64,000 nt of DNA from Bacillus sp. Cs-700. Lineage in GTDB: Bacteria; Bacillota; Bacilli; Bacillales; Guptibacillaceae. The DNA lies in the NCBI RefSeq assembly GCF_011082085.1, contig NZ_CP041063.1, forward strand, positions 62,001-126,000, written 5' to 3'. The notes under the pieces are model-generated. The model saw only the letters and a list, made by a program, of their open reading frames with translations, ran no database searches and was not told where the DNA came from. The position numbers were made by a program, and so were the translations under genes. Shown here piece after piece: positions 1 to 64,000 of the stretch. Each line of letters begins with the position of its first letter. Within the stretch, counting starts at the first letter, position 1.

Positions 1-120
1 CTTCGAGTAGAGAAATACAATCGATATAAGAAACTAGATCCAAATGCTGAATATGGTAAAAGAGAACAGTATGAGAGTATTCTTGATCCTAATCCGAAGT
101 TAGTTAAATGGAAGAAATAG
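1..120 (+). CDS. C-terminal fragment of an unidentified protein
   Basis: An open frame enters from the left edge of the window and ends at a TAG at 118-120, giving the last 39 residues of a protein. The piece is rich in Lys, Tyr and Asn and ends in Trp-Lys-Lys. I do not recognise the family. A weak terminator-like hairpin follows at about 134-184. The frame is short enough that chance cannot be excluded, but the lack of stops and the following hairpin favour a real gene end. Confidence 0.4.
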   Translation, partial: LRVEKYNRYKKLDPNAEYGKREQYESILDPNPKLVKWKK

Positions 121-133
121 AAATAAATAGATC

Positions 134-184
134 GATAAGGTAAGGTGTTTTGAGTACCAATCATCTACTCCTTATCTTTTTTTT
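134..184 (+). terminator. Weak Rho-independent terminator
   Basis: GATAAGG (134-140) pairs with CCTTATC (170-176), and eight T residues follow. The loop is about 29 nt with a small inner GGT/ACC pairing. It would end the gene fragment at the left edge and overlaps the 3' end of the opposing DUF421 gene. Confidence 0.4.
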
Positions 185-848
185 GTAGAAATATACCCTC
201 ATCCTTTTGCCATTCCAATACTAATAAATCTCCTGGATGGTCGATTTTGTTTTCCTTAAGAACCTTATATAACCATTCTTCGTTGAATCCTGAATCATGT
301 ATGTTTTCCCAGTCAATTTTACCATCTGAAATAAAATCAACTGATAAATAACTTTGTTTAGACTGGAGATCAAAGTCTTGTTTTGCAGGCTGCTGATAAT
401 CTGACTTCTTTAATACGCTAATACTGCCATTCGTTTCAAGTATAGCGAATTCAACTTCTCGAAATGAAAATACATCTTTTTGACGAAGTAAATTCTTTAG
501 TTGATTGATATCCAATTTGTTTTTCTTGAGTTGATGACGATTTATTTTTCCATGATTTATTACTATAGAAGGATTACCCTCTAAAATGTTTCGTGTCTTT
601 CTAAATTTTTGTGTAATCCATTCCACGACATAAATCAATACACCCCATAACAATACTGCGTATATAATCGATAATAGATTGACTTCTTTATCGTAAATTG
701 CATTTCCTACGAGTTCTCCAAGTACCAATGATGAGATAAAATCAAAAGGTGTGATTTGAGTAATCTGTGTTTTGCCAAGTGCCTTCGTAAGTATGAGTAA
801 AGCGAGGAAGCCAACGAGTAGCTCTAATGTAATAGATCCTATACCCAA
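165..848 (-). CDS. DUF421 (YetF-like) membrane protein
   Basis: The 227-residue product has the DUF421/YetF layout: an N-terminal membrane part with about three hydrophobic helices, including the typical GKTQITQITPFDF stretch where the family has GKRxxxQLxxFD, then a soluble C-terminal domain with the NPSIVINHGKI segment. The family occurs in many spore formers and its biochemical role is not settled. I start at a TTG at 848 because AAGGGAGATGG lies just upstream and the family normally begins shortly before its first helix. A GTG at 893 would add 15 polar residues but has no visible ribosome-binding site. The gene stands alone and faces the fragment at the window edge. Confidence 0.8.
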   Translation of the reverse strand: MGIGSITLELLVGFLALLILTKALGKTQITQITPFDFISSLVLGELVGNAIYDKEVNLLSIIYAVLLWGVLIYVVEWITQKFRKTRNILEGNPSIVINHGKINRHQLKKNKLDINQLKNLLRQKDVFSFREVEFAILETNGSISVLKKSDYQQPAKQDFDLQSKQSYLSVDFISDGKIDWENIHDSGFNEEWLYKVLKENKIDHPGDLLVLEWQKDEGIFLQKKDKE

Positions 849-1000
849 AGATTCACCATCTCCCTTTCCATTGGCATCAATTTTAGGATGCACGAAAAAG
901 AATGATTTAATTGGTTTTTTTAAATTTTTGTTGATAAGAACATAATTTAAGAAAAACGAATAAGATAAGTCGTTAGCCCATGGATGATCGAAAAAGGTAC

Positions 1001-1028
1001 AAAAAAAGACACTGGCTAGACCAGCGTC
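1001..1028 (-). terminator. Terminator of the yjcH-G-F cluster
   Basis: Read on the minus strand, GACGCTGG and CCAGTGTC form an 8-bp stem (one G-T pair) with a 5-nt loop, followed by seven T residues. It lies directly after the yjcF stop codon. Confidence 0.75.
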
Positions 1029-1449
1029 ATAATGTTTTTATCATTGTAACGTGAGGAATTCCAGCGTCTATAAATTCTCCAGACACCGTTTTGTAACCAA
1101 GTTTCTCATAGAACCCTACTGCAGTCCTTTGTGCGTTAAGCTTTATTTCTTTAAGGTCTAATTCTCTCGCATGTTTTTCAATTGATTTCATGAGAAGTTG
1201 ACCTAGACCTGTTTTACGATAGCTACTTAGCACGCAGATTCGTTCAGCTTTAGCTATCTGATTGATTACTCTAAAACGACCAGCAGCAGTTGGTTTGCTA
1301 CTATCGTAAGCCACAAAGTGATAAGCTTGGTTTTCATAATCATCTATTTCTAATTCAGCTGGTACTCGCTGCTCTTCAACAAAGACAGCATGTCTTACTT
1401 GAAAAGTATCTTCCAATTCTTGCTTTGACTCAACAACTTTCACCTGCAT
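1027..1449 (-). CDS. yjcF: GNAT-family N-acetyltransferase YjcF
   Basis: This 140-residue protein has the start RHAVFVEEQRVP typical of the ElaA/YjcF group of GNAT enzymes, and the acetyl-CoA binding segment RKTGLGQLLM near residue 80. The acceptor substrate is unknown. The gene overlaps the end of yjcG in a TAATG arrangement, so its translation is probably coupled to yjcG. The order yjcH-yjcG-yjcF on one strand is the same as in B. subtilis. Confidence 0.85.
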   Translation of the reverse strand: MQVKVVESKQELEDTFQVRHAVFVEEQRVPAELEIDDYENQAYHFVAYDSSKPTAAGRFRVINQIAKAERICVLSSYRKTGLGQLLMKSIEKHARELDLKEIKLNAQRTAVGFYEKLGYKTVSGEFIDAGIPHVTMIKTL

Positions 1450-1964
1450 TAGCGAACTTTACCAAGGTGGAACGTTTCAAACACTGTCCACATACCGTTT
1501 TCAAGCTGGTAAAGTAGTTGGAAACGATCGATCATTTCTTCGTGGTTAACGTCCTTCATTTGCAAGCTGCCATAGACATCAGAATGCTCATCGTCTGATA
1601 GGTTCTGCGCAATTGTAATGTGTGGAACAAAGTTATAATCGCGTTCAGAAAGCGCCTCTTCAGGGTTAAGCTGTCGATGCAAGTCATCAAGAACGTCATT
1701 TTCTTTCACTTTAAAGTAAATGACGTTATTAACAGGGTTAAAAGAACCGACTTTATAAACATGCATTGAAAAAGGTTTAGATTCATCAGAGATTTTGTGA
1801 AGCACAGGTGTTAACTTCTGAATCTCTTCTTCTGTTGCCTCAAAGCCCTCACGAAGCGTCAAATGTGGTGGAATGAGCGCATAGTGCGGATCATATCGTT
1901 TGCGAAAGGAGTTAGCGACGTCTTGTAGTTTTTTCGATGGGAAAATTGCAATGCCGTATTTCAT
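1449..1964 (-). CDS. yjcG: 2H phosphoesterase-like protein YjcG
   Basis: The 171-residue product carries the two HxT/S motifs of the 2H phosphoesterase (2'-5' RNA ligase-like) superfamily: HLT at about residue 34 and HIT at about residue 115. This identifies it as YjcG, a Bacillus protein for which no natural substrate is established to my knowledge. The start is supported by AGGAGGG just upstream. It sits between yjcH and yjcF, and a 1-2 nt overlap with yjcF shows they are co-translated. Confidence 0.88.
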   Translation of the reverse strand: MKYGIAIFPSKKLQDVANSFRKRYDPHYALIPPHLTLREGFEATEEEIQKLTPVLHKISDESKPFSMHVYKVGSFNPVNNVIYFKVKENDVLDDLHRQLNPEEALSERDYNFVPHITIAQNLSDDEHSDVYGSLQMKDVNHEEMIDRFQLLYQLENGMWTVFETFHLGKVR

Positions 1965-2073
1965 ATTCCATTCCCTCCTGGTTGATAGTCTCGATTGCCC
2001 TATATAGACAAGCCATATAATGTTCCATTTATAATTATACCAAAAATTCGAAAATAAGAAACGATAGACTGAT

Positions 2074-2796
2074 TTAGAGTTTAAACATGTGTAAAAGCGA
2101 ACGTTTCATATCCGGTTGCCAGTTTTTCCAAAGGTGACCGCCTTCAAATTCATCATAGAAGTAATCAAATTCTTTCTCAGTAATAATCTTGTTTAACGCT
2201 CGATTTGGTTCGATAAAATTCTTTGTTTTCCCATCAGTGGTAGGAACCTCTGTTTCTTCCTTTCCAATAATGTGATAGAGCGAGAGAAGTTCAGGCTCTC
2301 TAAATTCTTTCACTTGATTCATGATAGCTTCATCAACATAGGGAGAGTGAAGAATCGCACGGCCAAATGTGCGTGGATAATCTAGAGCGGCTCGCAGTGC
2401 AACGGTAGCAGCTAAAGAGTCGCCGATAAGCCCGCGACCATACCCTAGGTGATAGGTTGCATATTCTTCGTCCAAATAAGGAACGAGTTCATTTGCGAGG
2501 AATCGTAGATAATCATCACTTTGCTCTCCATCAGGATGATACTTGCGCCAGCGATCTTCTACACTTTTGTAAGGAATGCCGACTATGATTAGTTCTTCAA
2601 TTTCATCATTTTCGATAAGTTCATCCGCTGTTCGCCCAAGACGCCCTAACTTAAAGTAATCGCTACCATCATTGGCGATTAAAAAGGAGTATTTGTATAA
2701 GGGAGAATAGTTATATGGTAAGTAAACTTGAAAAGGTATTTCTTCTTTTAAGTACTCACTATAAATCGTTTCATCCTTGTATGTACCTCTGTTCAT
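2074..2796 (-). CDS. yjcH: Esterase-like alpha/beta hydrolase YjcH
   Basis: The 240-residue protein belongs to the esterase D/enterochelin-esterase-like alpha/beta hydrolases. The nucleophile elbow is GDSLAA (G-D-S-L-A near residue 120), and a His in the C-terminal GGHLWKNW segment is the likely catalytic histidine. I start at ATG 2796, preceded by ATAGGAGG, which gives 240 residues; an upstream ATG at 2823 overlaps this ribosome-binding site. Substrate is unknown. It is the first gene of the yjcH-G-F cluster and diverges from the phosphatase gene at 2913. Confidence 0.85.
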   Translation of the reverse strand: MNRGTYKDETIYSEYLKEEIPFQVYLPYNYSPLYKYSFLIANDGSDYFKLGRLGRTADELIENDEIEELIIVGIPYKSVEDRWRKYHPDGEQSDDYLRFLANELVPYLDEEYATYHLGYGRGLIGDSLAATVALRAALDYPRTFGRAILHSPYVDEAIMNQVKEFREPELLSLYHIIGKEETEVPTTDGKTKNFIEPNRALNKIITEKEFDYFYDEFEGGHLWKNWQPDMKRSLLHMFKL

Positions 2797-2835
2797 TGTG
2801 ATGCCTCCTATAAATTGTTGCAATTGTTAGATTGT

Positions 2836-2866
2836 TTGACAATGTAAAAAACATTAGTGATATAAT
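2836..2866 (+). promoter_or_regulatory. Sigma-A type promoter for the PgpA-like gene
   Basis: TTGACA at 2836-2841 and TATAAT at 2861-2866 are perfect hexamers. The spacer is 19 bp, longer than the usual 17. It lies about 45 bp upstream of the chosen start at 2913 and rules out the in-frame ATG at 2832 as the start. Confidence 0.7.
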
Positions 2867-2912
2867 GATTCTAACACATAAGTATTTATCGTTGACAGAG
2901 AGGGGTCTTATT

Positions 2913-3467
2913 ATGAAGAAACGCATCCATAGTAGAGAGACAGAAGCAGCAGCAAAAGCCCTGATAAAAGAACGAGGCGTTACAATAGAGGATATTGCCG
3001 AGATTGTTTATGAAATGCAATACCCTTATGTAGATGAGCTTTCCATGGATGACTGTGTGGAGAGTGTTGAGGCTGTTTTAACGAAGCGAGAAATTCAACA
3101 CGCTGTTCTAGTTGGTGTTGAATTGGACAAGCTAGCTGAACAGGGGAAACTTTCAGAACCACTTCAATCGATCGTGGAAACGGATGAAGGGTTATTTGGC
3201 GTTGATGAGACAATTGCGCTCGGTGCTGTATTTGGTTACGGAAGTATTGCGGTTACAACGTTTGGTCACCTTGATAAACAAAAGTTTGGTATTATACAGA
3301 AGTTGGATACAAAAGTAGGAGAAAGTGTTCATACTTTCCTTGATGACCTTATCGCAAGCATTGCCGCAAATGCTTCCAGTCGTCTTGCACACCGCCTTCG
3401 TGATCGAGAAGAAGCGTTAGATAAGGAAGAGCGTGAAAAGCGCGATAAAGAAGAACGGATCGGTTAA
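2913..3467 (+). CDS. Phosphatidylglycerophosphatase A family protein (YutG-like)
   Basis: The 184-residue product matches the PgpA-like family of Bacillus (YutG), which would remove the phosphate from phosphatidylglycerol phosphate in phospholipid synthesis or serve a related role. Family signs are the N-terminal EAAAKALIKERG segment, the GLFGVDETIALGAVFGYG region and the Asp/Ala-rich C-terminal part. The last 20 residues are highly charged. ATG 2913 is chosen because AGAGAGGGG lies at the right distance and the promoter hexamers lie within the longer frame. Phosphatase activity is inferred from family only. Confidence 0.8.
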   Translation: MKKRIHSRETEAAAKALIKERGVTIEDIAEIVYEMQYPYVDELSMDDCVESVEAVLTKREIQHAVLVGVELDKLAEQGKLSEPLQSIVETDEGLFGVDETIALGAVFGYGSIAVTTFGHLDKQKFGIIQKLDTKVGESVHTFLDDLIASIAANASSRLAHRLRDREEALDKEEREKRDKEERIG

Positions 3468-3470
3468 ACA

Positions 3471-3498
3471 AAAGGGCATCAATCGGATGCCCTTTTTC
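3471..3498 (+). terminator. Rho-independent terminator
   Basis: AAAGGGCATC and GATGCCCTTT form a 10-bp stem with a 5-nt loop and a short T tract, directly after the PgpA-like gene. Confidence 0.85.
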
Positions 3499-3519
3499 TA
3501 ATATTTTCCCAAGAAAGGA

Positions 3520-3549
3520 TTGACAGTTGTTTAAATAGTCGTGTATATT
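3520..3549 (+). promoter_or_regulatory. Promoter of the tRNA-Val gene
   Basis: TTGACA (3520-3525) and TATATT (3544-3549) are separated by 18 bp and lie about 21 bp before the tRNA 5' end. Confidence 0.75.
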
Positions 3550-3570
3550 AATAAATGTCCTTACTCTACT

Positions 3571-3646
3571 GATCCGTTAGCTCAGTTGGGAGAGCGCTAC
3601 CTTGACAGGGTAGAGGTCGTTGGTTCGAGCCCAATACGGATCACCA
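3571..3646 (+). tRNA. tRNA-Val (anticodon GAC)
   Basis: A full cloverleaf can be drawn by eye. The acceptor arm is GATCCGT with ACGGATC, the D-arm holds AGCTCAGTTGGGAGAGC, the anticodon stem CTACC/GGTAG encloses a TTGACAG loop with anticodon GAC, and the T-arm contains GGTTCGAGCC. The discriminator is A and CCA is encoded. It reads Val codons GUC and GUU. It is a single-gene unit with its own promoter and terminator. No integrase or att-like duplication lies beside it. Confidence 0.95.
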
Positions 3647-3660
3647 TACATAAAATTTGC

Positions 3661-3692
3661 AAGCTGCAACTCAATTGAGTTGCAGCTTTTTA
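3661..3692 (+). terminator. Terminator after tRNA-Val, probably bidirectional
   Basis: A perfect palindrome with arms AAGCTGCAACTCA and TGAGTTGCAGCTT is followed by T residues. It ends the tRNA unit and, read on the minus strand, also the DUF3892-type gene. Confidence 0.85.
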
Positions 3693-3705
3693 ATGTTGCC
3701 ATCTT

Positions 3706-4002
3706 TTAAAATTCTGGCAAATGATCGAAGTTGTTCTCTTTAATCCCATCAGGCTCACTACGGATAATTTCTCTACCGTACTTTTCGAAAACATCCACTC
3801 CAGAAATCCGTCCATTCTTTGCTTCTTCAAGGGCTTGAAGGTAATCAAGCTCTTCGCCAGTATTGGTTTTAAATGCAATGAGATCGCCTTCATCATTTTT
3901 TCTTACAGCAGTAATCATTCGAGCGTTTTCATTCGGTTTTCTAGAAATGTCGTTGGATGTATTTCGAACATATTCTTCATATACTTTGTTAAATCTGTCC
4001 AT
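3706..4002 (-). CDS. Small DUF3892-like protein
   Basis: The 98-residue product contains ITAVRKNDEGDLIAFKTNTG, the pattern of DUF3892 proteins (a short beta-rich domain often found in Bacilli, function unknown). The C-terminal half includes the GRISGVDVFEKYGREIIRS segment. I choose ATG 4002, which lies 8 nt from AGAAGGAAG. The in-frame GTG at 4011 and ATG at 4006-4008 are too close to that ribosome-binding site. It is just downstream of a gene for a secreted protein on the same strand (15-bp gap), so the two are likely cotranscribed. Confidence 0.65.
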   Translation of the reverse strand: MDRFNKVYEEYVRNTSNDISRKPNENARMITAVRKNDEGDLIAFKTNTGEELDYLQALEEAKNGRISGVDVFEKYGREIIRSEPDGIKENNFDHLPEF

Positions 4003-4017
4003 CTTCATCACTTCCTT

Positions 4018-4842
4018 CTAATGATTTGCGATTTGCAACAAGCTTGGGGTTTCAAGTTCCCAGCGATTAGATATCGGATTCTTTTTTGCAGTAATCTTAA
4101 TCGAAGTATGAATAACTCCAGTGTCTTTAATATAAATCTCGACCTTTCCTTGATGGTGATGAACATAAGGTGATGTGTCACTTTCATGAAAAGTCCATTT
4201 TGAGACTGTTAGCCGGGAAAGTGAATCATACTCTTTATCTGTTAACTCCGTTGTAAGGATTCTCCTCAATATGGATGTATCGGAATTATTTATGGCAAGC
4301 ATCATAATTTCAATAAGATTCTCTGGTGTTGATGTCGTTAAGTATTCATCTAGTTTACCACCAGCTTTAAGGACCATTAACTGATGAGCGGGGTCAGGCG
4401 TTGGCGTTTTATGGGTCGTACTATTAAGAAAGTGTAGGCAGAAGTGTCCATTAAACCCGTTATCCAATGCTCCAGCACCATGAGGCATGCCGTTCATTGA
4501 GGCGGCTATTGTTCTTCCTTCATGTAGAACAATAACGGCTCTTCGTTTCCAGCTCCATTCTTTATAAATATCTTTTAGAACTTCTGTATCTTCTTTCGTA
4601 AGAGGTTGTATATCAGCATGATGACTTCCTGCCCTTCGCTGCACATGAAATGTCAATCCACTTTCAATATCAACAATCGTAAAAATAGCTTTTCGTGGAA
4701 CGACCCTATCTACTTTTTCCCAGGGGAGAAGGGCAATTTTACTATCAATTGGTACTAGATCATGGAAGGACTCTACTGCAAGAATGCTTTCAGAAAAGCA
4801 AAAAGTGAAAATGATAATTGGAAAAATGAATAACCGTTTCAT
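4018..4842 (-). CDS. Conserved secreted protein of unknown function (SxNGMPHG...GHFCLHF type)
   Basis: The 274-residue protein starts with a clear signal peptide (Met-Lys-Arg, hydrophobic core, cleavage probably after Ile-Leu-Ala near residue 22). The middle carries strongly patterned motifs that I recall from unnamed Firmicutes proteins: HADIQPLT (about 74-81), WSWKRRAVIV (about 95-104), SMNGMPHG (about 114-121) and NGHFCLHF (about 130-137). His in the PHG motif and Cys/His in GHFCLHF are candidate catalytic residues. The spacing loosely recalls the HG...SxGC arrangement of YkuD-type L,D-transpeptidases, but that is only a suggestion. The last 90 residues look like a separate domain. The gene diverges from the VanW-family gene at 4960, also an envelope protein. 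Confidence 0.6.
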   Translation of the reverse strand: MKRLFIFPIIIFTFCFSESILAVESFHDLVPIDSKIALLPWEKVDRVVPRKAIFTIVDIESGLTFHVQRRAGSHHADIQPLTKEDTEVLKDIYKEWSWKRRAVIVLHEGRTIAASMNGMPHGAGALDNGFNGHFCLHFLNSTTHKTPTPDPAHQLMVLKAGGKLDEYLTTSTPENLIEIMMLAINNSDTSILRRILTTELTDKEYDSLSRLTVSKWTFHESDTSPYVHHHQGKVEIYIKDTGVIHTSIKITAKKNPISNRWELETPSLLQIANH

Positions 4843-4959
4843 TAGCTCCCCCTTTTCTTATTCATCATCTTTATTTTGCGCAAGCTATTTTGAACTATTC
4901 TATTTTATAAAGTTGCCTTATGATGCATACTACAACCGAGTTCAAAAGGGGGATAGGAA

Positions 4960-5799
4960 ATGATTTCATTATTTTTAGCCATGTCACTCGCCTATTCTGA
5001 AGATGGAATAGATCAGATGATTATTCATAAGGAAGATAGCAAACCGATTGTTATTGAAAAAAACACACTATTTCACGAATGGATTGGGTCCCCATTTTAC
5101 GATGAAGATCAGCTGGGTGAGTTAATGAATAAGGTTGATACTTCTATTTCAAAGTTACCACAAAATGCCTACCTGGAAGAGGGAGGAGCGATTAAAGAAG
5201 GGGTTAACGGCTATCGCTTAAACAAAGAAAAATTCCAAGTGAAGATGTTACAAACAATGTATCAAGAGGGGACAACGTGGATTAACCCAGATGTTAAGAT
5301 TGATTATCCAAGAGTGAATTCAGAGTTACTGGCTTCAATTCGAAGAAAACAAATCGGTGCATTTGTCACTCACTTTAGAAAAGCTAACCTTGAGCGAACG
5401 TCCAATATTGTATTAGCTGCTGAAGCGATTAATAATACCGTTGTGTTTCCTGGTGAAAAGTTTTCGTTTAATCAGACCGTTGGGAAACGAACAAAGGAGA
5501 AAGGGTACTTACCTGCGCCAATTATTATTAGAGGAGAATTATCTGAAGGAATTGGCGGAGGGATTTGTCAAGTATCCTCTACTTTATTTAATGCCGTTGA
5601 CCAGGCAGGTGTTCAGATTGTGGAGCGCTATTCACACAGTCGGAGTGTACCATATGTAAAACCTGGTAGAGATGCAACCGTAAGCTGGTATGGACCTGAC
5701 TTTTCTTTCAGAAACGATCGTCATCAGCCATTGCTAATTAGAGCAAAAGTAGTAGAAGGATCTGTAGTTATTCGTATTTTTTCATCTGAAGATGAGTGA
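4960..5799 (+). CDS. VanW family protein (YoaR-like)
   Basis: The 279-residue protein has the VanW domain in its C-terminal half. Visible marks are FPGEKFSFNQTVGKRT (about 164-180), GGGICQVSSTLFNA (about 199-212) with the invariant Cys, and the following RYSHSRSVPYV segment. The N-terminus has a short hydrophobic stretch that may be a weak signal or anchor. VanW proteins are linked to cell wall or vancomycin clusters, but their biochemical role is unresolved. No G5 domain is present. The ATG is preceded by AAAGGGGGATAGGAA. It has its own transcription unit, divergent from the secreted-protein gene. Confidence 0.85.
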   Translation: MISLFLAMSLAYSEDGIDQMIIHKEDSKPIVIEKNTLFHEWIGSPFYDEDQLGELMNKVDTSISKLPQNAYLEEGGAIKEGVNGYRLNKEKFQVKMLQTMYQEGTTWINPDVKIDYPRVNSELLASIRRKQIGAFVTHFRKANLERTSNIVLAAEAINNTVVFPGEKFSFNQTVGKRTKEKGYLPAPIIIRGELSEGIGGGICQVSSTLFNAVDQAGVQIVERYSHSRSVPYVKPGRDATVSWYGPDFSFRNDRHQPLLIRAKVVEGSVVIRIFSSEDE

Positions 5800-5841
5800 C
5801 GTCTCGTTCTGGTCTTATTTTGTTAAATTCTTTAAGAGTAA

Positions 5842-5850
5842 TGGTATAAT
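5842..5850 (+). promoter_or_regulatory. Extended -10 promoter of the sensor kinase gene
   Basis: TGGTATAAT at 5842-5850 is a TGn-extended -10 element, 30 bp upstream of the kinase start. The -35 region is poor (TTGTTA at 5820-5825), which is usual for this promoter class. Confidence 0.5.
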
Positions 5851-5880
5851 TAAATCATTATACTTTAAAGGAGACCGCGT

Positions 5881-7734
5881 ATGGAAAACCAAAAAAACCA
5901 GCAACCGAAATTTTCTTCCATGCTTCCAAACGGCTCTGAGATAGAAAGGGAAAATTTGACCCTTGAACTGATGGAAAAAAGCCGAAAACTTGATCATATC
6001 TTTAATCACTCAAGAGATGGAATGACCCTTTCCGATCAAACTGGAAGCCTGATTGAAATCAATCAGGCTTGCTGCGATATTTTTGAATTGGATATGGAAT
6101 CGATTCATTCAAAAAAAATCGGGCACCATGTTGCTCCTGAAGGTATACGCACCTTTCGGAAAATGAGAAGGGAGTTAGTCGATAAAGGTTATGTCATTGA
6201 AACGCTACCTGTCATTCTTGAAAATGGAAAATGTAAATTTGTGGAGTTATCAATTACTTATAAGGTTTATCGAGAATTAAATTTATCGATTATACGGGAT
6301 GTGACGGATGAGCAGTTATTGCTAACTCAGCTGGTGGAAAACAAAGAGAAATTAGCGAGCATTTATGAAAATGCGCTTGATGGGATATTAATCTGGAATA
6401 ATGAGCGGATGATTACGGATGCGAACCCTGCAGCATGTCAGCTTTTTAATACAAGTCTTGAAAGAATGAAAACCTATAACTTATTTGATTTTCTTGAAGG
6501 AAACAATATATCAATTGGGAAAACGTTTCAGGAAGAGCTAGAGCGTGAAGGAGAGCTACGAGGAGATATCCAGTTTACAATGCCTGGAGGAGAAAAGAAA
6601 CAGCTTGAATTTACAACGAAAAAAAGTGTTACTGGAACGATGTACTTAACAATTTACCGTGATATTACACATACAACACAAATGATTCAAGAACTTCAGC
6701 GGAGCGAAGAGCGCTTTCGTCAGCTTTTTGAACGTGCGTTAGATGGTATGGCTATTCTAAATGGAAATGGTTATCTAATTAATTTGAACAGTGCCTTTTG
6801 TCAGATGTTTGAAGTTGAAGAAGAAGAGATTATTTCAACGCATTATTCTCATCTTGAAAATGGCTGTGATATTATTTGGGATAATGCTGCTACGTTAGGA
6901 AGAAGTGGGGAAGGAAAAAGAGTTAAGAGCAACGGCGAACAGAAGTATTTTAGCTTTACATTAAGTTATCATATTTATCCAAACCATCATCTTGTGATTA
7001 TTCGGGATATGACAGAGATCAAGAATGCGGAGGAGGAGCTGCGACAAACGGAAACGAGTAACGTTCTTGGTGATCTTGCTGCAAGTGTAGCACATGAAAT
7101 TCGTAATCCACTATCGACCATCAAAGGATTTCTCCAGTTATTAGATGGAAATGAAGCGGTTAACCAAGAATTACTTAACGTCGTGGGGAGTGAAATGGAA
7201 CAACTCGAAGGAACCATAAATGAATTTCTCCTACTTTCAAAGCGTGAATTCGTGCCCTATGAAGCTGTGAATTTGAATGAATTAATCGCTGAATTAGTTG
7301 AGCGATTAGCTAAGAAAGCTGCCGATCGGAAGATAAATATCGTCGAATTCTATCAAAGTGTAGACGTATCATGTACATGTATTCGCTCCCATATTAAACA
7401 AGTGATAACGAATTTAATTAACAACGGAATTGAGTCCATGCCTGATGGTGGTCAGTTAAAAACAAAATTGATGACGACAGACCGTGGGGATATCGTGATT
7501 GAAGTTGAGGATGATGGGAAAGGAATACCAGAGCATTTAATAAATCGCTTAGGTGAGCCTTATTATCAAACCACTGAGAAGGGAACGGGGCTCGGATTGA
7601 TGGTAAGCTATAAAGTTATTAAAGAACACGGTGGTCGAATTGAGGTAACGAGTCGAGAAGGAACAGGAACGGTTTTTCGTATTACGTTACCAGTAAACCA
7701 GCCATTCGGTCATACAGAGGAGGTAGAGAGTTGA
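5881..7734 (+). CDS. PAS-domain sensor histidine kinase (sporulation-kinase type)
   Basis: The 617-residue kinase has no membrane segments. Three PAS domains can be placed at about 30-145, 160-270 and 280-390; each has the pattern of a helix-loop reading LDGM/I followed by N/D-rich strands. The HisKA domain follows, with VAHEIRNPLSTIKG; the phosphorylated His is residue 405. The HATPase_c domain shows NLINNGIES (N box), DDGKGIP (G1) and GTGLGLM (G2). The layout and H-box are those of the KinA-KinE kinases that feed the Spo0A phosphorelay, so a soluble sporulation-type kinase is the best guess. There is no response regulator next to it. The VOC gene starts within its stop codon. Confidence 0.85.
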   Translation: MENQKNQQPKFSSMLPNGSEIERENLTLELMEKSRKLDHIFNHSRDGMTLSDQTGSLIEINQACCDIFELDMESIHSKKIGHHVAPEGIRTFRKMRRELVDKGYVIETLPVILENGKCKFVELSITYKVYRELNLSIIRDVTDEQLLLTQLVENKEKLASIYENALDGILIWNNERMITDANPAACQLFNTSLERMKTYNLFDFLEGNNISIGKTFQEELEREGELRGDIQFTMPGGEKKQLEFTTKKSVTGTMYLTIYRDITHTTQMIQELQRSEERFRQLFERALDGMAILNGNGYLINLNSAFCQMFEVEEEEIISTHYSHLENGCDIIWDNAATLGRSGEGKRVKSNGEQKYFSFTLSYHIYPNHHLVIIRDMTEIKNAEEELRQTETSNVLGDLAASVAHEIRNPLSTIKGFLQLLDGNEAVNQELLNVVGSEMEQLEGTINEFLLLSKREFVPYEAVNLNELIAELVERLAKKAADRKINIVEFYQSVDVSCTCIRSHIKQVITNLINNGIESMPDGGQLKTKLMTTDRGDIVIEVEDDGKGIPEHLINRLGEPYYQTTEKGTGLGLMVSYKVIKEHGGRIEVTSREGTGTVFRITLPVNQPFGHTEEVES

Positions 7735-8111
7735 TTGAGATACAACGTATACACCATGTTAGCCTGGCCGTAACAGACATTGAAAGAGCAAAAAGATTTT
7801 ATCGAGAAGTTTTGTGTCTAGAGGAAATTGATCGACCGAATTTTGGCTTTCCAGGCGCCTGGTATCAGATCGGAAGTCAGCAACTTCATCTGATTGTTTA
7901 TCCGGAAGCGAAAACGCTTCGTGGGACAAATGAATTATCTTCAAGGGAAGGGCATTTTGCCTTTCGCGTAAAGAGTTATGACGAAACGCTTCGCTGGTTT
8001 AAAGAAAAAGGCGTAACAATTTATGAAAACCCAACGAGTAAAAGTGGTTTTGCGCAAATTTTTGTTGCCGATCCTGATGGAAATTTAATTGAGCTAAATA
8101 CAGAGCAATAA
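7731..8111 (+). CDS. VOC (glyoxalase/dioxygenase-like) family protein
   Basis: The 126-residue protein is a single VOC domain with paired beta-alpha-beta units. It opens with IHHVSLAVTDIERAKRFYRE and ends with FVADPDGNLIELN, keeping the His near residue 7 and Glu near residue 121 that usually bind the metal. Substrate cannot be inferred. The start is TTG at 7731, overlapping the kinase stop (TTGA), so translation is coupled to the kinase. The ribosome-binding site GGAGGTAGAG lies in the kinase coding sequence. Confidence 0.8.
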   Translation: MIEIQRIHHVSLAVTDIERAKRFYREVLCLEEIDRPNFGFPGAWYQIGSQQLHLIVYPEAKTLRGTNELSSREGHFAFRVKSYDETLRWFKEKGVTIYENPTSKSGFAQIFVADPDGNLIELNTEQ

Positions 8112-8135
8112 AAAGACGCCTGATGGCGTCTTTTT
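8111..8135 (+). terminator. Terminator of the kinase-VOC unit
   Basis: AAAGACGCC and GGCGTCTTT enclose a TGAT loop; T residues follow. It can also serve the small minus-strand ORF that ends at 8137. Confidence 0.85.
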
Positions 8136-8136
8136 A

Positions 8137-8286
8137 TTATGGATGAGAAGGAAATTCGTTCTTTTCACGCTGGGGATTAGCGCTTTTTTTCGCTTCCTTT
8201 ACAACTTCCTTCGCTTTTTGTGCCCGTTTCTGATCTTCCTTCGCTTTTTCTTCAATCTTTCGAATCTCTTCTCTTGAATGTTCCAC
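8137..8286 (-). CDS. Small Lys/Glu-rich protein (49 aa)
   Basis: A GTG start at 8284-8286 lies 5-6 nt from AGGAGGGT and opens a 49-codon frame ending at a TAA at 8137. The product is almost all charged: heptad-like Lys/Glu/Ala repeats from residue 5 to 36 (EEIRKIEEKAKEDQKRAQKA) suggest one long amphipathic helix or coiled coil, then a Pro-rich tail. No Cys and no membrane segment. I do not recognise a family. The excellent ribosome-binding site and its position in the gap between two terminated units support a real gene. Confidence 0.6.
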   Translation of the reverse strand: MEHSREEIRKIEEKAKEDQKRAQKAKEVVKEAKKSANPQREKNEFPSHP

Positions 8287-8457
8287 TTTTATTACCCTCC
8301 TATTTTTTACACAAAAGTTGATGAGTGAATTGAATAAATGGTTATTTAACGTACCTTACCGTAAATTGATAAAAGAATCAAGTTTTTTCTGTTTATTCCG
8401 ACATCTTATCTTTTCTCTACACATATGATGGAAAGAAATGAACAGAGGGGGACTTCG

Positions 8458-8616
8458 ATGGTAGGGGTATTGTTAACAATGGTTGTGCTGTTTCTTGGAC
8501 TGGCTCTTTTTATGGCAGTCGTATGGAGTGCAATCAAAGCGGATTCTGCAAAGTCTGATCTTGAAATGATGTGGGAAAAGTATGAAGAAGTGATTAGGAA
8601 AGAAGACGTGCTCTAG
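8458..8616 (+). CDS. Small single-pass membrane protein (52 aa)
   Basis: ATG 8458 is preceded by AGAGGGGGA. The 52-residue product has one hydrophobic helix (about residues 2-26) and a charged cytoplasmic-type tail with LEMMWEKYEEVIRKED. An upstream in-frame ATG at 8425 lacks a ribosome-binding site. I do not recognise a family. A short hairpin terminator follows at once, so it is a single-gene unit. Confidence 0.55.
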   Translation: MVGVLLTMVVLFLGLALFMAVVWSAIKADSAKSDLEMMWEKYEEVIRKEDVL

Positions 8617-8635
8617 CCCGATTAGGGGCTTTTTT
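8615..8635 (+). terminator. Short terminator hairpin
   Basis: AGCCC pairs with GGGCT around a 6-nt loop, followed by six T residues. It overlaps the stop codon of the 52-aa membrane protein. Confidence 0.6.
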
Positions 8636-8735
8636 CTTTGGAGTAAACGAAAAAGAGTTGGCTAAAATGTGATGAGATGTTGTTTTCAAATCTTAGAATC
8701 AGGGTATTTTAAAATAGAATTGAGGTGAAGCAACA

Positions 8736-9809
8736 ATGGGAATACGAACGAAATTACGAAGAAATCGAACTCAAAAAAAAGGAATGCCTCCTGGGTCTCT
8801 CGTTTATATTGGGGATGAACAAACAGAAGAAGTAACCATTTCAGCGATCGCTTTCGACAGTGATAAAATTGACGAATACAAGAATGCATCACTTGATGAA
8901 GTGAAAACAATGATTGATTCCGAAAAAGTTACCTGGGTTAATGTAAATGGTGTACATAATGTTCAACTAATTGATCAGATAAGCAAGCATGTGGGGTTAC
9001 ACCCATTAACAACAGAAGATATTTTAAATACGGAGCATCGACCAAAAATCGATTTTTTTGAAGATCATTTATTGGCGATTGTAAAAATGCTTGATTTACC
9101 AGAAGAAAGCCCGGATCTTGATGATGAGCAAGTTAGTTTTATCTTGATGGAAAATACCGTCATTACTTTCCAAGAAAAGAGCGGTGATTTATTTGATCCT
9201 GTCCGCCTTCAGCTTCAGGAAAGTAAGGGACGTATAAGAAAAAGCGGTGCTGATTTTCTTTTCTATTCGCTACTCGATGTCATATTTGATCAATATCTTA
9301 TCATAATGGATGAGATGGATGATCGAATTGCTCAGCTTGAAGGAATGATTATGGAAGATCCTGATAATCATTCGCTACAAGACATTAATCAGTATAAGAA
9401 CACCATCCTTCAATTAAAGAAAACCGTTTGGCCTGTTAGAGAAGTTGTGAACAAATTAATTAATCGCAAAGTTTCTTACATTAAAGAAGATATCTCTTTT
9501 TACTTACAAGATATTCATGACCACATCGTTCAGGCGAATGATATGGTCGAAACATCAAGGGGTCAATTATATGGCTTATTGGATGTGTATTATTCTAGTT
9601 TAAGTATGAAAATGAATGAAATTATGAAAGTGTTAACCATTGTTTCCACTATTTTTATTCCATTAACGTTTATTGCAGGAATTTATGGAATGAACTTCAA
9701 TAATATGCCTGAATTAAGTTGGGAGTGGAGTTATCCAGTTGTATGGATTGTCATGATTATCATTACTGGATTAATGCTCATGTATTTCAAACGGAAAAAG
9801 TGGTTCTAG
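8736..9809 (+). CDS. corA: CorA family magnesium/divalent cation transporter
   Basis: The 357-residue protein has the large N-terminal cytoplasmic domain and long helical region of CorA, then two C-terminal membrane helices. The family signature YGMNF (Gly-Met-Asn) sits at the end of the first helix near residue 330, with the acidic loop NNMPEL after it. The C-terminus ends in Lys/Arg-rich KRKKWF, as expected on the cytoplasmic side. It forms a pentameric channel for Mg2+ in this family. GAGGTG upstream of the ATG supports the start. No Mg riboswitch was seen upstream. The SDR gene follows after 12 bp. Confidence 0.88.
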   Translation: MGIRTKLRRNRTQKKGMPPGSLVYIGDEQTEEVTISAIAFDSDKIDEYKNASLDEVKTMIDSEKVTWVNVNGVHNVQLIDQISKHVGLHPLTTEDILNTEHRPKIDFFEDHLLAIVKMLDLPEESPDLDDEQVSFILMENTVITFQEKSGDLFDPVRLQLQESKGRIRKSGADFLFYSLLDVIFDQYLIIMDEMDDRIAQLEGMIMEDPDNHSLQDINQYKNTILQLKKTVWPVREVVNKLINRKVSYIKEDISFYLQDIHDHIVQANDMVETSRGQLYGLLDVYYSSLSMKMNEIMKVLTIVSTIFIPLTFIAGIYGMNFNNMPELSWEWSYPVVWIVMIIITGLMLMYFKRKKWF

Positions 9810-9821
9810 GAGGAGATATTG

Positions 9822-10553
9822 ATGGAAAAAGTCGCTGTTGTGACAGGTGCTGGTCATGGAATAGGGAGAGGCGTTGCGGTTGCTTATAGCGAGCAGGGAT
9901 ATCGCGTTATTCTTGCTGATGTAAATGAAGAAGGTTGCAAAGAAACGAAACGTTTAATGAAAGAAGATGCGACAGATATCATCCTAACAGACGTAAGTGA
10001 GCCAGAGGCGATCACCAGTCTTTTTAATAATGTAGAAGAGAAATATGGACGATTAGACATTTTAATTAACAACGCAGGCTTATCAGAATTCAAGCAAATG
10101 GATGAGCTAAGCGTGAACGAATGGGACGAGGTTATGAACACAAATTTAAGAAGCGTTTTTCTTGGATCACGAGCAGCGGCAGCCGTAATGAGAAAAAATA
10201 ACGGAGGATCAATCGTCAACATCGCTTCTACAAGAGCTTCTATGTCAGAACCAAACAGTGAAGCATATGCTGCTACAAAAGGTGGAATCGTAGCGCTCAC
10301 ACACGCGCTTGCTATTTCCCTTGCTGATGACCATATCACCGTCAATTCAATAAGCCCTGGTTGGATTGAAGTGGAGAATTATGAATCTCTGCGTAAGGTC
10401 GATCATGAGCAACACCCGGCAAAAAGAGTGGGGAAACCTTCTGATATCGGACGTGCGTGTCTCTTTCTAACAAATGCAGCGAATAATTTTGTGACTGGTG
10501 AGAATCTGGTGGTTGATGGGGGCATGACTCGAAAAATGATTTATGAGCATTAA
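9822..10553 (+). CDS. SDR family NAD(P)-dependent oxidoreductase
   Basis: The 243-residue protein is a classical short-chain dehydrogenase. The cofactor motif GAGHGIG is at residues 7-13, NNAG near residue 81, and the catalytic set is Ser136, Tyr149 and Lys153 (YAATK). The C-terminal part holds SPGWI and DGGMT. Asp32 at the end of beta-2 (LADVN) suggests NAD preference. Substrate is unknown. ATG 9822 is 8 nt from AGGAGG, which overlaps the corA stop, so the gene is likely cotranscribed with corA. Confidence 0.85.
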   Translation: MEKVAVVTGAGHGIGRGVAVAYSEQGYRVILADVNEEGCKETKRLMKEDATDIILTDVSEPEAITSLFNNVEEKYGRLDILINNAGLSEFKQMDELSVNEWDEVMNTNLRSVFLGSRAAAAVMRKNNGGSIVNIASTRASMSEPNSEAYAATKGGIVALTHALAISLADDHITVNSISPGWIEVENYESLRKVDHEQHPAKRVGKPSDIGRACLFLTNAANNFVTGENLVVDGGMTRKMIYEH

Positions 10554-10655
10554 TCGACTTACAGTTAACGGACAATCCCCATTCATGTTACTATAAAAGC
10601 AGACCTTCCTTAGAGAAAATTAACAGGGCGAATCATGCTTGAGGGGACGTTTTAA

Positions 10656-11111
10656 ATGGCAAAACATATGGAAGTACCTAATTTGTATGAAACAGGAATT
10701 GAAGATCTTGTAATTTCAGCAGAAAAAGTGGCGCATGTACAGCTGACGAATCCTTTGGAGCACGCAATGCTTATCTTGATCAAGTCGGGCTATTCATCGA
10801 TACCCGTATTAGATACAGAATATCGGTTAAAAGGATTGATCAGTCAGCCGCTAATCCTCGATTCGATATTAGGGATTGAGCGAATTGAATTTGAAAAGTT
10901 AAGTGAATTAGTTGTCCAGGAAGTCATGAATACGGATATACCGTGCATCAATGAAAAAGATGGTTTTTTTAAAGGGTTAAAGTTAGCGATTGACCACCCG
11001 TTTCTCTGTGTTGTTGATGATGAGAACATCTTTAAAGGTATATTGACGAGAAGAGCGCTTCTTAAATTCGTTAACCGTTATTTACATGAATCTTCCGTAC
11101 GACAGTCATAA
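10656..11111 (+). CDS. darB: c-di-AMP-binding CBS protein DarB (YkuL/CbpB)
   Basis: The 151-residue protein consists of two CBS motifs: about residues 20-75, with SGYSSIPVLD and RLKGLISQPLIL, and about 85-140, with FLCVVDDENIFKGILTRRALL. It matches YkuL of B. subtilis, a c-di-AMP receptor (DarB). Apo-DarB was reported there to bind and activate the (p)ppGpp enzyme Rel and pyruvate carboxylase. The ATG follows GAGGGGA by 8 nt. As in B. subtilis, ccpC and dapH lie just downstream, although an MFS gene and a convergent pair are inserted here. Confidence 0.9.
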   Translation: MAKHMEVPNLYETGIEDLVISAEKVAHVQLTNPLEHAMLILIKSGYSSIPVLDTEYRLKGLISQPLILDSILGIERIEFEKLSELVVQEVMNTDIPCINEKDGFFKGLKLAIDHPFLCVVDDENIFKGILTRRALLKFVNRYLHESSVRQS

Positions 11112-11118
11112 TGATTTA

Positions 11119-11143
11119 CCCGGTTCTTTAACCGGGCTTTTTT
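11119..11143 (+). terminator. Terminator after darB
   Basis: CCCGGTT and AACCGGG form a 7-bp GC-rich stem with a 4-nt loop, followed by CTTTTTT. Confidence 0.85.
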
Positions 11144-11164
11144 ACATAGGTGGAGTTGAGAAAA

Positions 11165-12703
11165 ATGAAATCGCTAACAAATCAAATATCCTATAGTATT
11201 AGAAAAAAAGAAACAAACCGACCACTCGTTCTCGGTGCGATTATAATTGGTATGTTTATGGCGGCAATTGAAGGAACGATTGTTTCTACAGCTATGCCTG
11301 GCATTGTAGGGGATCTTGGTGGATTTTCAACATTTAGCTGGGTTTTTTCAGCATACTTATTAATGTCTGCGATCACAGTGCTGATTTTTGGAAAACTTTC
11401 TGATTTATTTGGAAGAAAGCCCATATATACGATTGGCGTGGTGATTTTTCTAATCGGATCACTTTTATGTGGGTTTGCGGAGTCAATGGAAGCGCTTATT
11501 GTTTTTAGGCTCATTCAGGGAATAGGGGCAGGGGCCGTCCAACCGATTGCTCTTACGATTGTAGGAGATATGTATACAATGGAAGAAAGGGCAAAAATAC
11601 AGGGGTATCTTGCAAGTGTATGGGGAATTTCAGCTATTGCAGGACCAGCCCTAGGCGGTGTTTTTGTTCAATACTTAGACTGGGCTTGGGTTTTTTGGAT
11701 GAACATCCCGCTTGGTATTTTATCGCTGATTGGAATTGTTCTTCTGCTTCATGAATCCATTGATAAAGAAAGAAAATCAATCGATTATGCGGGAGCAGCA
11801 CTTCTACTTATGTCCATCAGTGCGCTAATGGTCGTGTTAATTGAAGGAGGAGTTCACTGGGATTGGACATCAGCTCCGATCTTCATTCTCGTCAGTATTT
11901 CAATTGTAGCGATGGTTCTGTTTTTTAGAGTAGAACGAAAGGCGAAAGAACCGCTAATGCCACTTGGGATTTGGCGGGACCCTGTTATCGCTATTTCAAA
12001 TTCCGTTACGTTTACAACCGGGATGATTTTAATTGGAGTTTCGAGCTTTCTTCCGACATTTGTTCAAGGAGTTATGGAAGAGCCCCCGATCATTGCAGGT
12101 TTTACCCTTACAACGATGTCGATTGGGTGGCCGATTGCATCAACGATTGCTGGGAAGCTTGTAATTAAAATTGGGTTTAGGGTCACTTCCGTGCTTGGAG
12201 GTATCGCGCTTATTAGTGGTTCTGCCATCTATCTTTTAATGACTCCAGCCCTTGGCCCTATTTTTGCAGGTGTTGGTTCGTTTTTCATCGGGGTTGGAAT
12301 GGGTTTAACCTCTACAACGTTTATCGTAGCCATTCAAAGCGCTGTCTCATGGAAACAGAGAGGCATTGCAACTGCTTCAAATATGTTTATGAGAACATTA
12401 GGAAGTGCAGTCGGTGCAGCATTACTTGGCGGTATTTTGAATAGCCGTCTGCAGAAATACTTAGCAAATCATACCTCAAGTGACGAGGTGAATATCAATA
12501 CAGCGAATCAGTTACTTGATGAAGCAAAGAGAAAAAGTCTTGACCCAACAGTTCTTGAACTGTTACAAAATGGATTAACTACTTCATTGAAATGGGTATA
12601 TGGGGGAGTAGCTGTCTTCGCACTCATCAGTTTTGTTCTGGTTCTTTTTTTACCCAAAAAAGCGGAGTCAACTTCCGACGAAAAAGAATTTCATCATGAA
12701 TAA
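11165..12703 (+). CDS. MFS drug exporter, DHA2 (14-TMS) family
   Basis: The 512-residue protein has about 14 hydrophobic helices and the marks of the DHA2 family: motif A as GKLSDLFGRKP in loop 2-3, motif C as AGPALGGVF in helix 5, and DWAWVFWMNIPLG at the start of helix 6. Such proteins export toxic compounds using the proton gradient; the substrate here is unknown. ATG 11165 is chosen because AGGTGGAG is 9 nt upstream; a GTG at 11150 lies inside that site. No TetR/MarR regulator is adjacent. The gene is flanked by terminators. Confidence 0.85.
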   Translation: MKSLTNQISYSIRKKETNRPLVLGAIIIGMFMAAIEGTIVSTAMPGIVGDLGGFSTFSWVFSAYLLMSAITVLIFGKLSDLFGRKPIYTIGVVIFLIGSLLCGFAESMEALIVFRLIQGIGAGAVQPIALTIVGDMYTMEERAKIQGYLASVWGISAIAGPALGGVFVQYLDWAWVFWMNIPLGILSLIGIVLLLHESIDKERKSIDYAGAALLLMSISALMVVLIEGGVHWDWTSAPIFILVSISIVAMVLFFRVERKAKEPLMPLGIWRDPVIAISNSVTFTTGMILIGVSSFLPTFVQGVMEEPPIIAGFTLTTMSIGWPIASTIAGKLVIKIGFRVTSVLGGIALISGSAIYLLMTPALGPIFAGVGSFFIGVGMGLTSTTFIVAIQSAVSWKQRGIATASNMFMRTLGSAVGAALLGGILNSRLQKYLANHTSSDEVNINTANQLLDEAKRKSLDPTVLELLQNGLTTSLKWVYGGVAVFALISFVLVLFLPKKAESTSDEKEFHHE

Positions 12704-12710
12704 AATTGAG

Positions 12711-12741
12711 AAAAAACCCGGCTCGGTTAAGAGCCGGGTTT
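12711..12741 (+). terminator. Bidirectional terminator between the MFS and VOC genes
   Basis: AAACCCGGCTC and GAGCCGGGTTT form an 11-bp stem with a 6-nt loop and A/T tracts on both sides. It covers the last codons and stop of the minus-strand VOC gene. Confidence 0.85.
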
Positions 12742-13107
12742 AGCTATACGTGAAAGGAACTCAATTCGATTACAGAAAGGATCAAAGAAGGTAAAGCGCT
12801 GAAGACCTTCGATTGGGGTTTCCTCTTGAATCATAATGCCACTTTTTTCGAGATACGCTCTTACGTCATTTAGGTTATTAATCTCAAATGCAGGGTGTCT
12901 TTTACCAGGGACGATCGTGTCCTCTGTTCCGATATGAAGCTCAATGTTCGCTCCTTTAAGCCAGAAGCCACCATTTTTCTTTAACGCTTCTGGTTTATCT
13001 ATTTCTACAAAGCCTAATGTTTCAATATAGAATTGTTTCGCTTTTTCTTCCTTCCCTGTCGGTATGCAAATTTGAACGTGGTGAAGGCGTAGGTAGTCGA
13101 TAACCAT
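12727..13107 (-). CDS. VOC (glyoxalase-like) family protein
   Basis: The 126-residue protein is a single VOC domain: LHHVQICIPTG at the N-terminus, a central HPAFEI strand and FFDPFCNRIEFL at the C-terminus. The likely metal ligands (His near residue 9, His near residue 55-70, Glu near residue 118) are kept. It resembles enzymes annotated as glyoxalase but the substrate cannot be read from sequence. AGGAGTGAGCTGAA precedes the ATG. It lies 12 bp after the TSUP gene on the same strand and may be cotranscribed with it. Confidence 0.8.
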   Translation of the reverse strand: MVIDYLRLHHVQICIPTGKEEKAKQFYIETLGFVEIDKPEALKKNGGFWLKGANIELHIGTEDTIVPGKRHPAFEINNLNDVRAYLEKSGIMIQEETPIEGLQRFTFFDPFCNRIEFLSRIAKPGS

Positions 13108-13119
13108 TTCAGCTCACTC

Positions 13120-13893
13120 CTAAAATTGAGTTTTTATAAGACTATAGCAAACTTGAAAAATCAAAAGAATCGTCATCGACCGTAGTAACCAGTTTACTTG
13201 ACGAAAAGAAAGTTTATTTGCCATTCGAACAGAAAGTTGAGCCCCAGTAATGGATCCAGCTGCAAGAGGAAGGGCAATTGCCATACTAAGATGACCATTA
13301 AGTAAATAGACGATGACGGCTCCTGTACAGCTTAAAAATGTATTAAACCTTGTGAGTCCAATGGAAGTAAGATAGGCGATTCCACTTTGACGAAAAAGAT
13401 GCATCTGTAGGGTCGCCTGTCCAGGACCGAATGTTCCGTCATACCATCCAATGAGACCAATGAAAGGCAAAGATTTAACGGGTACTTTATGCGATGAATG
13501 ATTTGACTGTCCTTTTTTTATAAAGGATAAAGCTAATGCAATAACAAGCATTGTACCTGCGAAAATTTGAAGGGCCTGCTCGGAAAGTAAGGAGGCAAAT
13601 AGACCACCAAGAACGCCACCACATAGCGCAATAGGGCCAGTTTTTAAAGCTTCCTTCATTGATAACTCTTTTCTCTTAAATAATACATAAAAGCTAGAGA
13701 ATGAGCTTAGCATATTGGAGAACTTGTTCGCTGAAATAATGGAATGAATGGGAAGTCCTAGTAACATCATGGAAGGTACGTTAATCAGACCTCCGCTTCC
13801 TGATAAAGTGCCAACAAAGGTGGCAATAAGCCCAATGCCAAATAAGAAAAGTGAGTCCATGAACATCATCTCCATATGAAAGATCTCATTCAT
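13120..13893 (-). CDS. TSUP (TauE/SafE) family membrane transporter
   Basis: The 257-residue protein has about eight hydrophobic helices and the two Gly-rich family repeats: GTLSGSGGLINVPSMM near residue 27 and GWYDGTFGPGQATLQ near residue 147. TSUP proteins carry sulfite, sulfonates or small organic anions; no sulfur genes lie nearby to narrow it. AGGTG upstream fits ATG 13893; an internal ATG 36 nt later after GGAG is possible. The gene diverges from ccpC, so the CcpC-type box in the 100-bp gap could act on it too. Confidence 0.8.
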   Translation of the reverse strand: MNEIFHMEMMFMDSLFLFGIGLIATFVGTLSGSGGLINVPSMMLLGLPIHSIISANKFSNMLSSFSSFYVLFKRKELSMKEALKTGPIALCGGVLGGLFASLLSEQALQIFAGTMLVIALALSFIKKGQSNHSSHKVPVKSLPFIGLIGWYDGTFGPGQATLQMHLFRQSGIAYLTSIGLTRFNTFLSCTGAVIVYLLNGHLSMAIALPLAAGSITGAQLSVRMANKLSFRQVNWLLRSMTILLIFQVCYSLIKTQF

Positions 13894-13945
13894 AGTATAG
13901 TCACCTTTCTTCCATAATGAAATTAGATTATAATAATGAATTACG

Positions 13946-13973
13946 ATAAGTTATCCTTATGGATAAAGCTTAT
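13946..13973 (+). promoter_or_regulatory. CcpC-type operator between the TSUP gene and ccpC
   Basis: ATAA-N7-TTAT is exact at 13946-13960, and an overlapping TTATCC-TTAT-GGATAA palindrome spans 13951-13966. A second ATAAAGCTTAT follows at 13963-13973. ATAA-N7-TTAT is the half-site pattern described for CcpC at the citB and citZ promoters of B. subtilis. It lies downstream of a TATAAT (13929-13934) and 22 bp before the ccpC start, so it could block ccpC transcription. Confidence 0.55.
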
Positions 13974-13994
13974 TGGTGAGAAAGGAGGGATTCG

Positions 13995-14852
13995 ATGAGC
14001 TCTGAATATCAAGTGTTATCGATCCTAGCTGAAGAAGCAAATATGCGGAGAGCCGCTGAAAGATTGTATGTTTCCCAACCAGCTTTAAGTCAACGACTAC
14101 AATCAATTGAAAAAGCGTGGGGTGTTCCGATTTTTCTTCGATCCCAAAGAGGATTAACGATTACACCAGCAGGTGAGCGAATTATTGCTTTTGCGAATGA
14201 TACGATTCGGAGAGAAGAAAAAGTGTTTGAAGCGTTGACTGCCTTAAGTTCAGAAGTTCACGGAACGTTAAAATTAGCTGTTGCGTCGATTATTGGACAA
14301 TATTGGCTTCCTGCAGTGTTGAAGAAGTTTGTTGAACATTATCCAAGCGTAAAAATCTCACTTGTCACCGGATGGAGCAGTGACATTTTACGCTACTTGT
14401 ATGAAGATGATATTCACATTGGGATCATTCGTGGAAAGCCCGATTGGCGAGGGAGAAGTCAGTACTTGCTTTCAGATGAGCTTTATCTAGTGGATACAGC
14501 GATTCAATCGATGGAAGAGCTGAAGGAAACAGAAAAACCGTTTATACAGTTTAAGAGTGATTCGACTTATTTTCAGGAAATACAAGAGTGGTGGCAAACT
14601 CAGTCATTCGCACCCCCAAAGAAAACGATCGTCGTCGATCAAATTGAAACGTGTAAGCAGATGGCGTTAAATGGGATCGGCTATGCCATACTACCTTCGA
14701 TTAGCATTACAGAGAATGATAAAGAGTATTTTCGCATTCCTCTTAAAGATGGTGAAGGATTGCCATTAAAGAGAGATACGTGGTTATTAACCAATGATAC
14801 CGCAATGCAATTGAAGCAAGTTCAAAAGTTTGTGGAATTATTAAGTGAATAG
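13995..14852 (+). CDS. ccpC: LysR-type regulator CcpC
   Basis: The 285-residue protein has an N-terminal LysR helix-turn-helix (MRRAAERLYVSQPALSQRLQ, residues about 18-37) and a C-terminal effector domain. Several segments match B. subtilis CcpC closely as I recall it: KLAVASIIGQ, HIGIIRG, FIQFKSDSTYFQEIQ and DQIETCKQMAL. CcpC represses citrate-synthase and aconitase genes and responds to citrate. The start is fixed by AAAGGAGGG; the N-terminus is a few residues shorter than in B. subtilis. It lies between darB and dapH as in B. subtilis. A CcpC-type box in its own promoter region suggests autoregulation. Confidence 0.92.
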   Translation: MSSEYQVLSILAEEANMRRAAERLYVSQPALSQRLQSIEKAWGVPIFLRSQRGLTITPAGERIIAFANDTIRREEKVFEALTALSSEVHGTLKLAVASIIGQYWLPAVLKKFVEHYPSVKISLVTGWSSDILRYLYEDDIHIGIIRGKPDWRGRSQYLLSDELYLVDTAIQSMEELKETEKPFIQFKSDSTYFQEIQEWWQTQSFAPPKKTIVVDQIETCKQMALNGIGYAILPSISITENDKEYFRIPLKDGEGLPLKRDTWLLTNDTAMQLKQVQKFVELLSE

Positions 14853-14902
14853 CTTGTAAGATTAGACTTCACGTAAACGATCATGTACGATAAAATGTGT
14901 AA

Positions 14903-14924
14903 CATGCTTTGTTTTATAAGCATG
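14903..14924 (+). repeat. Inverted repeat upstream of dapH
   Basis: CATGCTT (14903-14909) and AAGCATG (14918-14924) flank an 8-nt AT-rich loop, ending 22 bp before the dapH start. There is no T tract, so it is not a terminator for ccpC. It could be an operator or a 5'-UTR hairpin. A possible promoter (TTCACG-17-TAAAAT, 14868-14896) lies just upstream. Confidence 0.4.
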
Positions 14925-14946
14925 ATAACAAAGGAGGAATTATCCA

Positions 14947-15666
14947 ATGAAAATGATGGATGCAAACGAAATTATTAGCTTTATTCAAAACAGTGAGAAA
15001 TCAACTCCTGTGAAAGTACATATTAAAGGAAACCTTGAAGGAATTGACTTTGGTAGTAACACGAAGTCATTCATTACAGGGAATACTGGTGTTCTTTTCG
15101 GAGAGTGGAAAGACATTAAAAAGGCGCTTGAGTCTGAAGCTTCAAATATTGAAGATTACGTTGTAGAGAATGACCGTCGTAATTCTGCAATTCCAATGCT
15201 TGATCTTAAAGGTATTCAAGCACGTATTGAGCCTGGAGCTGTTATTCGCGATCAAGTGGAAATTGGAAATAACGCTGTTATCATGATGGGCGCAATGATC
15301 AATATCGGATCTGTTGTGGGTGAAGGAACGATGATCGACATGAACGTGGTTCTTGGTGGACGTGCGACTGTCGGTAAGAACTGTCATATTGGTGCAGGCT
15401 CTGTGCTTGCTGGAGTTATTGAGCCACCATCTGCTAGCCCTGTTATCATCGAAGACGATGTTGTGATTGGTGCAAACGCAGTCGTTCTAGAAGGCGTGAA
15501 AGTAGGAAAAGGTTCAGTAGTTGCAGCCGGTGCGATTGTTACAGAAGATGTTCCTGAGTATACACTTGTTGCTGGAACTCCAGCACGTGTGCTTAAGAAG
15601 ATTGATGATCAAACTCGTTCGAAAACTGAAATCAAAAAAGAGCTTCGTCAGCTACAAAACGACTAA
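14947..15666 (+). CDS. dapH: Tetrahydrodipicolinate N-acetyltransferase DapH
   Basis: The 239-residue enzyme acetylates tetrahydrodipicolinate with acetyl-CoA, the first step of the acetylase branch to meso-diaminopimelate and lysine. A DapH-type N-terminal domain (about 1-85) precedes a left-handed beta-helix of hexapeptide repeats (about 90-190; e.g. [29 protein letters not shown]). Length and sequence match YkuQ of B. subtilis. AAAGGAGGAATT precedes the ATG. The deacetylase gene follows after 5 bp, forming a two-gene diaminopimelate operon. No lysine riboswitch was seen upstream. Confidence 0.95.
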
Positions 15667-15671
15667 TTCCA

Positions 15672-16787
15672 ATGGATATTTCATCTATCCGTAGGGATTT
15701 GCATCGAATTCCTGAACGAGGGTTCCAGGAATTTAAGACGCAGCAGTATTTGCTTCATTTTATAGAAAACTTGCCACAGGACCGTCTCCAGGTAAAAACT
15801 TGGAGAACGGGTATCCTTGTCCTTGTTCAAGGAGAAAATTCATCAAAAACAATCGGCTACCGAACAGATATTGATGGACTTCCAATTAAGGAAGAGACGG
15901 GATACGCGTTTCAATCTGAGCATGACGGATACATGCATGCATGTGGACATGATTTTCATATGACAATTGCGCTCTCGATCCTTGAATATTATGCAACTCA
16001 TCGCGTGAAAGATAATTTATTATTTGTTTTTCAACCAGCAGAAGAAGGCCCAGGCGGTGCACTTCCAATGCTTGATAGTGAAGAGTTTAAAGCTTGGAAG
16101 CCTGATCAAATGATTGCGTTACACATTGCCCCCGAATATCCAGTTGGGACGATCGCAACGAGACCAGGTTTGCTTTTTGCAAATACATCTGAGCTGTTTA
16201 TCGATTTAACTGGTAAAGGGGGTCATGCTGCCTATCCCCATCACACGCGTGATATGGTCGTTGCCGCTAGCCATCTTGTCACCCAGTTCCAATCCATTGT
16301 AGCGCGGAATGTCGATCCGCTCGACTCAGCGGTTGTGACAGTTGGGAAAATTGACGGTGGTACAAAGCAAAACATCATTGCAGAAAAAGCGCGATTAGAA
16401 GGCACCATTCGTACGCTTTCGGCTGATTCAATGTCAAAAGTAAAGACCCGTATTGAATCGATGGTAAGAGGGATTGAGGCCTCATTTGAGTGTGAAGCTT
16501 CTATTGATTACGGTTCAAACTATTATCAAGTGAGCAATACGCCAGAGCTTGTACAGACGTTTATGGATAAAATGGAGTCTCTCTCTGACGTTACATTAGT
16601 GGAATGTCGTGAAGCCATGACCGGTGAAGATTTTGGTTATTTCTTAAAAGAAATTCCTGGATTTATGTTCTGGCTTGGTGTAAATTCTTCATCAGGTCTT
16701 CATACATCGACATTGAAACCAGATGAGTCGGCAATTGAAACGGCGTACCTTGCGTTAACTTCCTATTTAAATGAAATAGCAAACTAA
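15672..16787 (+). CDS. ykuR: N-acetyl-diaminopimelate deacetylase (M20 family)
   Basis: The 371-residue M20 amidohydrolase removes the acetyl group from N-acetyl-LL-diaminopimelate in the acetylase branch. Metal ligands are visible in HACGHDFHM (about residues 94-102: Cys, His), in PAEEGPGG (about 130-137: Glu) and in the C-terminal GLHTSTL (His). A dimerisation lid domain sits at about 175-290. It begins 5 bp after dapH with no good ribosome-binding site of its own, so translation is probably coupled to dapH. A strong terminator ends the operon. Confidence 0.92.
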
Positions 16788-16794
16788 GTACATG

Positions 16795-16826
16795 AGCCTT
16801 CAGGTAACTATACCTGAAGGCTTTTA
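16795..16826 (+). terminator. Terminator of the dapH-ykuR operon
   Basis: AGCCTTCAGGTA and TACCTGAAGGCT form a perfect 12-bp stem with a 4-nt loop and a short T run. Confidence 0.9.
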
Positions 16827-16911
16827 ACGTTTCGTAGTGTATAATTCAACGATCGTTGGTGAACCTAAGAGGGTGTCATGTTACATAATTAAAAGGGAAG
16901 GATTGATTAGA

Positions 16912-17154
16912 ATGAAACGAATCGCAGTTGAAGACACGCTTTCTGATGTGGCTCAAGCTTTACAAGCAAAAGGATATGAGGTTGTATCTCTAAAGCAAGA
17001 AAGTGATGCAAATGGCTGTGACTGTTGTGTTGTCTCAGGTCAGGATCAAAATGTGATGGGGATGCAGTCGGTTAGTACGCAAGGATCAGTAATTAATGCG
17101 GATGGCATGACAGCTGATCAAGTATGTCAGCAAGTGGACAGTCGCTACCAATAG
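16912..17154 (+). CDS. ykuS: UPF0180 family protein YkuS
   Basis: The 80-residue protein matches YkuS (UPF0180): [20 protein letters not shown] at the N-terminus, a central [17 protein letters not shown] with three Cys, and a C-terminal TADQVCQQV. Function is unknown. The ATG at 16912 follows GGGAAGGATT; the longer frame from 16837 would add residues not seen in the family. It stands between two terminators, in the same order as in B. subtilis. Confidence 0.88.
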
Positions 17155-17162
17155 AAATACAC

Positions 17163-17194
17163 AAAAAACCCCTAAAATAAATTAGGGGTTTTTA
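17163..17194 (+). terminator. Bidirectional terminator between ykuS and the ChaB-like gene
   Basis: AAAAACCCCTAA and TTAGGGGTTTTT form a 12-bp stem with a 6-nt loop and A and T tracts on either side. Confidence 0.88.
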
Positions 17195-17195
17195 C

Positions 17196-17405
17196 TTAAT
17201 TATTTTTTTCTTTTTTTACCCAGTTTCCATTATCATTCTTTTCGTATTTCTCTTCCACAGCACTCCAAGCGACTTTAAAGGCCGTTTTCTCAGAATCATA
17301 TTGTTCAGAAGCTGAGTTGAACGCTTCTTTAAAAATATCCTGTGCGTGGCTCGGTAAGTTGTCTTTCACTTGATCTGGTAGTTCACTTTTTGAATTGTAA
17401 GGCAA
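17196..17405 (-). CDS. ChaB-domain small protein
   Basis: The 69-residue protein has the ChaB domain: ELPDQVKDNLPSHAQDIFKEAFNSA followed by AFKVAWSAVEEKY (longer stretches are not quoted). ChaB was named from a cation-transport locus in Escherichia coli, but its function is not established; it is common in Bacilli and phages. The start is TTG at 17405, with GAGGAG 10 nt upstream. It is downstream of the MscS gene on the same strand, 53 bp away. Confidence 0.8.
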   Translation of the reverse strand: MPYNSKSELPDQVKDNLPSHAQDIFKEAFNSASEQYDSEKTAFKVAWSAVEEKYEKNDNGNWVKKEKNN

Positions 17406-17458
17406 TTAAATCACGCTCCTCTGTGTGATACCTTTACCCACCGAAAAACGACACTAAA

Positions 17459-18295
17459 CTACTGTTCTTTCTTTTCGATAAATACTTGGTGAGGAAATGG
17501 AATTTCAATTCCGTTGGCGTCAAGCGCTTCTTTAATTTCTTTGCGAAGCTGTCGTTCCACACCCCATTGCTCCATGTTTTGTGTTCGACATAGTACACGA
17601 AGAACAACATCAGATGAACCTAGGTTCTGAACACCTAGAACATCAGGTCCTTCGACAACAGCTTCGTTTGTTGCAGCAACATTGTCACACACTTTTTGAA
17701 TGACACGGATCGCTTCATCAATGTTGTCACTGTAAGAAATACCGATGTCAACAAGCGCTCGCATGTTACCACGAGAATGGTTGCTTAGTGAGCTAATTTC
17801 ACGATTAGGTACATAGTTTAATGTTCCATCGAATGAACGGATATGTGTGGTGCGAAGACCAACTTCCTCTACAATTCCACCAAAGCCACCTGCAGTGACG
17901 TAATCACCAACATCCATTTGCTTCTCAAGAAGTATGAAGAAACCTGTGACAACGTCACTCACAAGACCTTGAGCCCCAAAACCGACAGCAAGTCCGATAA
18001 TACCGGCCCCAGCAATTAACGCTTTAATGTCAAAGCCAAATGTTTCAAAAATAATAGCAACAGCCATAAAGAGTAGAACGTACGTATAAATGCTTTTTGA
18101 TAGATTCTTCAGCGTGTTCGCTCTTCCAGGGCTCATGTTTTGTTTCTCAGATACTTGAGTAAAGGTTCTTTCAATAAATCGGTTTCCAATTGCTTTTACA
18201 ATGGCGTAAATGATTAAGATAGCAATAAGCTTAAGAACAATTATGCCCGTATCCACTAAGAAACCTTCCCAGTTAATGTTGTCAAATAAATTCAA
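17459..18295 (-). CDS. ykuT: Small-conductance mechanosensitive channel, MscS family (YkuT)
   Basis: The 278-residue protein has three membrane helices in the first about 125 residues and the MscS pore helix pattern GLAVGFGAQGLVSDVVTG (about 110-127), followed by the beta domain with the QMDVGDYV segment and a C-terminal alpha/beta domain. It releases solutes on hypo-osmotic shock. I start at TTG 18295, 6 nt from AAAGGAGG; this ribosome-binding site lies inside the longer frame from 18319. The gene keeps its B. subtilis place between ykuS and ykuU. Confidence 0.9.
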   Translation of the reverse strand: MNLFDNINWEGFLVDTGIIVLKLIAILIIYAIVKAIGNRFIERTFTQVSEKQNMSPGRANTLKNLSKSIYTYVLLFMAVAIIFETFGFDIKALIAGAGIIGLAVGFGAQGLVSDVVTGFFILLEKQMDVGDYVTAGGFGGIVEEVGLRTTHIRSFDGTLNYVPNREISSLSNHSRGNMRALVDIGISYSDNIDEAIRVIQKVCDNVAATNEAVVEGPDVLGVQNLGSSDVVLRVLCRTQNMEQWGVERQLRKEIKEALDANGIEIPFPHQVFIEKKEQ

Positions 18296-18485
18296 TAGAC
18301 TTCCTCCTTTAGTTCCCACTACATAAATAGGATAAGCACTCGGTCAAATTATAGCGAAAATTGTCATCATAATTCAAGTAAAGCGTTAATACGCGACGAA
18401 TGAAATGATTTTCGATATACTAAAACTACCCTGTTTAGTACGTGGTAAACGTGGGTACGATAGTGGGGGAAGGTAATTAACCCAC

Positions 18486-18507
18486 ATTAAATTAATTATC
18501 ATTTAAT
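18486..18507 (+). repeat. AT-rich inverted repeat next to the ykuU promoter
   Basis: ATTAAAT (18486-18492) and ATTTAAT (18501-18507) are perfect inverted arms with an 8-nt gap, ending 1 bp before the -35 hexamer. It does not fit the PerR or Fur consensus as I know them. Confidence 0.4.
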
Positions 18508-18508
18508 A

Positions 18509-18537
18509 TTGACTAAAAATAAATCGTGTACTATAAT
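18509..18537 (+). promoter_or_regulatory. Sigma-A promoter of ykuU
   Basis: TTGACT (18509-18514) and TATAAT (18532-18537) are separated by exactly 17 bp, about 50 bp upstream of the start codon. Confidence 0.8.
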
Positions 18538-18586
18538 GTCATTTGTGGGCGAAAGCCGCAGGATATTTTCTAGGAGGGATTTACAC

Positions 18587-19132
18587 ATGGTAGAACGCAT
18601 GGTAGGTAAACAAGCACCTCGCTTCGAAATGGAAGCAGTGATGACAAACAAAGAATTTGGCAAAGTAAGCCTTGAAGAAAATATGAAGAACGATAAATGG
18701 ACAGTCCTTTTCTTCTATCCAATGGACTTTACATTCGTATGCCCAACTGAAATTACAGCACTAAGCGATCGTTTCGAAGAATTCGACGATCTTGATGCAG
18801 AAGTAATCGGTGTATCAACTGATACAATTCATACACACCTTGCATGGATCAATACAGACCGTAACGATAATGGTCTTGGTGATCTTAACTATGCACTAGC
18901 TGCAGATACAAACCACAAAGTATCAAAAGAATACGGCGTATTCATTGAAGATGAAGGTGTTGCACTTCGCGGACTATTCATCATTAACCCTGAAGGTGAG
19001 CTTCAGTACTCTGTTGTGAACCATAACAATATTGGCCGTGACGTAGACGAAACACTTCGCGTCCTTCAAGCACTACAAACTGGTGGCCTTTGCCCGGCTA
19101 ACTGGAAGCCAGGCCAAGAAACACTTAAATAA
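18587..19132 (+). CDS. ykuU: Typical 2-Cys peroxiredoxin YkuU
   Basis: The 181-residue AhpC/TSA-type peroxiredoxin reduces peroxides with a peroxidatic Cys52 in FTFVCPTE and a resolving Cys169 in GGLCPANW near the C-terminus. Length and sequence match YkuU of B. subtilis. ATG 18587 follows CTAGGAGGG; the longer frame starts inside the promoter. No thioredoxin-like ykuV follows, unlike in B. subtilis where ykuU and ykuV are neighbours. A strong promoter and terminator bracket the gene, and codon use (CGT, GGT, AAC) suggests high expression. Confidence 0.93.
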   Translation: MVERMVGKQAPRFEMEAVMTNKEFGKVSLEENMKNDKWTVLFFYPMDFTFVCPTEITALSDRFEEFDDLDAEVIGVSTDTIHTHLAWINTDRNDNGLGDLNYALAADTNHKVSKEYGVFIEDEGVALRGLFIINPEGELQYSVVNHNNIGRDVDETLRVLQALQTGGLCPANWKPGQETLK

Positions 19133-19140
19133 AATCAACT

Positions 19141-19175
19141 AACCCCAGAGAGCAGCGCTCTCTGGGGTTTATTTT
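19141..19175 (+). terminator. Terminator of ykuU
   Basis: ACCCCAGAGAGC and GCTCTCTGGGGT form a 12-bp stem with a 3-nt loop and a T-rich tail. Confidence 0.9.
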
Positions 19176-19339
19176 AGTTTAATTAACCTCTTCGTCTTGG
19201 AAAAACTCCGCACAGTTACCATTCATTTAAAAAATTCCGAATTTTAGGCCGAATAGGTGGTTATTTATTTCGAATTCCGATATATTATGTATATTGTCAC
19301 TTTATTTATCATTACATACTGTTAAAAGGTGGTGTTGGA

Positions 19340-21094
19340 ATGGAAACGTTTAAAAGATTGAAAGACTTTTATTGGCCATATAAGAACCTTTTTTTATGGT
19401 CTGTGTTTTCCCTTCTATTTGTAACAGGTATTACCGTCCTATATCCTATGCTTCTTCAATTCACAATTGATGATGTAATCCTCAAGCAAGAATACAAATG
19501 GGTTCCGTATCTTGCATTTGGTTTTATAGGAATTATGATCGTGAAAGGGACCGCTACATTTTTTCAACAATACTTAGGAGATCTGTTTGGCGTTACAGCT
19601 GTTTACAGGCTAAGAGAGGAGCTTTATAAAAAACTGCAGTATTTGCCTTTTCGTTATTATGATAATGCAAAAACGGGAGACTTAATGTCGCGTTTAACCG
19701 CTGATGTAGAAGGGTTTCGCTTTTTCTTATCATTTGGATTTGCTCAGGTGATCAATTTTGTTCTTATCATAAGCTTTAGTTTAATCGTAATGTTTAGCTA
19801 TTCAGTTCCGCTAGCTTTCGTTACGTTAGGGATGCTGCCTTTTCTTGCGATTGTCGTTTATCAATTTGATAAGCGGGTCCATCCTGCGTTCCGTGGGATT
19901 CGAAAGTCAATGGCACGCTTGAATACAAAAGTACAAGAGAATATTAGCGGCATTAATACCGTGAAATCACTCTCTAGAGAAGATTTTGAAATTGATAAAT
20001 TTGTAAACAGTAATACGGATTATCGTGATAACTACTTAACAACATCTTATATCTGGGCAAAATTCTTTCCGTTAATGGAGTTTATCGGTAACTTATGTGT
20101 TGTTTTTCTTCTATCTTATGGTGGTTATCTTGTCTTTCAAAACCAGCTACAGCCAGGTGAACTAGTCGCTTTCTTTAGTTTAGTGTGGTATATCATCTGG
20201 CCAATAATGAATCTTGGATTTGTCATCAACACCTTCTCTCAATCAAAAGCGTCAGGTGAAAGGTTGTTGGAAATTCTTGATGAGCCCGAAGATATTTACG
20301 ATTATGAAGACGCTGTTAATGTTGACCGTCTTGAAGGAAATGTAGCTTTTAACAATGTAACCCATCAGTATGCTGTTGATGACGATGAAGCGTTAAAAAA
20401 CATTACATTTCATGCTCCGAAAGGGACGACGATTGGTTTATTAGGAGCAACAGGAGCTGGTAAAACGACGCTTACTCAGCTCATCGCACGGTTTTATGAA
20501 CCCAATAGCGGTGAGATTATGATTGATGGTCGAAATATTAATGAGTATAGCTTGAAATCGCTCCGAAAAAATATCGGCGTCGTTCTTCAAGAGACATTCC
20601 TTTTTTCATCAACGATTAGAGACAATATTGCTTACGGTGATCCTGACATCTCGTTTGATGCTATTCAGGATGCTGCAAAAAGAGCACAGGCCCATGACTT
20701 TATTATGGAAATGCCAAATGGATACGATACCGTTTTAGGAGAGCGTGGTATGGGACTCTCTGGTGGCCAAAAACAGCGGATCGCGATTGCACGTGCAATT
20801 TTAACAGATCCAAGTATTTTAATTCTTGATGACGCCACTAGCGCAGTTGATATGCAGACAGAAGTAAAGATTCAGAAAGCATTTGAAGAAGTGATGAAAG
20901 GGAGAACAACCTTTATCATCGCGCACAGAATTTCTTCACTTAAACACGCAGATGAAATCCTTGTATTAAACGAAGGAGAAATTGTTGAGCGTGGGAAGCA
21001 CCAAGAATTGATTGAACAGAATGGATATTACCGGAGTATTTACGATATTCAATACCAAGATCGTAAGGAGATAATGGCCAAACAGACTGGATGA
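19340..21094 (+). CDS. Heterodimeric ABC exporter, subunit with degenerate Walker B (YknU-like)
   Basis: The 584-residue half-transporter has six membrane helices (about 15-310) and an ATPase domain. Walker A is GATGAGKT, the signature is a canonical LSGGQ, but Walker B reads LILDDATSAVD, with Asp in place of the catalytic Glu. This is the pattern of the degenerate partner in heterodimeric exporters such as TM287/288 or BmrCD. It resembles B. subtilis YknU in length and order. The next gene overlaps by 4 bp and supplies the other half. Substrate is unknown. AAAGGTGG precedes the ATG. Confidence 0.85.
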   Translation: METFKRLKDFYWPYKNLFLWSVFSLLFVTGITVLYPMLLQFTIDDVILKQEYKWVPYLAFGFIGIMIVKGTATFFQQYLGDLFGVTAVYRLREELYKKLQYLPFRYYDNAKTGDLMSRLTADVEGFRFFLSFGFAQVINFVLIISFSLIVMFSYSVPLAFVTLGMLPFLAIVVYQFDKRVHPAFRGIRKSMARLNTKVQENISGINTVKSLSREDFEIDKFVNSNTDYRDNYLTTSYIWAKFFPLMEFIGNLCVVFLLSYGGYLVFQNQLQPGELVAFFSLVWYIIWPIMNLGFVINTFSQSKASGERLLEILDEPEDIYDYEDAVNVDRLEGNVAFNNVTHQYAVDDDEALKNITFHAPKGTTIGLLGATGAGKTTLTQLIARFYEPNSGEIMIDGRNINEYSLKSLRKNIGVVLQETFLFSSTIRDNIAYGDPDISFDAIQDAAKRAQAHDFIMEMPNGYDTVLGERGMGLSGGQKQRIAIARAILTDPSILILDDATSAVDMQTEVKIQKAFEEVMKGRTTFIIAHRISSLKHADEILVLNEGEIVERGKHQELIEQNGYYRSIYDIQYQDRKEIMAKQTG

Positions 21095-22911
21095 AATGGG
21101 GTGAAGGCTTGAAGCAAAATCGAAGAGAACGGTTCCATTATTCGCAGGATACAGCGATTGAAAAGCAGTTTAACTGGAAACAGATGTCACGACTGCTTGG
21201 GTATATGGAACCCTATAAGAAAAGTTTATTACCAAAAGCGATTATTTCAATGCTGCTTTCAACAGCAGTTCGACTAATTGTCCCGATCTTCATCGGGGTC
21301 TTGTTATTTGATCACGCAATAAAGAATCAAAATCAAACGTTACTTGTCCAATTAATTTTTGGAATAGCAGGCTTGTATTTGCTATCGTGGATCGCCAATA
21401 CGTATCGAATTAAATGGACGAATCAACTTGGTCAATATATTATTTATGACATTAGACAGGGTTTGTTTAAGCATATTCAGCGACTTTCCCACGGCTTTTT
21501 CGATAAACGATCGGCAGGTTCGATCCTCGTTCGAATTATCAATGATGTGAACTCCATGCAGGAGCTTTTCACAAGTGGTGTTATTAACCTACTAATGGAT
21601 ATTGTTTTATTACTAGGAATCATTGTGATTATGTTTGTGTTAAGTCCTCAATTAACGCTCGCGATTATGATCATTTTGCCGCTTATGTTTTTAATCTCAA
21701 CGAGCTTAAGAAAACGAATCCGTCGATCCTGGCAGGATGTTCGAATCAAGCAGGCGAAAATTAATTCACACTTAAATGAAAGCATCCAGGGAATTCGCGT
21801 TACTCAATCCTATACCCAGGAAAAAGGAAACATGGAATTTTTCCAGGGCGTAAATCAAGAGAATTACGCAAGCTGGAAAGATGCCACGCAAAAGAGTGCT
21901 ATTTTTAGACCGTTTGTTGAAATGTCAAATGCAATTGGAACGGCCATTTTAATTTGGTTTGGCGTTTATCTTATTCAAAATGGAATGGATTACGGTGTTT
22001 TCGTAACGTTTGCTTTCTATCTAGGGATGTTCTGGGAACCTATTTCTCGTTTAGGGCAAGTTTACAACCAACTCCTTGTAGCTATGGCTTCTTCAGAAAG
22101 AATTTTTGAGTTTCTAGATGAACAACCAAATGTTCCTGAAAAGAAAAACGCAATTGAGCTCGACGACATTAAAGGAGAAATCACGTTTGAAAATGTTGAA
22201 TTTTCCTATGATGAAAGTCGTAAAGCGCTCCATGAGTTAAGTTTGAAAATGCAAGCAGGTGATACGGTTGCGCTTGTTGGCCATACCGGTTCAGGTAAAT
22301 CAACCATTGCAAACTTAATTAGTCGTTTCTATGATCCGACCAGTGGAACGGTTCGAATTGATGGTATGGATTTAAAAGACGTAAAACTCGATAGTTTGCG
22401 AGAGAAGGTGAGTGTCGTTCTTCAAGATACGTTCATTTTTTCCGGAACCATTATGGAGAACATCCGTTTTGGACGTCCAGGTGCAAGTGATGAGGAAGTG
22501 ATTGAAGCAGCTAAAGCGGTAGGGGCTGATCACTTTATTCAGCGCTTAAGCAATGGTTATGAAACTGAAGTAGAGGAGAGAGGGAACGTTCTCTCGGTTG
22601 GTGAAAGGCAGCTATTGTCCTTTGCAAGAGCACTGCTCGCTGATCCCCGTATTCTTATCTTAGATGAAGCTACCGCAAGCATTGATACAGAAACCGAGCT
22701 TAAAATTCAAGAAGCCTTGAATGTCGTTCTAGAAGGTCGAACGGCCATTATGATTGCACATCGACTTTCTACCATTCGTGAAGCGGATAATATCATCGTT
22801 CTTGACCACGGTCGAATCCTAGAACAAGGAAATCACAGTGAGTTGATGCGTAAAGGCGGAACTTACTATGAGCTTGTAAAATCACAGTTTAATATGATGG
22901 ATGCTGTTTAA
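21091..22911 (+). CDS. Heterodimeric ABC exporter, catalytic subunit (YknV-like)
   Basis: The 606-residue half-transporter has six membrane helices (about 45-330) and an ATPase domain with Walker A GHTGSGKS, Walker B LILDEATASID with the catalytic Glu, but a deviant signature LSVGE. Together with the upstream gene this gives one consensus ATP site (its own Walker motifs with the partner's LSGGQ) and one degenerate site. The ATG at 21091 overlaps the stop of the first gene (ATGA). A TTG at 21109 after GGGGTGAAGG is an alternative start. A terminator follows. Confidence 0.85.
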   Translation: MKWGEGLKQNRRERFHYSQDTAIEKQFNWKQMSRLLGYMEPYKKSLLPKAIISMLLSTAVRLIVPIFIGVLLFDHAIKNQNQTLLVQLIFGIAGLYLLSWIANTYRIKWTNQLGQYIIYDIRQGLFKHIQRLSHGFFDKRSAGSILVRIINDVNSMQELFTSGVINLLMDIVLLLGIIVIMFVLSPQLTLAIMIILPLMFLISTSLRKRIRRSWQDVRIKQAKINSHLNESIQGIRVTQSYTQEKGNMEFFQGVNQENYASWKDATQKSAIFRPFVEMSNAIGTAILIWFGVYLIQNGMDYGVFVTFAFYLGMFWEPISRLGQVYNQLLVAMASSERIFEFLDEQPNVPEKKNAIELDDIKGEITFENVEFSYDESRKALHELSLKMQAGDTVALVGHTGSGKSTIANLISRFYDPTSGTVRIDGMDLKDVKLDSLREKVSVVLQDTFIFSGTIMENIRFGRPGASDEEVIEAAKAVGADHFIQRLSNGYETEVEERGNVLSVGERQLLSFARALLADPRILILDEATASIDTETELKIQEALNVVLEGRTAIMIAHRLSTIREADNIIVLDHGRILEQGNHSELMRKGGTYYELVKSQFNMMDAV

Positions 22912-22912
22912 A

Positions 22913-22941
22913 AAAAGAAGCCTGCTTGGCTTCTTTTTTTT
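22913..22941 (+). terminator. Terminator of the ABC exporter operon
   Basis: AAAAGAAGCC and GGCTTCTTTT form a 10-bp stem with a 5-nt loop, followed by a T run. Confidence 0.88.
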
Positions 22942-23020
22942 GGATAGAACTTAACGAAAAGAAATTTTAATAAATGTGAACAGATTATTAACGAACAGAA
23001 AATTATTCTTACGAAAAAAG

Positions 23021-23040
23021 ATTGTGATACTTGTCACAAT
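23021..23040 (+). promoter_or_regulatory. Rex- or Fnr-type palindrome upstream of cydA
   Basis: ATTGTGA-N6-TCACAAT is a perfect 20-bp palindrome (core TTGTGA 23022-23027, TCACAA 23034-23039). It fits the Rex redox-repressor box TTGTGA-N6-TCACAA and also the Fnr/CRP pattern TGTGA-N6-TCACA. It overlaps the -35 of the cyd promoter, which favours repression by Rex, the known regulator of cyd genes in B. subtilis. Confidence 0.7.
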
Positions 23041-23059
23041 CTCAACGATGATTCATAAT
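23031..23059 (+). promoter_or_regulatory. Promoter of the cytochrome bd operon
   Basis: TTGTCA (23031-23036) and CATAAT (23054-23059) with a 17-bp spacer. The -35 sits inside the Rex/Fnr palindrome. About 90 bp of leader precede the start codon. Confidence 0.55.
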
Positions 23060-23154
23060 AAAGGTGTAAACAAGAGGTTCACTGTTTCTATGTGCATTGA
23101 TCAGGGAAGATGAGTAACAGATGATGAGAAATTGGTACAAAGGGGATGAGCAAT

Positions 23155-24489
23155 TTGGAACTAGATTCAGCGATGCTAAGTCGGCTTTTAACAAGTCTAA
23201 CGCTAGGCTTTCACATTATTTTTGCGACGTTAGGTGTCGGTGTCCCGTTATTAATTAGTCTAGCTGAATGGATCGGGATTAAACGAAACGATCCCTATTA
23301 TACGTTACTTGCTCGGAGGTGGGCGAGAGGTTTCGTCGTTACCGTAGCGGTAGGTGTTGTGACAGGTACTGCTATTGGGTTACAATTATCACTTTTATGG
23401 CCTAACTTTATGCAGTTGGCGGGTCAAGTCATTAGTTTACCGCTATTCCTTGAAACATTTGCTTTCTTTTTTGAAGCGATTTTTCTAGGAATCTATCTTT
23501 ATACTTGGGACAGGTTTAAAAAGCCGATCTACCACTGGTTAATTTCAATCCCAGTTGTCATTGGCTCAACGTTATCCGCTGTCTTTATCTCAACAGTTAA
23601 TGCATTTATGAACTCCCCGCAGGGTTTTGATATGGTAGATGGTGTGCTTACCAATATCCAACCACTTGCAGCAATGTTTAATCCTGCAACGCCAACAAAG
23701 GTTGGGCACGTTGTGATGTCAGCATATTTAACTTCTGCGATCGTACTAGCCGCTATTACAGCGTTCCATATGTTAAAGGGAAAGCGCAGTACGTATTATC
23801 GAAAAGCGCTCAAATTGACGATGACGGCAGGTTTTATCTTTGCGATCGGAACAGCTGTCATTGGAGATTTTTCAGGGAAATATTTAGCTGAGTACCAGCC
23901 GAGTAAGCTAGCTGCTGCAGAGTGGCATTTTGAGACGTCTGAAAATGCTGATCTCGTTGTTGGTGGTTTTCTAGATGACGAAACGAACGAAGTGAAATAT
24001 GGTCTTGTTTTACCTAATTTCTTAAGTATTCTTGCCCATGGTGATCCTAATGCTGAAGTAATGGGACTTGATCAAGTTCCGGAAGATGAAGTACCGCCGC
24101 TTTACATCCACTATTTATTTGATGGGATGGTCGGCATCGGGATGTTTTTGGCCGCTTTAACGTTCTTTTTTGTGATCGCTCTTCGATTAAAACGTTTTAA
24201 TACCGAAAATAAATGGTTCTTGCGCCTCATCGTCCTTGCTGGACCGCTCTCAGTCCTTGCAATCGAATTTGGATGGATTTTCTCGGAAGTGGGCCGTCAA
24301 CCGTGGATTCTATGGGACATAATGAGGACGGGTCATGCTGCTACGTCTGCAAATGGTGTAGGATGGATGTTTGTTCTTTTCCTTCTCCTATATATTGTAC
24401 TTGGCACGCTTTGTGTAACTGTGCTTAGAAAAATGTTCAAAACAAATCCAGCTGAAAATGAGCTAGAGGAAATTGCTAGAAGGAAATAA
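23155..24489 (+). CDS. Cytochrome bd-type quinol oxidase subunit I (YthA-like)
   Basis: The 444-residue protein has about nine membrane helices and the subunit I pattern: His in GFHIIFATLGVG near residue 19, a GRQPWILW segment near residue 380, and a short Q-loop. It oxidises menaquinol and reduces O2 with high affinity. The short length and ILWDIMRTGHAAT following GRQPW fit the YthA branch better than canonical CydA of B. subtilis. TTG 23155 is 9 nt from AGGGG; the ATG at 23146 touches that site and is unlikely. Subunit II follows; no cydCD genes are linked. Confidence 0.85.
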   Translation: MELDSAMLSRLLTSLTLGFHIIFATLGVGVPLLISLAEWIGIKRNDPYYTLLARRWARGFVVTVAVGVVTGTAIGLQLSLLWPNFMQLAGQVISLPLFLETFAFFFEAIFLGIYLYTWDRFKKPIYHWLISIPVVIGSTLSAVFISTVNAFMNSPQGFDMVDGVLTNIQPLAAMFNPATPTKVGHVVMSAYLTSAIVLAAITAFHMLKGKRSTYYRKALKLTMTAGFIFAIGTAVIGDFSGKYLAEYQPSKLAAAEWHFETSENADLVVGGFLDDETNEVKYGLVLPNFLSILAHGDPNAEVMGLDQVPEDEVPPLYIHYLFDGMVGIGMFLAALTFFFVIALRLKRFNTENKWFLRLIVLAGPLSVLAIEFGWIFSEVGRQPWILWDIMRTGHAATSANGVGWMFVLFLLLYIVLGTLCVTVLRKMFKTNPAENELEEIARRK

Positions 24490-24515
24490 GGGCTTTCAAT
24501 AAAAGGGGTGAAAAA

Positions 24516-25532
24516 ATGGATATTCAATTACTTGGAATTACCGTTCTGTGGGTTTTTCTTTATGGCTATCTCATTACAGCCTCCATTGATTTTGGAGCGG
24601 GCTTCTTTGCTTACTATGGAGAGCTTACGGGACGCGACCACATTATTAATAAAATCATTAGTCGTTATTTATCACCTGTATGGGAAGTGACCAATGTTTT
24701 CTTTGTCTTCTTTTTCGTTGGCCTCGTAGGCTTTTTCCCTGATACGGCTTATTATTATGGAACGGCTTTACTTGTACCAGGTAGCATCGCCATTATTCTT
24801 CTGGCGATACGAGGGTCATTTTATGCATTTGGAAACTATGGAGCGAAGAAAAGCCGAGTTTATACGTTTTTATATGGGGTTACAGGCTTATTGATCCCAG
24901 CTTCACTTTCAACTGCTTTAACGTTATCAGAAGGTGGATTTATTGAAGAGGTTAACGGAGAAGTGAAATTTTTTGCCGGAGAGCTATTTTCCAGTTTTTA
25001 CTCATGGTCTGTTGTCCTGCTTGCGATTGTATCCGTGCTCTTTATTAGTGCGGCGTTTCTCACTTACTATGCTAGTCGGGCGAACGATGAGCCCGCGCTT
25101 GAGCTGCTTAGAAAGTACGCGCTGTTTTGGAGTGCACCAACAATTCTATCGAGTATTCTGGTTTTCGTAGCACTACAACAACATAATTCCGTGCATTTCG
25201 AACGAACGCTAGATTATGCCTGGTTCTTTATTGCTTCCCTTTTTTGTTTTTTAATTGCGACGTATTTGATTTTCCATCGTAAACGATATGGAACAGCATT
25301 TATTTTCGTGATGCTTCAATTCTTTTTCGCATTTTTCGGGTATGGCATTTCCCACTTACCATGGATTTTATATGATCACATTACCATTTATTCAGGGTAT
25401 ACGAACGAAACAACTGGGGTATATCTTGTTATCGCCTTTATAGCTGGTCTTTGCTTACTCGTGCCTTCCCTCGTGTTATTAATGAGGCTATTCTTATTTG
25501 ACGCAGAGTATGTAAAGGGGAATAAGTCCTGA
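24516..25532 (+). CDS. Cytochrome bd-type quinol oxidase subunit II (YthB-like)
   Basis: The 338-residue protein has about eight membrane helices and the subunit II features: VLWVFLYGYLITASIDFGAG at the N-terminus (the G-x-D-xG helix) and SPVWEVTNVFFVFFFVG near residue 50. It packs against subunit I in the oxidase. AAAAGGGGTGAAAAA precedes the ATG, 26 bp after subunit I. It lacks a clear terminator of its own; a small stem-loop lies in the gap before ktrC. Confidence 0.88.
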   Translation: MDIQLLGITVLWVFLYGYLITASIDFGAGFFAYYGELTGRDHIINKIISRYLSPVWEVTNVFFVFFFVGLVGFFPDTAYYYGTALLVPGSIAIILLAIRGSFYAFGNYGAKKSRVYTFLYGVTGLLIPASLSTALTLSEGGFIEEVNGEVKFFAGELFSSFYSWSVVLLAIVSVLFISAAFLTYYASRANDEPALELLRKYALFWSAPTILSSILVFVALQQHNSVHFERTLDYAWFFIASLFCFLIATYLIFHRKRYGTAFIFVMLQFFFAFFGYGISHLPWILYDHITIYSGYTNETTGVYLVIAFIAGLCLLVPSLVLLMRLFLFDAEYVKGNKS

Positions 25533-25582
25533 ATAAGAAATATTGACACTGATGATAAGAGTGGTAGGATAGATATGATAGT

Positions 25583-25604
25583 GCGTCAGCAGTGTTGCTG
25601 GCGC
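25583..25604 (+). terminator. Stem-loop between the bd oxidase genes and ktrC
   Basis: GCGTCAGCA and TGCTGGCGC form a 9-bp stem (one G-T pair) around GTGT. The tail GCGTTTCTTTCT is only moderately T-rich. A possible ktrC promoter (TTGACA 25543-25548, weak TAGGAT 25565-25570) lies upstream, so it may instead be a hairpin in the ktrC leader. Confidence 0.4.
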
Positions 25605-25638
25605 GCGTTTCTTTCTGAATGAGTAGGAGGAGTGTGTC

Positions 25639-26304
25639 TTGAAAAAGCAATTTGCCGTTATTGGACTCGGTCGTTTTGGAGGAAGCATTTGTAAGTCACT
25701 AAGTCAGCAGGGGATGGAAGTTCTTGCGATTGATATGGATGAAGATAAAGTGAATGAGTTTTCTTCTGTAGCGACACATGCTGTTATCGCTGATTCAACT
25801 GATGAAAGTGTTCTTAAAAATCTTGGTATTCGTAACTTTGATCATGTTATCGTAGCCATTGGTGATAATATTCAATCGAGTATTTTAACGACGTTAATTC
25901 TAAAGGAATTGGGCGTAAGCAAAATTACGGTAAAAGCCCAAAATGATTATCATGAAAAAGTATTAAACAAAATTGGTGCAGATAAAATTGTGCATCCCGA
26001 ACGAGATATGGGTGTTCGGATTGCTCATAGCATGATCTCAAATAGTGTATTAGACTATTTAGAACTCTCTGATGAGCACAGTATTGTAGAGCTGATTGCA
26101 AACTCGAGAATGGATAATAAAACAATCATTGAATTGGATATTCGCGCAAAGTATGGTGCTAATATTGTTGCCATCAAAAAAGGTGATGAGATTATCGTCT
26201 CACCTCAAGCTGACCAAAAGATATCAAAAGGTGATATTCTTATCGTAATCGGCTCAGATCAGGACATTAACCGCCTTGAGCGACAAATTTTAAACCGTGA
26301 TTAA
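25639..26304 (+). CDS. ktrC: Potassium uptake regulator KtrC (RCK protein)
   Basis: The 221-residue protein is the cytoplasmic gating subunit of a Ktr potassium channel. It has an RCK_N Rossmann domain with GLGRFGGS (residues about 8-15) and the acidic end of beta-2 (AIDMDED), and an RCK_C domain from about 135. KtrC binds ATP/ADP and, in the RCK_C domain, c-di-AMP, which shuts uptake. The start is TTG 25639 after AGGAGGAG. The membrane subunit KtrD is not in the window. Position next to rnjA matches B. subtilis ykqB. Confidence 0.9.
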   Translation: MKKQFAVIGLGRFGGSICKSLSQQGMEVLAIDMDEDKVNEFSSVATHAVIADSTDESVLKNLGIRNFDHVIVAIGDNIQSSILTTLILKELGVSKITVKAQNDYHEKVLNKIGADKIVHPERDMGVRIAHSMISNSVLDYLELSDEHSIVELIANSRMDNKTIIELDIRAKYGANIVAIKKGDEIIVSPQADQKISKGDILIVIGSDQDINRLERQILNRD

Positions 26305-26314
26305 TCTATACACA

Positions 26315-26353
26315 TAAAAAACAGCCTGTCGAACGATCGACAGGCTGTTTTTA
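26315..26353 (+). terminator. Bidirectional terminator between ktrC and rnjA
   Basis: Arms AAAACAGCCTGTCGA and TCGACAGGCTGTTTT enclose an ACGA loop; T tracts occur on both strands. Confidence 0.9.
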
Positions 26354-26358
26354 TTTGA

Positions 26359-28026
26359 TTAAATTTCCATAATGATCGGAAGGATCATTGGGCGACGTTT
26401 CGTTTTTTCGTATAGGAAAGGAGCAAGAGTATCTGTAATTTCATTTTTAATTTCAGACCACTGGCTAGTACGCTTTTCCATTACACCATTCAGATGCTTT
26501 GATAAAAGCTCTTGAGCATCATTAATCAAATCACCGGATTCTCTCATGTAGACAAATCCACGAGAAATGATGTCAGGTCCGGAAAGAATTTTAAACTCTT
26601 TCATGTTAATGGAGACAACAACAATAACAAGACCTTCTTCAGAAAGGATTTTACGATCTCGTAGCACAATGTTGCCAATGTCCCCGATTCCTTTTCCGTC
26701 AACATAGACAGATCCAGAAGGGATTTTACCACTAATGGAGGCTTCATTTTCGCTTAATGCGAGAACTTCACCGTTGTCCATAATGAAAGAATGATCCTGC
26801 GGAATGCCACAATCTTGTGCGAGCTTTGTATGCATCTTAAGCATACGGTACTCACCGTGAATTGGCATAAAGAATTTAGGCTTAATGAGACGAAGCATAA
26901 GCTTCTGCTCATCTTGCCCACCGTGACCAGAAGTATGGATGTCACTTAGTTTATGGTGAATCACATCAGCACCTGCGCGAGATAGTTGGTTAATGATTCT
27001 CGATACACTTACCTGGTTTCCAGGAATAGGTGAAGAAGAGAAAACAACTGTATCTCCAGGAATGATTTGAATTTGACGATGTGTCGCGTTCGCAATTCGA
27101 GAAAGAGCAGCCATCGGCTCTCCCTGACTTCCTGTACAAAGAATGGTGACTTTATTTTCTGGAAGTCGGTTGATTTGATTCGCATCAATAAATGTATCTT
27201 TAGGTGCATTAATGTACCCAAGTTCCTGACCAATTGTAATGTTAGATTCCATACTGCGGCCGAAGACTGCTACTTTACGTCCGTTTTCAACTGCAGCTTC
27301 CACAACCTGTTGAAGGCGGTGAATATTTGACGCGAAAGTTGCGAAAATGACACGGCCATCTACTTTTCTAAAGATATCCTGGATGGTTTCCCCAACGCGG
27401 CTCTCAGACATTGTAAAGCCTGGAACTTCACTATTTGTACTATCAGAAAGAAGCGCTAGAACGCCTTCTTTACCGATTTCGGCCATTTTAGTTAAGTTTG
27501 CGGGTTCGCCAACCGGTGTGAAATCAAACTTAAAGTCTCCAGTATGAACGATGTTACCAGGAGGTGTTTTAACAACAACACCATAGGAATCAGGAATACT
27601 GTGAGTTGTTCTAAAGAACATTACTGATGTTTTGCGGAACTTAATAATGTCTTCTTCTGTGATTTCATTTAAAGAAGCGCCTCGAAGAAGTCCGTGCTCT
27701 TCAAGCTTATTGCGAATAAAACCTAATGCAAGCTTACCACCATAGATTGGCACGTTAATTTCACGAAGTAAGTAAGGGATGCCGCCTATATGGTCTTCGT
27801 GACCGTGAGTGATAAATAAACCTTTAATTTTATCCTGGTTTTTAACGAGATAAGAATAATCTGGAATAACATAGTCAATTCCTAGTAATTCTTCTTCTGG
27901 GAATTTAATCCCAGCATCAACAAGGATAATTTCATCCTGAAACTGAATACCGTACATGTTTTTACCGATTTCTCCGAGTCCACCTAAAGCGAACACGGCG
28001 GTTTGATGATTTTTAACAAATTTCAT
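26359..28026 (-). CDS. rnjA: Ribonuclease J1
   Basis: The 555-residue metallo-beta-lactamase/beta-CASP nuclease has 5'-3' exo- and endonuclease activity and drives mRNA turnover and 16S rRNA maturation. The zinc site [10 protein letters not shown] lies near residues 73-82, further ligands in HTGDFKFD near residue 160, the beta-CASP domain at about 205-370 and the C-terminal HGEYRML motif near 390. Length equals that of B. subtilis RNase J1. It follows rpoY by 3 bp, the same operon as in B. subtilis. A weak GGAG lies upstream of the ATG. Confidence 0.95.
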
Positions 28027-28029
28027 AGT

Positions 28030-28239
28030 CTATACATTCTCCAATTCAAAGTGCTCTGATTTTTGCTCAAACGCCAGGAAGTCATCTTCCACGGTTTGAA
28101 TAAATTCGATATTGAGGTCGCGGTCCTTTAATTTGTAGCGAACTTCCCGTTCAGAAGTAGCCTCTACGTAAAGGCTCATTGTTCGCTCTCTTACAGGAAC
28201 CTCCTTTTTTGTCTCTTGATAAAATACCTTATAAATCAT
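28030..28239 (-). CDS. rpoY: RNA polymerase epsilon subunit RpoY
   Basis: The 69-residue protein matches YkzG, the epsilon subunit that copurifies with RNA polymerase of Firmicutes. It opens with [20 protein letters not shown] and carries the acidic [20 protein letters not shown] region. AAGGAGAGATTTAGA precedes the ATG. It is the first gene of the rpoY-rnjA operon. A TATAAT-like element on the minus strand at 28285-28290 could be its -10. Confidence 0.9.
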
Positions 28240-28602
28240 TCTAAATCTCTCCTTAACTCAGACAATTTGTGTGCATCTTCGTTTATTATATAGGAAATTG
28301 GTTTCTTTTTCATGTTTCTAACCACATTTCCATAAGAAATAGGAGAATTTGCACGAATTTAAGGGTAGAAAAGGTTAATCAATGGAATATTTAGGTTGTG
28401 GAAATAGCACGTTCCTCCAGGTTTTTTTTAATTTACGCTTCATTTTTCGATACATTAAGCTCATCCTTCCTTTTTTAATAACTATTTTTATTATTGATCA
28501 TGGCGTTAAGAATTAGTTTGGAAAAAGATGGAGAAATAATAAGGACACCATTTCCTTAATCATGTAACATGTTAATGAATTAGCTTATAAGGAGGTTGAG
28601 AT
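28240..28602. other. Intergenic region between rpoY and the EamA gene
   Basis: The 363-bp gap holds the likely rpoY promoter (minus-strand TATAAT at 28285-28290), one tiny minus-strand ORF with a ribosome-binding site (28375-28455) and the AAGGAGGT site of the EamA gene. I see no terminator hairpin or riboswitch-like fold in it. Confidence 0.5.
28375..28455 (-). CDS. Possible 26-aa basic peptide
   Basis: A minus-strand ATG at 28453-28455 lies 9 nt from GGAAGG and opens a 26-codon frame. The product MYRKMKRKLKKTWRN followed by VLFPQPKYSID has net charge of about +9 in its first 15 residues, then a hydrophobic-aromatic tail. It could be a small RNA- or membrane-associated peptide, or a chance frame. 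An in-frame ATG 9 nt upstream touches the ribosome-binding site. Confidence 0.35.
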   Translation of the reverse strand: MYRKMKRKLKKTWRNVLFPQPKYSID

Positions 28603-29508
28603 TTGAAGTTATATGTTGCGCTTATTTCATTAAGTTTAATATGGGGCATGTCGTTCATGTTCATTAAATTGATTGTTCCGATTACGGGGCCTTGGGGCGT
28701 AGTCTTTTTTCGCTGCTTACTTGGTGCAGTATCGATTTTTTTTTACTTAATGATAAGGGGAAGAATAAAGAAGTTAAAAGGCAATCATAAGTGGGGAAGT
28801 CTTATTCTAGTAGGGATTATGAATGCGCTCATTCCCTGGGGAATGATTGCACTTAGTGAAGAGCGGATCTCGAGTAGCCTTGCTGCTACGTTAAATGCGA
28901 CTACACCATTATTTACAAGTATTCTTGGCGCTTTTTTATTTGGACGTATGCTATTTCTGAAACAGTGGACTGGTATTATTGTAGGATTTATCGGCATCCT
29001 TTTTTTAATTGATCTTGATCTAAGTGCATTGGTAAAAGGCGAGTGGAGAGGGGTTTTTCCAATGCTAATCGCTACAAGTTGCTATGGGTTTGCTTCTCAA
29101 TATACAAAAAAGAACTTAAAGGGCGTACCTGTTGATGTGTTGTCGTTCATTACGTTAACGATCGGAGCGATAGGAGGACTTCTAATGATGACTACTAGTG
29201 GAGAAGGGGGTATTCAGTTTACGTTACTCCTTCAACGTGATATTCTAATAGCGCTAATTGGTCTGGGGGTGTTCGGATCGGGTCTTGCATATTTGCTCTT
29301 CTATTATATGATTCAACATGGTAGTGCAGAGTTTGCGACATTAGTGACATACCTTGTACCTGTCACCGCCTTGATCTGGGGAAGCCTCTATTTAAATGAA
29401 AACATCACACTACCTATGGTAGTAGGCTTGCTACTTGTGTTTTTTGGAGTTTATTTATCAAGTAAACATCAAAGAACAGAATCAAACATGATAAGAAAAT
29501 CAGCATAA
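28603..29508 (+). CDS. EamA/DMT family transporter
   Basis: The 301-residue protein has ten hydrophobic helices in two EamA repeats (about 1-138 and 148-285). Repeat 1 begins ISLSLIWGMSFMFIK with the usual WG motif; the end of repeat 1 reads GIIVGFIGILFLI. DMT carriers move metabolites or amino acids out of the cell; this substrate is unknown. The TTG start at 28603 follows AAGGAGGT. It is not part of the B. subtilis order at this place, so it is a local insertion between rpoY and ykrA. Confidence 0.85.
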   Translation: MKLYVALISLSLIWGMSFMFIKLIVPITGPWGVVFFRCLLGAVSIFFYLMIRGRIKKLKGNHKWGSLILVGIMNALIPWGMIALSEERISSSLAATLNATTPLFTSILGAFLFGRMLFLKQWTGIIVGFIGILFLIDLDLSALVKGEWRGVFPMLIATSCYGFASQYTKKNLKGVPVDVLSFITLTIGAIGGLLMMTTSGEGGIQFTLLLQRDILIALIGLGVFGSGLAYLLFYYMIQHGSAEFATLVTYLVPVTALIWGSLYLNENITLPMVVGLLLVFFGVYLSSKHQRTESNMIRKSA

Positions 29509-29558
29509 CTTTTTTCAAGATAGTTATAGTAAAAAATAGCGGAAACAGGTGAATGACG

Positions 29559-30335
29559 ATGCATAACGAAAAGATTGTATTTTTTGATATTGATGGCACA
29601 CTTCTTAATCATGACAAAAAAATACCAGTGTCAACACGGGAAGCTTTAAAAACACTAACAGAGAATGGGGTTCATGTTGCCATTGCAACAGGTAGAGCGC
29701 CGTTTATGTTCGCCGATCTTAGAGAAGATCTTGGAATAGACACGTTTATCAGTTTTAATGGACAATACGTGAAGCACCAGGACAAGGTTGTTCATACAAA
29801 TCCATTAAGCCGCGATGAAATTACAGTTCTTGAAGAAGAAGCCAAAAAAAATGGTCATCCAATGGTATTCCTTGATCACGAAGCGATGATGAGTAACCAT
29901 GATGAACATCCTCATATTATGAAAAGCATGGACGACTTAAAAATGCATTATCCTGGATATGACCCTTCCTATTATCACAATAGAGAAATTTATCAGGCGC
30001 TCCTGTTTTGCGAAAGTAATGACGAGGGTGGCTATCGTGATGCATATGGAAACCTTGACTTTATCCGCTGGCATGATTATTCCATGGACGTGATTCCGCC
30101 TGGAGGTTCAAAAGCGAAAGGGATAGAAGCTATGATTGATCACCTTGGATTTAAACGAGAAAATACGTACGCCTTTGGAGATGCACTCAACGACATCGAA
30201 ATGTTGAAGTTTGCAGGCACGGGAGTCGCAATGGGAAATGGATATGATGAAGTGAAAGAAGTGGCTGATTACATCACGGATCCAGTCGACCAAAATGGTA
30301 TTCAAAAAGGGTTAAAAAAAGTCGGTTTACTATAA
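29559..30335 (+). CDS. ykrA: HAD superfamily phosphatase YkrA (Cof type)
   Basis: The 258-residue protein is a type IIB HAD hydrolase. Motif I is FFDIDGTLL (about residues 7-15), motif II ATGR near residue 50, a Lys in PPGGSKAKGIEAM near 190 and motif IV GDALNDIEML near 210. The cap domain covers about 85-180. Such enzymes dephosphorylate sugar phosphates or flavin precursors. ATG 29559 lies 8 nt from AGGTGA; the ATG at 29553 is too close. It holds the ykrA place before def. Confidence 0.88.
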   Translation: MHNEKIVFFDIDGTLLNHDKKIPVSTREALKTLTENGVHVAIATGRAPFMFADLREDLGIDTFISFNGQYVKHQDKVVHTNPLSRDEITVLEEEAKKNGHPMVFLDHEAMMSNHDEHPHIMKSMDDLKMHYPGYDPSYYHNREIYQALLFCESNDEGGYRDAYGNLDFIRWHDYSMDVIPPGGSKAKGIEAMIDHLGFKRENTYAFGDALNDIEMLKFAGTGVAMGNGYDEVKEVADYITDPVDQNGIQKGLKKVGLL

Positions 30336-30337
30336 AA

Positions 30338-30372
30338 GAAGGGGATCGCCTATTGATACGGCGATCCCTTTG
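30338..30372 (+). terminator. Bidirectional terminator between ykrA and def
   Basis: AAGGGGATCGCC and GGCGATCCCTT form an 11-bp stem with a 9-nt loop. Confidence 0.75.
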
Positions 30373-30390
30373 CTCATTGTAGAATCAATC

Positions 30391-30933
30391 TTATCGACCT
30401 AGAGGTGTTAATTCACTTGCTTCTTCATTGTTAATCCGATCGTAAAACATAACGCCATCAAGATGATCAACTTCATGTTGTACAACGATAGCAGGCAGCC
30501 CCTTTAATCTTAGCTTTAGTGGATTACCTTCAGCATCAACACCCTTGACTGTAATCCGAGCATATCTCGGTACAGCACCAGGTACTTCACGATCAACGGA
30601 AAGACAGCCTTCTCCTCCATCTAAATACGTTTTTTCAACGGAATGACTAATGATTTTTGGATTCATAATGCCATAGCTATATAGCGTGCCTCTATGGTCA
30701 GAGACGTGTACCGCAATCATACGTTTGCTAATGCCGATTTGTGGTGCAGCAATTCCGATACCTGAGCGTAACTCATACTTTAAGGCAGCTTCAGGATCTT
30801 GACTATTAATAAGGAATTCAAGCATTTCTCTTAAGGTTTGCTTTTCTTGTTCAGTTGCAGGAAGGGTAATTTCATTTGCAACTTCAGTTAGGATGGGATC
30901 CCCTTCTCTACGAATGTCTTTCATTGTTAACAT
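30391..30933 (-). CDS. def: Peptide deformylase
   Basis: The 180-residue enzyme removes the formyl group from the N-terminus of new proteins. All three PDF motifs are present: [10 protein letters not shown] (about 59-68), EGCLS (about 108-112, metal Cys) and HEVDHLDG (about 152-159, HExxH). The insert between motifs marks it as a type 2 enzyme like B. subtilis YkrB/DefB. ATG 30933 is downstream of TAGGAG; the GTG at 30945 overlaps that site. It faces ykrA, as in B. subtilis. Confidence 0.94.
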
Positions 30934-31261
30934 GGTATGTTTCACTCCTATTCGAAACGGTCTATCATAAGTATATTCAACTTTTTGTAAGGGTTAAAGC
31001 AAATGCTCTTTTATTAGTGACTGATAATGAAAAAAATACAAGTGGCATCATTTATCACAGTGTAAAAGAGAATCTTACAATAGTGATAGTTTAGCACAAG
31101 CCGATTTAACAGGGAATCCTCTTGAGTGATCTGTCTAGAAGGAATATGTGTAAATTATAGCATTGATTAAAAATGGAGTATTCTATTGAGATCTGTATTA
31201 TGGTATAGTAATCAGGGATGTAATTATTATGGTATGAATTGGATATGTGGGGGGACTTTTT
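30934..31261. other. Intergenic region between def and ykyA
   Basis: About 330 bp separate the divergent def and ykyA genes. A TG-extended -10, TGGTATAGT, occurs about 60 bp before ykyA and may be its promoter; the -35 is weak. No ORF with a good ribosome-binding site and no strong hairpin was seen. Confidence 0.4.
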
Positions 31262-31933
31262 TTGCTACGTAAATATCGTTTGGGAATTTTTTCTCTTTTT
31301 TTCTGTTTTCTAATGGTTGGGTTAGCTGGTTGTCAGTTTGGTGGGAGCCCAGCAGAAAAAATGTATGACCATTTAGAGGAAGCTGTTGCTCTTGAAGATC
31401 AATTTAGAGAACAACAAGAACCTTTGGCGAAGGCAGAGAAAAAGGAGCAAGACATTTATAATGAGATTGTTGCACTAAGTATGGAAGAGTTTGATAAGAT
31501 CGAAAAGCTTTCGAAAGAAGCTGAAGAAAATGCAGAACAGCGACTTGAGTATTTAAATAAGGAAAAAGAAAGCATCGATGAAGCATATGAAGAGTTTGAG
31601 GAAGTTAAAGATCTAACAGAGGACCTTGAAACGGATGCAGCTAAGAAAGATGCCAAGAACTTGATTGAAATTATGGATAAGCGTTATGAAGCTTATGGAA
31701 AGCTACATAAAGAATACAAAGCAGCTGTTGAACAAGATCAAAAGCTTTACAGCTCACTACAAGATAAAGAACTAACTTTAGAGCAACTCCAAGAACAAAT
31801 TAAAGTCGTTAACGAGAAATATGGCAAAGTGGCTAAGCATAAAGAAAGTTTCAACAAATTCACGTCTGAATTTAATGAAGCCAAAAAAGCTTTTTATGAA
31901 TCAGCTGAATTAAATGTGAATTACGGAGAATAG
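31262..31933 (+). CDS. ykyA: YkyA-type lipoprotein
   Basis: The 223-residue protein has a lipoprotein signal peptide with lipobox GLAGC (lipidated Cys at about residue 24). The rest is almost entirely charged helix, with Glu/Lys/Gln heptads from about 35 to 215, as in the YkyA family of putative cell-wall binding lipoproteins. It would sit on the outer face of the membrane as a long coiled-coil. The TTG start at 31262 follows GGGGGG by 8 nt. The order def-ykyA-pdhA is the same as in B. subtilis. Confidence 0.85.
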   Translation: MLRKYRLGIFSLFFCFLMVGLAGCQFGGSPAEKMYDHLEEAVALEDQFREQQEPLAKAEKKEQDIYNEIVALSMEEFDKIEKLSKEAEENAEQRLEYLNKEKESIDEAYEEFEEVKDLTEDLETDAAKKDAKNLIEIMDKRYEAYGKLHKEYKAAVEQDQKLYSSLQDKELTLEQLQEQIKVVNEKYGKVAKHKESFNKFTSEFNEAKKAFYESAELNVNYGE

Positions 31934-31960
31934 AAACCGCTCATCTGAGCGGTTTTTTCT
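31933..31960 (+). terminator. Terminator of ykyA
   Basis: GAAACCGCTCA and TGAGCGGTTTT pair around a short loop, followed by T residues. It directly overlaps the ykyA stop region. Confidence 0.85.
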
Positions 31961-33556
<1,596 letters not shown>

Positions 33557-33559
33557 GCT

Positions 33560-34537
33560 ATGGCGCAAATGACAATGATTCAAGCAATCACTGATGCGAT
33601 GCGTACGGAGTTGAAAAATGACGAGAACGTACTCGTGTTTGGTGAAGACGTAGGTCAAAACGGCGGCGTTTTCCGTGCGACAGAAGGACTTCAAAAGGAA
33701 TTTGGCGAAGATCGCGTGTTCGATACTCCGCTTGCTGAATCAGGTATCGGTGGTATGTCTATCGGACTTGCACTTACTGGATTCCGTCCAGTACCAGAGG
33801 TTCAGTTCTTTGGTTTCGTATACGAAGTAATGGATGCTATTTCCGGTCAAATGGCTCGTCTTCGTTACCGTTCAGGTGGCTCTTTCCATGCGCCGATTAC
33901 TGTACGTTCACCATTTGGTGGCGGCGTTAAAACTCCTGAGCTTCACGCAGATAGCCTTGAAGGATTAATGGCACAACAGCCAGGACTTAAAGTCGTAATC
34001 CCTTCAAACCCTTATGATGCAAAAGGACTTCTTATTTCTGCGATCCGTGATAACGATCCAGTTATTTTCCTTGAACACATGAAGCTTTATCGTTCTTTCC
34101 GTCAGGAAGTTCCTGAAGAAGAATATACAATTGAAATTGGTAAAGCTGAAGTGAAACGTGAAGGTACTGACATCACAATCGTTACTTACGGTGCGATGGT
34201 TCAGGCATCACTTAAAGCTGCAGAAGAACTTGAAAAAGATGGCATTAGTGCTGAAGTTATCGACCTTCGTACGGTTAGCCCACTCGATATTGATACAATC
34301 ATTGGATCTGTTGAGAAAACGAATCGTGCAATCGTTGTTCAAGAAGCTCAAAAGCAAGCTGGAATTGCTGCTAACGTTGTTGCAGAAATCAATGACCGCG
34401 CAATCCTAAGTCTTGAAGCACCAGTACTTCGCGTAGCTGCACCAGATACTGTATTTGCATTCTCTGCAGCTGAAGATGTATGGCTTCCTGATCATACTGA
34501 TATTATCGAAAAAGCAACTCAAGTTGTTAATTTCTAA
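33560..34537 (+). CDS. pdhB: Pyruvate dehydrogenase E1 beta subunit
   Basis: The 325-residue beta chain forms the alpha2-beta2 E1 heterotetramer with PdhA. Marks are [14 protein letters not shown] near residue 28, the [12 protein letters not shown] segment near 55, and FLEHMKLYR near 170. It starts 3 bp after pdhA, with AAAGGAG inside the pdhA end. The sequence closely follows the B. subtilis protein. A stem-loop lies between this gene and pdhC. Confidence 0.96.
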
Positions 34538-34558
34538 TTAACTCTTTATAAAAAAACA

Positions 34559-34590
34559 TGAAGTGAAGCTGCGATCCGCGCTTCGCTTCA
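34559..34590 (+). repeat. Intercistronic stem-loop between pdhB and pdhC
   Basis: TGAAGTGAAGC (34559-34569) pairs with GCTTCGCTTCA (34580-34590): 11 bp with one T-G pair and a 10-nt loop. No T tract follows, so it is unlikely to stop transcription fully. It may mark an RNA processing or stabilising point in the pdh mRNA. Confidence 0.6.
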
Positions 34591-34636
34591 GATCTTATAT
34601 GAGCAAAATTTTTCTACAATTAGGAGGCGAAGTCCC

Positions 34637-35944
34637 GTGGCATTTCAATTTAAGATGCCGGATATCGGTGAAGGTATCCATGAAGGCGAAATCGTAAAAT
34701 GGTTTGTTAAATCCGGAGATGAAGTTAAAGAAGACGATATTCTTGCAGAAGTACAAAACGACAAAGCTGTTGTTGAAATTCCTTCCCCAGTAGACGGAAC
34801 AGTTAAAGAAGTTCACGCTGAAGAAGGCGCAACTGTAATCGTTGGAGACGTAGTAATTACTTTCGACGCAGAAGGTTATGAAGATGCAGAGGAAGAACCT
34901 GCAGCTGAACAGCCTCAAGCTGAAGAAGAAGCTCCTAAAGCAGAAGCAAAATCTGAAGCAAAAGAAGATAGCGCTGGATCAAAACCACTTCCTGAAGATG
35001 AAGAAGAAACAGATCCAACAAAACGCGTTATTGCTATGCCAGCAGTACGTAAATATGCTCGTGAAAACGGCGTAAGCATTTCCAAGGTATCTGGTTCAGG
35101 TAAAAATGGTCGCGTCGTAAAAGAGGACATCGACACTCACTTGAATGGTGGAGGCGAAACTGCTTCTGAAGCTCCAGCAACAGAAGAAAAAGCTGAAGCG
35201 AAGCAAGAAGCTACTACATCAGCTCAACCACAAGCATCTGCACAGCCGGAAACTCGTGAGAAGATGAAGGGTATGCGTAAAGCAATTGCAAAAGCAATGG
35301 TTAACTCGAAGCATACTGCTCCGCACGTAACTCACATGGATGAAGTTGTTGTAACAGATCTTGTTGCTCACCGTAAGAAGTTCAAACAATATGCTGCAGA
35401 CAAAGATGTGAAGCTAACTTACCTTCCATACGTTGTAAAAGCTCTTGTTTCTGCACTTCGCGAATTCCCTATGTTGAATGCATCAATCGATGATTCCACA
35501 GAAGAAATCGTACACAAACATTATTACAACATCGGTATCGCTGCTAACACTGACGCTGGACTAGTTGTTCCTGTCGTAAAAGAAGCAGACCGTAAACCAC
35601 TTCTTAATGTTTCATCTGAAATTAATGAGTTGGCTAAAAAAGCTCGCGATGGTAAACTATCAGGGGACGATATGAAAGGTAGCACATGTACTATTTCTAA
35701 CCTGGGTTCTGCTGGTGGTCAATGGTTCACTCCAATCATCAACAACCCGGATGCTGCTATTCTTGGTATTGGTCGTATTGAGGAGAAGCCAGTTGTTATC
35801 GACGGAGAAATCGTTGCTGCACCTGTTCTTGCTCTATCGATCAGCTACGACCACAGACTTATTGATGGCGTAACAGCACAACTTGCTCTTAATCACATCA
35901 AGCGTCTGTTGAACGATCCACAACTCTTAATGATGGAGGCGTAA
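34637..35944 (+). CDS. pdhC: Dihydrolipoamide acetyltransferase (E2 of PDH)
   Basis: The 435-residue E2 core transfers the acetyl group to CoA. One lipoyl domain covers residues 1-77 with the lipoylated Lys43 in NDKAV. An acidic Glu/Ala linker follows, then the E1/E3-binding domain (about 132-167, [20 protein letters not shown]), a second linker rich in Ala, Gln and Glu, and the catalytic domain (about 210-435) with DHRLIDG near residue 405 holding the catalytic His. GTG 34637 follows AGGAGGCGAAGTCCC. Confidence 0.96.
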
Positions 35945-35948
35945 TAAT

Positions 35949-37358
35949 ATGGTAGTAGGAGATTTTCCAATCGAATTAGACACACTTGTAGTAGGAGCTG
36001 GACCAGGTGGATATGTAGCTGCAATCCGTGCAGCACAGCTTGGTCAGAAAGTTGCCATTGCTGACAAAGGAACTCTAGGCGGAGTTTGCTTAAACGTTGG
36101 TTGTATTCCTTCAAAAGCAATGATCAACGCATCTCATAAATATGAGTCTGCAAAGCACTCCGATGATATCGGAATCACAGCTGAGAACGTGAGCGTCGAC
36201 ATGAAAAAAGTACAGGAGTGGAAGTCTTCTGTTGTTGATAAGCTTACTGGCGGCGTAGCAGGACTTATGAAATCAAATAAAGTTGATGTTATCAGTGGTG
36301 AAGTTTATTTCGTCGATAAGAACACAGTTCGTATCATGGACGAAAAGAACTCTCAAACGTATACATTCAACAACTGTATCATCGCAACAGGATCTCGCCC
36401 AATCGAACTTCCAAGTTTCAAATGGAGTAAGCGCGTGATTTCGTCAACTGGAGCACTTGCACTTGACGAAGTTCCTAAGAAAATGGTTGTTATCGGCGGA
36501 GGGTACATTGGAATCGAACTTGGTACTGTGTATGCAAACTTCGGTACTGAAGTAACAATCCTTGAAGGTACGAAGCAGATCCTACCTGGATTCGAAAAAC
36601 AAATGAGCTCTCTTGTTTCTCGTCGTCTTAAGAAGAAAGGTAATGTAGAAATCATTACTCAAGCTCTTGCGCAAGGCGTTGAAGAAACAGAAGACGGCGT
36701 AACAGTAACAGCAGAAATCAAAGGTGAAACGAAGACGTTTGACGCTGATTATGTGCTTGTTACAGTTGGCCGTAAGCCTAATACAAATGAAATCGGTCTT
36801 GAAGAACTTGGCGTTGAAATGACGGACAAAGGTCTTGTGAAGATTGACAAGCAGTGTCGTACAAACTTCGATAACATCTATGCAATTGGTGATATCGTTG
36901 AAGGTCCTGCGCTTGCTCACAAAGCTTCTTATGAAGGTAAAGTAGCTGCAGAAGTAATCGGCGGTGAAAACTCAGTAATTGATTACCTTGCAATCCCTGC
37001 AGTGGTATTCTCTGATCCAGAACTCGCTTCAGTTGGTTATACTGAACAAGAAGCAAAAGATCAAGGATTTGAAGTGAAGGCATCTAAATTCCCATTCGGT
37101 GCTAACGGCCGTGCATTGTCTCTTAACGACAGTGAAGGATTTATGAAGCTTATCACTCGTAAAGAAGATGGCCTAGTGATCGGTGCTCAAATTGCTGGTC
37201 CTAACGCTTCTGATATGATTGCTGAGCTTGGTCTTGCAATTGAAGCTGGTATGACAGCTGAAGATATTGCACTTACAATTCATGCTCACCCAACACTTGG
37301 AGAAATTACAATGGAAGCTGCTGAAGTAGCTCTTGGTACTCCAATTCATATTGGTTAA
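35949..37358 (+). CDS. pdhD: Dihydrolipoamide dehydrogenase (E3)
   Basis: The 469-residue flavoenzyme reoxidises the lipoamide of E2 and reduces NAD. FAD-binding GAGPGGY is at residues 16-22, the redox pair Cys47 and Cys52 lies in [13 protein letters not shown], the NAD-binding GGGYIGIE is near residue 183, and the C-terminal HAHPTLGE carries the catalytic His-Glu. GGAGG in the end of pdhC precedes the ATG, 4 bp after the pdhC stop. It is the last gene of the operon. Confidence 0.96.
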
Positions 37359-37367
37359 TTTCTTATT

Positions 37368-37404
37368 AAAAACTTCGGAGACACTAAGTCTCCGAAGTTT
37401 TTTT
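37368..37404 (+). terminator. Terminator of the pdh operon
   Basis: AAACTTCGGAGAC and GTCTCCGAAGTTT form a perfect 13-bp stem with a 5-nt loop and a T run. Confidence 0.93.
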
Positions 37405-37473
37405 GGTGGGTGAAGCTTGTTTTAGAATTGATTGAGCGAGAGGAGCCATTTTTAGCGATAAGAGGACATACAT

Positions 37474-37545
37474 ATGAATAGGAATATTGCTTTTGGTGGA
37501 GGTGGTCTGGAATGTATTGAAAAGTACTTTGCTTTCAGTTCATGA
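37474..37545 (+). CDS. Possible 23-aa leader ORF
   Basis: ATG 37474 is 7 nt from AGAGGA and opens a 23-codon frame (MNRNIAFGGGGLECIEKYF...). Its TGA stop overlaps the ATG of the next ORF (ATGA), an arrangement typical of coupled genes. The product resembles nothing I know. It may be a leader peptide, or the frame may be accidental. Confidence 0.3.
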   Translation: MNRNIAFGGGGLECIEKYFAFSS

Positions 37546-37748
37546 TCTGGTTTGCTTTTTTTCAAATCATTCATCATTCTCCACGAGATCCAATTGGATT
37601 TAAAGTTGTATTGTTTCTCGTTTTTCTCTATCTAGTTTGTACGATTTCAATACAAATGGTGACGAGGGGAAAGGAGCTTCTTTTTCTCATTTCTTTCTCT
37701 ACAACTATTGCATTAGTCATTAATTATTTCTATATCTTAATCATATGA
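37542..37748 (+). CDS. Small two-helix membrane protein (68 aa), possibly truncated
   Basis: The 68-residue product has two or three hydrophobic helices (about 21-38 and 47-66). ATG 37542 has no ribosome-binding site of its own, but overlaps the stop of a 23-codon ORF. In its own frame the codons just upstream read ATG-TAT-TGA at 37512-37520, after GGTGGAGGTGG. If that TGA were a sense codon, the protein would start 10 codons earlier with a good ribosome-binding site, so the gene could carry a nonsense mutation. Family not recognised. A terminator follows. Confidence 0.4.
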   Translation: MIWFAFFQIIHHSPRDPIGFKVVLFLVFLYLVCTISIQMVTRGKELLFLISFSTTIALVINYFYILII

Positions 37749-37760
37749 GTTGTAGTCCAT

Positions 37761-37799
37761 AAAAAAGTGCACTACCAAATTGGTAGTGCGCTTTTATTA
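37761..37799 (-). terminator. Bidirectional terminator before opuD 3' end
   Basis: AAAAGTGCACTACCA and TGGTAGTGCGCTTTT pair with one mismatch around AATT. On the minus strand it ends opuD; on the plus strand it ends the small membrane protein gene. Confidence 0.82.
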
Positions 37800-39308
37800 T
37801 TTTGACTCATCTTTTTTAGGTGGTCTTGGCGGTATTTTCTCTTGTTTAAAAGCTTTTAATAGAGAGATAATCATACCGATTATGATAATGGCAAACGGAA
37901 AAGCGGCTATGATAGACGCAGTTTGCAAGGCACCGAGGCCACCTGACCAAAGGAGAACTGCAGCAGCTGATGACTGAATCACACCCCAAGTTAATTTCAC
38001 TTTGGTTGAAGGATTCATACTTCCGTTCGTCGTTTGCATCCCAAGAACAAATGTTGCTGAGTCAGCCGATGTAATAAAGAAGGTACTGATTAGTAATATC
38101 GCAATGATCGACATCAATGTACCAAGTGGATATTGCTCAAGTACAGCGAATAGTGCAACTTCCATACCCTGGTTGTTAATAATGTCGTAAATACCTGTTC
38201 CGGCCATATCAAGAGAAATGGCTGAACCTCCAAACACGGAGAACCATAATGCACCAAAAATCGTTGGCACTAAAAGAACACCAAGAACAAATTCTCGAAT
38301 CGTTCTACCTTTTGATACACGAGCGATAAATGTTCCTACAAATGGCGCCCAGGCAATCCACCATGCCCAGTAGAAGATTGTCCAGCTCTGAATCCATGAT
38401 GACCCTTCAAATGGTCTCATACGAAGGCTCATGCTAGGTAAATTTTGAATATAAGAACCAAGAGTCGATGTAAACAGGTCCATAATAAAGTTTGTTGGTC
38501 CTGCAAAGAGTAGGAAGAACATAAGTAAAATCGCAAGGACAATGTTTGTATTACTTAAATATTTAATTCCTTTTGAAATTCCAGTTGATGCGGAAATCAT
38601 ATAGAGGACCGTTACAACTAAAATAATAATTAACTGTGTTGTAAATGAATTTTCGACCCCGGTTAAATAAGAGATTCCTCCACCGATTTGTGAAGCTCCG
38701 AATCCGAGTGAAGTAGCGACACCAAATACGGTCGCAATAACAGCGATAACGTCAATTATTTTACCGATTGGTCCATTTACTCGCTCTCCAAGAATCGGAT
38801 AGAAAATAGCACTAATAAGACCTGGTGCTCCTTTTCTAAACTTAAAGAATGCTAATGCTAACGCAACGGTGGTATAAATCGCCCAAGGGTGTAGCCCCCA
38901 ATGGAAGAAACTATACTGAAACGCAAGTCGTGCTGCTTCATCTGACTGAGAAGCTGCGCCAGCGGGTGGATCATAATAATGGAACATTGGTTCTGCAACG
39001 CCCCAGAATACAAGTCCAATTCCCATTCCAGCTGAGAATAACATCGCAAACCATGTAATGAGATTATACTCCGGTACATCTGTTTCTTTTCCAAGTCGAA
39101 GTCTACCGTACTTCGAAAAAATAAGATAGATCGCAAAAATTAGAAAGCCTGACGCTGCTAATAAATAAAACCATCCAAACTTCACCTGAAGAAAGCTTTG
39201 AAGTGAAGAAGTCGTTGCATCTAAAGACTCTGGAGAAATGGTTCCCCAAGAAATAAAGAGAAGAGATAATACTACAGAGATTATAAAGACTGCTGTAAGC
39301 TTATTCAA
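37797..39308 (-). CDS. opuD: BCCT family glycine betaine-type transporter (OpuD-like)
   Basis: The 503-residue carrier has twelve hydrophobic helices and the BCCT core: MGIGLVFWGVAEPMFHY (about 99-115) and the substrate-site helix with FYWAWWIAWAPFVGTFIARVSKGRT (Trp-rich, about 320-345; quoted in part from memory of the family). Such carriers import glycine betaine or related osmolytes with sodium. The hydrophilic C-terminus is short. The start is TTG 39308, with AGGTGA 9 nt upstream. It is inserted between pdhD and SR1 relative to B. subtilis. Confidence 0.87.
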   Translation of the reverse strand: MNKLTAVFIISVVLSLLFISWGTISPESLDATTSSLQSFLQVKFGWFYLLAASGFLIFAIYLIFSKYGRLRLGKETDVPEYNLITWFAMLFSAGMGIGLVFWGVAEPMFHYYDPPAGAASQSDEAARLAFQYSFFHWGLHPWAIYTTVALALAFFKFRKGAPGLISAIFYPILGERVNGPIGKIIDVIAVIATVFGVATSLGFGASQIGGGISYLTGVENSFTTQLIIILVVTVLYMISASTGISKGIKYLSNTNIVLAILLMFFLLFAGPTNFIMDLFTSTLGSYIQNLPSMSLRMRPFEGSSWIQSWTIFYWAWWIAWAPFVGTFIARVSKGRTIREFVLGVLLVPTIFGALWFSVFGGSAISLDMAGTGIYDIINNQGMEVALFAVLEQYPLGTLMSIIAILLISTFFITSADSATFVLGMQTTNGSMNPSTKVKLTWGVIQSSAAAVLLWSGGLGALQTASIIAAFPFAIIIIGMIISLLKAFKQEKIPPRPPKKDESK

Positions 39309-39657
39309 ATTTCATCATCACCTTTCTGAATAATTAACTGTACTTTCATCCGAAAAGCTTTTTTAATAAATCAGAAATAAAATGCATGTGTACTCAATTT
39401 CACCTGTCGTTACCAAAACTATGCAGCAAGCACCCTATTTCCTATTATTAACAGGCTTTATAACGGATCGCGAAATTTGCCACGTTGTCTAGTATATTTG
39501 TTGAAATCAACGTTGTAAAGGGAAATACCATGTCAGAGAGGTAGTCAGAATTGTAGGATAATGAAAAGGGATTTGTTGGTTAAATGTGACATTCTTCTCT
39601 TTCACCAGCTCGATAATTGGTTTATGATGAAGGGAGACTACATAAGGAGAGAGAGAA
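39309..39657. other. Intergenic region between opuD and the deacetylase gene
   Basis: The 349-bp gap separates two divergent genes and must hold both promoters. I see no clear sigma-A pair. A small palindrome GTTGA-AA-TCAAC occurs near 39500. The last 15 bp contain the AAGGAGAG ribosome-binding site of the lipoprotein gene. No ORF or terminator is convincing. Confidence 0.4.
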
Positions 39658-40533
39658 ATGACAAATACGTTAAAATGGATGATGTTAGCACTACTGGTTT
39701 TTGTAGCTGCTTGCTCAACGAATGCAGGATCGGAACCAAATACAGATGCATCAAAAAACGAAGCTAGCAATAGCCAACAGGCTTCAAACGAGGAAGAAAC
39801 GAGCGAAGACTCTTCTGATGAAGAAGCAGATTCAAAAGAGGCGAGTGACCAAGAGGAGAAGAAAGAGGAAGAAGAGGCCACTGCTGAAGAGACAGAGCCT
39901 GAATATCGCTTGAATGAAGCATTTTGGGGATTTGAACCAATAAATGATGCTCCAGCTGAAGCGGTGCTTCTTACAATCGATGATGCACCAGATAAAAATG
40001 CAGTTGAAATGGCAAAGACACTTAAAGAACTCGATGCTCCTGCAATTTTCTTTGTGAATGGTCATTTTATTGATACTGATGAAGAAAAGGCTAGATTAAA
40101 GGAAATATATGAGATGGGCTTTGCAATTGGTAATCATACGATGACGCATGCTGATTTGAAATCTTTATCTGAGGATGAGCAAAAGGAAGAGATTTTGAAA
40201 TTAAACGAGATGATTGAAGAAGTGATTGGGGAGAAGCCGAAGTTTTTTAGAGCGCCATTCGGATCAAACACTGATTATTCCAAATCACTTGCTAAAGAAG
40301 AAGGCATGCTTGTGATGAATTGGACGTATGGATATGATTGGGTAAAGGAATATCAAAATAAAGCTGCACTAGCTGACATAATGGTCAATTCACCACTTCT
40401 ACAAAATGGAGCAAACTTGCTTATGCATGACCGTGATTGGACAGCTGCGGCCATGAGTGACATTGTTTCCGGATTAAGAGATAAAGATTATGATCTCATC
40501 AATCCAGAACAAATCGAATTAGTCAAAAAATAA
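39658..40533 (+). CDS. Polysaccharide deacetylase (NodB-domain) lipoprotein
   Basis: The 291-residue protein has a lipoprotein signal with lipobox FVAAC (Cys19), then an acidic Ser/Glu-rich linker (about 25-80) and a NodB domain. Catalytic features are LLTIDDAP near residue 103 (metal Asp), the HxxxH in GNHTMTHADL near 160, and RAPFG near 197. The usual TFDDGP is altered to TIDDAP. It would deacetylate or otherwise modify peptidoglycan or another surface glycan at the outer membrane face. AAGGAGAGAGAGAA precedes the ATG. Confidence 0.85.
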   Translation: MTNTLKWMMLALLVFVAACSTNAGSEPNTDASKNEASNSQQASNEEETSEDSSDEEADSKEASDQEEKKEEEEATAEETEPEYRLNEAFWGFEPINDAPAEAVLLTIDDAPDKNAVEMAKTLKELDAPAIFFVNGHFIDTDEEKARLKEIYEMGFAIGNHTMTHADLKSLSEDEQKEEILKLNEMIEEVIGEKPKFFRAPFGSNTDYSKSLAKEEGMLVMNWTYGYDWVKEYQNKAALADIMVNSPLLQNGANLLMHDRDWTAAAMSDIVSGLRDKDYDLINPEQIELVKK

Positions 40534-40559
40534 ACAGCCAATTGGCTGTTTATTTTTTT
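40531..40559 (+). terminator. Bidirectional terminator
   Basis: TAAACAGCCAATTGGCTGTTTA is a perfect palindrome followed by seven T residues. It ends the deacetylase gene and overlaps the stop of the opposing gene. Confidence 0.85.
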
Positions 40560-40930
40560 GTGTATCGCATTTTCCGACCATTAAAAAGGATGAGATCTGC
40601 TTTTAGTTTTGTTGCAAGAAATTTACATAGTTCATTTGCTTTTGCTTTATCACCATGAGTCGATTGATCCGGTAAAACAATCTGGATCTTTTTTTCAACT
40701 AGTCCAATGACAATTGTACGGTATCCATCATTATTACCCTTTAAATAAAACCATTCATCAGAGTCAGCATTTTCAACAAGTGTATAAGGAAAAGCAAAGT
40801 CACCGTACGACCAGGAAAGCTGTTCTCCTGTTTTCGAAGTAATGTTCATGTAATAAGTGAGCAGTTCTTTAACGTGAATGAGTGACAGATCCTCGTCTGT
40901 TACGGGAGTGAGGTAAGCGCTTTGTGGCAT
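40550..40930 (-). CDS. Small conserved protein, probably DUF1885
   Basis: The 126-residue soluble protein begins PQSAYLTPVTDEDLSLIHVKEL and contains YYMNITSKTGEQLSWSYGDF and FPYTLVENADSDEWFYLKG. This matches the DUF1885 family of Bacilli as I recall it, a small alpha/beta protein with a solved structure but no function. The assignment is tentative. AGAAAGGAGGATTCG precedes the ATG. It diverges from SR1 and may share the upstream region with it. Confidence 0.6.
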   Translation of the reverse strand: MPQSAYLTPVTDEDLSLIHVKELLTYYMNITSKTGEQLSWSYGDFAFPYTLVENADSDEWFYLKGNNDGYRTIVIGLVEKKIQIVLPDQSTHGDKAKANELCKFLATKLKADLILFNGRKMRYTKK

Positions 40931-41025
40931 CGAATCCTCCTTTCTTCATCTCCATTAGTTTACAGGCAAAAATGTTTTCTGACAATTAGTAGTTTAGAAC
41001 ACATAATAGCGTAAAAAGAATATAA

Positions 41026-41068
41026 TGTGATATACAATATAGTGTTGACAAAACAATTGTGACACACT
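41026..41068 (+). promoter_or_regulatory. Two CcpN-type sites at the SR1 promoter
   Basis: TGTGATATACA at 41026-41036 fits the CcpN consensus TRTGHYATAYW at all 11 positions, just upstream of the -35. TGTGACACACT at 41058-41068 fits at 10 of 11 and lies in the spacer between -35 and -10. CcpN is the main repressor of SR1 in B. subtilis and binds two sites there. The consensus is quoted from memory. Confidence 0.65.
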
Positions 41069-41073
41069 ATTAT
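41045..41073 (+). promoter_or_regulatory. Sigma-A promoter of SR1
   Basis: TTGACA (41045-41050) and TATTAT (41068-41073) with an exact 17-bp spacer. Predicted transcription start is about 41080. Confidence 0.85.
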
Positions 41074-41086
41074 GGAATTAAGCGAA

Positions 41087-41101
41087 ACGGAAGCGTTTTC
41101 A
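41087..41101 (+). promoter_or_regulatory. cre-like CcpA site in the SR1 leader
   Basis: ACGGAAGCGTTTTCA agrees with the cre consensus WTGNAARCGNWWWCA at 14 of 15 positions. It starts about 8 bp after the predicted transcription start, a position suited to a CcpA roadblock. Confidence 0.6.
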
Positions 41102-41125
41102 AAACTAACTTAAGGGGTGTTGAGA

Positions 41126-41239
41126 ATGGGTATTATCATTTGCCAAACTTGCGAGAAAACAATTGATCACGTTCATGAAGAAAAGGTAAGCACGCTTTAT
41201 AGCAGATGCCCGGAATGCAATAAAAAGGATAAAAAATAA
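41126..41239 (+). CDS. sr1P: GapA-binding peptide SR1P
   Basis: ATG 41126 follows AAGGGGTG by 6 nt. The 37-residue peptide begins MGIIICQTCEKTIDHVHEEK and ends with CPECNKKDKK; it has two Cys pairs (Cys6/Cys9 and Cys28/Cys31) that could bind zinc. It resembles SR1P of B. subtilis (start MGTIVCQ, EEKVTTLY in the middle), which binds glyceraldehyde-3-phosphate dehydrogenase GapA and promotes its link with RNase J1. The C-terminal Cys pair is better formed here than in my memory of the B. subtilis peptide. Confidence 0.9.
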   Translation: MGIIICQTCEKTIDHVHEEKVSTLYSRCPECNKKDKK

Positions 41240-41252
41240 TTTTGATAAGACA

Positions 41253-41283
41253 AAGAGGCTGCCCTAGGGCAGCCTCTTATTTA
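41253..41283 (+). terminator. Shared terminator of SR1 and speA
   Basis: AAGAGGCTGCCC-TA-GGGCAGCCTCTT is a perfect palindrome (41253-41278) with a T-rich tail on both strands. It overlaps the speA stop codon. Confidence 0.9.
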
Positions 41284-42752
41284 ATTGCCTTATATTCTTT
41301 AATCACACGGATATCGTTTAATTCATCATCTTCAGGTCCTTGAACAGGAAGACCAGCTTCAATATTTTCCACAATATATTTTAAGTTTTCTTCCGTAATG
41401 ATTTCACCAGGAATAAAGATTGGAATGCCTGGTGGATAAACCATAACGAATTCAGCGATGACGCGCCCCGCTGACTCAGTAAATGGAATAATTTCCGTTT
41501 CGGAATAAAAAGCATCCCTTGGAGAAACGGCTAGCGTCGGTATATCTGGAGCATGAACCTCAAACTTTTCAGCAACTGTACCATCTGACTCTTTAAAAGC
41601 TTCTACCATATCTTTTAAGGCGTATACAAGAGCATTAACGGATTCCTCATTATCCCCTGGTGTGACGATACAAAGCAAATTATACAAATCAGAAAGCTCC
41701 ACTTCCAGATTCGCCTCTTTTCGTAACCATACTTCTGCTTCATAGCCCGTAATCCCTAGATCGTGGACAGAGATAATTAGTTTTGTTGGATCATAGTCGT
41801 AAGTGGCATTCGTTCCAAGAATTTCATTCCCAACACAATAGAGTGGTGAGATATCATTAATTTGATTCCGTGCTCGGTCTGCTAGTTGTATCGCGTTTTC
41901 GATTAACTCGTACCCATCCATCACGAGTCTCTTTCTTGCAACATCAAGAGAAGCAAGGAGAATATAAGAAGTAGAAGTTGTTGTGAGCATGCTGATAATA
42001 GTTTGTACGCGCTTAGCAGAGATTAGGCCTTCTTTTACATTTAGCACAGAGCTTTGTGTCATGGATCCACCGAGTTTATGAACGCTAGTTGCGGCCATAT
42101 CTGCACCTGCCTGCATTGCTGAAACTGGCAAGCGATCATGAAAATGAATGTGAACACCATGTGCTTCATCAACTAAAACGGGAACGTCATATTCATGAGA
42201 AATTGACACAATTTCTTCTAAATTCGCAGAAATCCCGAAATAAGTAGGATTAATAACGAGAACGCCTTTAGCATCGGGGTGCTGTTCGAGCGCTTTCTTT
42301 ACTGCGACCGGAGTGATGCCATGAGAAATGCCGAGCTTAGGATCAATTTCAGGGTGAATGAATACGGGCGTGGCACCTGAAAAGATGATGGCAGACATGA
42401 CTGATTTATGGACGTTTCTTGGCACGATAATTTTGTCACCAGGAGAACATACGGTCATAACCATTGTCATGATTGCGCCACTTGTACCTTGAACCGAGAA
42501 GAAGGTGGAATCGGCACCAAATGCTTCTGCTGCAAGGTCTTGAGCTTTCTTAATTATGCCATGTGGATGATGAAGATCATCAAGAGGCTGAATATTAATT
42601 AAATCAATCGAAAGTGCATTATCTCCGATAAATGCACGAAATTCAGGATCCATTCCATTTCCTTTTTTATGACCAGGAATATGAAATTGAATGGGGTTTT
42701 TATTTGCGTGGTTAACTAAACCAGTGAATAATGGTGTTTCGTTTTGTTGCAA
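41277..42752 (-). CDS. speA: Arginine decarboxylase SpeA (Orn/Lys/Arg decarboxylase family)
   Basis: The 491-residue PLP enzyme makes agmatine for polyamine synthesis; the close paralogue group also includes lysine decarboxylase. The PLP lysine is in TSVHKLGGSMTQSS (about residue 230), with the HIPGHKKG start near 26 and the QGTSGAIMTM segment near 90. Its sequence follows B. subtilis SpeA through most of its length as I recall it. TTG 42752 is placed 6 nt after GAGGTG; the GTG at 42761 lies in that site. It converges on SR1, as in B. subtilis. Confidence 0.92.
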   Translation of the reverse strand: MQQNETPLFTGLVNHANKNPIQFHIPGHKKGNGMDPEFRAFIGDNALSIDLINIQPLDDLHHPHGIIKKAQDLAAEAFGADSTFFSVQGTSGAIMTMVMTVCSPGDKIIVPRNVHKSVMSAIIFSGATPVFIHPEIDPKLGISHGITPVAVKKALEQHPDAKGVLVINPTYFGISANLEEIVSISHEYDVPVLVDEAHGVHIHFHDRLPVSAMQAGADMAATSVHKLGGSMTQSSVLNVKEGLISAKRVQTIISMLTTTSTSYILLASLDVARKRLVMDGYELIENAIQLADRARNQINDISPLYCVGNEILGTNATYDYDPTKLIISVHDLGITGYEAEVWLRKEANLEVELSDLYNLLCIVTPGDNEESVNALVYALKDMVEAFKESDGTVAEKFEVHAPDIPTLAVSPRDAFYSETEIIPFTESAGRVIAEFVMVYPPGIPIFIPGEIITEENLKYIVENIEAGLPVQGPEDDELNDIRVIKEYKAIK

Positions 42753-42929
42753 ATCAAGCACCTCTTTATTTATACTTTAGTACAGATAGCATTCCACCAA
42801 CGTTTGGGGAATGAGAATTTGATTTTGAATGAGCTTTTTATCCTTAAACAAACTGAGTATAATCACATAAGTACTATTTTGCAAGTTTTATTTAGATGCT
42901 AGGTCTCTTTTATAGTTCTAAAAAAGGAG

Positions 42930-42971
42930 ATCCTCTCTTATTCTCGAAATGAATGATGGGAAGGAGAGGAT
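42930..42971 (+). repeat. Inverted repeat that covers the ribosome-binding site of the nitronate monooxygenase-like gene
   Basis: ATCCTCTC (42930-42937) is complementary to GAGAGGAT (42964-42971), which contains the GGAGAGG Shine-Dalgarno sequence. The loop is 26 nt. If transcribed, pairing would hide the ribosome-binding site. Confidence 0.4.
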
Positions 42972-42976
42972 AAGTG

Positions 42977-43936
42977 ATGAAGTGGAAGACGCGATTTACG
43001 GAGTTATTAGGTATAAAGAAACCAATTGTTCAGGGAGGACTTGCCTACCTGGCCTATCACGAGTTAGCTTCTGCGGTTAGCAACGCAGGTGGGCTAGGTC
43101 AGCTCACAGCAATGTCTATGGACTCAGAAACACAGCTAAAAAAGGAAATATACCTTACAAAAAGTCTTACCGATCAACCATTCGGAGTCAATTTTGCAAT
43201 TGGCCAGCACGGGAGGCCATTTGAACACATGCTTGACACTGCTATCCAAGAAGGAGTAGAAATCATTTCGGTTACAGGTGGTAATCCTAAGCCTGTTTTT
43301 GATATGGTGAGAGGGACAAACGTGAAAGTCCTTGTTTTAACAGCTGGGAAGCGACAGGCGATTAAGGCAGAAGAGCTAGGTGCAACAGCCGTCATGGTTG
43401 TTGGACAAGAAGGTGGTGGACATCTCGGAAAGGAAGATACTGGGACAATGGTTCTCGTTCCTCAAGTAGTTGATGCAGTTTCGATTCCCGTTATTGCATC
43501 AGGCGGAATAGGAGATGGGCGGGGATTAATGGCTTCTCTCGCACTTGGCGCTGAAGGAATTGAAATGGGAACAAGATTTATTGCTACGAAAGAGTGTACA
43601 CACGCTCATGATGCTTACAAACAACGTTTGTTACAGGGATCCGAGACGGATACAATGATTATTAAACGAAGCCTTGGTGCGCCTGCACGAGTAATCCGAA
43701 ATGTATTTGCTGAACGAATTACTGAAATTGAAGCAAGTAATGGTGGATATGATCTTCTCAAAGAATACATAAGCGGTGAAGCGAACAGGAAGTTTATATA
43801 TGAAGGAAAAGATGAAGAAGGTTTTGCGTGGGCAGGACAGGTGATGGGTGCGATTCATGATGTTCCTTCCGTACACGAGTTATTCGAACGGATGGATCAA
43901 GAAGCAAAAGAGATTCGAATAAAATGGCAACTTTAG
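42977..43936 (+). CDS. Nitronate monooxygenase / FabK-like FMN protein
   Basis: The 319-residue TIM-barrel flavoprotein starts with IKKPIVQGGLAYLA and has GVNFAIG, VTGGNPKPVF, VVGQEGGGHLG near residue 140 (the GxEAGGH-like FMN/substrate loop, here with Gly for Ala), and IASGGIGDGRG near 175 for phosphate binding of FMN. It belongs to the 2-nitropropane dioxygenase family, which includes nitronate monooxygenase and the enoyl-ACP reductase FabK. No fatty acid genes lie next to it, so the former is more likely. ATG 42977 is 7 nt from GGAGAGG. yktA follows after 14 bp. Confidence 0.8.
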   Translation: MKWKTRFTELLGIKKPIVQGGLAYLAYHELASAVSNAGGLGQLTAMSMDSETQLKKEIYLTKSLTDQPFGVNFAIGQHGRPFEHMLDTAIQEGVEIISVTGGNPKPVFDMVRGTNVKVLVLTAGKRQAIKAEELGATAVMVVGQEGGGHLGKEDTGTMVLVPQVVDAVSIPVIASGGIGDGRGLMASLALGAEGIEMGTRFIATKECTHAHDAYKQRLLQGSETDTMIIKRSLGAPARVIRNVFAERITEIEASNGGYDLLKEYISGEANRKFIYEGKDEEGFAWAGQVMGAIHDVPSVHELFERMDQEAKEIRIKWQL

Positions 43937-43950
43937 AGAGGGGTTAAAAA

Positions 43951-44223
43951 ATGGAAGTCCAATATCCTATTTCCATTGATTGGAGCAAAGACGAAGTAAT
44001 TAAAGTAGTTAATTTTTTTGAATTGATTGAGAAAGCCTATGGTCAGGGTGTTCATAAGGATGAATTAATTAGTAGCTATCATGAATTTAAAGATGTTGTT
44101 CCTTCTAAATCGGAGGAAAAACAAATCTTTAAACAGTTTGATAAAGAGACGGGCTTTTCAACTTATCACGTTGTCAAAGAAGCGAAGCAAACAGAACGTG
44201 ATCGAGTAAAAATGACAACATAA
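43951..44223 (+). CDS. yktA: UPF0223 family protein YktA
   Basis: The 90-residue protein has the UPF0223 pattern: PISIDWSKDEVIKVVNFFE at the N-terminus, then YHEFKDVVPSKSEEKQIFKQ. It is a small helical protein of unknown function. AGAGAGGGG precedes the ATG. It lies next to yktB as in B. subtilis and is probably cotranscribed with the monooxygenase-like gene. Confidence 0.88.
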   Translation: MEVQYPISIDWSKDEVIKVVNFFELIEKAYGQGVHKDELISSYHEFKDVVPSKSEEKQIFKQFDKETGFSTYHVVKEAKQTERDRVKMTT

Positions 44224-44252
44224 AAACCAGGGGGAAACCCCTGGTTTTTATG
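44222..44252 (+). terminator. Bidirectional terminator between yktA and yktB
   Basis: AAAAACCAGGGG and CCCCTGGTTTTT form a 12-bp stem around GAAA, a stable tetraloop. Confidence 0.92.
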
Positions 44253-44877
44253 TTGTAGGTTGAAGTGAAAGGTGATAAAACGGCATAAGCGTTTCAAACG
44301 TTTTTTTAACCTCTTGAATAAATTGGTCCCCGTCTTGCAAAAGGGGATCATCACTCGTAAAATGCCGTCCAATGAGAAACTCCCCTTTTTTTACATCGCG
44401 GAAGCGGGTGAGAACCTTTTCGATCTCAACATCTTTAAGAGGTTGACTTGCTTTTTTCTTTGTATGATCAGTGGAAATCCAATAAGATACCGGAACGTCT
44501 TCTTTAAGCTTATGCATATGTTCTAAAAGTAACGTAGCCATTTGTGGCTTTCCTGGCAACTCATAAATGTAAGCGAGCCATACAAAAACATGATCATCAA
44601 ATAGGCCTATTTGAAAGTGAGGGGTCATTTTGTATCCGCGTTTATTGTGAGAAAATGCCATCCATGTATCAACTGGTGGGTTCTTTGTTCTTCGTGCATG
44701 ACGTGCAATGTGAAGATGCATTTCATTACCAGCAAGCATTTCTAGATCACTTTTCACGTCGTCGCTGATTGCCTGAAACTTTGGCTGTATTCGTTCTTGA
44801 ATGGCTTCCATTCTCGCATCAAGTCCTTCGATTTCGAAGGCGTTAAAATCGTGTTGAGTAAATCCGTTAAATGACAT
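44248..44877 (-). CDS. yktB: UPF0637 family protein YktB
   Basis: The 209-residue protein matches UPF0637/YktB: FTQHDFNAFEIEGLDARMEA at the N-terminus, the HIARHARRTKNPPVDTW segment near residue 60, and a C-terminal FETLMPFYHLS. A structure is known for the family but no function. ATG 44877 follows GGAGG by 5 nt; the ATG at 44889 overlaps it. It converges on yktA. Confidence 0.9.
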   Translation of the reverse strand: MSFNGFTQHDFNAFEIEGLDARMEAIQERIQPKFQAISDDVKSDLEMLAGNEMHLHIARHARRTKNPPVDTWMAFSHNKRGYKMTPHFQIGLFDDHVFVWLAYIYELPGKPQMATLLLEHMHKLKEDVPVSYWISTDHTKKKASQPLKDVEIEKVLTRFRDVKKGEFLIGRHFTSDDPLLQDGDQFIQEVKKTFETLMPFYHLSLQPTT

Positions 44878-45052
44878 AATATCCTCCATTACGACAAAAT
44901 TTTATACATTTATAGTAACATAGAACTGCAATTTATATGAAAACTGACGATTGATGTGTAAGGATAGGTTTGAAAAAGAAGCAAAAGAGGAAAAATAGTA
45001 ACAAATAAAGAGGTTGCATAGTGAGCAGGGAAGGCATAAGATATAGTAATCA

Positions 45053-45110
45053 AAGCAGAAATATCAGAATATTCCGTCTTATAAGGTTCCTCTGATAACT
45101 ATGACTGCTT
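45053..45110 (+). other. Nested inverted repeats in the ykzI leader
   Basis: AAGCAG (45053-45058) can pair with CTGCTT (45105-45110), and TATCAGA (45062-45068) with TCTGATA (45091-45097), giving a two-helix stem with a 22-nt loop, 30 bp upstream of the ykzI start. No known riboswitch motif was recognised. Confidence 0.35.
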
Positions 45111-45139
45111 AATCGAAAAGAAGAGGGGTGTAGGTTACC

Positions 45140-45328
45140 ATGAAACAAGTGATTCAGTCATTACAAAGAAACGAAGCAGAGAAGCGGATTCCGGTATTGA
45201 GAATGGAGATTGACTATGAGCTGGCAACGCTACACGATGCAATGACGGCTAGTGATCAAGATGGAATGGCGAGATGTAAAGTGAAGCTTGAAGAACTTCG
45301 TAAAGAAATGGTTAGATTAGAAGCGTAG
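45140..45328 (+). CDS. ykzI: Small helical protein YkzI
   Basis: The 62-residue protein is highly charged and predicted helical (EKRIPVLRMEIDYELATLHD, then KCKVKLEELRKEM-like heptads). It holds the place and size of ykzI between yktB and yktC in B. subtilis. Function is unknown. AGAGGGGTG lies about 10 nt before the ATG. A terminator follows, so it is a separate unit from yktC. Confidence 0.75.
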   Translation: MKQVIQSLQRNEAEKRIPVLRMEIDYELATLHDAMTASDQDGMARCKVKLEELRKEMVRLEA

Positions 45329-45331
45329 CGA

Positions 45332-45362
45332 AACGAACCTTGCAAAAAGGTTCGTTTTTTCT
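45332..45362 (+). terminator. Terminator of ykzI
   Basis: ACGAACCTT and AAGGTTCGT pair around a short A-rich loop, followed by six T residues. Confidence 0.88.
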
Positions 45363-45419
45363 TCTTTTCCTGTCATAATAAGAACTAGCATGAAATATAC
45401 GGTAAAAGGAGATCGAAGC

Positions 45420-46262
45420 ATGACACAGCAGACGAATTGGAATCGCGTATATGATGATACCATTAAATGGATTAAAGAAGCGGGAGAAGAAATCATGTCT
45501 TCCTTTACAACATCTTTTAACATTGAGTCAAAGAGCAATCCGAACGATCTCGTTACGGACATTGATAAGCAAACTGAGAAATTTTTTATTCAGAAAATAA
45601 AAGGTACATATCCAAATCATCGCATAATGGGAGAAGAAGGATTTGGAGATAAAATAGATGATTTAGATGGGGTTATTTGGTTTCTTGATCCGATTGATGG
45701 AACGATGAATTTTGTTCATCAACAAACCAATTTCGCGATATCGATCGGGATATACGAAGATGGAGTAGGGAAACTGGCGTTTATTTATGATGTAACAAAA
45801 GACGAGCTATATCATTGTAAAAAAGGTTCAGGTCTATACCTTAATGATAAACAAGTAAAACCGTTGCAGTCGACAAATCTTTCAGAATCCTTATTAGCTA
45901 TCAATGCAACGTGGGTCACGGAGAATCATCGTATCGATCCGCGCACCTTCTCACCTCTTCTTAAAAAAATAAGAGGCACCCGGTCTTATGGTAGTGCTGC
46001 AATTGAGATGGCTTTCGTAGCAGCGGGGCGTCTTGATGGGTATGTCTCCTTACGGCTCGCCCCCTGGGATTTTGCTGCTGGTAAAATGTTAATTGAGGAA
46101 GCGGGAGGCATTTGTACTACAGTGGATAATAAGGAAATTGATTTGTTAGATAAAAACACCATCTTTGTCGGTACTTCACTGTTTCATTCACAGGTTCAAA
46201 AAGAGTACATCCAACCAGCGCTTGATCAAAATTTCTATTTAAGAACTCCTTCAACAAAATGA
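45420..46262 (+). CDS. yktC: Inositol monophosphatase family protein YktC (SuhB-like)
   Basis: The 280-residue protein has all metal-binding motifs of the family: GEEGFG near residue 69 (Glu), DPIDGTMNF near 91-99, and WDFAAG near 218 (Asp). It hydrolyses inositol-1-phosphate or a related sugar phosphate with Mg2+. AAAGGAGATC precedes ATG 45420; the longer frame adds ten residues before it. The C-terminal about 15 residues extend past the usual family end. The following GNAT gene overlaps by 4 bp. Confidence 0.9.
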   Translation: MTQQTNWNRVYDDTIKWIKEAGEEIMSSFTTSFNIESKSNPNDLVTDIDKQTEKFFIQKIKGTYPNHRIMGEEGFGDKIDDLDGVIWFLDPIDGTMNFVHQQTNFAISIGIYEDGVGKLAFIYDVTKDELYHCKKGSGLYLNDKQVKPLQSTNLSESLLAINATWVTENHRIDPRTFSPLLKKIRGTRSYGSAAIEMAFVAAGRLDGYVSLRLAPWDFAAGKMLIEEAGGICTTVDNKEIDLLDKNTIFVGTSLFHSQVQKEYIQPALDQNFYLRTPSTK

Positions 46263-46717
46263 AATCTGTAACTTCGACAAGCAAAGAAAGGTTCGCAGAC
46301 CTCCTATTAGAATGGACAATGGAAGATAAAGATTGGCTTGAAGAAGAATTTGGGCGGATGCCAATCGCAGAAGATATAGTTACCTATATACAAGCTTATG
46401 AAGGAATGGGATGTAAATTTAGGCTTTGGTTTAAAGATGAAGCCCCTGTAGCGATTACAGCCGTTCTTGATCAGGCTCCATCAAATCAGAAGTCGTGGTT
46501 AGGTACGATCGTTGTCGATCCTGTTCAGCGAAGAAAGGGAGTCGGTCATGACGTTATTCAGTGTATAGTAGGTGAAAAAAAAGAGGTTGTTTTTGCAGGT
46601 ATTCCGTTAGAGCAGAATGAGTGGAGTTTGTTTTTAGGGAAATGTGGGTTTGAACAATACGCTATTGAAGGTGAAGGAAGAAAGTATTTAACATTTGTAC
46701 ATCCTAATGAACATTAA
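46259..46717 (+). CDS. GNAT-family N-acetyltransferase
   Basis: The 152-residue protein has the acetyl-CoA loop GTIVVDPVQRRKGVGHDVIQ (motif RRKGVG, about residues 79-98) and the KCGFE segment at the end typical of GNAT enzymes. The acceptor is unknown. The ATG overlaps the yktC stop (ATGA), so it is translated with yktC. It is not at this place in B. subtilis, to my knowledge. Confidence 0.78.
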   Translation: MKSVTSTSKERFADLLLEWTMEDKDWLEEEFGRMPIAEDIVTYIQAYEGMGCKFRLWFKDEAPVAITAVLDQAPSNQKSWLGTIVVDPVQRRKGVGHDVIQCIVGEKKEVVFAGIPLEQNEWSLFLGKCGFEQYAIEGEGRKYLTFVHPNEH

Positions 46718-46725
46718 AAGACTTT

Positions 46726-46760
46726 TAAAAAGAGCTGTTCAGTGATGAACAGCTCTTTTT
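46726..46760 (+). terminator. Bidirectional terminator
   Basis: AAAAAGAGCTGTTCA and TGAACAGCTCTTTTT form a 15-bp stem around GTGA. It lies between the GNAT gene and the convergent ylaF. Confidence 0.92.
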
Positions 46761-46764
46761 AATG

Positions 46765-46938
46765 TTATTGTTCAGCTTTACGTTTAATTCGAAAACCCAT
46801 TCCCATAAAGAAACCTACTCCAATAAATGAAAGAAGTCCGCCGATCCAGCTTTGTTCAGCTATAGAAATACCGATTGCACACATGCTTGCAACCGCCAGA
46901 ATGGCCATTAAGAGTAAAAGGAATTGATGCTTGTTCAT
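46765..46938 (-). CDS. ylaF: Small membrane protein YlaF (DUF5325)
   Basis: The 57-residue protein has two hydrophobic helices (about 4-23 and 30-47) and a basic end (RIKRKAEQ). The GIGISIAE and GMGFRIKRK segments fit YlaF of B. subtilis. Function is unknown. ATG 46938 follows AAAGGGGG; the longer frame from 46971 begins before this site. It diverges from typA, as in B. subtilis. Confidence 0.78.
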   Translation of the reverse strand: MNKHQFLLLLMAILAVASMCAIGISIAEQSWIGGLLSFIGVGFFMGMGFRIKRKAEQ

Positions 46939-47089
46939 GCGGAAAGCCCCCTTTATAGTACTAGTGTACAATAACCGCGTTAAGCTGGAAAGAAGAGAAA
47001 TTTCGCCTTAAGCGATATATGTGTTATAATGATCTAGTTATTGAGTTTATCGTCAGAAATAAGACGAGAATACGAGGAGAGAATAATTA

Positions 47090-48922
47090 ATGGCAATAAG
47101 AGAAGATATTCGTAACATCGCAATCATTGCCCACGTTGACCACGGTAAAACGACGCTGGTAGACCAAATGCTTCATCAATCAGGTACGTTTCGTGATAAC
47201 GAGCAAGTAAGCGAACGTGCGATGGATTCGAATGACCTTGAAAGAGAACGCGGGATCACAATCCTTGCTAAAAATACGGCAATTAACTATGAAGACAAAC
47301 GAATCAACATTATGGATACACCTGGTCATGCTGACTTTGGTGGTGAAGTTGAACGTATCATGAAAATGGTAGACGGTGTTCTTCTAGTTGTTGACGCTTA
47401 TGAAGGCTGTATGCCACAGACACGTTTCGTGCTGAAGAAAGCTCTTGAGCAGAAGCTTACACCAATTGTAGTTCTTAACAAAATTGACCGTCCTGCAGCA
47501 CGTCCTGAAGAAGTTGTGGATGAAGTTGTTGATTTATTTATTGATCTTGGCGCGGATGAAGATCAGCTTGACTTCCCTGTTGTCTATGCCTCTGCAATTA
47601 ACGGAACAGCTAGTCTTGATCCTGAAGTGCAAGATGACAATATGAAAGTTCTTATGAACACAATTATTGATAACATCCCAGCACCAATTGACAACAGTGA
47701 CGAGCCACTTCAATTCCAGATCACACTTCTTGACTACAACGATTACTTAGGAAGAATTGGTATCGGACGTGTGTTCAGAGGAACAATGAAAGTCGGCCAG
47801 CAAGTTGCATTGATGAAGGTTGATGGAACAGTTAAACAGTTTAGAGTAACAAAGCTCTTTGGTTTCATTGGCTTGAAACGTACAGAGATTGAAGAAGCAA
47901 AAGCTGGAGACCTCGTTGCAGTATCTGGTATGGAAGAAATCAACGTTGGTGAAACAGTTTGCCCATACGATCATCAGGAAGCACTGCCTATCCTACGTAT
48001 TGATGAGCCAACGCTTCAAATGACGTTCCTTGTAAATAACAGTCCTTTTGCTGGTAAAGAAGGTAAGTACATTACAAGTCGTAAAATTGAAGAACGTCTT
48101 AGAGCACAGCTTGAAACAGACGTAAGTCTTCGCGTTGAGAACACAGATTCTCCAGATGCATGGGTTGTATCAGGACGTGGTGAGCTTCACCTTTCAATTC
48201 TGATCGAGAACATGCGTCGTGAAGGATTTGAGCTTCAAGTTTCAAAACCTGAAGTTATCGTACGTGAAGTAGACGGTGTTGCAAGTGAGCCTGTTGAACG
48301 TGTTCAAATTGACGTGCCTGAAGACTACACTGGTTCTGTAATGGAATCACTTGGTGAGCGTAAAGGTGAAATGGTTAACATGGTGAACAACGGTTCAGGT
48401 CAAGTTCGTCTTGAATTTATGGTGCCTGCACGTGGTTTGATTGGTTACTCAACTGAGTTCCTTACACAAACACGCGGTTATGGTATTATCAACCACACAT
48501 TTGAAACGTATATGCCTCTTATTAGCGGTCGTGTAGGTGGACGCCGTGCTGGTGTACTTGTTTCCATGGAAAAAGGAAAAGCATCAGAATATGGTATTAT
48601 GGGTGTAGAAGACCGCGGTACAATTTTCGTAGCTCCAGGTACTGAAGTTTACGAGGGAATGATCGTTGGGGAACACACTCGTGAGAATGACATCACAGTT
48701 AACATCGTTAAAGTGAAACAGATGACAAACATGCGTTCTGCCAACAAGGACCAAACGGTTTCTATGAAGAAGCCTCGCGTTCTAACGCTTGAAGAAGCAC
48801 TTGAGTATTTGAACGATGATGAGTATTGCGAAGTAACACCTGATTCGATTCGTCTTCGTAAGAAAATCCTTGATAAGAACGAACGTGAAAAGAACGCTAA
48901 AAAGAAAAAAACAGCCCAATAA
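47090..48922 (+). CDS. typA: Translational GTPase TypA/BipA
   Basis: The 610-residue protein is a ribosome-associated GTPase of the EF-G type involved in ribosome assembly and stress or cold growth. G-domain motifs: AHVDHGKTT (about 15-23), RGITI near 54, DTPGH near 77 and NKID near 131. Domains II, III and V follow, then the TypA-specific C-terminal domain with SRSANKDQ-like MRSANKDQT near 545. GAGGAGAGAATAATTA precedes the ATG. B. subtilis calls it ylaG. Confidence 0.95.
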   Translation: MAIREDIRNIAIIAHVDHGKTTLVDQMLHQSGTFRDNEQVSERAMDSNDLERERGITILAKNTAINYEDKRINIMDTPGHADFGGEVERIMKMVDGVLLVVDAYEGCMPQTRFVLKKALEQKLTPIVVLNKIDRPAARPEEVVDEVVDLFIDLGADEDQLDFPVVYASAINGTASLDPEVQDDNMKVLMNTIIDNIPAPIDNSDEPLQFQITLLDYNDYLGRIGIGRVFRGTMKVGQQVALMKVDGTVKQFRVTKLFGFIGLKRTEIEEAKAGDLVAVSGMEEINVGETVCPYDHQEALPILRIDEPTLQMTFLVNNSPFAGKEGKYITSRKIEERLRAQLETDVSLRVENTDSPDAWVVSGRGELHLSILIENMRREGFELQVSKPEVIVREVDGVASEPVERVQIDVPEDYTGSVMESLGERKGEMVNMVNNGSGQVRLEFMVPARGLIGYSTEFLTQTRGYGIINHTFETYMPLISGRVGGRRAGVLVSMEKGKASEYGIMGVEDRGTIFVAPGTEVYEGMIVGEHTRENDITVNIVKVKQMTNMRSANKDQTVSMKKPRVLTLEEALEYLNDDEYCEVTPDSIRLRKKILDKNEREKNAKKKKTAQ

Positions 48923-48935
48923 GGGTGTCTAATGC

Positions 48936-48972
48936 GATTCAAAAGGGGCATCCCTTTTGGATCGTTTTTTAT
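48936..48972 (+). terminator. Terminator of typA
   Basis: GATTCAAAAGGG and CCCTTTTGGATC pair over 12 bp (one T-G pair) around GCAT, followed by GTTTTTT. Confidence 0.9.
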
Positions 48973-49086
48973 TGTTTTTATTCTTATTTTTTCTGTCCTA
49001 TGTAGGACTTTTTTTCTAAATAGAAAGAAATCGTTTACTTTTATTTGTGATTTCATTTATTATGCTTTTATACCGGGGGTGGAAAA

Positions 49087-49407
49087 ATGAATACAGAACC
49101 TACTATACAATCTGAAGATTTATCTTTTTTTGCTAAGTTGGTTGGCATTGAAGACAATATGACGATGGGATTTTATTTGCTATATGCGATTATTGTTATC
49201 CTATGTATTGTTGTTTATCGTCTTGGCTTTGCCAAAAAACTACCGATCCTCAAAAACGTCATCGTATACGCTGTTCTTGTTATTGGGTGTTTTCCGCTAA
49301 CCTTTTTTGGAATAGGATTGCCTGTTGCTGAAGGATTAGTGGCTTCTGCTGTCGTATTAATTATTTATAAGATGCGACTTAACCAGTCGAAGAAAAAAGA
49401 AGCCTAG
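49087..49407 (+). CDS. ylaH: YlaH-like membrane protein
   Basis: The 106-residue protein has a short acidic N-terminus and three hydrophobic helices (about 27-44, 57-74 and 78-93), ending in KKKEA. It matches YlaH in size, pattern (NMTMGFYLLYAIIV) and place after typA. Function is unknown. GGGGGTGG lies before the ATG. The next small gene starts 18 bp later and is probably cotranscribed. Confidence 0.85.
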   Translation: MNTEPTIQSEDLSFFAKLVGIEDNMTMGFYLLYAIIVILCIVVYRLGFAKKLPILKNVIVYAVLVIGCFPLTFFGIGLPVAEGLVASAVVLIIYKMRLNQSKKKEA

Positions 49408-49425
49408 CTTCAAAGGAGGGAAGCT

Positions 49426-49701
49426 TTGAATCTTCAGGATACAATGTACAATTGGCTCAGTATTAAGGTTGTGGCAAATCAAAGACAGAGCGATCAGGCG
49501 GCGCAAGATACGTATGAATTCTTTCATGAACTATTAACGGAAGATCATCTGGTTTCTGATTTGAAAGTGAAGGTCTCACATGACTATTACGTTGTCCATT
49601 ATCGACAAAACGGAGAAGAAGATTCAAAGAAGTTTCCAGTGGAGTTAATCGAAGCGCTGTTAACTTCGATTGAAAATGAACCAAAATATAACCATCAATA
49701 A
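49426..49701 (+). CDS. Uncharacterised 91-aa protein
   Basis: TTG 49426 follows AAAGGAGGGAAGCT. The 91-residue soluble protein contains QDTMYNWLSIKVVANQRQSD at the N-terminus, then mixed alpha/beta sequence (VKVSHDYYVVHYRQ). I do not recognise a named family. It lies between ylaH and the minus-strand ylaI group, where B. subtilis has no gene that I recall. A strong terminator follows. Confidence 0.65.
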   Translation: MNLQDTMYNWLSIKVVANQRQSDQAAQDTYEFFHELLTEDHLVSDLKVKVSHDYYVVHYRQNGEEDSKKFPVELIEALLTSIENEPKYNHQ

Positions 49702-49702
49702 G

Positions 49703-49737
49703 GAAGAAAGACGTGCTCGGAGCACGTCTTTCTTAAA
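49703..49737 (+). terminator. Bidirectional terminator
   Basis: AAGAAAGACGTGCT and AGCACGTCTTTCTT form a perfect 14-bp stem around CGG, ending both the 91-aa gene and the convergent membrane protein gene. Confidence 0.9.
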
Positions 49738-49742
49738 CGAAG

Positions 49743-50183
49743 TTATTTTTCACTCCATGTATAGATACGGAACAAGAGCGCAGCATAAATTAAATGCCCA
49801 AATGTCCAGTAGCTAATGGCTGTAACGTCCAATAAATCAGGAGTTGGTTTTATTGCTAGATAAGTGAGCGGAAAGTATAGAAACACGGTGGGTAGTGTCA
49901 GCACATAGGCAAAAATAGCCTGCGCTCTTCTTTGATGTGCAAAATAACGGGAACTTCCAACGCTGTAAACAACACCGATAATAAGAGATATTATTAGATG
50001 GAAAAGGAATTCAACCCATTCTGGCCAATTGATATTCCCGATAATCGGTATAAAATCAATGTTTAGAAGAAGGGTATAAACAAGTTTACCTGTTACGGCT
50101 TCGATTCCTTTTAAGAGGAATCCTAGAGCGATTCCCGCAATCGCACCAGCAATAAGTCCAGACTTGATTTTACCACTCATCAT
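49743..50183 (-). CDS. YqhR-like membrane protein of unknown function
   Basis: The 146-residue protein has four hydrophobic helices: about 7-27, 51-70, 80-105 and 118-140, with GLIAGAIAGIALGFLLKGIE at the start and the charged SSRYFAHQRRAQ loop. It resembles small four-helix membrane proteins such as YqhR; this is tentative. ATG 50183 is about 9 nt from AGG of CAGGATG and overlaps the last codons of ylaI, so translation is likely coupled. ATG 50192 and 50180 are alternatives. A long extension to 50270 would run antiphase through ylaI and is rejected. Confidence 0.55.
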   Translation of the reverse strand: MMSGKIKSGLIAGAIAGIALGFLLKGIEAVTGKLVYTLLLNIDFIPIIGNINWPEWVEFLFHLIISLIIGVVYSVGSSRYFAHQRRAQAIFAYVLTLPTVFLYFPLTYLAIKPTPDLLDVTAISYWTFGHLIYAALLFRIYTWSEK

Positions 50184-50370
50184 TTGTTTCATCCTGATGA
50201 AACAGTTTGAAATTTCCTGTATCTTTACGTTCTTTTGTGCGACTTTCAATTCGATCATTGCAGGTGTCACACATATAAGTGTGGATCGGTCGATTGCGAA
50301 GTTTTTTAGCTAGCGGACTACCGCTTTCAATTTTTTCAATTTTATCACATAATACACATTTTACACGCAT
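50170..50370 (-). CDS. ylaI: YlaI zinc-ribbon-like small protein
   Basis: The 66-residue protein has two CxxC pairs, CVLCDK (residues 5-8) and YMCDTCNDR (about 33-36), forming a likely zinc ribbon. The rest is strongly basic, then acidic at the end. It matches YlaI in size and place. Function is unknown. ATG 50370 follows GAGAGGTG; a GTG at 50379 overlaps this site. The downstream membrane protein gene starts inside its last codons. Confidence 0.85.
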   Translation of the reverse strand: MRVKCVLCDKIEKIESGSPLAKKLRNRPIHTYMCDTCNDRIESRTKERKDTGNFKLFHQDETNDEW

Positions 50371-50469
50371 TGTTAACACCTCTCATTCCATGTTGCTAGT
50401 ATAGCATGAATAATCGTTTCCTTTGCAGTATAATGCGTTAAATCGAAGGAATTAACTGGAGGGAATAGT

Positions 50470-50934
50470 ATGCCTAATAAAGTAGACGTTACTCTTTCAA
50501 ATGATCTTTTAACACTTCTTAAAAGAGAGCAGTATGTTCTTCTTTCAACAATTGATCATGAAACAGCCGGGCCAAATGTAAGTGCCATTTCATGGCTTTA
50601 TGCGGTTGATCAGCAGTCAATTGTATTTGCTGTTGATCAAAAGTCGCGAATCGTCTCTAATATCAAGGCGAATGATCAGATCTCAATCACGCTAATAGGA
50701 AATGAAAGTACTTATGCCATTACGGGAAGAGCTCTTTTAATGGAAGAGAGGATGGAAAACGTTCCGCTGAAGCTTACGAAGTTTAAGCTGGATATTAAGG
50801 AAGTACGTGATATTATGTTTTATGGAGCAAAAATGTCGGTAGAGCCTGCATATGAAAAAATCTACGATCCAGAAGCAGCGGCTAAGTTAGACCGCTCAGT
50901 GATGGCGCAGCTCAAAAAAGAAACGAACCGCTAA
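50470..50934 (+). CDS. Pyridoxamine 5'-phosphate oxidase-fold (FMN-binding) protein
   Basis: The 154-residue protein has the split-barrel fold of the PPOX family: LKREQYVLLSTIDHETAGPN near the start, then VSAISWLYAVDQQSIVFAVDQKSR, where Arg/Ser-Arg would contact FMN phosphate. A role as a flavin reductase or general stress protein is possible. ACTGGAGGGAATAGT precedes the ATG. It stands alone, diverging from ylaI. Confidence 0.75.
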   Translation: MPNKVDVTLSNDLLTLLKREQYVLLSTIDHETAGPNVSAISWLYAVDQQSIVFAVDQKSRIVSNIKANDQISITLIGNESTYAITGRALLMEERMENVPLKLTKFKLDIKEVRDIMFYGAKMSVEPAYEKIYDPEAAAKLDRSVMAQLKKETNR

Positions 50935-50954
50935 TGGTTCGTTTCTTTTTTTTG
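50920..50954 (+). terminator. Terminator of the PPOX gene
   Basis: AAACGAACC and GGTTCGTTT pair around a 6-nt loop, followed by eight T residues. The stem includes the last codons of the gene. Confidence 0.88.
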
Positions 50955-50967
50955 AAATAGAATCTAA

Positions 50968-51555
50968 TTACCTGTCTAGATCCTGTTCTTTTTGCTGTTG
51001 TTTTAATTCGTTTTCTTTTGACTTAGGTAACTGTTTATCGTTCGAGCGAACCGGCTCTGGTTCGGATTTATTGGATTTGCTAGGAACTTCAGGCATTAAC
51101 CTGCCAACAATATCTGCTAGTTCCTCCATTATGCCACCTACAGGGTGCCCTCGTTTGATTTCAGTTGCCATTTGTTTTAATCGATAAGTTGTATCTGCAT
51201 CTGCAGTAATGACGGCATTTGCACCGTATGGATCTTTTTGAAGTGCTTCTGCTACCGTATATTTAATTGAACTAACGCGAGAACGATCGAGCTTTTGGTT
51301 TACATCAATTCCCACTACTGCATATTTTCCAGTAACAACTGCGGTTGCGTCATTTACATCAGGAACTTGTTTGGCAACAGTGACAAGATGTTCTGCAATC
51401 TCTGTCGCTGACATATCTTGGTTTTCAGGTGTGCGCACCGACTGCTTTACGTATTGTATGCGCTCGGTCTGCTCCTTTTCTTCTACGATAGGTTCATCAT
51501 TTGCCTGACAGGCTGCAAGAAGAAAGAGAGCGATAATCCATTGAATTTTATACAT
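50968..51555 (-). CDS. ylaJ: YhcN/YlaJ family spore lipoprotein
   Basis: The 195-residue protein has a lipoprotein signal ending in LLAAC (Cys16), then a YhcN/YlaJ domain (about 45-145) with EIAEHLVTVAKQVPDVNDAT and AVVGIDVNQKLDRS. The C-terminal 40 residues are Lys/Glu/Ser-rich. YhcN/YlaJ proteins are made in the forespore and lie in the inner spore membrane. GGAGGTAATCGA precedes the ATG. Sigma-G type promoter elements were not searched in detail. Confidence 0.85.
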   Translation of the reverse strand: MYKIQWIIALFLLAACQANDEPIVEEKEQTERIQYVKQSVRTPENQDMSATEIAEHLVTVAKQVPDVNDATAVVTGKYAVVGIDVNQKLDRSRVSSIKYTVAEALQKDPYGANAVITADADTTYRLKQMATEIKRGHPVGGIMEELADIVGRLMPEVPSKSNKSEPEPVRSNDKQLPKSKENELKQQQKEQDLDR

Positions 51556-51724
51556 TCGATTACCTCCGTAATGAGCAATTTAGAAACAAATCACTGCAGT
51601 TTGTTAATTATTTTCTGAATAACCGTCTAACTTTATACGCTAGTTCATAGATTATAGAAAACGTAGATAGTCCCAACTGTTTTTCGTACCTGTTATAGCA
51701 ATTTAAATTTGGTCAGGAGGCGAA

Positions 51725-53056
51725 GTGTTGGATAAGGTTTACGTCCTAGATACGAACGTGTTACTCCAGGATCCAAATGCGATTTATTCGTTTAATACGA
51801 ATGAAATTGTCATTCCGGCTGTTGTGTTAGAAGAAGTGGATTCAAAGAAAAGATATATGGATGAAATCGGGAGAAACGCAAGGCAAGTATCGCGCATGAT
51901 TGATGGCTTTCGAGAAAGAGGAAAGCTCCATGAGTCGATTCCTTTAGAAAATGGGGGAACGCTTCGAATCGAACTCAACCATCGATCATTTCAATACTTA
52001 CAAGATAAATTTGTAGAGAAAACAAACGATAATCGGATTCTAGCCGTGGCATTAAATTTATTTCTAGAAGAAGGAAAGTTAAAATCAGGACGTACCGTTA
52101 TTCTTGTGAGTAAGGACGCGTTGGTTCGTGTCAAAGCTGATGCAATGGGAATACAGGCAGAGGATTTTTTAACTGATAGAGTCGTGGAATTTAACCAAAT
52201 TTACACAGGGTATGAGGAGAGATATGTCGATTCAGAACTGTTGAATCAATTTTTTGAGAAGCAATTTATTGACGCTAAGAAACTAAAGGGAAGGCCGCTC
52301 TATCCTAATCAATATGTGATTTTAAAAGACCCTGTACAGGCCTCTTCATCGGGGATTGGTAAAGTCGACAAAAATGGGAACAAAATTGAAAAAACGGCGA
52401 TGGAAACGGAGTATATGTGGGGGATTGGTCCTCGAAATGTTCAGCAAAGAATGGCATTGGATTTGCTTGTTCGAAGTGACATTCCTCTCGTTACGCTAGT
52501 AGGGAAGGCAGGAACAGGTAAAACGTTGCTTGCGATGGCGGCTGGTTTAATGCAAACAGAAGATTTAAATCGATACAAAAAGCTGTTTATAGCAAGACCT
52601 ATTGTACCAGTTGGAAAAGATATTGGTTTTTTACCTGGTGAGAAAGAAGAGAAGCTTCGCCCCTGGATGCAGCCGATCTATGATAATTTGGAGTACTTAT
52701 TTAATGTGAAGAAAACGGGTGAGCTTGAAAAGATTCTCTCGGGAATCGGTTCCATTCAAGTAGAAGCACTGACGTATATTCGTGGTAGGAGTTTACCTGA
52801 TCAGTATATTATCATCGATGAAGCACAGAATTTAACGAAACACGAAGTGAAAACCATTTTAACGAGGGTGGGTGAAGGTAGTAAGATTGTGCTTCTCGGT
52901 GATCCGCAGCAAATTGATCATCCCTATCTAGATGAATATACAAATGGACTGACGTATGTTGTAGAAAAATTTAAAGATCAGCCGCTTAGCGGACATGTTA
53001 AGCTCGAGAAAGGTGAACGTTCTCTGCTTGCCCGAATTGCAGCTGATCTTCTTTAA
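51725..53056 (+). CDS. ylaK: PIN-PhoH family ATPase YlaK
   Basis: The 443-residue protein fuses an N-terminal PIN nuclease domain (about 1-150; VLDTNVLLQDP near residue 5, Asp cluster) to a PhoH helicase-like ATPase (about 235-440; Walker A GKAGTGKT near 260, Walker B YIIIDEAQN near 360). Such PhoH2-type proteins are thought to be sequence-selective RNA helicase-ribonucleases. GTG 51725 or the next codon TTG 51728 follows AGGAGGCGAA. It overlaps the convergent ylaL by 4 bp at their 3' ends, with no terminator between. Confidence 0.9.
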   Translation: MLDKVYVLDTNVLLQDPNAIYSFNTNEIVIPAVVLEEVDSKKRYMDEIGRNARQVSRMIDGFRERGKLHESIPLENGGTLRIELNHRSFQYLQDKFVEKTNDNRILAVALNLFLEEGKLKSGRTVILVSKDALVRVKADAMGIQAEDFLTDRVVEFNQIYTGYEERYVDSELLNQFFEKQFIDAKKLKGRPLYPNQYVILKDPVQASSSGIGKVDKNGNKIEKTAMETEYMWGIGPRNVQQRMALDLLVRSDIPLVTLVGKAGTGKTLLAMAAGLMQTEDLNRYKKLFIARPIVPVGKDIGFLPGEKEEKLRPWMQPIYDNLEYLFNVKKTGELEKILSGIGSIQVEALTYIRGRSLPDQYIIIDEAQNLTKHEVKTILTRVGEGSKIVLLGDPQQIDHPYLDEYTNGLTYVVEKFKDQPLSGHVKLEKGERSLLARIAADLL

Positions 53057-53541
53057 ATGACGGTAATACCTAAAATATTCTTAAGGGGGTCTGAAGCATT
53101 AGATCCATCACCAAAATAGAAGTGGGTAGGTCCATCTTCCCTGAGCGGCTTTCCGTCTTTTGAAAAGCGAAGAAAGCCGTTCATCGCTTCTTCCATTGTT
53201 AAAACATGCTGGTTACCATCACGCGATTCAAGCTGAACCTTTTCACCATCGGGCTCTGCATTTGAGAGGAATGGTTTTAAAGGAATAACAAAGCTTCCGG
53301 TTAAAACGCGTTCTTTCTCAAAACGTTTAATGCTTTTGTTAACGGGAGGTTTGATCCCCGTACGTTCTCTTTCCCACCGCTCTGCTTGAGCTCGGATGTA
53401 ATCGTTCTCATTCTTTTTAATTGAATCGTCAAATTTCAGAAATTCTTCTAGTTCAATCTTGCGATCATCAAAAATCCATACGCTTGCATCTAAGGTAATG
53501 GCATAATTGACTTTCCCCTTGATGGGTAGAATCGTTTCCAT
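53053..53541 (-). CDS. ylaL: YlaL-like protein
   Basis: The 162-residue soluble protein begins [20 protein letters not shown] and matches YlaL in size and place. It has a peptidyl-prolyl-like or beta-rich start and a charged middle ([18 protein letters not shown]). No function is known. ATG 53541 follows AGTGGGGTG; the frame open to 53634 would add 31 residues with Cys and Tyr not expected in the family. Its 3' end overlaps ylaK tail to tail. Confidence 0.75.
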
Positions 53542-53659
53542 CTCATACACCCCACTATCAAAATCTTTTGCAAACCAAGTATACCGGTTATGCTTGTATT
53601 TGTCACATTTGGGGAACAGTAGGGCGAGAGTCAATTTTTTTCGAGCGGGAGGATTTAAT

Positions 53660-54589
53660 ATGAGATGTCGTACAGAAGAAGAACTAGTAGAACTAGTCAG
53701 ACGAAGTAAACCTTATACAAAGGATGGGAAAGTAGCGGACTATATCCCAGCTCTTGCAAAAGCAGAGCCCGATAAACTTGCGATTGCCATTTATTCTAAA
53801 GAAGATGGTTGCTTATCTGCCGGGGATGTTGGTGAGACGTTTACATTACAAAGTATCTCTAAAGTTCTTACGTTAGCTCTTGCCATCATGGATGCAGGAG
53901 AAGAGCACGTTTTCTCAAGAGTAGGGATGGAACCGACTGGAGATCCGTTTAATTCAATTGCGAAGCTTGAGACAATGGTGCCCTCAAAACCTCTTAACCC
54001 AATGATAAATGCCGGAGCTTTGGTTGTAACAAATATGATTCATGGTAATTCAGTGGAAGAAAAAGTTGGACGGATTTTACAGCTCATACATGACATGACG
54101 AATAACTCGAGTATCGGAATAAATATGGAAGTAGCTGATTCAGAATATAAGTCGGCCAATCTTAATCGAGCATTAAGTTACTTTATGAAACAACATGGCA
54201 TTATTGACAATGACGTTGAAATGCTTCTTGAAGCCTACACAAAACAGTGTGCTATTGAAGTGAATTGTAAGGACCTTGCTAGGATCGGGATGGTTCTTGC
54301 AAATGAAGGTAGGGATCCTGAAACAGAACGGAGAATTATCCCTAGATACATTGCGAGAATTGTAAAAACATTTATGGTAACGTGTGGGATGTACAATGCT
54401 TCAGGTGAATTTGCCATTAATGTAGCGATACCTGCGAAAAGCGGCGTTTCGGGTGGGATTTTAAGTCTTGTACCAAATGAAATGGGAATTGGAGTCTACA
54501 GTCCGCCACTTGATGCGAAAGGAAATAGTATTGCAGGTAATAAGCTCCTTGAGAATTTATCTTCCCAGTATGGACTAAGTATTTTTTAA
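53660..54589 (+). CDS. glsA: Glutaminase A (YlaM)
   Basis: The 309-residue enzyme converts glutamine to glutamate and ammonia. It has the serine beta-lactamase-like glutaminase fold with the SxxK motif in LQSISKVL (about residues 67-74), [10 protein letters not shown] near 117 and GVSGGILS near 265. Length matches YlaM of B. subtilis exactly by my count. ATG 53660 follows GGGAGGATTTAAT; a frame open to 53507 is antisense to ylaL and rejected. B. subtilis has a second glutaminase, GlsA/YbgJ; this is the ylaM locus. Confidence 0.93.
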
Positions 54590-54682
54590 AGATGGTTGCG
54601 GTTACCCTGCTTTTTCTTGCAATTTTTTTGTATTCCTTTTATGATAAGAGAAGGAATGGGAAAGGGAACGGAGGGATCAGAT

Positions 54683-54964
54683 TTGTCAACTGGTATGGCA
54701 ACAGGACATCGTGAAAAAGCATACGAGCTGTTAAAGGCCGATGCTCATAAGATCCTAAAACTTATCGAAGTTCAAATGGAGAATTTAACGATGCCTCAGT
54801 GTCCTCTGTATGAAGAGGTTCTTGATACGCAAATGTTTGGTTTATCTCGCGAAATTGACTTCGCGGTTCGTCTTGGATTAGTTAATGAAGAGGATGGGAA
54901 GGAATTGCTTGAATCACTCGAGCGCCAGCTTTCAGCTCTTCACGAAGCTAGTATGAGGAAATAA
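54683..54964 (+). CDS. ylaN: YlaN, Fur-interacting iron homeostasis protein
   Basis: The 93-residue helical protein contains [20 protein letters not shown] and [11 protein letters not shown], nearly unchanged from B. subtilis YlaN (also 93 residues). YlaN was long listed as essential; more recent work links it to iron and to binding of the Fur repressor. TTG 54683 follows GGAGGGATC. Upstream codons in the longer frame are not family-like. A strong terminator follows. Confidence 0.93.
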
Positions 54965-55000
54965 TGAAAGCTCAAACTATCGTAGATAGTTTGAGCTTTT
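54964..55000 (+). terminator. Terminator of ylaN
   Basis: AAAGCTCAAACTATC and GATAGTTTGAGCTTT form a long stem around a 3-4 nt loop, followed by T residues. Confidence 0.92.
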
Positions 55001-55154
55001 TGTTTTTCTATGGAGAACCAATTTAAATGAGTTCAAAGTTAAAATGGCTTGTTCTCTTATAAGCAGACACATTAATTTCCGAGTATGCGCAGAAAATATG
55101 ATAGAATACGAGTAGGTAATGAAAGAATTCAGAAGATTTTAGGAGTAGATACGA

Positions 55155-55589
55155 ATGAATGATTTGCTTATGGTGCTCCTGATCATTGCTCCAATCAGTT
55201 TGTTATTTCATGAAGCAGGTCATACACTGGCAGCAAACATTTTCACATCCTCCAGTGTAAACCTTCATCTTGGGATCGGACCAAGAGTATTGACATTGAG
55301 GCATTCTAGAGGAGAAGTAGCCGTTAACGCCTTCTATTTTGCAGGAGGAATGACCATCAGCGCACAACCTGAAAAAGCCTATGCAAAAGTAGCAATCGCC
55401 ATAGCAGGTCCACTCGTTAACCTCATGATCGCCGCACTTACACTTCTTTTTCCGTTCCATCCATCTATCACAATCTGGGTTTTATTCTTTAACCTCTGGC
55501 TAGGCATAACCAACCTGATCCCTTTCAAACTGCTAGGAAAAGAATCAGACGGATGGACCATAGTAAAAGCGATTATCAAAAAAACTTAA
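55155..55589 (+). CDS. Small M50-type site-2 metalloprotease-like membrane protein
   Basis: The 144-residue protein has three to four hydrophobic helices with zinc motif HEAGH at residues 19-23 and a C-terminal NLIPFKLLGKESDGW (about 116-130), the LxP...DG motif that supplies the third ligand in M50 proteases. IAIAGPLVNLMIA near 83-95 is also typical. It is a minimal site-2 protease without PDZ or CBS domains. Its target is unknown. The ribosome-binding site TTTTAGGAG is 8 nt from the ATG. The tandem repeat element lies just downstream. Confidence 0.8.
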   Translation: MNDLLMVLLIIAPISLLFHEAGHTLAANIFTSSSVNLHLGIGPRVLTLRHSRGEVAVNAFYFAGGMTISAQPEKAYAKVAIAIAGPLVNLMIAALTLLFPFHPSITIWVLFFNLWLGITNLIPFKLLGKESDGWTIVKAIIKKT

Positions 55590-55644
55590 TTTCTATAGGA
55601 CAGGCAGGTTTCAAACAAAAACCATCGAAACCTATACATACTTC

Positions 55645-55762
55645 GAAAAGCGGAAGTGGGCGTTTAGACACGGCAGGCACTGGAGCCTTTTCATTTGAAC
55701 ACGTTATTTGTGTTCGGATGAAAAGGTGAAGTGACCGAGTGTCTGCCCACTGCAGCTAGCCC
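55645..55762 (+). repeat. Tandem hairpin element, copy 1
   Basis: The unit starts at GAAAAGCGG and is 118 bp. It folds into one long hairpin: GTGGGC/GCCCAC, AGACAC/GTGTCT, CACT/AGTG, CCTTTTCAT/ATGAAAAGG and GAACAC/GTGTTC, with a 7-nt terminal loop and small internal loops GTTT, GGAG and TGA. It is very similar to copy 3. Confidence 0.85.
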
Positions 55763-55880
55763 GAAAAGCGGAGACGAGCGTTTAGAAACGGAGATATTGG
55801 AGCTCTTGAACTAGAACACGCTTTTTGTGTTCTGGTGAAAGAGTGAAATATCGCAGTTTCTGCGAGTCAAAGCTAGACAA
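55763..55880 (+). repeat. Tandem hairpin element, copy 2 (diverged)
   Basis: Same start GAAAAGCGGA and 118-bp length, but the arms differ: AGAAAC/GTTTCT, ATATT/AATAT, CTCTT/AAGAG and AGAACAC/GTGTTCT. The base changes are compensatory, while the GTTTAG, GGAG and TGA joints and the AGCTAG end stay the same. Confidence 0.85.
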
Positions 55881-55999
55881 GAAAAGCGGAAGCGCCTGTT
55901 TAGACACGGCAGGCACTGGAACCTTTTCATTTGAACACGGTCTTTGTGTTCGGATGAAAAGGTGAAGTGACCGAGTGTCTGGGCGAAGCAGCTGGACAA
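55881..55999 (+). repeat. Tandem hairpin element, copy 3
   Basis: 119 bp; GAAAAGCGGAAGCGCCTG start, then helices almost identical to copy 1 (AGACAC/GTGTCT, CACT/AGTG, CCTTTTCAT/ATGAAAAGG, GAACAC/GTGTTC). The base helix is CGCC/GGCG instead of GTGGGC/GCCCAC, again keeping pairing. Confidence 0.85.
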
Positions 56000-56020
56000 G
56001 AAAAGAGAAGCGGGCACGCT
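56000..56020 (+). repeat. Tandem hairpin element, partial copy 4
   Basis: GAAAAGAGAAGCGGGCACGC repeats the first about 20 bp of the unit (one G missing) and then diverges. The remaining gap to ftsW (56021-56147) shows no other feature than a weak ribosome-binding site AGGTAGG. Confidence 0.6.
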
Positions 56021-56147
56021 TAAATCAACAGTGTTAACCGGGCTAAGAAACACTTAAAAGGTATCTAAATGAAAACGAACAACCTCAAATCGAACTGTGA
56101 ACTGATGAGGACTTCTTAAGAGAAAATAAACAGGTAGGATGACGTCT

Positions 56148-57308
56148 ATGATTAAAAAATTATTTAAGCATTATGATTACTCGCTAATCATTAGTGTGCT
56201 ACTATTGTGCGGATTTGGGCTTGTGATGGTTTATAGTGCAAGTATGGTTTGGGCTGTTATGCGTCATGAAACAAATAGTGCTTATTTTTTTAATAGGCAA
56301 ATTATTTGGCTAGCAGCTTCCCTTATTATGTTTTTACTTGCGATGATGTTTCCTTATAAAGCGTATCGGAAGTTTATTGTACCGATCCTTGGATTATCCG
56401 TCATCTCGCTTTTGCTTGTGAAAGTAATCGGCTCAACAACGAATAATGCTCAAAGTTGGATCGAAATCGGTGCGTTTAGCTTTCAGCCGTCTGAGTTTGT
56501 CAAACTTGGGTTAATTATTTACCTTGCTGCCATTTACTCCAAAAAGCAAGCTTATATTTCTAATTTTGTAAGAGGGGCTATGCCACCACTTCTCGTAATT
56601 GGATTAATTTTTGCATTAGTTGCTTCACAGCCGGACTTAGGTACAGCTATGATTATCGCATTAACTTCTGGAATCGTGATTTTCTGCTCTGGAATGAAGT
56701 GGAGTCATATTTTGGGCCTTATTATAATCGGTGGCATTGTGTTCGGCTTAGCCTGGATGTCACTATCGCCTGAACAAGCTTCAAGATTTACAGGTGCTTA
56801 TGATCCTTTTTCAGATCCAGAAGATAGCGGCTTCCATCTTATTAATTCTTATATTGCGATAGCATCAGGTGGCATTACTGGTCAGGGATTTGGACAAAGC
56901 ATTCAAAAATATGGCTTTCTCCCTGAGCCCCATACCGATTTTATTATGGCGATTGTCGCTGAAGAGTTGGGGCTGTTAGGGGTTGTATTTGTAATTGGAT
57001 TGCTAGGCTATATCGTCTTTAAAGGGTTTGTTATTGGAATTCGATGTAAGGATACTTTCGGCAGTCTGTTAGCGATTGGGATTTCTGGAATGATTGGTGT
57101 TCAGACAGCCGTTAACTTGGGTGCTATTACTGGCTGGTTACCCGTTACAGGTGTTCCGCTTCCATTCATTAGCTATGGAGGTTCATCATTAATTCTACTT
57201 ATGATATCTGTAGGGATATTAATAAACGTTTCTGCGTTTGTGAATATAAGAAAAGAACAAAAATCAGGATATGTGAACAAGGATAGCAACGTTCAAATGG
57301 AGCTTTAG
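56148..57308 (+). CDS. ftsW: Cell division peptidoglycan polymerase FtsW
   Basis: The 386-residue SEDS protein has ten hydrophobic helices. SEDS marks are VYSASMVWA near residue 28, FQPSEFVKLGLIIYLA near 110 and the conserved end VTGVPLPFISYGGSS near 325; the QPDLGTA loop near 165 is also present. It polymerises septal peptidoglycan with its partner transpeptidase. ATG 56148 lies 9 nt from AGGTAGG; the ATG at 56139 is too close. It sits before pycA as in B. subtilis (ylaO), which favours FtsW over RodA or SpoVE. Confidence 0.92.
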   Translation: MIKKLFKHYDYSLIISVLLLCGFGLVMVYSASMVWAVMRHETNSAYFFNRQIIWLAASLIMFLLAMMFPYKAYRKFIVPILGLSVISLLLVKVIGSTTNNAQSWIEIGAFSFQPSEFVKLGLIIYLAAIYSKKQAYISNFVRGAMPPLLVIGLIFALVASQPDLGTAMIIALTSGIVIFCSGMKWSHILGLIIIGGIVFGLAWMSLSPEQASRFTGAYDPFSDPEDSGFHLINSYIAIASGGITGQGFGQSIQKYGFLPEPHTDFIMAIVAEELGLLGVVFVIGLLGYIVFKGFVIGIRCKDTFGSLLAIGISGMIGVQTAVNLGAITGWLPVTGVPLPFISYGGSSLILLMISVGILINVSAFVNIRKEQKSGYVNKDSNVQMEL

Positions 57309-57325
57309 TTTAAGGAGGAATTATC

Positions 57326-60300
57326 ATGACCGCTATTTCAAAAATTCTAGTCGCCAACCGAGGAGAAATCGCAATTCGTATTTTTCGTGCCTGTACGGAG
57401 TTAAATATCCGGACAGTCGCGATCTATTCAAAAGAAGACAGTGGTTCTTATCATCGATATAAAGCAGATGAAGCTTATCTTGTTGGAGAAGATAAGAAGC
57501 CGATCGATGCTTATCTTGACATTGAGGGAATTATTGAAATTGCCAAAGCAAATAACATCGATGCGATCCATCCTGGCTATGGTTTTCTTTCTGAAAACCT
57601 TCAGTTCGCTAAACGCTGTGAAGAAGAAGGCATCATATTTATTGGTCCAGAGCTTGAACACCTCAGAATGTTTGGAGATAAAGTGGAGGCGAGAAAGCAA
57701 GCCATTCTTGCGGGTCTTCCTGTTATCCCTGGAACAGATGGCCCGGTGGAAGGACTAGATGAAGTAAAGGCTTTTGCTGATGAAAATGGCTATCCTCTGA
57801 TGATAAAAGCTGCTCTTGGTGGCGGTGGAAGAGGAATGCGAATTGTTCGAAGTCAGGAAGCGCTGGCGGATGCATACGATCGTGCGAAATCAGAAGCGAA
57901 AGCAGCTTTTGGGGCCGATGATATTTATGTGGAGAAGTTTGTCGAGAATCCTAAGCACATTGAAGTTCAAATTCTTGGAGATAAACATGGAAATACGATT
58001 CATCTCTATGAAAGAGACTGCTCTGTCCAACGTCGTCATCAAAAAGTTGTTGAAGTAGCACCAAGCGTATCTCTTAGTGAGGATGCTAGAAGAGAGATAT
58101 GTGAAGCTGCAGTTAAGCTGATGGAAAATGTACAGTACGTTAACGCAGGTACAGTAGAATTTCTAGTTAATCAAAGCGGTGAGTTTTATTTTATAGAAGT
58201 AAATCCCCGCGTGCAGGTTGAACATACAATTACAGAAATGATTACGGGAATCGACATTGTGCAATCACAAATAATGATTGCAGAAGGTGAAAATATTCAT
58301 GGTGAGCGCCTCGGTATTCCAGAGCAAGAGGCCATCGACTGTCACGGATATGCCATTCAATGTCGTGTTACAACAGAAGATCCGGAGAACAACTTTATGC
58401 CAGACACCGGAAAGCTTATGGCTTATCGCTCAGGTGGTGGCTTTGGCGTTCGTCTGGATGCAGGGAATGCTTACCAGGGCGCGGTTATTACGCCGTACTA
58501 TGATTCATTACTTGTTAAGCTTTCGACCTGGGCACTAAGCTTTGACCATGCTTCATCTAAAATGGTCAGAAATTTAAAAGAATTCCGGATTAGAGGAATT
58601 AAAACAAATATTGCTTTCCTTGAAAATGTAATGAAACACGAGAATTTCCGATCAGGTGTTTATGATACGTCATTCATAGATTCATCACCAGAGTTGTTTG
58701 TGTTTCCAAAGCGAAAGGACCGCGGAACGAAGATGCTTTCGTACATTGGGAATATTACGGTTAATGGATTTCCTGGTCTTGATAAAAAGAAAAAACCAAC
58801 ATTTCCAAAAAGAAGGGTGCCACATTTAAAATACAGTGAAGAAATCCCTCGAGGTACGAAGCAAATTCTTGATGAAGAAGGGGCAGAGGGACTTGTACAA
58901 TGGGTGAAAGAGCAGAAGAAGACTTTGCTCACCGACACGACATTCCGAGATGGGCATCAATCGCTCCTCGCCACAAGAATGCGTACAACAGATTTACTTC
59001 ACATTGCAGGTCCAACAGCGAGAATGATGCCGAATTTGTTTTCAATGGAAATGTGGGGCGGTGCAACGTTTGATGTTTCTCTCCGCTACTTAAAAGAAGA
59101 TCCGTGGGATCGTTTAATAAAATTGAGAAAGCAAGTGCCGAACGTCATGTTCCAAATGTTACTCCGCGCTTCGAATGCCGTCGGTTATAAGAATTATCCA
59201 GATAACTTAATTCGTGAATTTGTACAAAAGTCTGCTGATGCTGGTATTGACGTATTCCGTATATTTGATAGTTTGAACTGGGTGGAAGGTATGACAAAGG
59301 CCATCGAGGCAGTGCGTGAAACAGGGAAGATTGCTGAAGCATCGATTTGTTATACAGGGGATATCTCTGATCCCTCTAAATCAAAATACAACTTAACTTA
59401 TTATCAGGAGCTTGCTAAAGAGTTAGAACAAGCAGGAGCACATATTCTTGGTATAAAGGACATGGCTGGACTTTTGAAACCACATGCCGCATATGAACTC
59501 GTTTCAACTTTAAAGGAAACAGTCTCAATCCCAATCCACCTTCATACGCATGATACGAGCGGTAACGGAATCTATACATACGCAAAAGCCATTGAGGCAG
59601 GCGTAGATATTGTAGATGTAGCAGTAAGCTCTATGGCGGGGTTAACATCTCAACCAAGTGCCAATTCCTTGTATTATGCACTTGATGGTTCAGACAGAAA
59701 GCCGGACATCTATATCAATGCGCTAGAGCAATTGTCTCATTACTGGGAGGATACTCGAAAATATTATAGCGGGTTTGAAAGTGGCATGACAGCTCCGCAC
59801 ACTGAAGTGTACGAGCATGAAATGCCAGGCGGGCAATATAGTAACCTTCAACAGCAAGCAAAAGGTGTTGGTTTAGGAGAACGCTGGGATGAAGTTAAGC
59901 GGATGTACCGAAGAGTTAATGAAATGTTTGGTGATATTGTAAAAGTAACCCCTTCTTCAAAAGTGGTCGGAGATATGGCGCTATACATGGTCCAAAATAA
60001 CTTAACTGAAGACGACGTTTATGAACGTGGTGAAACGCTTGATTTTCCTGATTCTGTAGTTGAGCTATTCCAGGGTTACCTTGGTCAGCCTTATCAAGGA
60101 TTCCCAAAAGAACTACAGCAAATTATTCTTAAAGGGAGAGAGCCCATTACGACAAGGCCGGGTGAACTGCTCGAACCTGTGAATTTTACAGATTTGAAAG
60201 AGACTCTTTACCACAAACTAAATCGTCAAGTCACGAGCCATGATCTTATCTCTTACGCTCTCTATCCAAAAGTCTATCTAGAGTATGAAGAGGTTCAAGA

Positions 60301-60766
60301 AATGTTTGGTGACGTATCTGTTCTTGATACGCCAACCTTCCTCTATGGCATGCGTTTAGGTGAAGAAGTTGAAGTAGAGATTGAACAAGGTAAAACATTG
60401 ATTGTAAAACTAGTATCCATCGGAGAGCCAAACATAGAAGGAAAGCGTACGCTTTACTTTGAGTTGAATGGTCAGCCTCGTGAAGTAGTTATTAAAGATG
60501 AAAATATTAAAACTGCTATAGCCGCTAAACCAAAAGCAGATCGCGCTAATCCTAACCACATTGGTGCAACAATGCCTGGAACAGTGATCAAGGTACTTGT
60601 TGATAAAGGAGAGAGAGTAAACAAAGGCGATCATCTAATGATTACAGAAGCGATGAAAATGGAAACAACTGTTCAAGCTCCTCGAAGTGGGGTTGTGGAA
60701 CATATCCATGTAGCAAATGGTGAGGGTATTGAATCAGGAGATCTATTGTTAGAAATGAACGAATGA
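57326..60766 (+). CDS. pycA: Pyruvate carboxylase
   Basis: The 1146-residue single-chain enzyme carboxylates pyruvate to oxaloacetate. Order of domains: biotin carboxylase (about 1-460, with ATP-grasp GGGGRGMR near 162), carboxyltransferase (about 530-810, starting TDTTFRDGHQSLLATRMRT), allosteric linker, and C-terminal biotinyl domain with biotinylated Lys1111 in EAMKMET. It feeds the citrate cycle opposite to pdhABCD. AAGGAGG precedes the ATG. In B. subtilis its activity is stimulated by apo-DarB, whose gene is also in this window. Confidence 0.97.
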   Translation: MTAISKILVANRGEIAIRIFRACTELNIRTVAIYSKEDSGSYHRYKADEAYLVGEDKKPIDAYLDIEGIIEIAKANNIDAIHPGYGFLSENLQFAKRCEEEGIIFIGPELEHLRMFGDKVEARKQAILAGLPVIPGTDGPVEGLDEVKAFADENGYPLMIKAALGGGGRGMRIVRSQEALADAYDRAKSEAKAAFGADDIYVEKFVENPKHIEVQILGDKHGNTIHLYERDCSVQRRHQKVVEVAPSVSLSEDARREICEAAVKLMENVQYVNAGTVEFLVNQSGEFYFIEVNPRVQVEHTITEMITGIDIVQSQIMIAEGENIHGERLGIPEQEAIDCHGYAIQCRVTTEDPENNFMPDTGKLMAYRSGGGFGVRLDAGNAYQGAVITPYYDSLLVKLSTWALSFDHASSKMVRNLKEFRIRGIKTNIAFLENVMKHENFRSGVYDTSFIDSSPELFVFPKRKDRGTKMLSYIGNITVNGFPGLDKKKKPTFPKRRVPHLKYSEEIPRGTKQILDEEGAEGLVQWVKEQKKTLLTDTTFRDGHQSLLATRMRTTDLLHIAGPTARMMPNLFSMEMWGGATFDVSLRYLKEDPWDRLIKLRKQVPNVMFQMLLRASNAVGYKNYPDNLIREFVQKSADAGIDVFRIFDSLNWVEGMTKAIEAVRETGKIAEASICYTGDISDPSKSKYNLTYYQELAKELEQAGAHILGIKDMAGLLKPHAAYELVSTLKETVSIPIHLHTHDTSGNGIYTYAKAIEAGVDIVDVAVSSMAGLTSQPSANSLYYALDGSDRKPDIYINALEQLSHYWEDTRKYYSGFESGMTAPHTEVYEHEMPGGQYSNLQQQAKGVGLGERWDEVKRMYRRVNEMFGDIVKVTPSSKVVGDMALYMVQNNLTEDDVYERGETLDFPDSVVELFQGYLGQPYQGFPKELQQIILKGREPITTRPGELLEPVNFTDLKETLYHKLNRQVTSHDLISYALYPKVYLEYEEVQEMFGDVSVLDTPTFLYGMRLGEEVEVEIEQGKTLIVKLVSIGEPNIEGKRTLYFELNGQPREVVIKDENIKTAIAAKPKADRANPNHIGATMPGTVIKVLVDKGERVNKGDHLMITEAMKMETTVQAPRSGVVEHIHVANGEGIESGDLLLEMNE

Positions 60767-60799
60767 AAAAAAGCTGCGCATTTTGCGCAGCTTTTTTTA
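60765..60799 (+). terminator. Bidirectional terminator between pycA and ctaA
   Basis: AAAAAAGCTGCGCA and TGCGCAGCTTTTTT form a 13-14 bp stem around a TTT loop, with A and T tracts on each side. Confidence 0.92.
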
Positions 60800-61690
60800 T
60801 TGTCTGCCACTTCGTAAGGAAAGCATGACAAGGTAGAGCAGAACAGTAAAGAGTCCAGATATAAAAAGTCCGTGGAAAAGAGCAAGAAATAAATTTAGAT
60901 TTGAAATGACAACAAGCATACCGCTCAAGGCCTGTAAACTTACAAACACAAACGAAACAATAAGACCTGTTCGCATTGTTCCTTTAGATTTAAACTCTTT
61001 CAACCCAATAATTAAAATATAAAGCAGCCAAACAAAAATGAATATTGCTGCCGTTCGGTGTAACATTTGAATTCCTTGCGGTCCAGTTACCGCAAAAAGT
61101 TGACCATCGCTACAAAACGGGACATTCTCGCATGCCATGCTCGCCCCTGTATGGCGTACTAGCGCACCTGTATAAACCACAATATAGGAATAAATGGTGA
61201 TCGCGTACAAATGAATGCGAATACGCTTAGGGACATGAGGCGTTTTTTGATTACCCGAAGCTTCAAATACGAGAATGGTTAAAAGAACGACACTTGCAAA
61301 ACTAGCTAGCGAAAAACCAAAGTGTGAAGCAAGGATAATATCTGACTGCCCCCAAACAACAGCAGCAGCGCCAAGCAATCCTTGGAAGACAATTAAGAAT
61401 ACGGAAGCAATCGCTAGAAATTTCGTTTCGCGAAGATGTCCTATTTTTCTCCATGTCCATATCGCAAGAATAATAACGAGGAGTCCTAAAGCTGCTGAAA
61501 CGATTCTGTGACTGACTTCAATAATCGTTTCAATTTCAGGTGCCTCAGGCAGAACCTTTCCATAGCAGAGCGGCCAGGAGTTACCACAGCCGTCACCTGA
61601 TCCAGTTTTTGTTACGACAGCACCCATTAATAGAACGAGTAACATGCCAAACGAAGTTAAAATCCCGAATAATTTCAACAATTTATTCAC
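60797..61690 (-). CDS. ctaA: Heme A synthase CtaA
   Basis: The 297-residue protein has eight hydrophobic helices and converts heme O to heme A for the caa3/aa3 oxidase. The four heme-related His positions are visible: EVSHR near residue 60, HFGFS near 124, LHRTAA near 215 and HGLF near 277; a Cys pair (CGNSWPLC, about 35-42) is in the first outer loop as in B. subtilis CtaA. GTG 61690 follows AAGGTG. Upstream codons in the longer frame are in the divergent promoter region and are rejected. Confidence 0.93.
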   Translation of the reverse strand: MNKLLKLFGILTSFGMLLVLLMGAVVTKTGSGDGCGNSWPLCYGKVLPEAPEIETIIEVSHRIVSAALGLLVIILAIWTWRKIGHLRETKFLAIASVFLIVFQGLLGAAAVVWGQSDIILASHFGFSLASFASVVLLTILVFEASGNQKTPHVPKRIRIHLYAITIYSYIVVYTGALVRHTGASMACENVPFCSDGQLFAVTGPQGIQMLHRTAAIFIFVWLLYILIIGLKEFKSKGTMRTGLIVSFVFVSLQALSGMLVVISNLNLFLALFHGLFISGLFTVLLYLVMLSLRSGRQ

Positions 61691-62073
61691 AAATAACACC
61701 TTCTTATCTAATTGAGTGTAAATCATAGTACAATGAATGTGTGAAGAGGCAAAACCAACATTGTGCGTATGAAAGGATAGACCATTATGAAACGACGTAT
61801 ACAAAACAATTAGATTCGTTTATAATGGATAAGGATTGCGGATACTGCTTCCTTTCACAAAACCAACATTATCTTACCATAGCTGTTAGCAAGATATAAT
61901 AGTAAGATGTGAAGATTGATTTACATTTTGCTGAACAGAATGGAAGAAACCTGGAGGGGTAATCGTGATAGCAAATAATAAACAGGGCTTACACAGTCTT
62001 CTTATAAGATTGTCTAACATGAATGATCGAAAGACTGATTTACTTCAGTCGATTGAAAAAGGAGGTGTGTAGA
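61691..62073. other. Divergent ctaA-ctaB regulatory region
   Basis: The 383-bp region holds divergent promoters: TATAAT at 61895-61900 for ctaB and a weaker TATGAT on the minus strand (61722-61727) for ctaA. A perfect 13-bp direct repeat CAAAACCAACATT occurs at 61750-61762 and 61858-61870. A second TATAAT is at 61821-61826. The last 108 bp form a small ORF (61965-62072). In B. subtilis this region responds to ResD; I could not place ResD sites with confidence. Confidence 0.5.
61965..62072 (+). CDS. 35-aa upstream ORF of ctaB
   Basis: GTG 61965 is 5 nt after TGGAGGGG and opens a 35-codon frame ending at TAG 62070-62072, one base before the ctaB start. The product is [20 protein letters not shown] followed by 15 mostly polar residues. 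Its last codons (Lys-Gly-Gly-Val) contain the GGAGGTG ribosome-binding site of ctaB. This layout suggests a leader peptide that couples or controls ctaB translation. No known family. Confidence 0.55.
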
Positions 62074-63015
62074 TTGAGTAAAGCTAGAACTGCATATGAA
62101 GCTTCGAACCGCGTTATGGAACCAGGTCCGTTATCAGAGGCAAATCCGTCTGGTACTTGGAAGGATTTCTTAACACTTACGAAATTAGGAATTGTTTTTG
62201 ATAATTTAATTACCGCATTCACTGGACTATGGGTTGCCTCAGTTGCTGCAGGATTTGATCTATTCGCTAATCCAATGGTACTTATTCTTACAATGTTGGG
62301 AACAGCTTTTGTTGTTGCCGGGGGAACATCGTTGAATAATTACATTGACCGTGATATTGATCAGGTGATGGCGAGAACAAACACACGTCCATCTGTAACC
62401 GGTAAAATTCCAGCAAACCAGGTATTATTTGTAGGTCTCGGGCTATCAATAGCTGGAACGATCATGTTGCTAATCGTTGAACCGATGGCAGCGTTGCTAG
62501 GTCTATTAGGGCTTGTGATCTACGTTGTGCTCTACACAATGTGGACAAAACGGACAACTTCATTGAATACGGTTGTTGGCTCGTTTTCTGGTGCGCTTCC
62601 GCCACTTATTGGCTGGGCGGCAATCGACCCAAACTTAAGTCCAGTAGCATGGGGAATGTTCTTGATTATGTTTATCTGGCAGCCGCCTCACTTCCTCGCA
62701 CTCGCGATGAAGCGGGTAGATGATTATCGAGATGCTGGAATTCCAATGTTGCCAGTTGTGGCAGGATTTCCAATGACCAAGCGCCAAATTGTATTATATA
62801 CAGCTGCACTTGTGCCAGTTTCCCTATTGCTTTACAGCTTTGGGCCAGTATATATTACCGTGGCAGCCATTCTTGGTTTCGGCTGGCTCGCAATTGGCAT
62901 AGCAGGATTTTTTATGAAGGATGATATAAAATGGGCGCGAATTATGTTTGTATACTCGCTTAACTATATTACAATCCTATTCATTGTTATGATTGCTGTA
63001 AATATTAATCCTTAA
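62074..63015 (+). CDS. ctaB: Protoheme IX farnesyltransferase CtaB (heme O synthase)
   Basis: The 313-residue UbiA-family prenyltransferase has about nine hydrophobic helices and adds a farnesyl group to protoheme. The first Asp-rich motif [19 protein letters not shown] is near residues 88-106; the second segment reads [18 protein letters not shown] near 210. TTG 62074 follows GGAGGTG by 6 nt. The gene is divergent from ctaA and upstream of ctaC, as in B. subtilis. The leader ORF ends one base before its start. Confidence 0.93.
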
Positions 63016-63037
63016 GAGTATGAATGAAAGTATGGTC

Positions 63038-63069
63038 AGACACGGTGGGTAGGGATGCCCACCTTGTCT
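63038..63069 (+). terminator. Stem-loop between ctaB and ctaC
   Basis: AGACACGGTGGG and CCCACCTTGTCT pair over 11 bp with one mismatch and an 8-nt loop. The tail TCCTATAACTC lacks a T run, so it may be a weak terminator, attenuator or processing hairpin. Confidence 0.5.
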
Positions 63070-63118
63070 TCCTATAACTCAATTTTGAGTAAAAGCTATT
63101 ATGAAAGTGAGGTTTAAG

Positions 63119-64000
63119 GTGCAAATGAAACGTTGGAGAAATGTTTGGCGTTTTTTACCACTGCTATCGGTAATTGCGTTAGCGCTTACGGGTTGCGGGA
63201 ACGAACAGCTAACAGCTATGCTTCCTAAGGGAGAAGGGGCTGAAATGCAATTTAATCTCATGATGTTAAGCCTTTACATCATGATCGGGGTTTTCGTTGT
63301 AGTAGCACTCATTTATACAGTTGTGCTTGTTCGTTTCAGACGCCGTGGTGAAAGCGACAATGAAATTCCAGAGCAAACGGAAGGTAACGTAGTTCTTGAG
63401 ATTCTATGGACAGTTGTTCCGATTATTCTTCTTTTGATCCTTGCCGTACCGACAGTTATGACGACGTTTGCATTGGACGAAGGAACTGAAAAAGTGCCTG
63501 AAGGTGCAACCGTTATCAAGGTAACAGCACACCAATACTGGTGGGAATTTGAATATCCGGATCTTGAAGTGAAAACGTCTCAAGATTTATACATCCCAAC
63601 TGGAGAAAGAGTTTATTTTGAACTCGTTTCCAAGGATGTAACGCATTCATTTTGGGTGCCAACTTTAGGCGGGAAAATGGATACGAACACAGCTACAACG
63701 AATAAAATGTGGCTGAATGCTCAGGAACCTGGTACATATTATGGTAAGTGTGCTGAGCTATGTGGACCATCACACGCATTGATGGACTTTAAAGTAATTG
63801 CTCAAGAAAAAGAAGACTTTGAAGCTTGGGCAGAGAAAATGAAAGAAGCCGGTTCACAAGCAGCTTCTGATCAAGCAGCTCAAGGGGAAGAAATCTTCGC
63901 AAACAGCTGTATTGGGTGTCACGCTGTAGGTAGTGAAGGCGGTAACACCGGTCCAAACTTAACAAACTTTGGAGATCGTGAAAAAGTCGCTGGAATTCTT
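63119..64000 (+). CDS. ctaC: Cytochrome c oxidase subunit II, caa3 type (partial, runs off window)
   Basis: The visible 294 codons code for a lipoprotein signal (LTGC, Cys26), two membrane helices (about 47-72 and 90-112) and the CuA domain with ligands in HSFWVP and CAELCGPSHALM. A fused cytochrome c domain follows, with CIGCH heme attachment near residue 264, which marks a caa3-type oxidase. The Met ligand region is cut by the window edge. GTG 63119 is 5 nt and ATG 63125 is 11 nt from GAGGT; either may start translation. Confidence 0.93.
   Translation, partial: MQMKRWRNVWRFLPLLSVIALALTGCGNEQLTAMLPKGEGAEMQFNLMMLSLYIMIGVFVVVALIYTVVLVRFRRRGESDNEIPEQTEGNVVLEILWTVVPIILLLILAVPTVMTTFALDEGTEKVPEGATVIKVTAHQYWWEFEYPDLEVKTSQDLYIPTGERVYFELVSKDVTHSFWVPTLGGKMDTNTATTNKMWLNAQEPGTYYGKCAELCGPSHALMDFKVIAQEKEDFEAWAEKMKEAGSQAASDQAAQGEEIFANSCIGCHAVGSEGGNTGPNLTNFGDREKVAGIL

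Follow-up and report, generated by a model that had tools for sequence, protein, structure and literature searches.

The window analysed here, a 64,000-nucleotide stretch of the Bacillus sp. Cs-700 genome, harbors a tandem repeat array between an M50-like ORF of 144 aa (55155..55589) and an ftsW-like ORF (56139..57308), which is followed by a pycA-like ORF (57326..60766); all three ORFs lie on the forward strand and bear the names given in the original prediction. By TRF, the array spans 55645-56012, with a period of 119, 3.1 copies, 71% matches and a score of 398. TRF, folding, a covariance model and typing together delimit, also on the forward strand, unit 1 (type A, 55645..55762), unit 2 (type B, 55763..55880) and unit 3 (type A, 55881..55999, including its linker), i.e., units of 118, 118 and 119 bp, after which a fourth unit is reduced to a decayed 5' arm (56000..56026, end approximate) that looks type C-like by eye. 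The array is preceded by a forward-strand leader (55590..55644), which ends in CATACTTC and joins the array at GAAAAG. When relatives are compared, this stretch 5' of ftsW, ACAGGCAGGTTT...ATCGAA..CTATACATACTTC, is conserved whether or not a species has the array, and it may represent a separate leader element.

The three tandem units and partial fourth described in the original prediction are thus found both by TRF and in the sequence, and so is the near-identity of copies 1 and 3 (89% over 113 nt) as against the diverged copy 2 (65-71% alike to units 1 and 3 over 89 nt). The stacked helices noted for every copy can be traced as well. Units 1, 2 and 3 fold as RNA at -60.8, -45.5 and -54.4 kcal/mol, with z scores of -7.7, -6.0 and -5.8, and none of 200 dinucleotide shuffles of each unit folds as well. 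Changes on both sides of a helix are present in the sequence as predicted, namely AGACAC/GTGTCT versus AGAAAC/GTTTCT, CACT/AGTG versus ATATT/AATAT, CCTTTTCAT/ATGAAAAGG versus CTCTT/AAGAG, and GTGGGC/GCCCAC versus CGCC/GGCG. No Rfam family scored above its curated threshold over the window array, nor over units at 14 loci from several genera; identity with a known RNA family was set aside, the Rfam matches being below threshold only, such as those to miRNA families. Carriage by a phage or plasmid was likewise set aside, the 366-bp array having no match there. At a distance from the array, at 41077-41283 of the window, a match to the SR1 antisense sRNA family reaches 57.2 bits, above the gathering score.

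The window units are part of a family with dispersed copies. When the Cs-700 genome was searched at the DNA level, 64 matches at E<=10 were obtained, from which 30 loci were fetched; these contained 73 near-full units, thinned to 52 and aligned together with window unit 1, and the covariance model R1 was built from the resulting 53 Cs-700 units. The original prediction had proposed a covariance-model search and a count of copies, and both point to a large family: the Cs-700 genome yields 103 R1 matches at E<=0.01, in about 40 head-to-tail arrays, and 209 of 299 sampled genomes of the order, covering 82 of 116 genera, have matches at E<=1e-4. Copy numbers in this order-wide scan are lower bounds because stricter filters were applied and at most 12 candidates were scored per genome; four genomes of the order searched more fully yielded 113, 73, 72 and 63 matches. 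At E<=0.001, all 15 genomes of the family sample carry R1 matches: Cs-700 has 100, the 13 further members of its genus have 47-102 each, and the single sister-genus genome has three. When 149 genomes were drawn from across the phylum, none but Cs-700 matched; among the genomes listed, 147 of the 148 others lie outside the order and one, without a match, lies within it. A pattern scan of named genomes found at least 119 stretches, and the 80 of them listed include Pseudalkalibacillus, Alkalihalobacillus, Bacillus, Sporosarcina, Planococcus, Planomicrobium, Mesobacillus, Neobacillus and Alteribacillus; one record labelled Chryseobacterium is probably mislabelled. In the open-licence literature searched, we met no description of the family, which may be in print elsewhere; sequence words of the unit turn up in 24 papers listed there, most of which look unrelated by their titles.

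Each unit forms one long imperfect hairpin and is, as a whole, an imperfect inverted repeat, so that it carries terminal inverted repeats. The 5' foot is nearly fixed as GAAA.G, mostly GAAAAGC; the 3' end CT.GA and motifs in the internal loop and apex are also conserved, and in 81 units of other families the conserved unpaired parts are the GAAA.G foot, a GG/GA internal loop, two T residues near the apex and the CT.GA end. Among 96 full units of Cs-700, simple motifs assign 54 to type A, 22 to type B and 15 to type C, and the same calls make five of the 96 chimeric, with arms of different types. RNAalifold predicts 22 pairs for the 53 aligned units, 15 of which show double-sided changes. Covariation was further assessed in three other families, on 40 stretches with 88 matches that represent 81 distinct units; 94.7% of the cells in these units pair, and the covariation score is 0.713, compared with 0.065-0.219 for slid-partner controls and with none of 500 shuffles reaching that value, in an alignment that was fitted to the covariance model and is to that extent biased in favor of covariation. 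The number of further pair types in the 81 units does not exceed that of shuffles (105 of 500 as high). The proposal that the structure is under selection is borne out by this strong covariation in three other families, and significant covariation is therefore present in an alignment wider than the three window copies.

The two strands do not fold equally well. Folded as RNA, the GAAAAGC strand exceeds its complement in stability in 92 of 96 Cs-700 units (by a mean of 9.2 kcal/mol), and folded as DNA in 94 of 96; in other families, it is the more stable strand as RNA in 70 of 79 units (mean 4.6 kcal/mol). At paired columns, G-U outnumbers A-C by 85:23 in type A, 28:1 in type B and 13:2 in type C, with a weaker excess of 27:16 in other families. 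Taken together, the difference in stability and the G-U excess argue that selection acts on one strand, either as RNA or as single-stranded DNA, although a mutational strand bias could add to the excess of G-U over A-C. Within arrays, like types adjoin each other 20 times out of 57, against a shuffled mean of 25.8 (220 of 5000 shuffles as low), a weak signal of alternation.

The placement of the copies was examined for 40 Cs-700 arrays, identified in the stretches covering the R1 loci by profile search together with simple ORF calling. If only co-directional ORFs of 80 aa or more are considered, 13 of these arrays start within -8 to +9 nt of a stop codon; the number rises to about 18 once shorter or missed ORFs are counted by eye, and by the automatic measure, which ignores undetected partial tails, none of the 40 ends at such a codon on its 3' side. 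TAA or TAG can be found in the last 8 nt before the foot in 21 of 34 non-rRNA arrays, versus 22.5% of intergenic 8-mers, an excess due in part to stop codons. Six Cs-700 arrays are located, by eye, in 23S-5S spacers after the 23S end, and a seventh of the eight rRNA operons has a shortened copy (L254). The last element of many arrays is a partial 5' arm, which often stops near the hairpin apex. In relatives, 30 rRNA-spacer loci were compared, in six of which the spacer was not recognised by its motif; G095 has both full copies and copies with internal deletions, and a stub is present in G175 and G200. A tiny AAAAGCGTAAGCTTT hairpin occurs in 23S-5S spacers (L230, L246, L251 and others; G200, G175) where G095 has a full unit, and it may be a collapsed copy of the unit. 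Other short repeats were seen beside arrays. A second repeat type, consisting of short AT-rich runs with CGCGGAATT / TTCCGCGA, adjoins the 3' ends of several arrays (flanks of L002, L009 and L081/L008 (G0a:45557) in G000; L136 in G010), and a TTTTGGCCAATAAATC-like tandem run follows the array end in two related species (L118 in G009, L138 in G010).

Such a placement brings to mind a functional RNA, in which sense hairpins in 3' untranslated regions or spacers would stabilise or process transcripts. That the folding strand is the sense strand where an array follows a gene, that array starts and not array ends meet co-directional stop codons, and that the rRNA-spacer copies follow the 23S end are all in keeping with this explanation; we nevertheless consider it unlikely. 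Internally deleted rRNA copies persist, the arrays turn over between close relatives, which have empty sites and between zero and six full units at one and the same site, and many arrays are not sense to the gene upstream: this holds for 35 of the 48 lagging arrays of three other families and for 18 of 27 in Cs-700, the latter by an automatic call in which at least three of the 18 do follow a missed sense ORF.

The turnover can be seen at the window site, which was read in all 15 genomes of the family sample, one locus (G006) ending at a contig edge. An array or a remnant of it, with the same 5' junction, can be found in 12 of 14 genus members; at this junction ACTTC is joined to GAAAAG, with ACTTA in place of ACTTC in one genome. 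The site is without an array in G002, in G013 and in the sister genus. Each species read has a content of its own; G010, at one end of the range, has a stub of about 20 nt, and G009, at the other, has six full units plus a partial one. Most simply, the window array arose once, before the 12 of 14 sampled genus species diverged, a reading that does not draw on a tree. Nine Cs-700 sites in a shared stretch give a similar picture: all are occupied in G009 and G010, three of them in G010 by partial units or a stub, and in G002, a more distant relative, one is filled, six are clearly empty, and the other two, aligned on one side only or poorly, have no detected unit. By the same reading, the window array has no necessary role for ftsW. 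The original idea of a structured RNA that buffers the ftsW-pycA transcripts is not supported by this comparison, in which the array is missing from two of 14 genus species, is a stub or partial in others and has six full units in one. The alternative put forward with it, a mobile hairpin of REP/MITE-like kind, agrees with the dispersal, the empty sites and the turnover of content, except that membership of REP proper is not supported by the hallmarks tested.

Arrays are oriented with respect to replication. GC skew and gene strand within the sampled stretches, rather than a mapped origin, served to define fork direction. Of 153 non-rRNA arrays assigned in four genomes, 129 run opposite to replication, i.e., in the lagging orientation: 27 lagging and 7 leading in Cs-700 (27/34, P = 8e-4), 68 and 9 in G126 (68/77, P = 2.4e-12), 17 and 3 in G114 (17/20, P = 0.003), and 17 and 5 in G023 (17/22, P = 0.02). 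These counts leave out arrays near the origin or terminus (six in G126, three in G114), and those for genomes other than Cs-700 use 148 of the best 150 of 321 matches, two from G092 being dropped because the sampled stretches did not give its replication direction. Six Cs-700 rRNA-spacer copies, set aside from the count, are all leading. The 57 arrays formed by the 88 matches in the 40 stretches of three other families comprise 48 lagging and 9 leading ones. Since arrays run opposite to replication, the foldable strand usually lies on the leading-strand template. Arrays in the leading orientation, which retention predicts to be shorter, show a trend in that direction that is not significant, with P = 0.20 in Cs-700, 0.16 in the others and 0.07 combined; only with the six rRNA copies added does the Cs-700 comparison give P = 0.004.

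Orientation relative to neighboring genes was compared for the Cs-700 arrays together with the 57 from the 40 stretches. Where both neighbors are leading-strand genes, 44 of 54 arrays run opposite to replication and are hence antisense; where both are lagging-strand genes, all six run opposite to replication and are hence sense (P = 1.6e-4). As a rule based on gene sense would give the reverse for the latter, replication predicts orientation better than gene sense does. The window array belongs to the minority of 10 out of 54 arrays between leading-strand genes that are both sense and leading.

The prevailing orientation would also fit arrays of terminators, whose complement strand, with a hairpin and T4, would halt transcription running on from leading-strand genes. 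Judged by eye, many arrays have a terminator on one side and the next promoter or stop codon on the other, and both terminator-like matches around the window array are inside it, on the complement strand. These two matches are, however, not above shuffles (mean 2.2), and it is the complement that folds worse, by the same mean of 9.2 kcal/mol, selection keeping the pairing of the other strand; a role as terminators is accordingly very improbable.

With regard to the means of mobility, no mobilising enzyme was found among the RAYT/Y1 and RVT_1 genes, which were those searched for. REP-type elements are moved by RAYT/IS200 Y1 transposases acting on single-stranded hairpins at replication forks, and the hairpin structure, the replication polarity and the two RAYT-like Y1 transposase genes of Cs-700 would all suit such a mover. 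The two genes (L077 1246-1863 and L078 1282-1863) have no units nearby, and their best NCBIfam match is REP_Tyr_transpos, at 58.3 and 77.4 bits, below the 80-bit cut-off. RAYT matches occur in all 12 genomes of the Cs-700 family in the order sample. Over the 299 genomes, element and RAYT are found together in 136, the element only in 73, RAYT only in 34 and neither in 56, an association with an odds ratio of 3.07 (P = 1.4e-5) when kinship is ignored. Nearby units were sought at 14 RAYT and four RVT_1 loci. The presence of a REP-associated transposase, raised in the original prediction, holds for the genes themselves; none of the 14 RAYT loci has a unit in flanks of up to 1.5 kb. Moreover, Y1_Tnp has no match at E<=0.001 in 12 of 18 element-rich genomes chosen as RAYT-less; a GTAG or GT[AG]G foot is absent from the genus and from three other families, the consensus being GAAA.G / CT.GA; and the folding strand lies on the leading-strand template, the reverse of what would result if that strand were inserted into the lagging-strand template. 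Mobilisation by RAYT therefore appears decidedly unlikely.

Retroposition, with the nascent lagging strand priming a reverse transcriptase that copies a transcript, would account for the polarity, for a 5' foot that is fixed and for a 3' partial unit that is ragged. It is hardly credible all the same, given that 10 of the 11 genus members sampled, Cs-700 included, have no RVT_1 match at E<=1e-10 though they are element-rich, a result that also speaks against a group II intron or other retroelement, that element and reverse transcriptase show no association over the 299 genomes (odds ratio 0.80, P = 0.45), and that the strand serving as RNA template would be the worse-folding one. As for target duplication, linker ends equal the last 3 nt of the 5' flank in 12 of 68 Cs-700 linkers, above chance (shuffled mean 3.1), and in none of 63 linkers in two relatives (shuffled mean 1.6).

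The family is real, structured and order-wide, and it behaves as mobile elements do; the window array is an ordinary member in the less common orientation. The explanation we favor, and regard as reasonably probable, is that the window units form one array of a non-coding mobile hairpin element of the host's order, whose foldable strand is retained on the leading-strand template. The element would be small and non-autonomous, its mobility being read from comparisons between species. Copies would enter AT-rich intergenic sites, in Cs-700 commonly just after a stop codon or the 23S rRNA end, and would then multiply, shrink and exchange arms within arrays; mobility would be provided in trans by some factor acting on the hairpin. 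The polarity would arise from retention. In sedentary integrons, the foldable attC strand is reported on the leading-strand template in 25 of 30 cases, larger arrays being so oriented (PMC5371416), and it is this precedent, together with the same template bias here, that favors retention. A foldable strand on the leading-strand template would seldom be single-stranded, so that copies survive, and in the opposite orientation, with the hairpin on the lagging-strand template, copies would be lost, as in sedentary integron arrays.

It can also be speculated, although we think it rather doubtful, that the family represents a new kind of mobile hairpin, with one strand of conserved fold and an order-wide spread involving neither a Y1 transposase nor a reverse transcriptase. 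Such copies might arise if the nascent lagging strand switched template, driven by microhomology, at A-rich sites bearing hairpins, and their orientation would record fork direction. At two sites, the G002 host sequence is similar to the foot of the first unit, which is no more than suggestive of such switching.

If the favored explanation of a mobile hairpin retained by strand is true, a covarying hairpin unnamed by RNA family libraries is present, in a few to about 100 copies, in 82 of the 116 genera sampled from a well-studied order, at gene 3' ends, promoter-proximal spacers and rRNA spacers. The family would then offer a natural, many-times repeated test of the effect of replication direction on the survival of hairpin DNA, as well as a search target for a mobilising activity.

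Among known systems, the family is kin in kind to REP and MITE elements, yet it lacks the REP hallmarks that were tested. As with REP/BIME and RAYT, many dispersed intergenic hairpins can be found per genome, in arrays, with the hairpin under selection. However, a REP unit measures 20-40 bp versus about 118 bp here, the GTAG foot and the linkage to RAYT are missing, and BIMEs are described as alternating (PMC2817692), in contrast to the head-to-tail arrays of the present family. GTAG repeats are reported from Proteobacteria, Cyanobacteria, Chloroflexi and the PVC group (PMC3733652). MITE-like repeats such as RUP, ERIC, YPAL and bcr1 of the B. cereus group are, by description, likewise short, non-coding and mostly intergenic; RUP is given as 107 bp and targets TA sites, and YPAL as 168 bp, inserting at or near dyad symmetries (PMC2229807). 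The present family differs from them in its tandem arrays of diverged types, its order-wide spread and its replication polarity, and in that no autonomous partner was found at the 14 RAYT and four RVT_1 loci and target duplication is not established. Bhal-1, Bant-1 and other stem-loop families described in a 2008 survey (PMC2267715) are also short intergenic repeats of Bacillus genomes; they are set apart here by description only, the models given being 72-76 bp. The attC arrays of sedentary integrons, as described in PMC5371416, differ in that our units are dispersed over about 40 places, with no cassettes noticed; in both systems, sites that fold in one strand are gathered in arrays and the foldable strand lies mostly on the leading-strand template.
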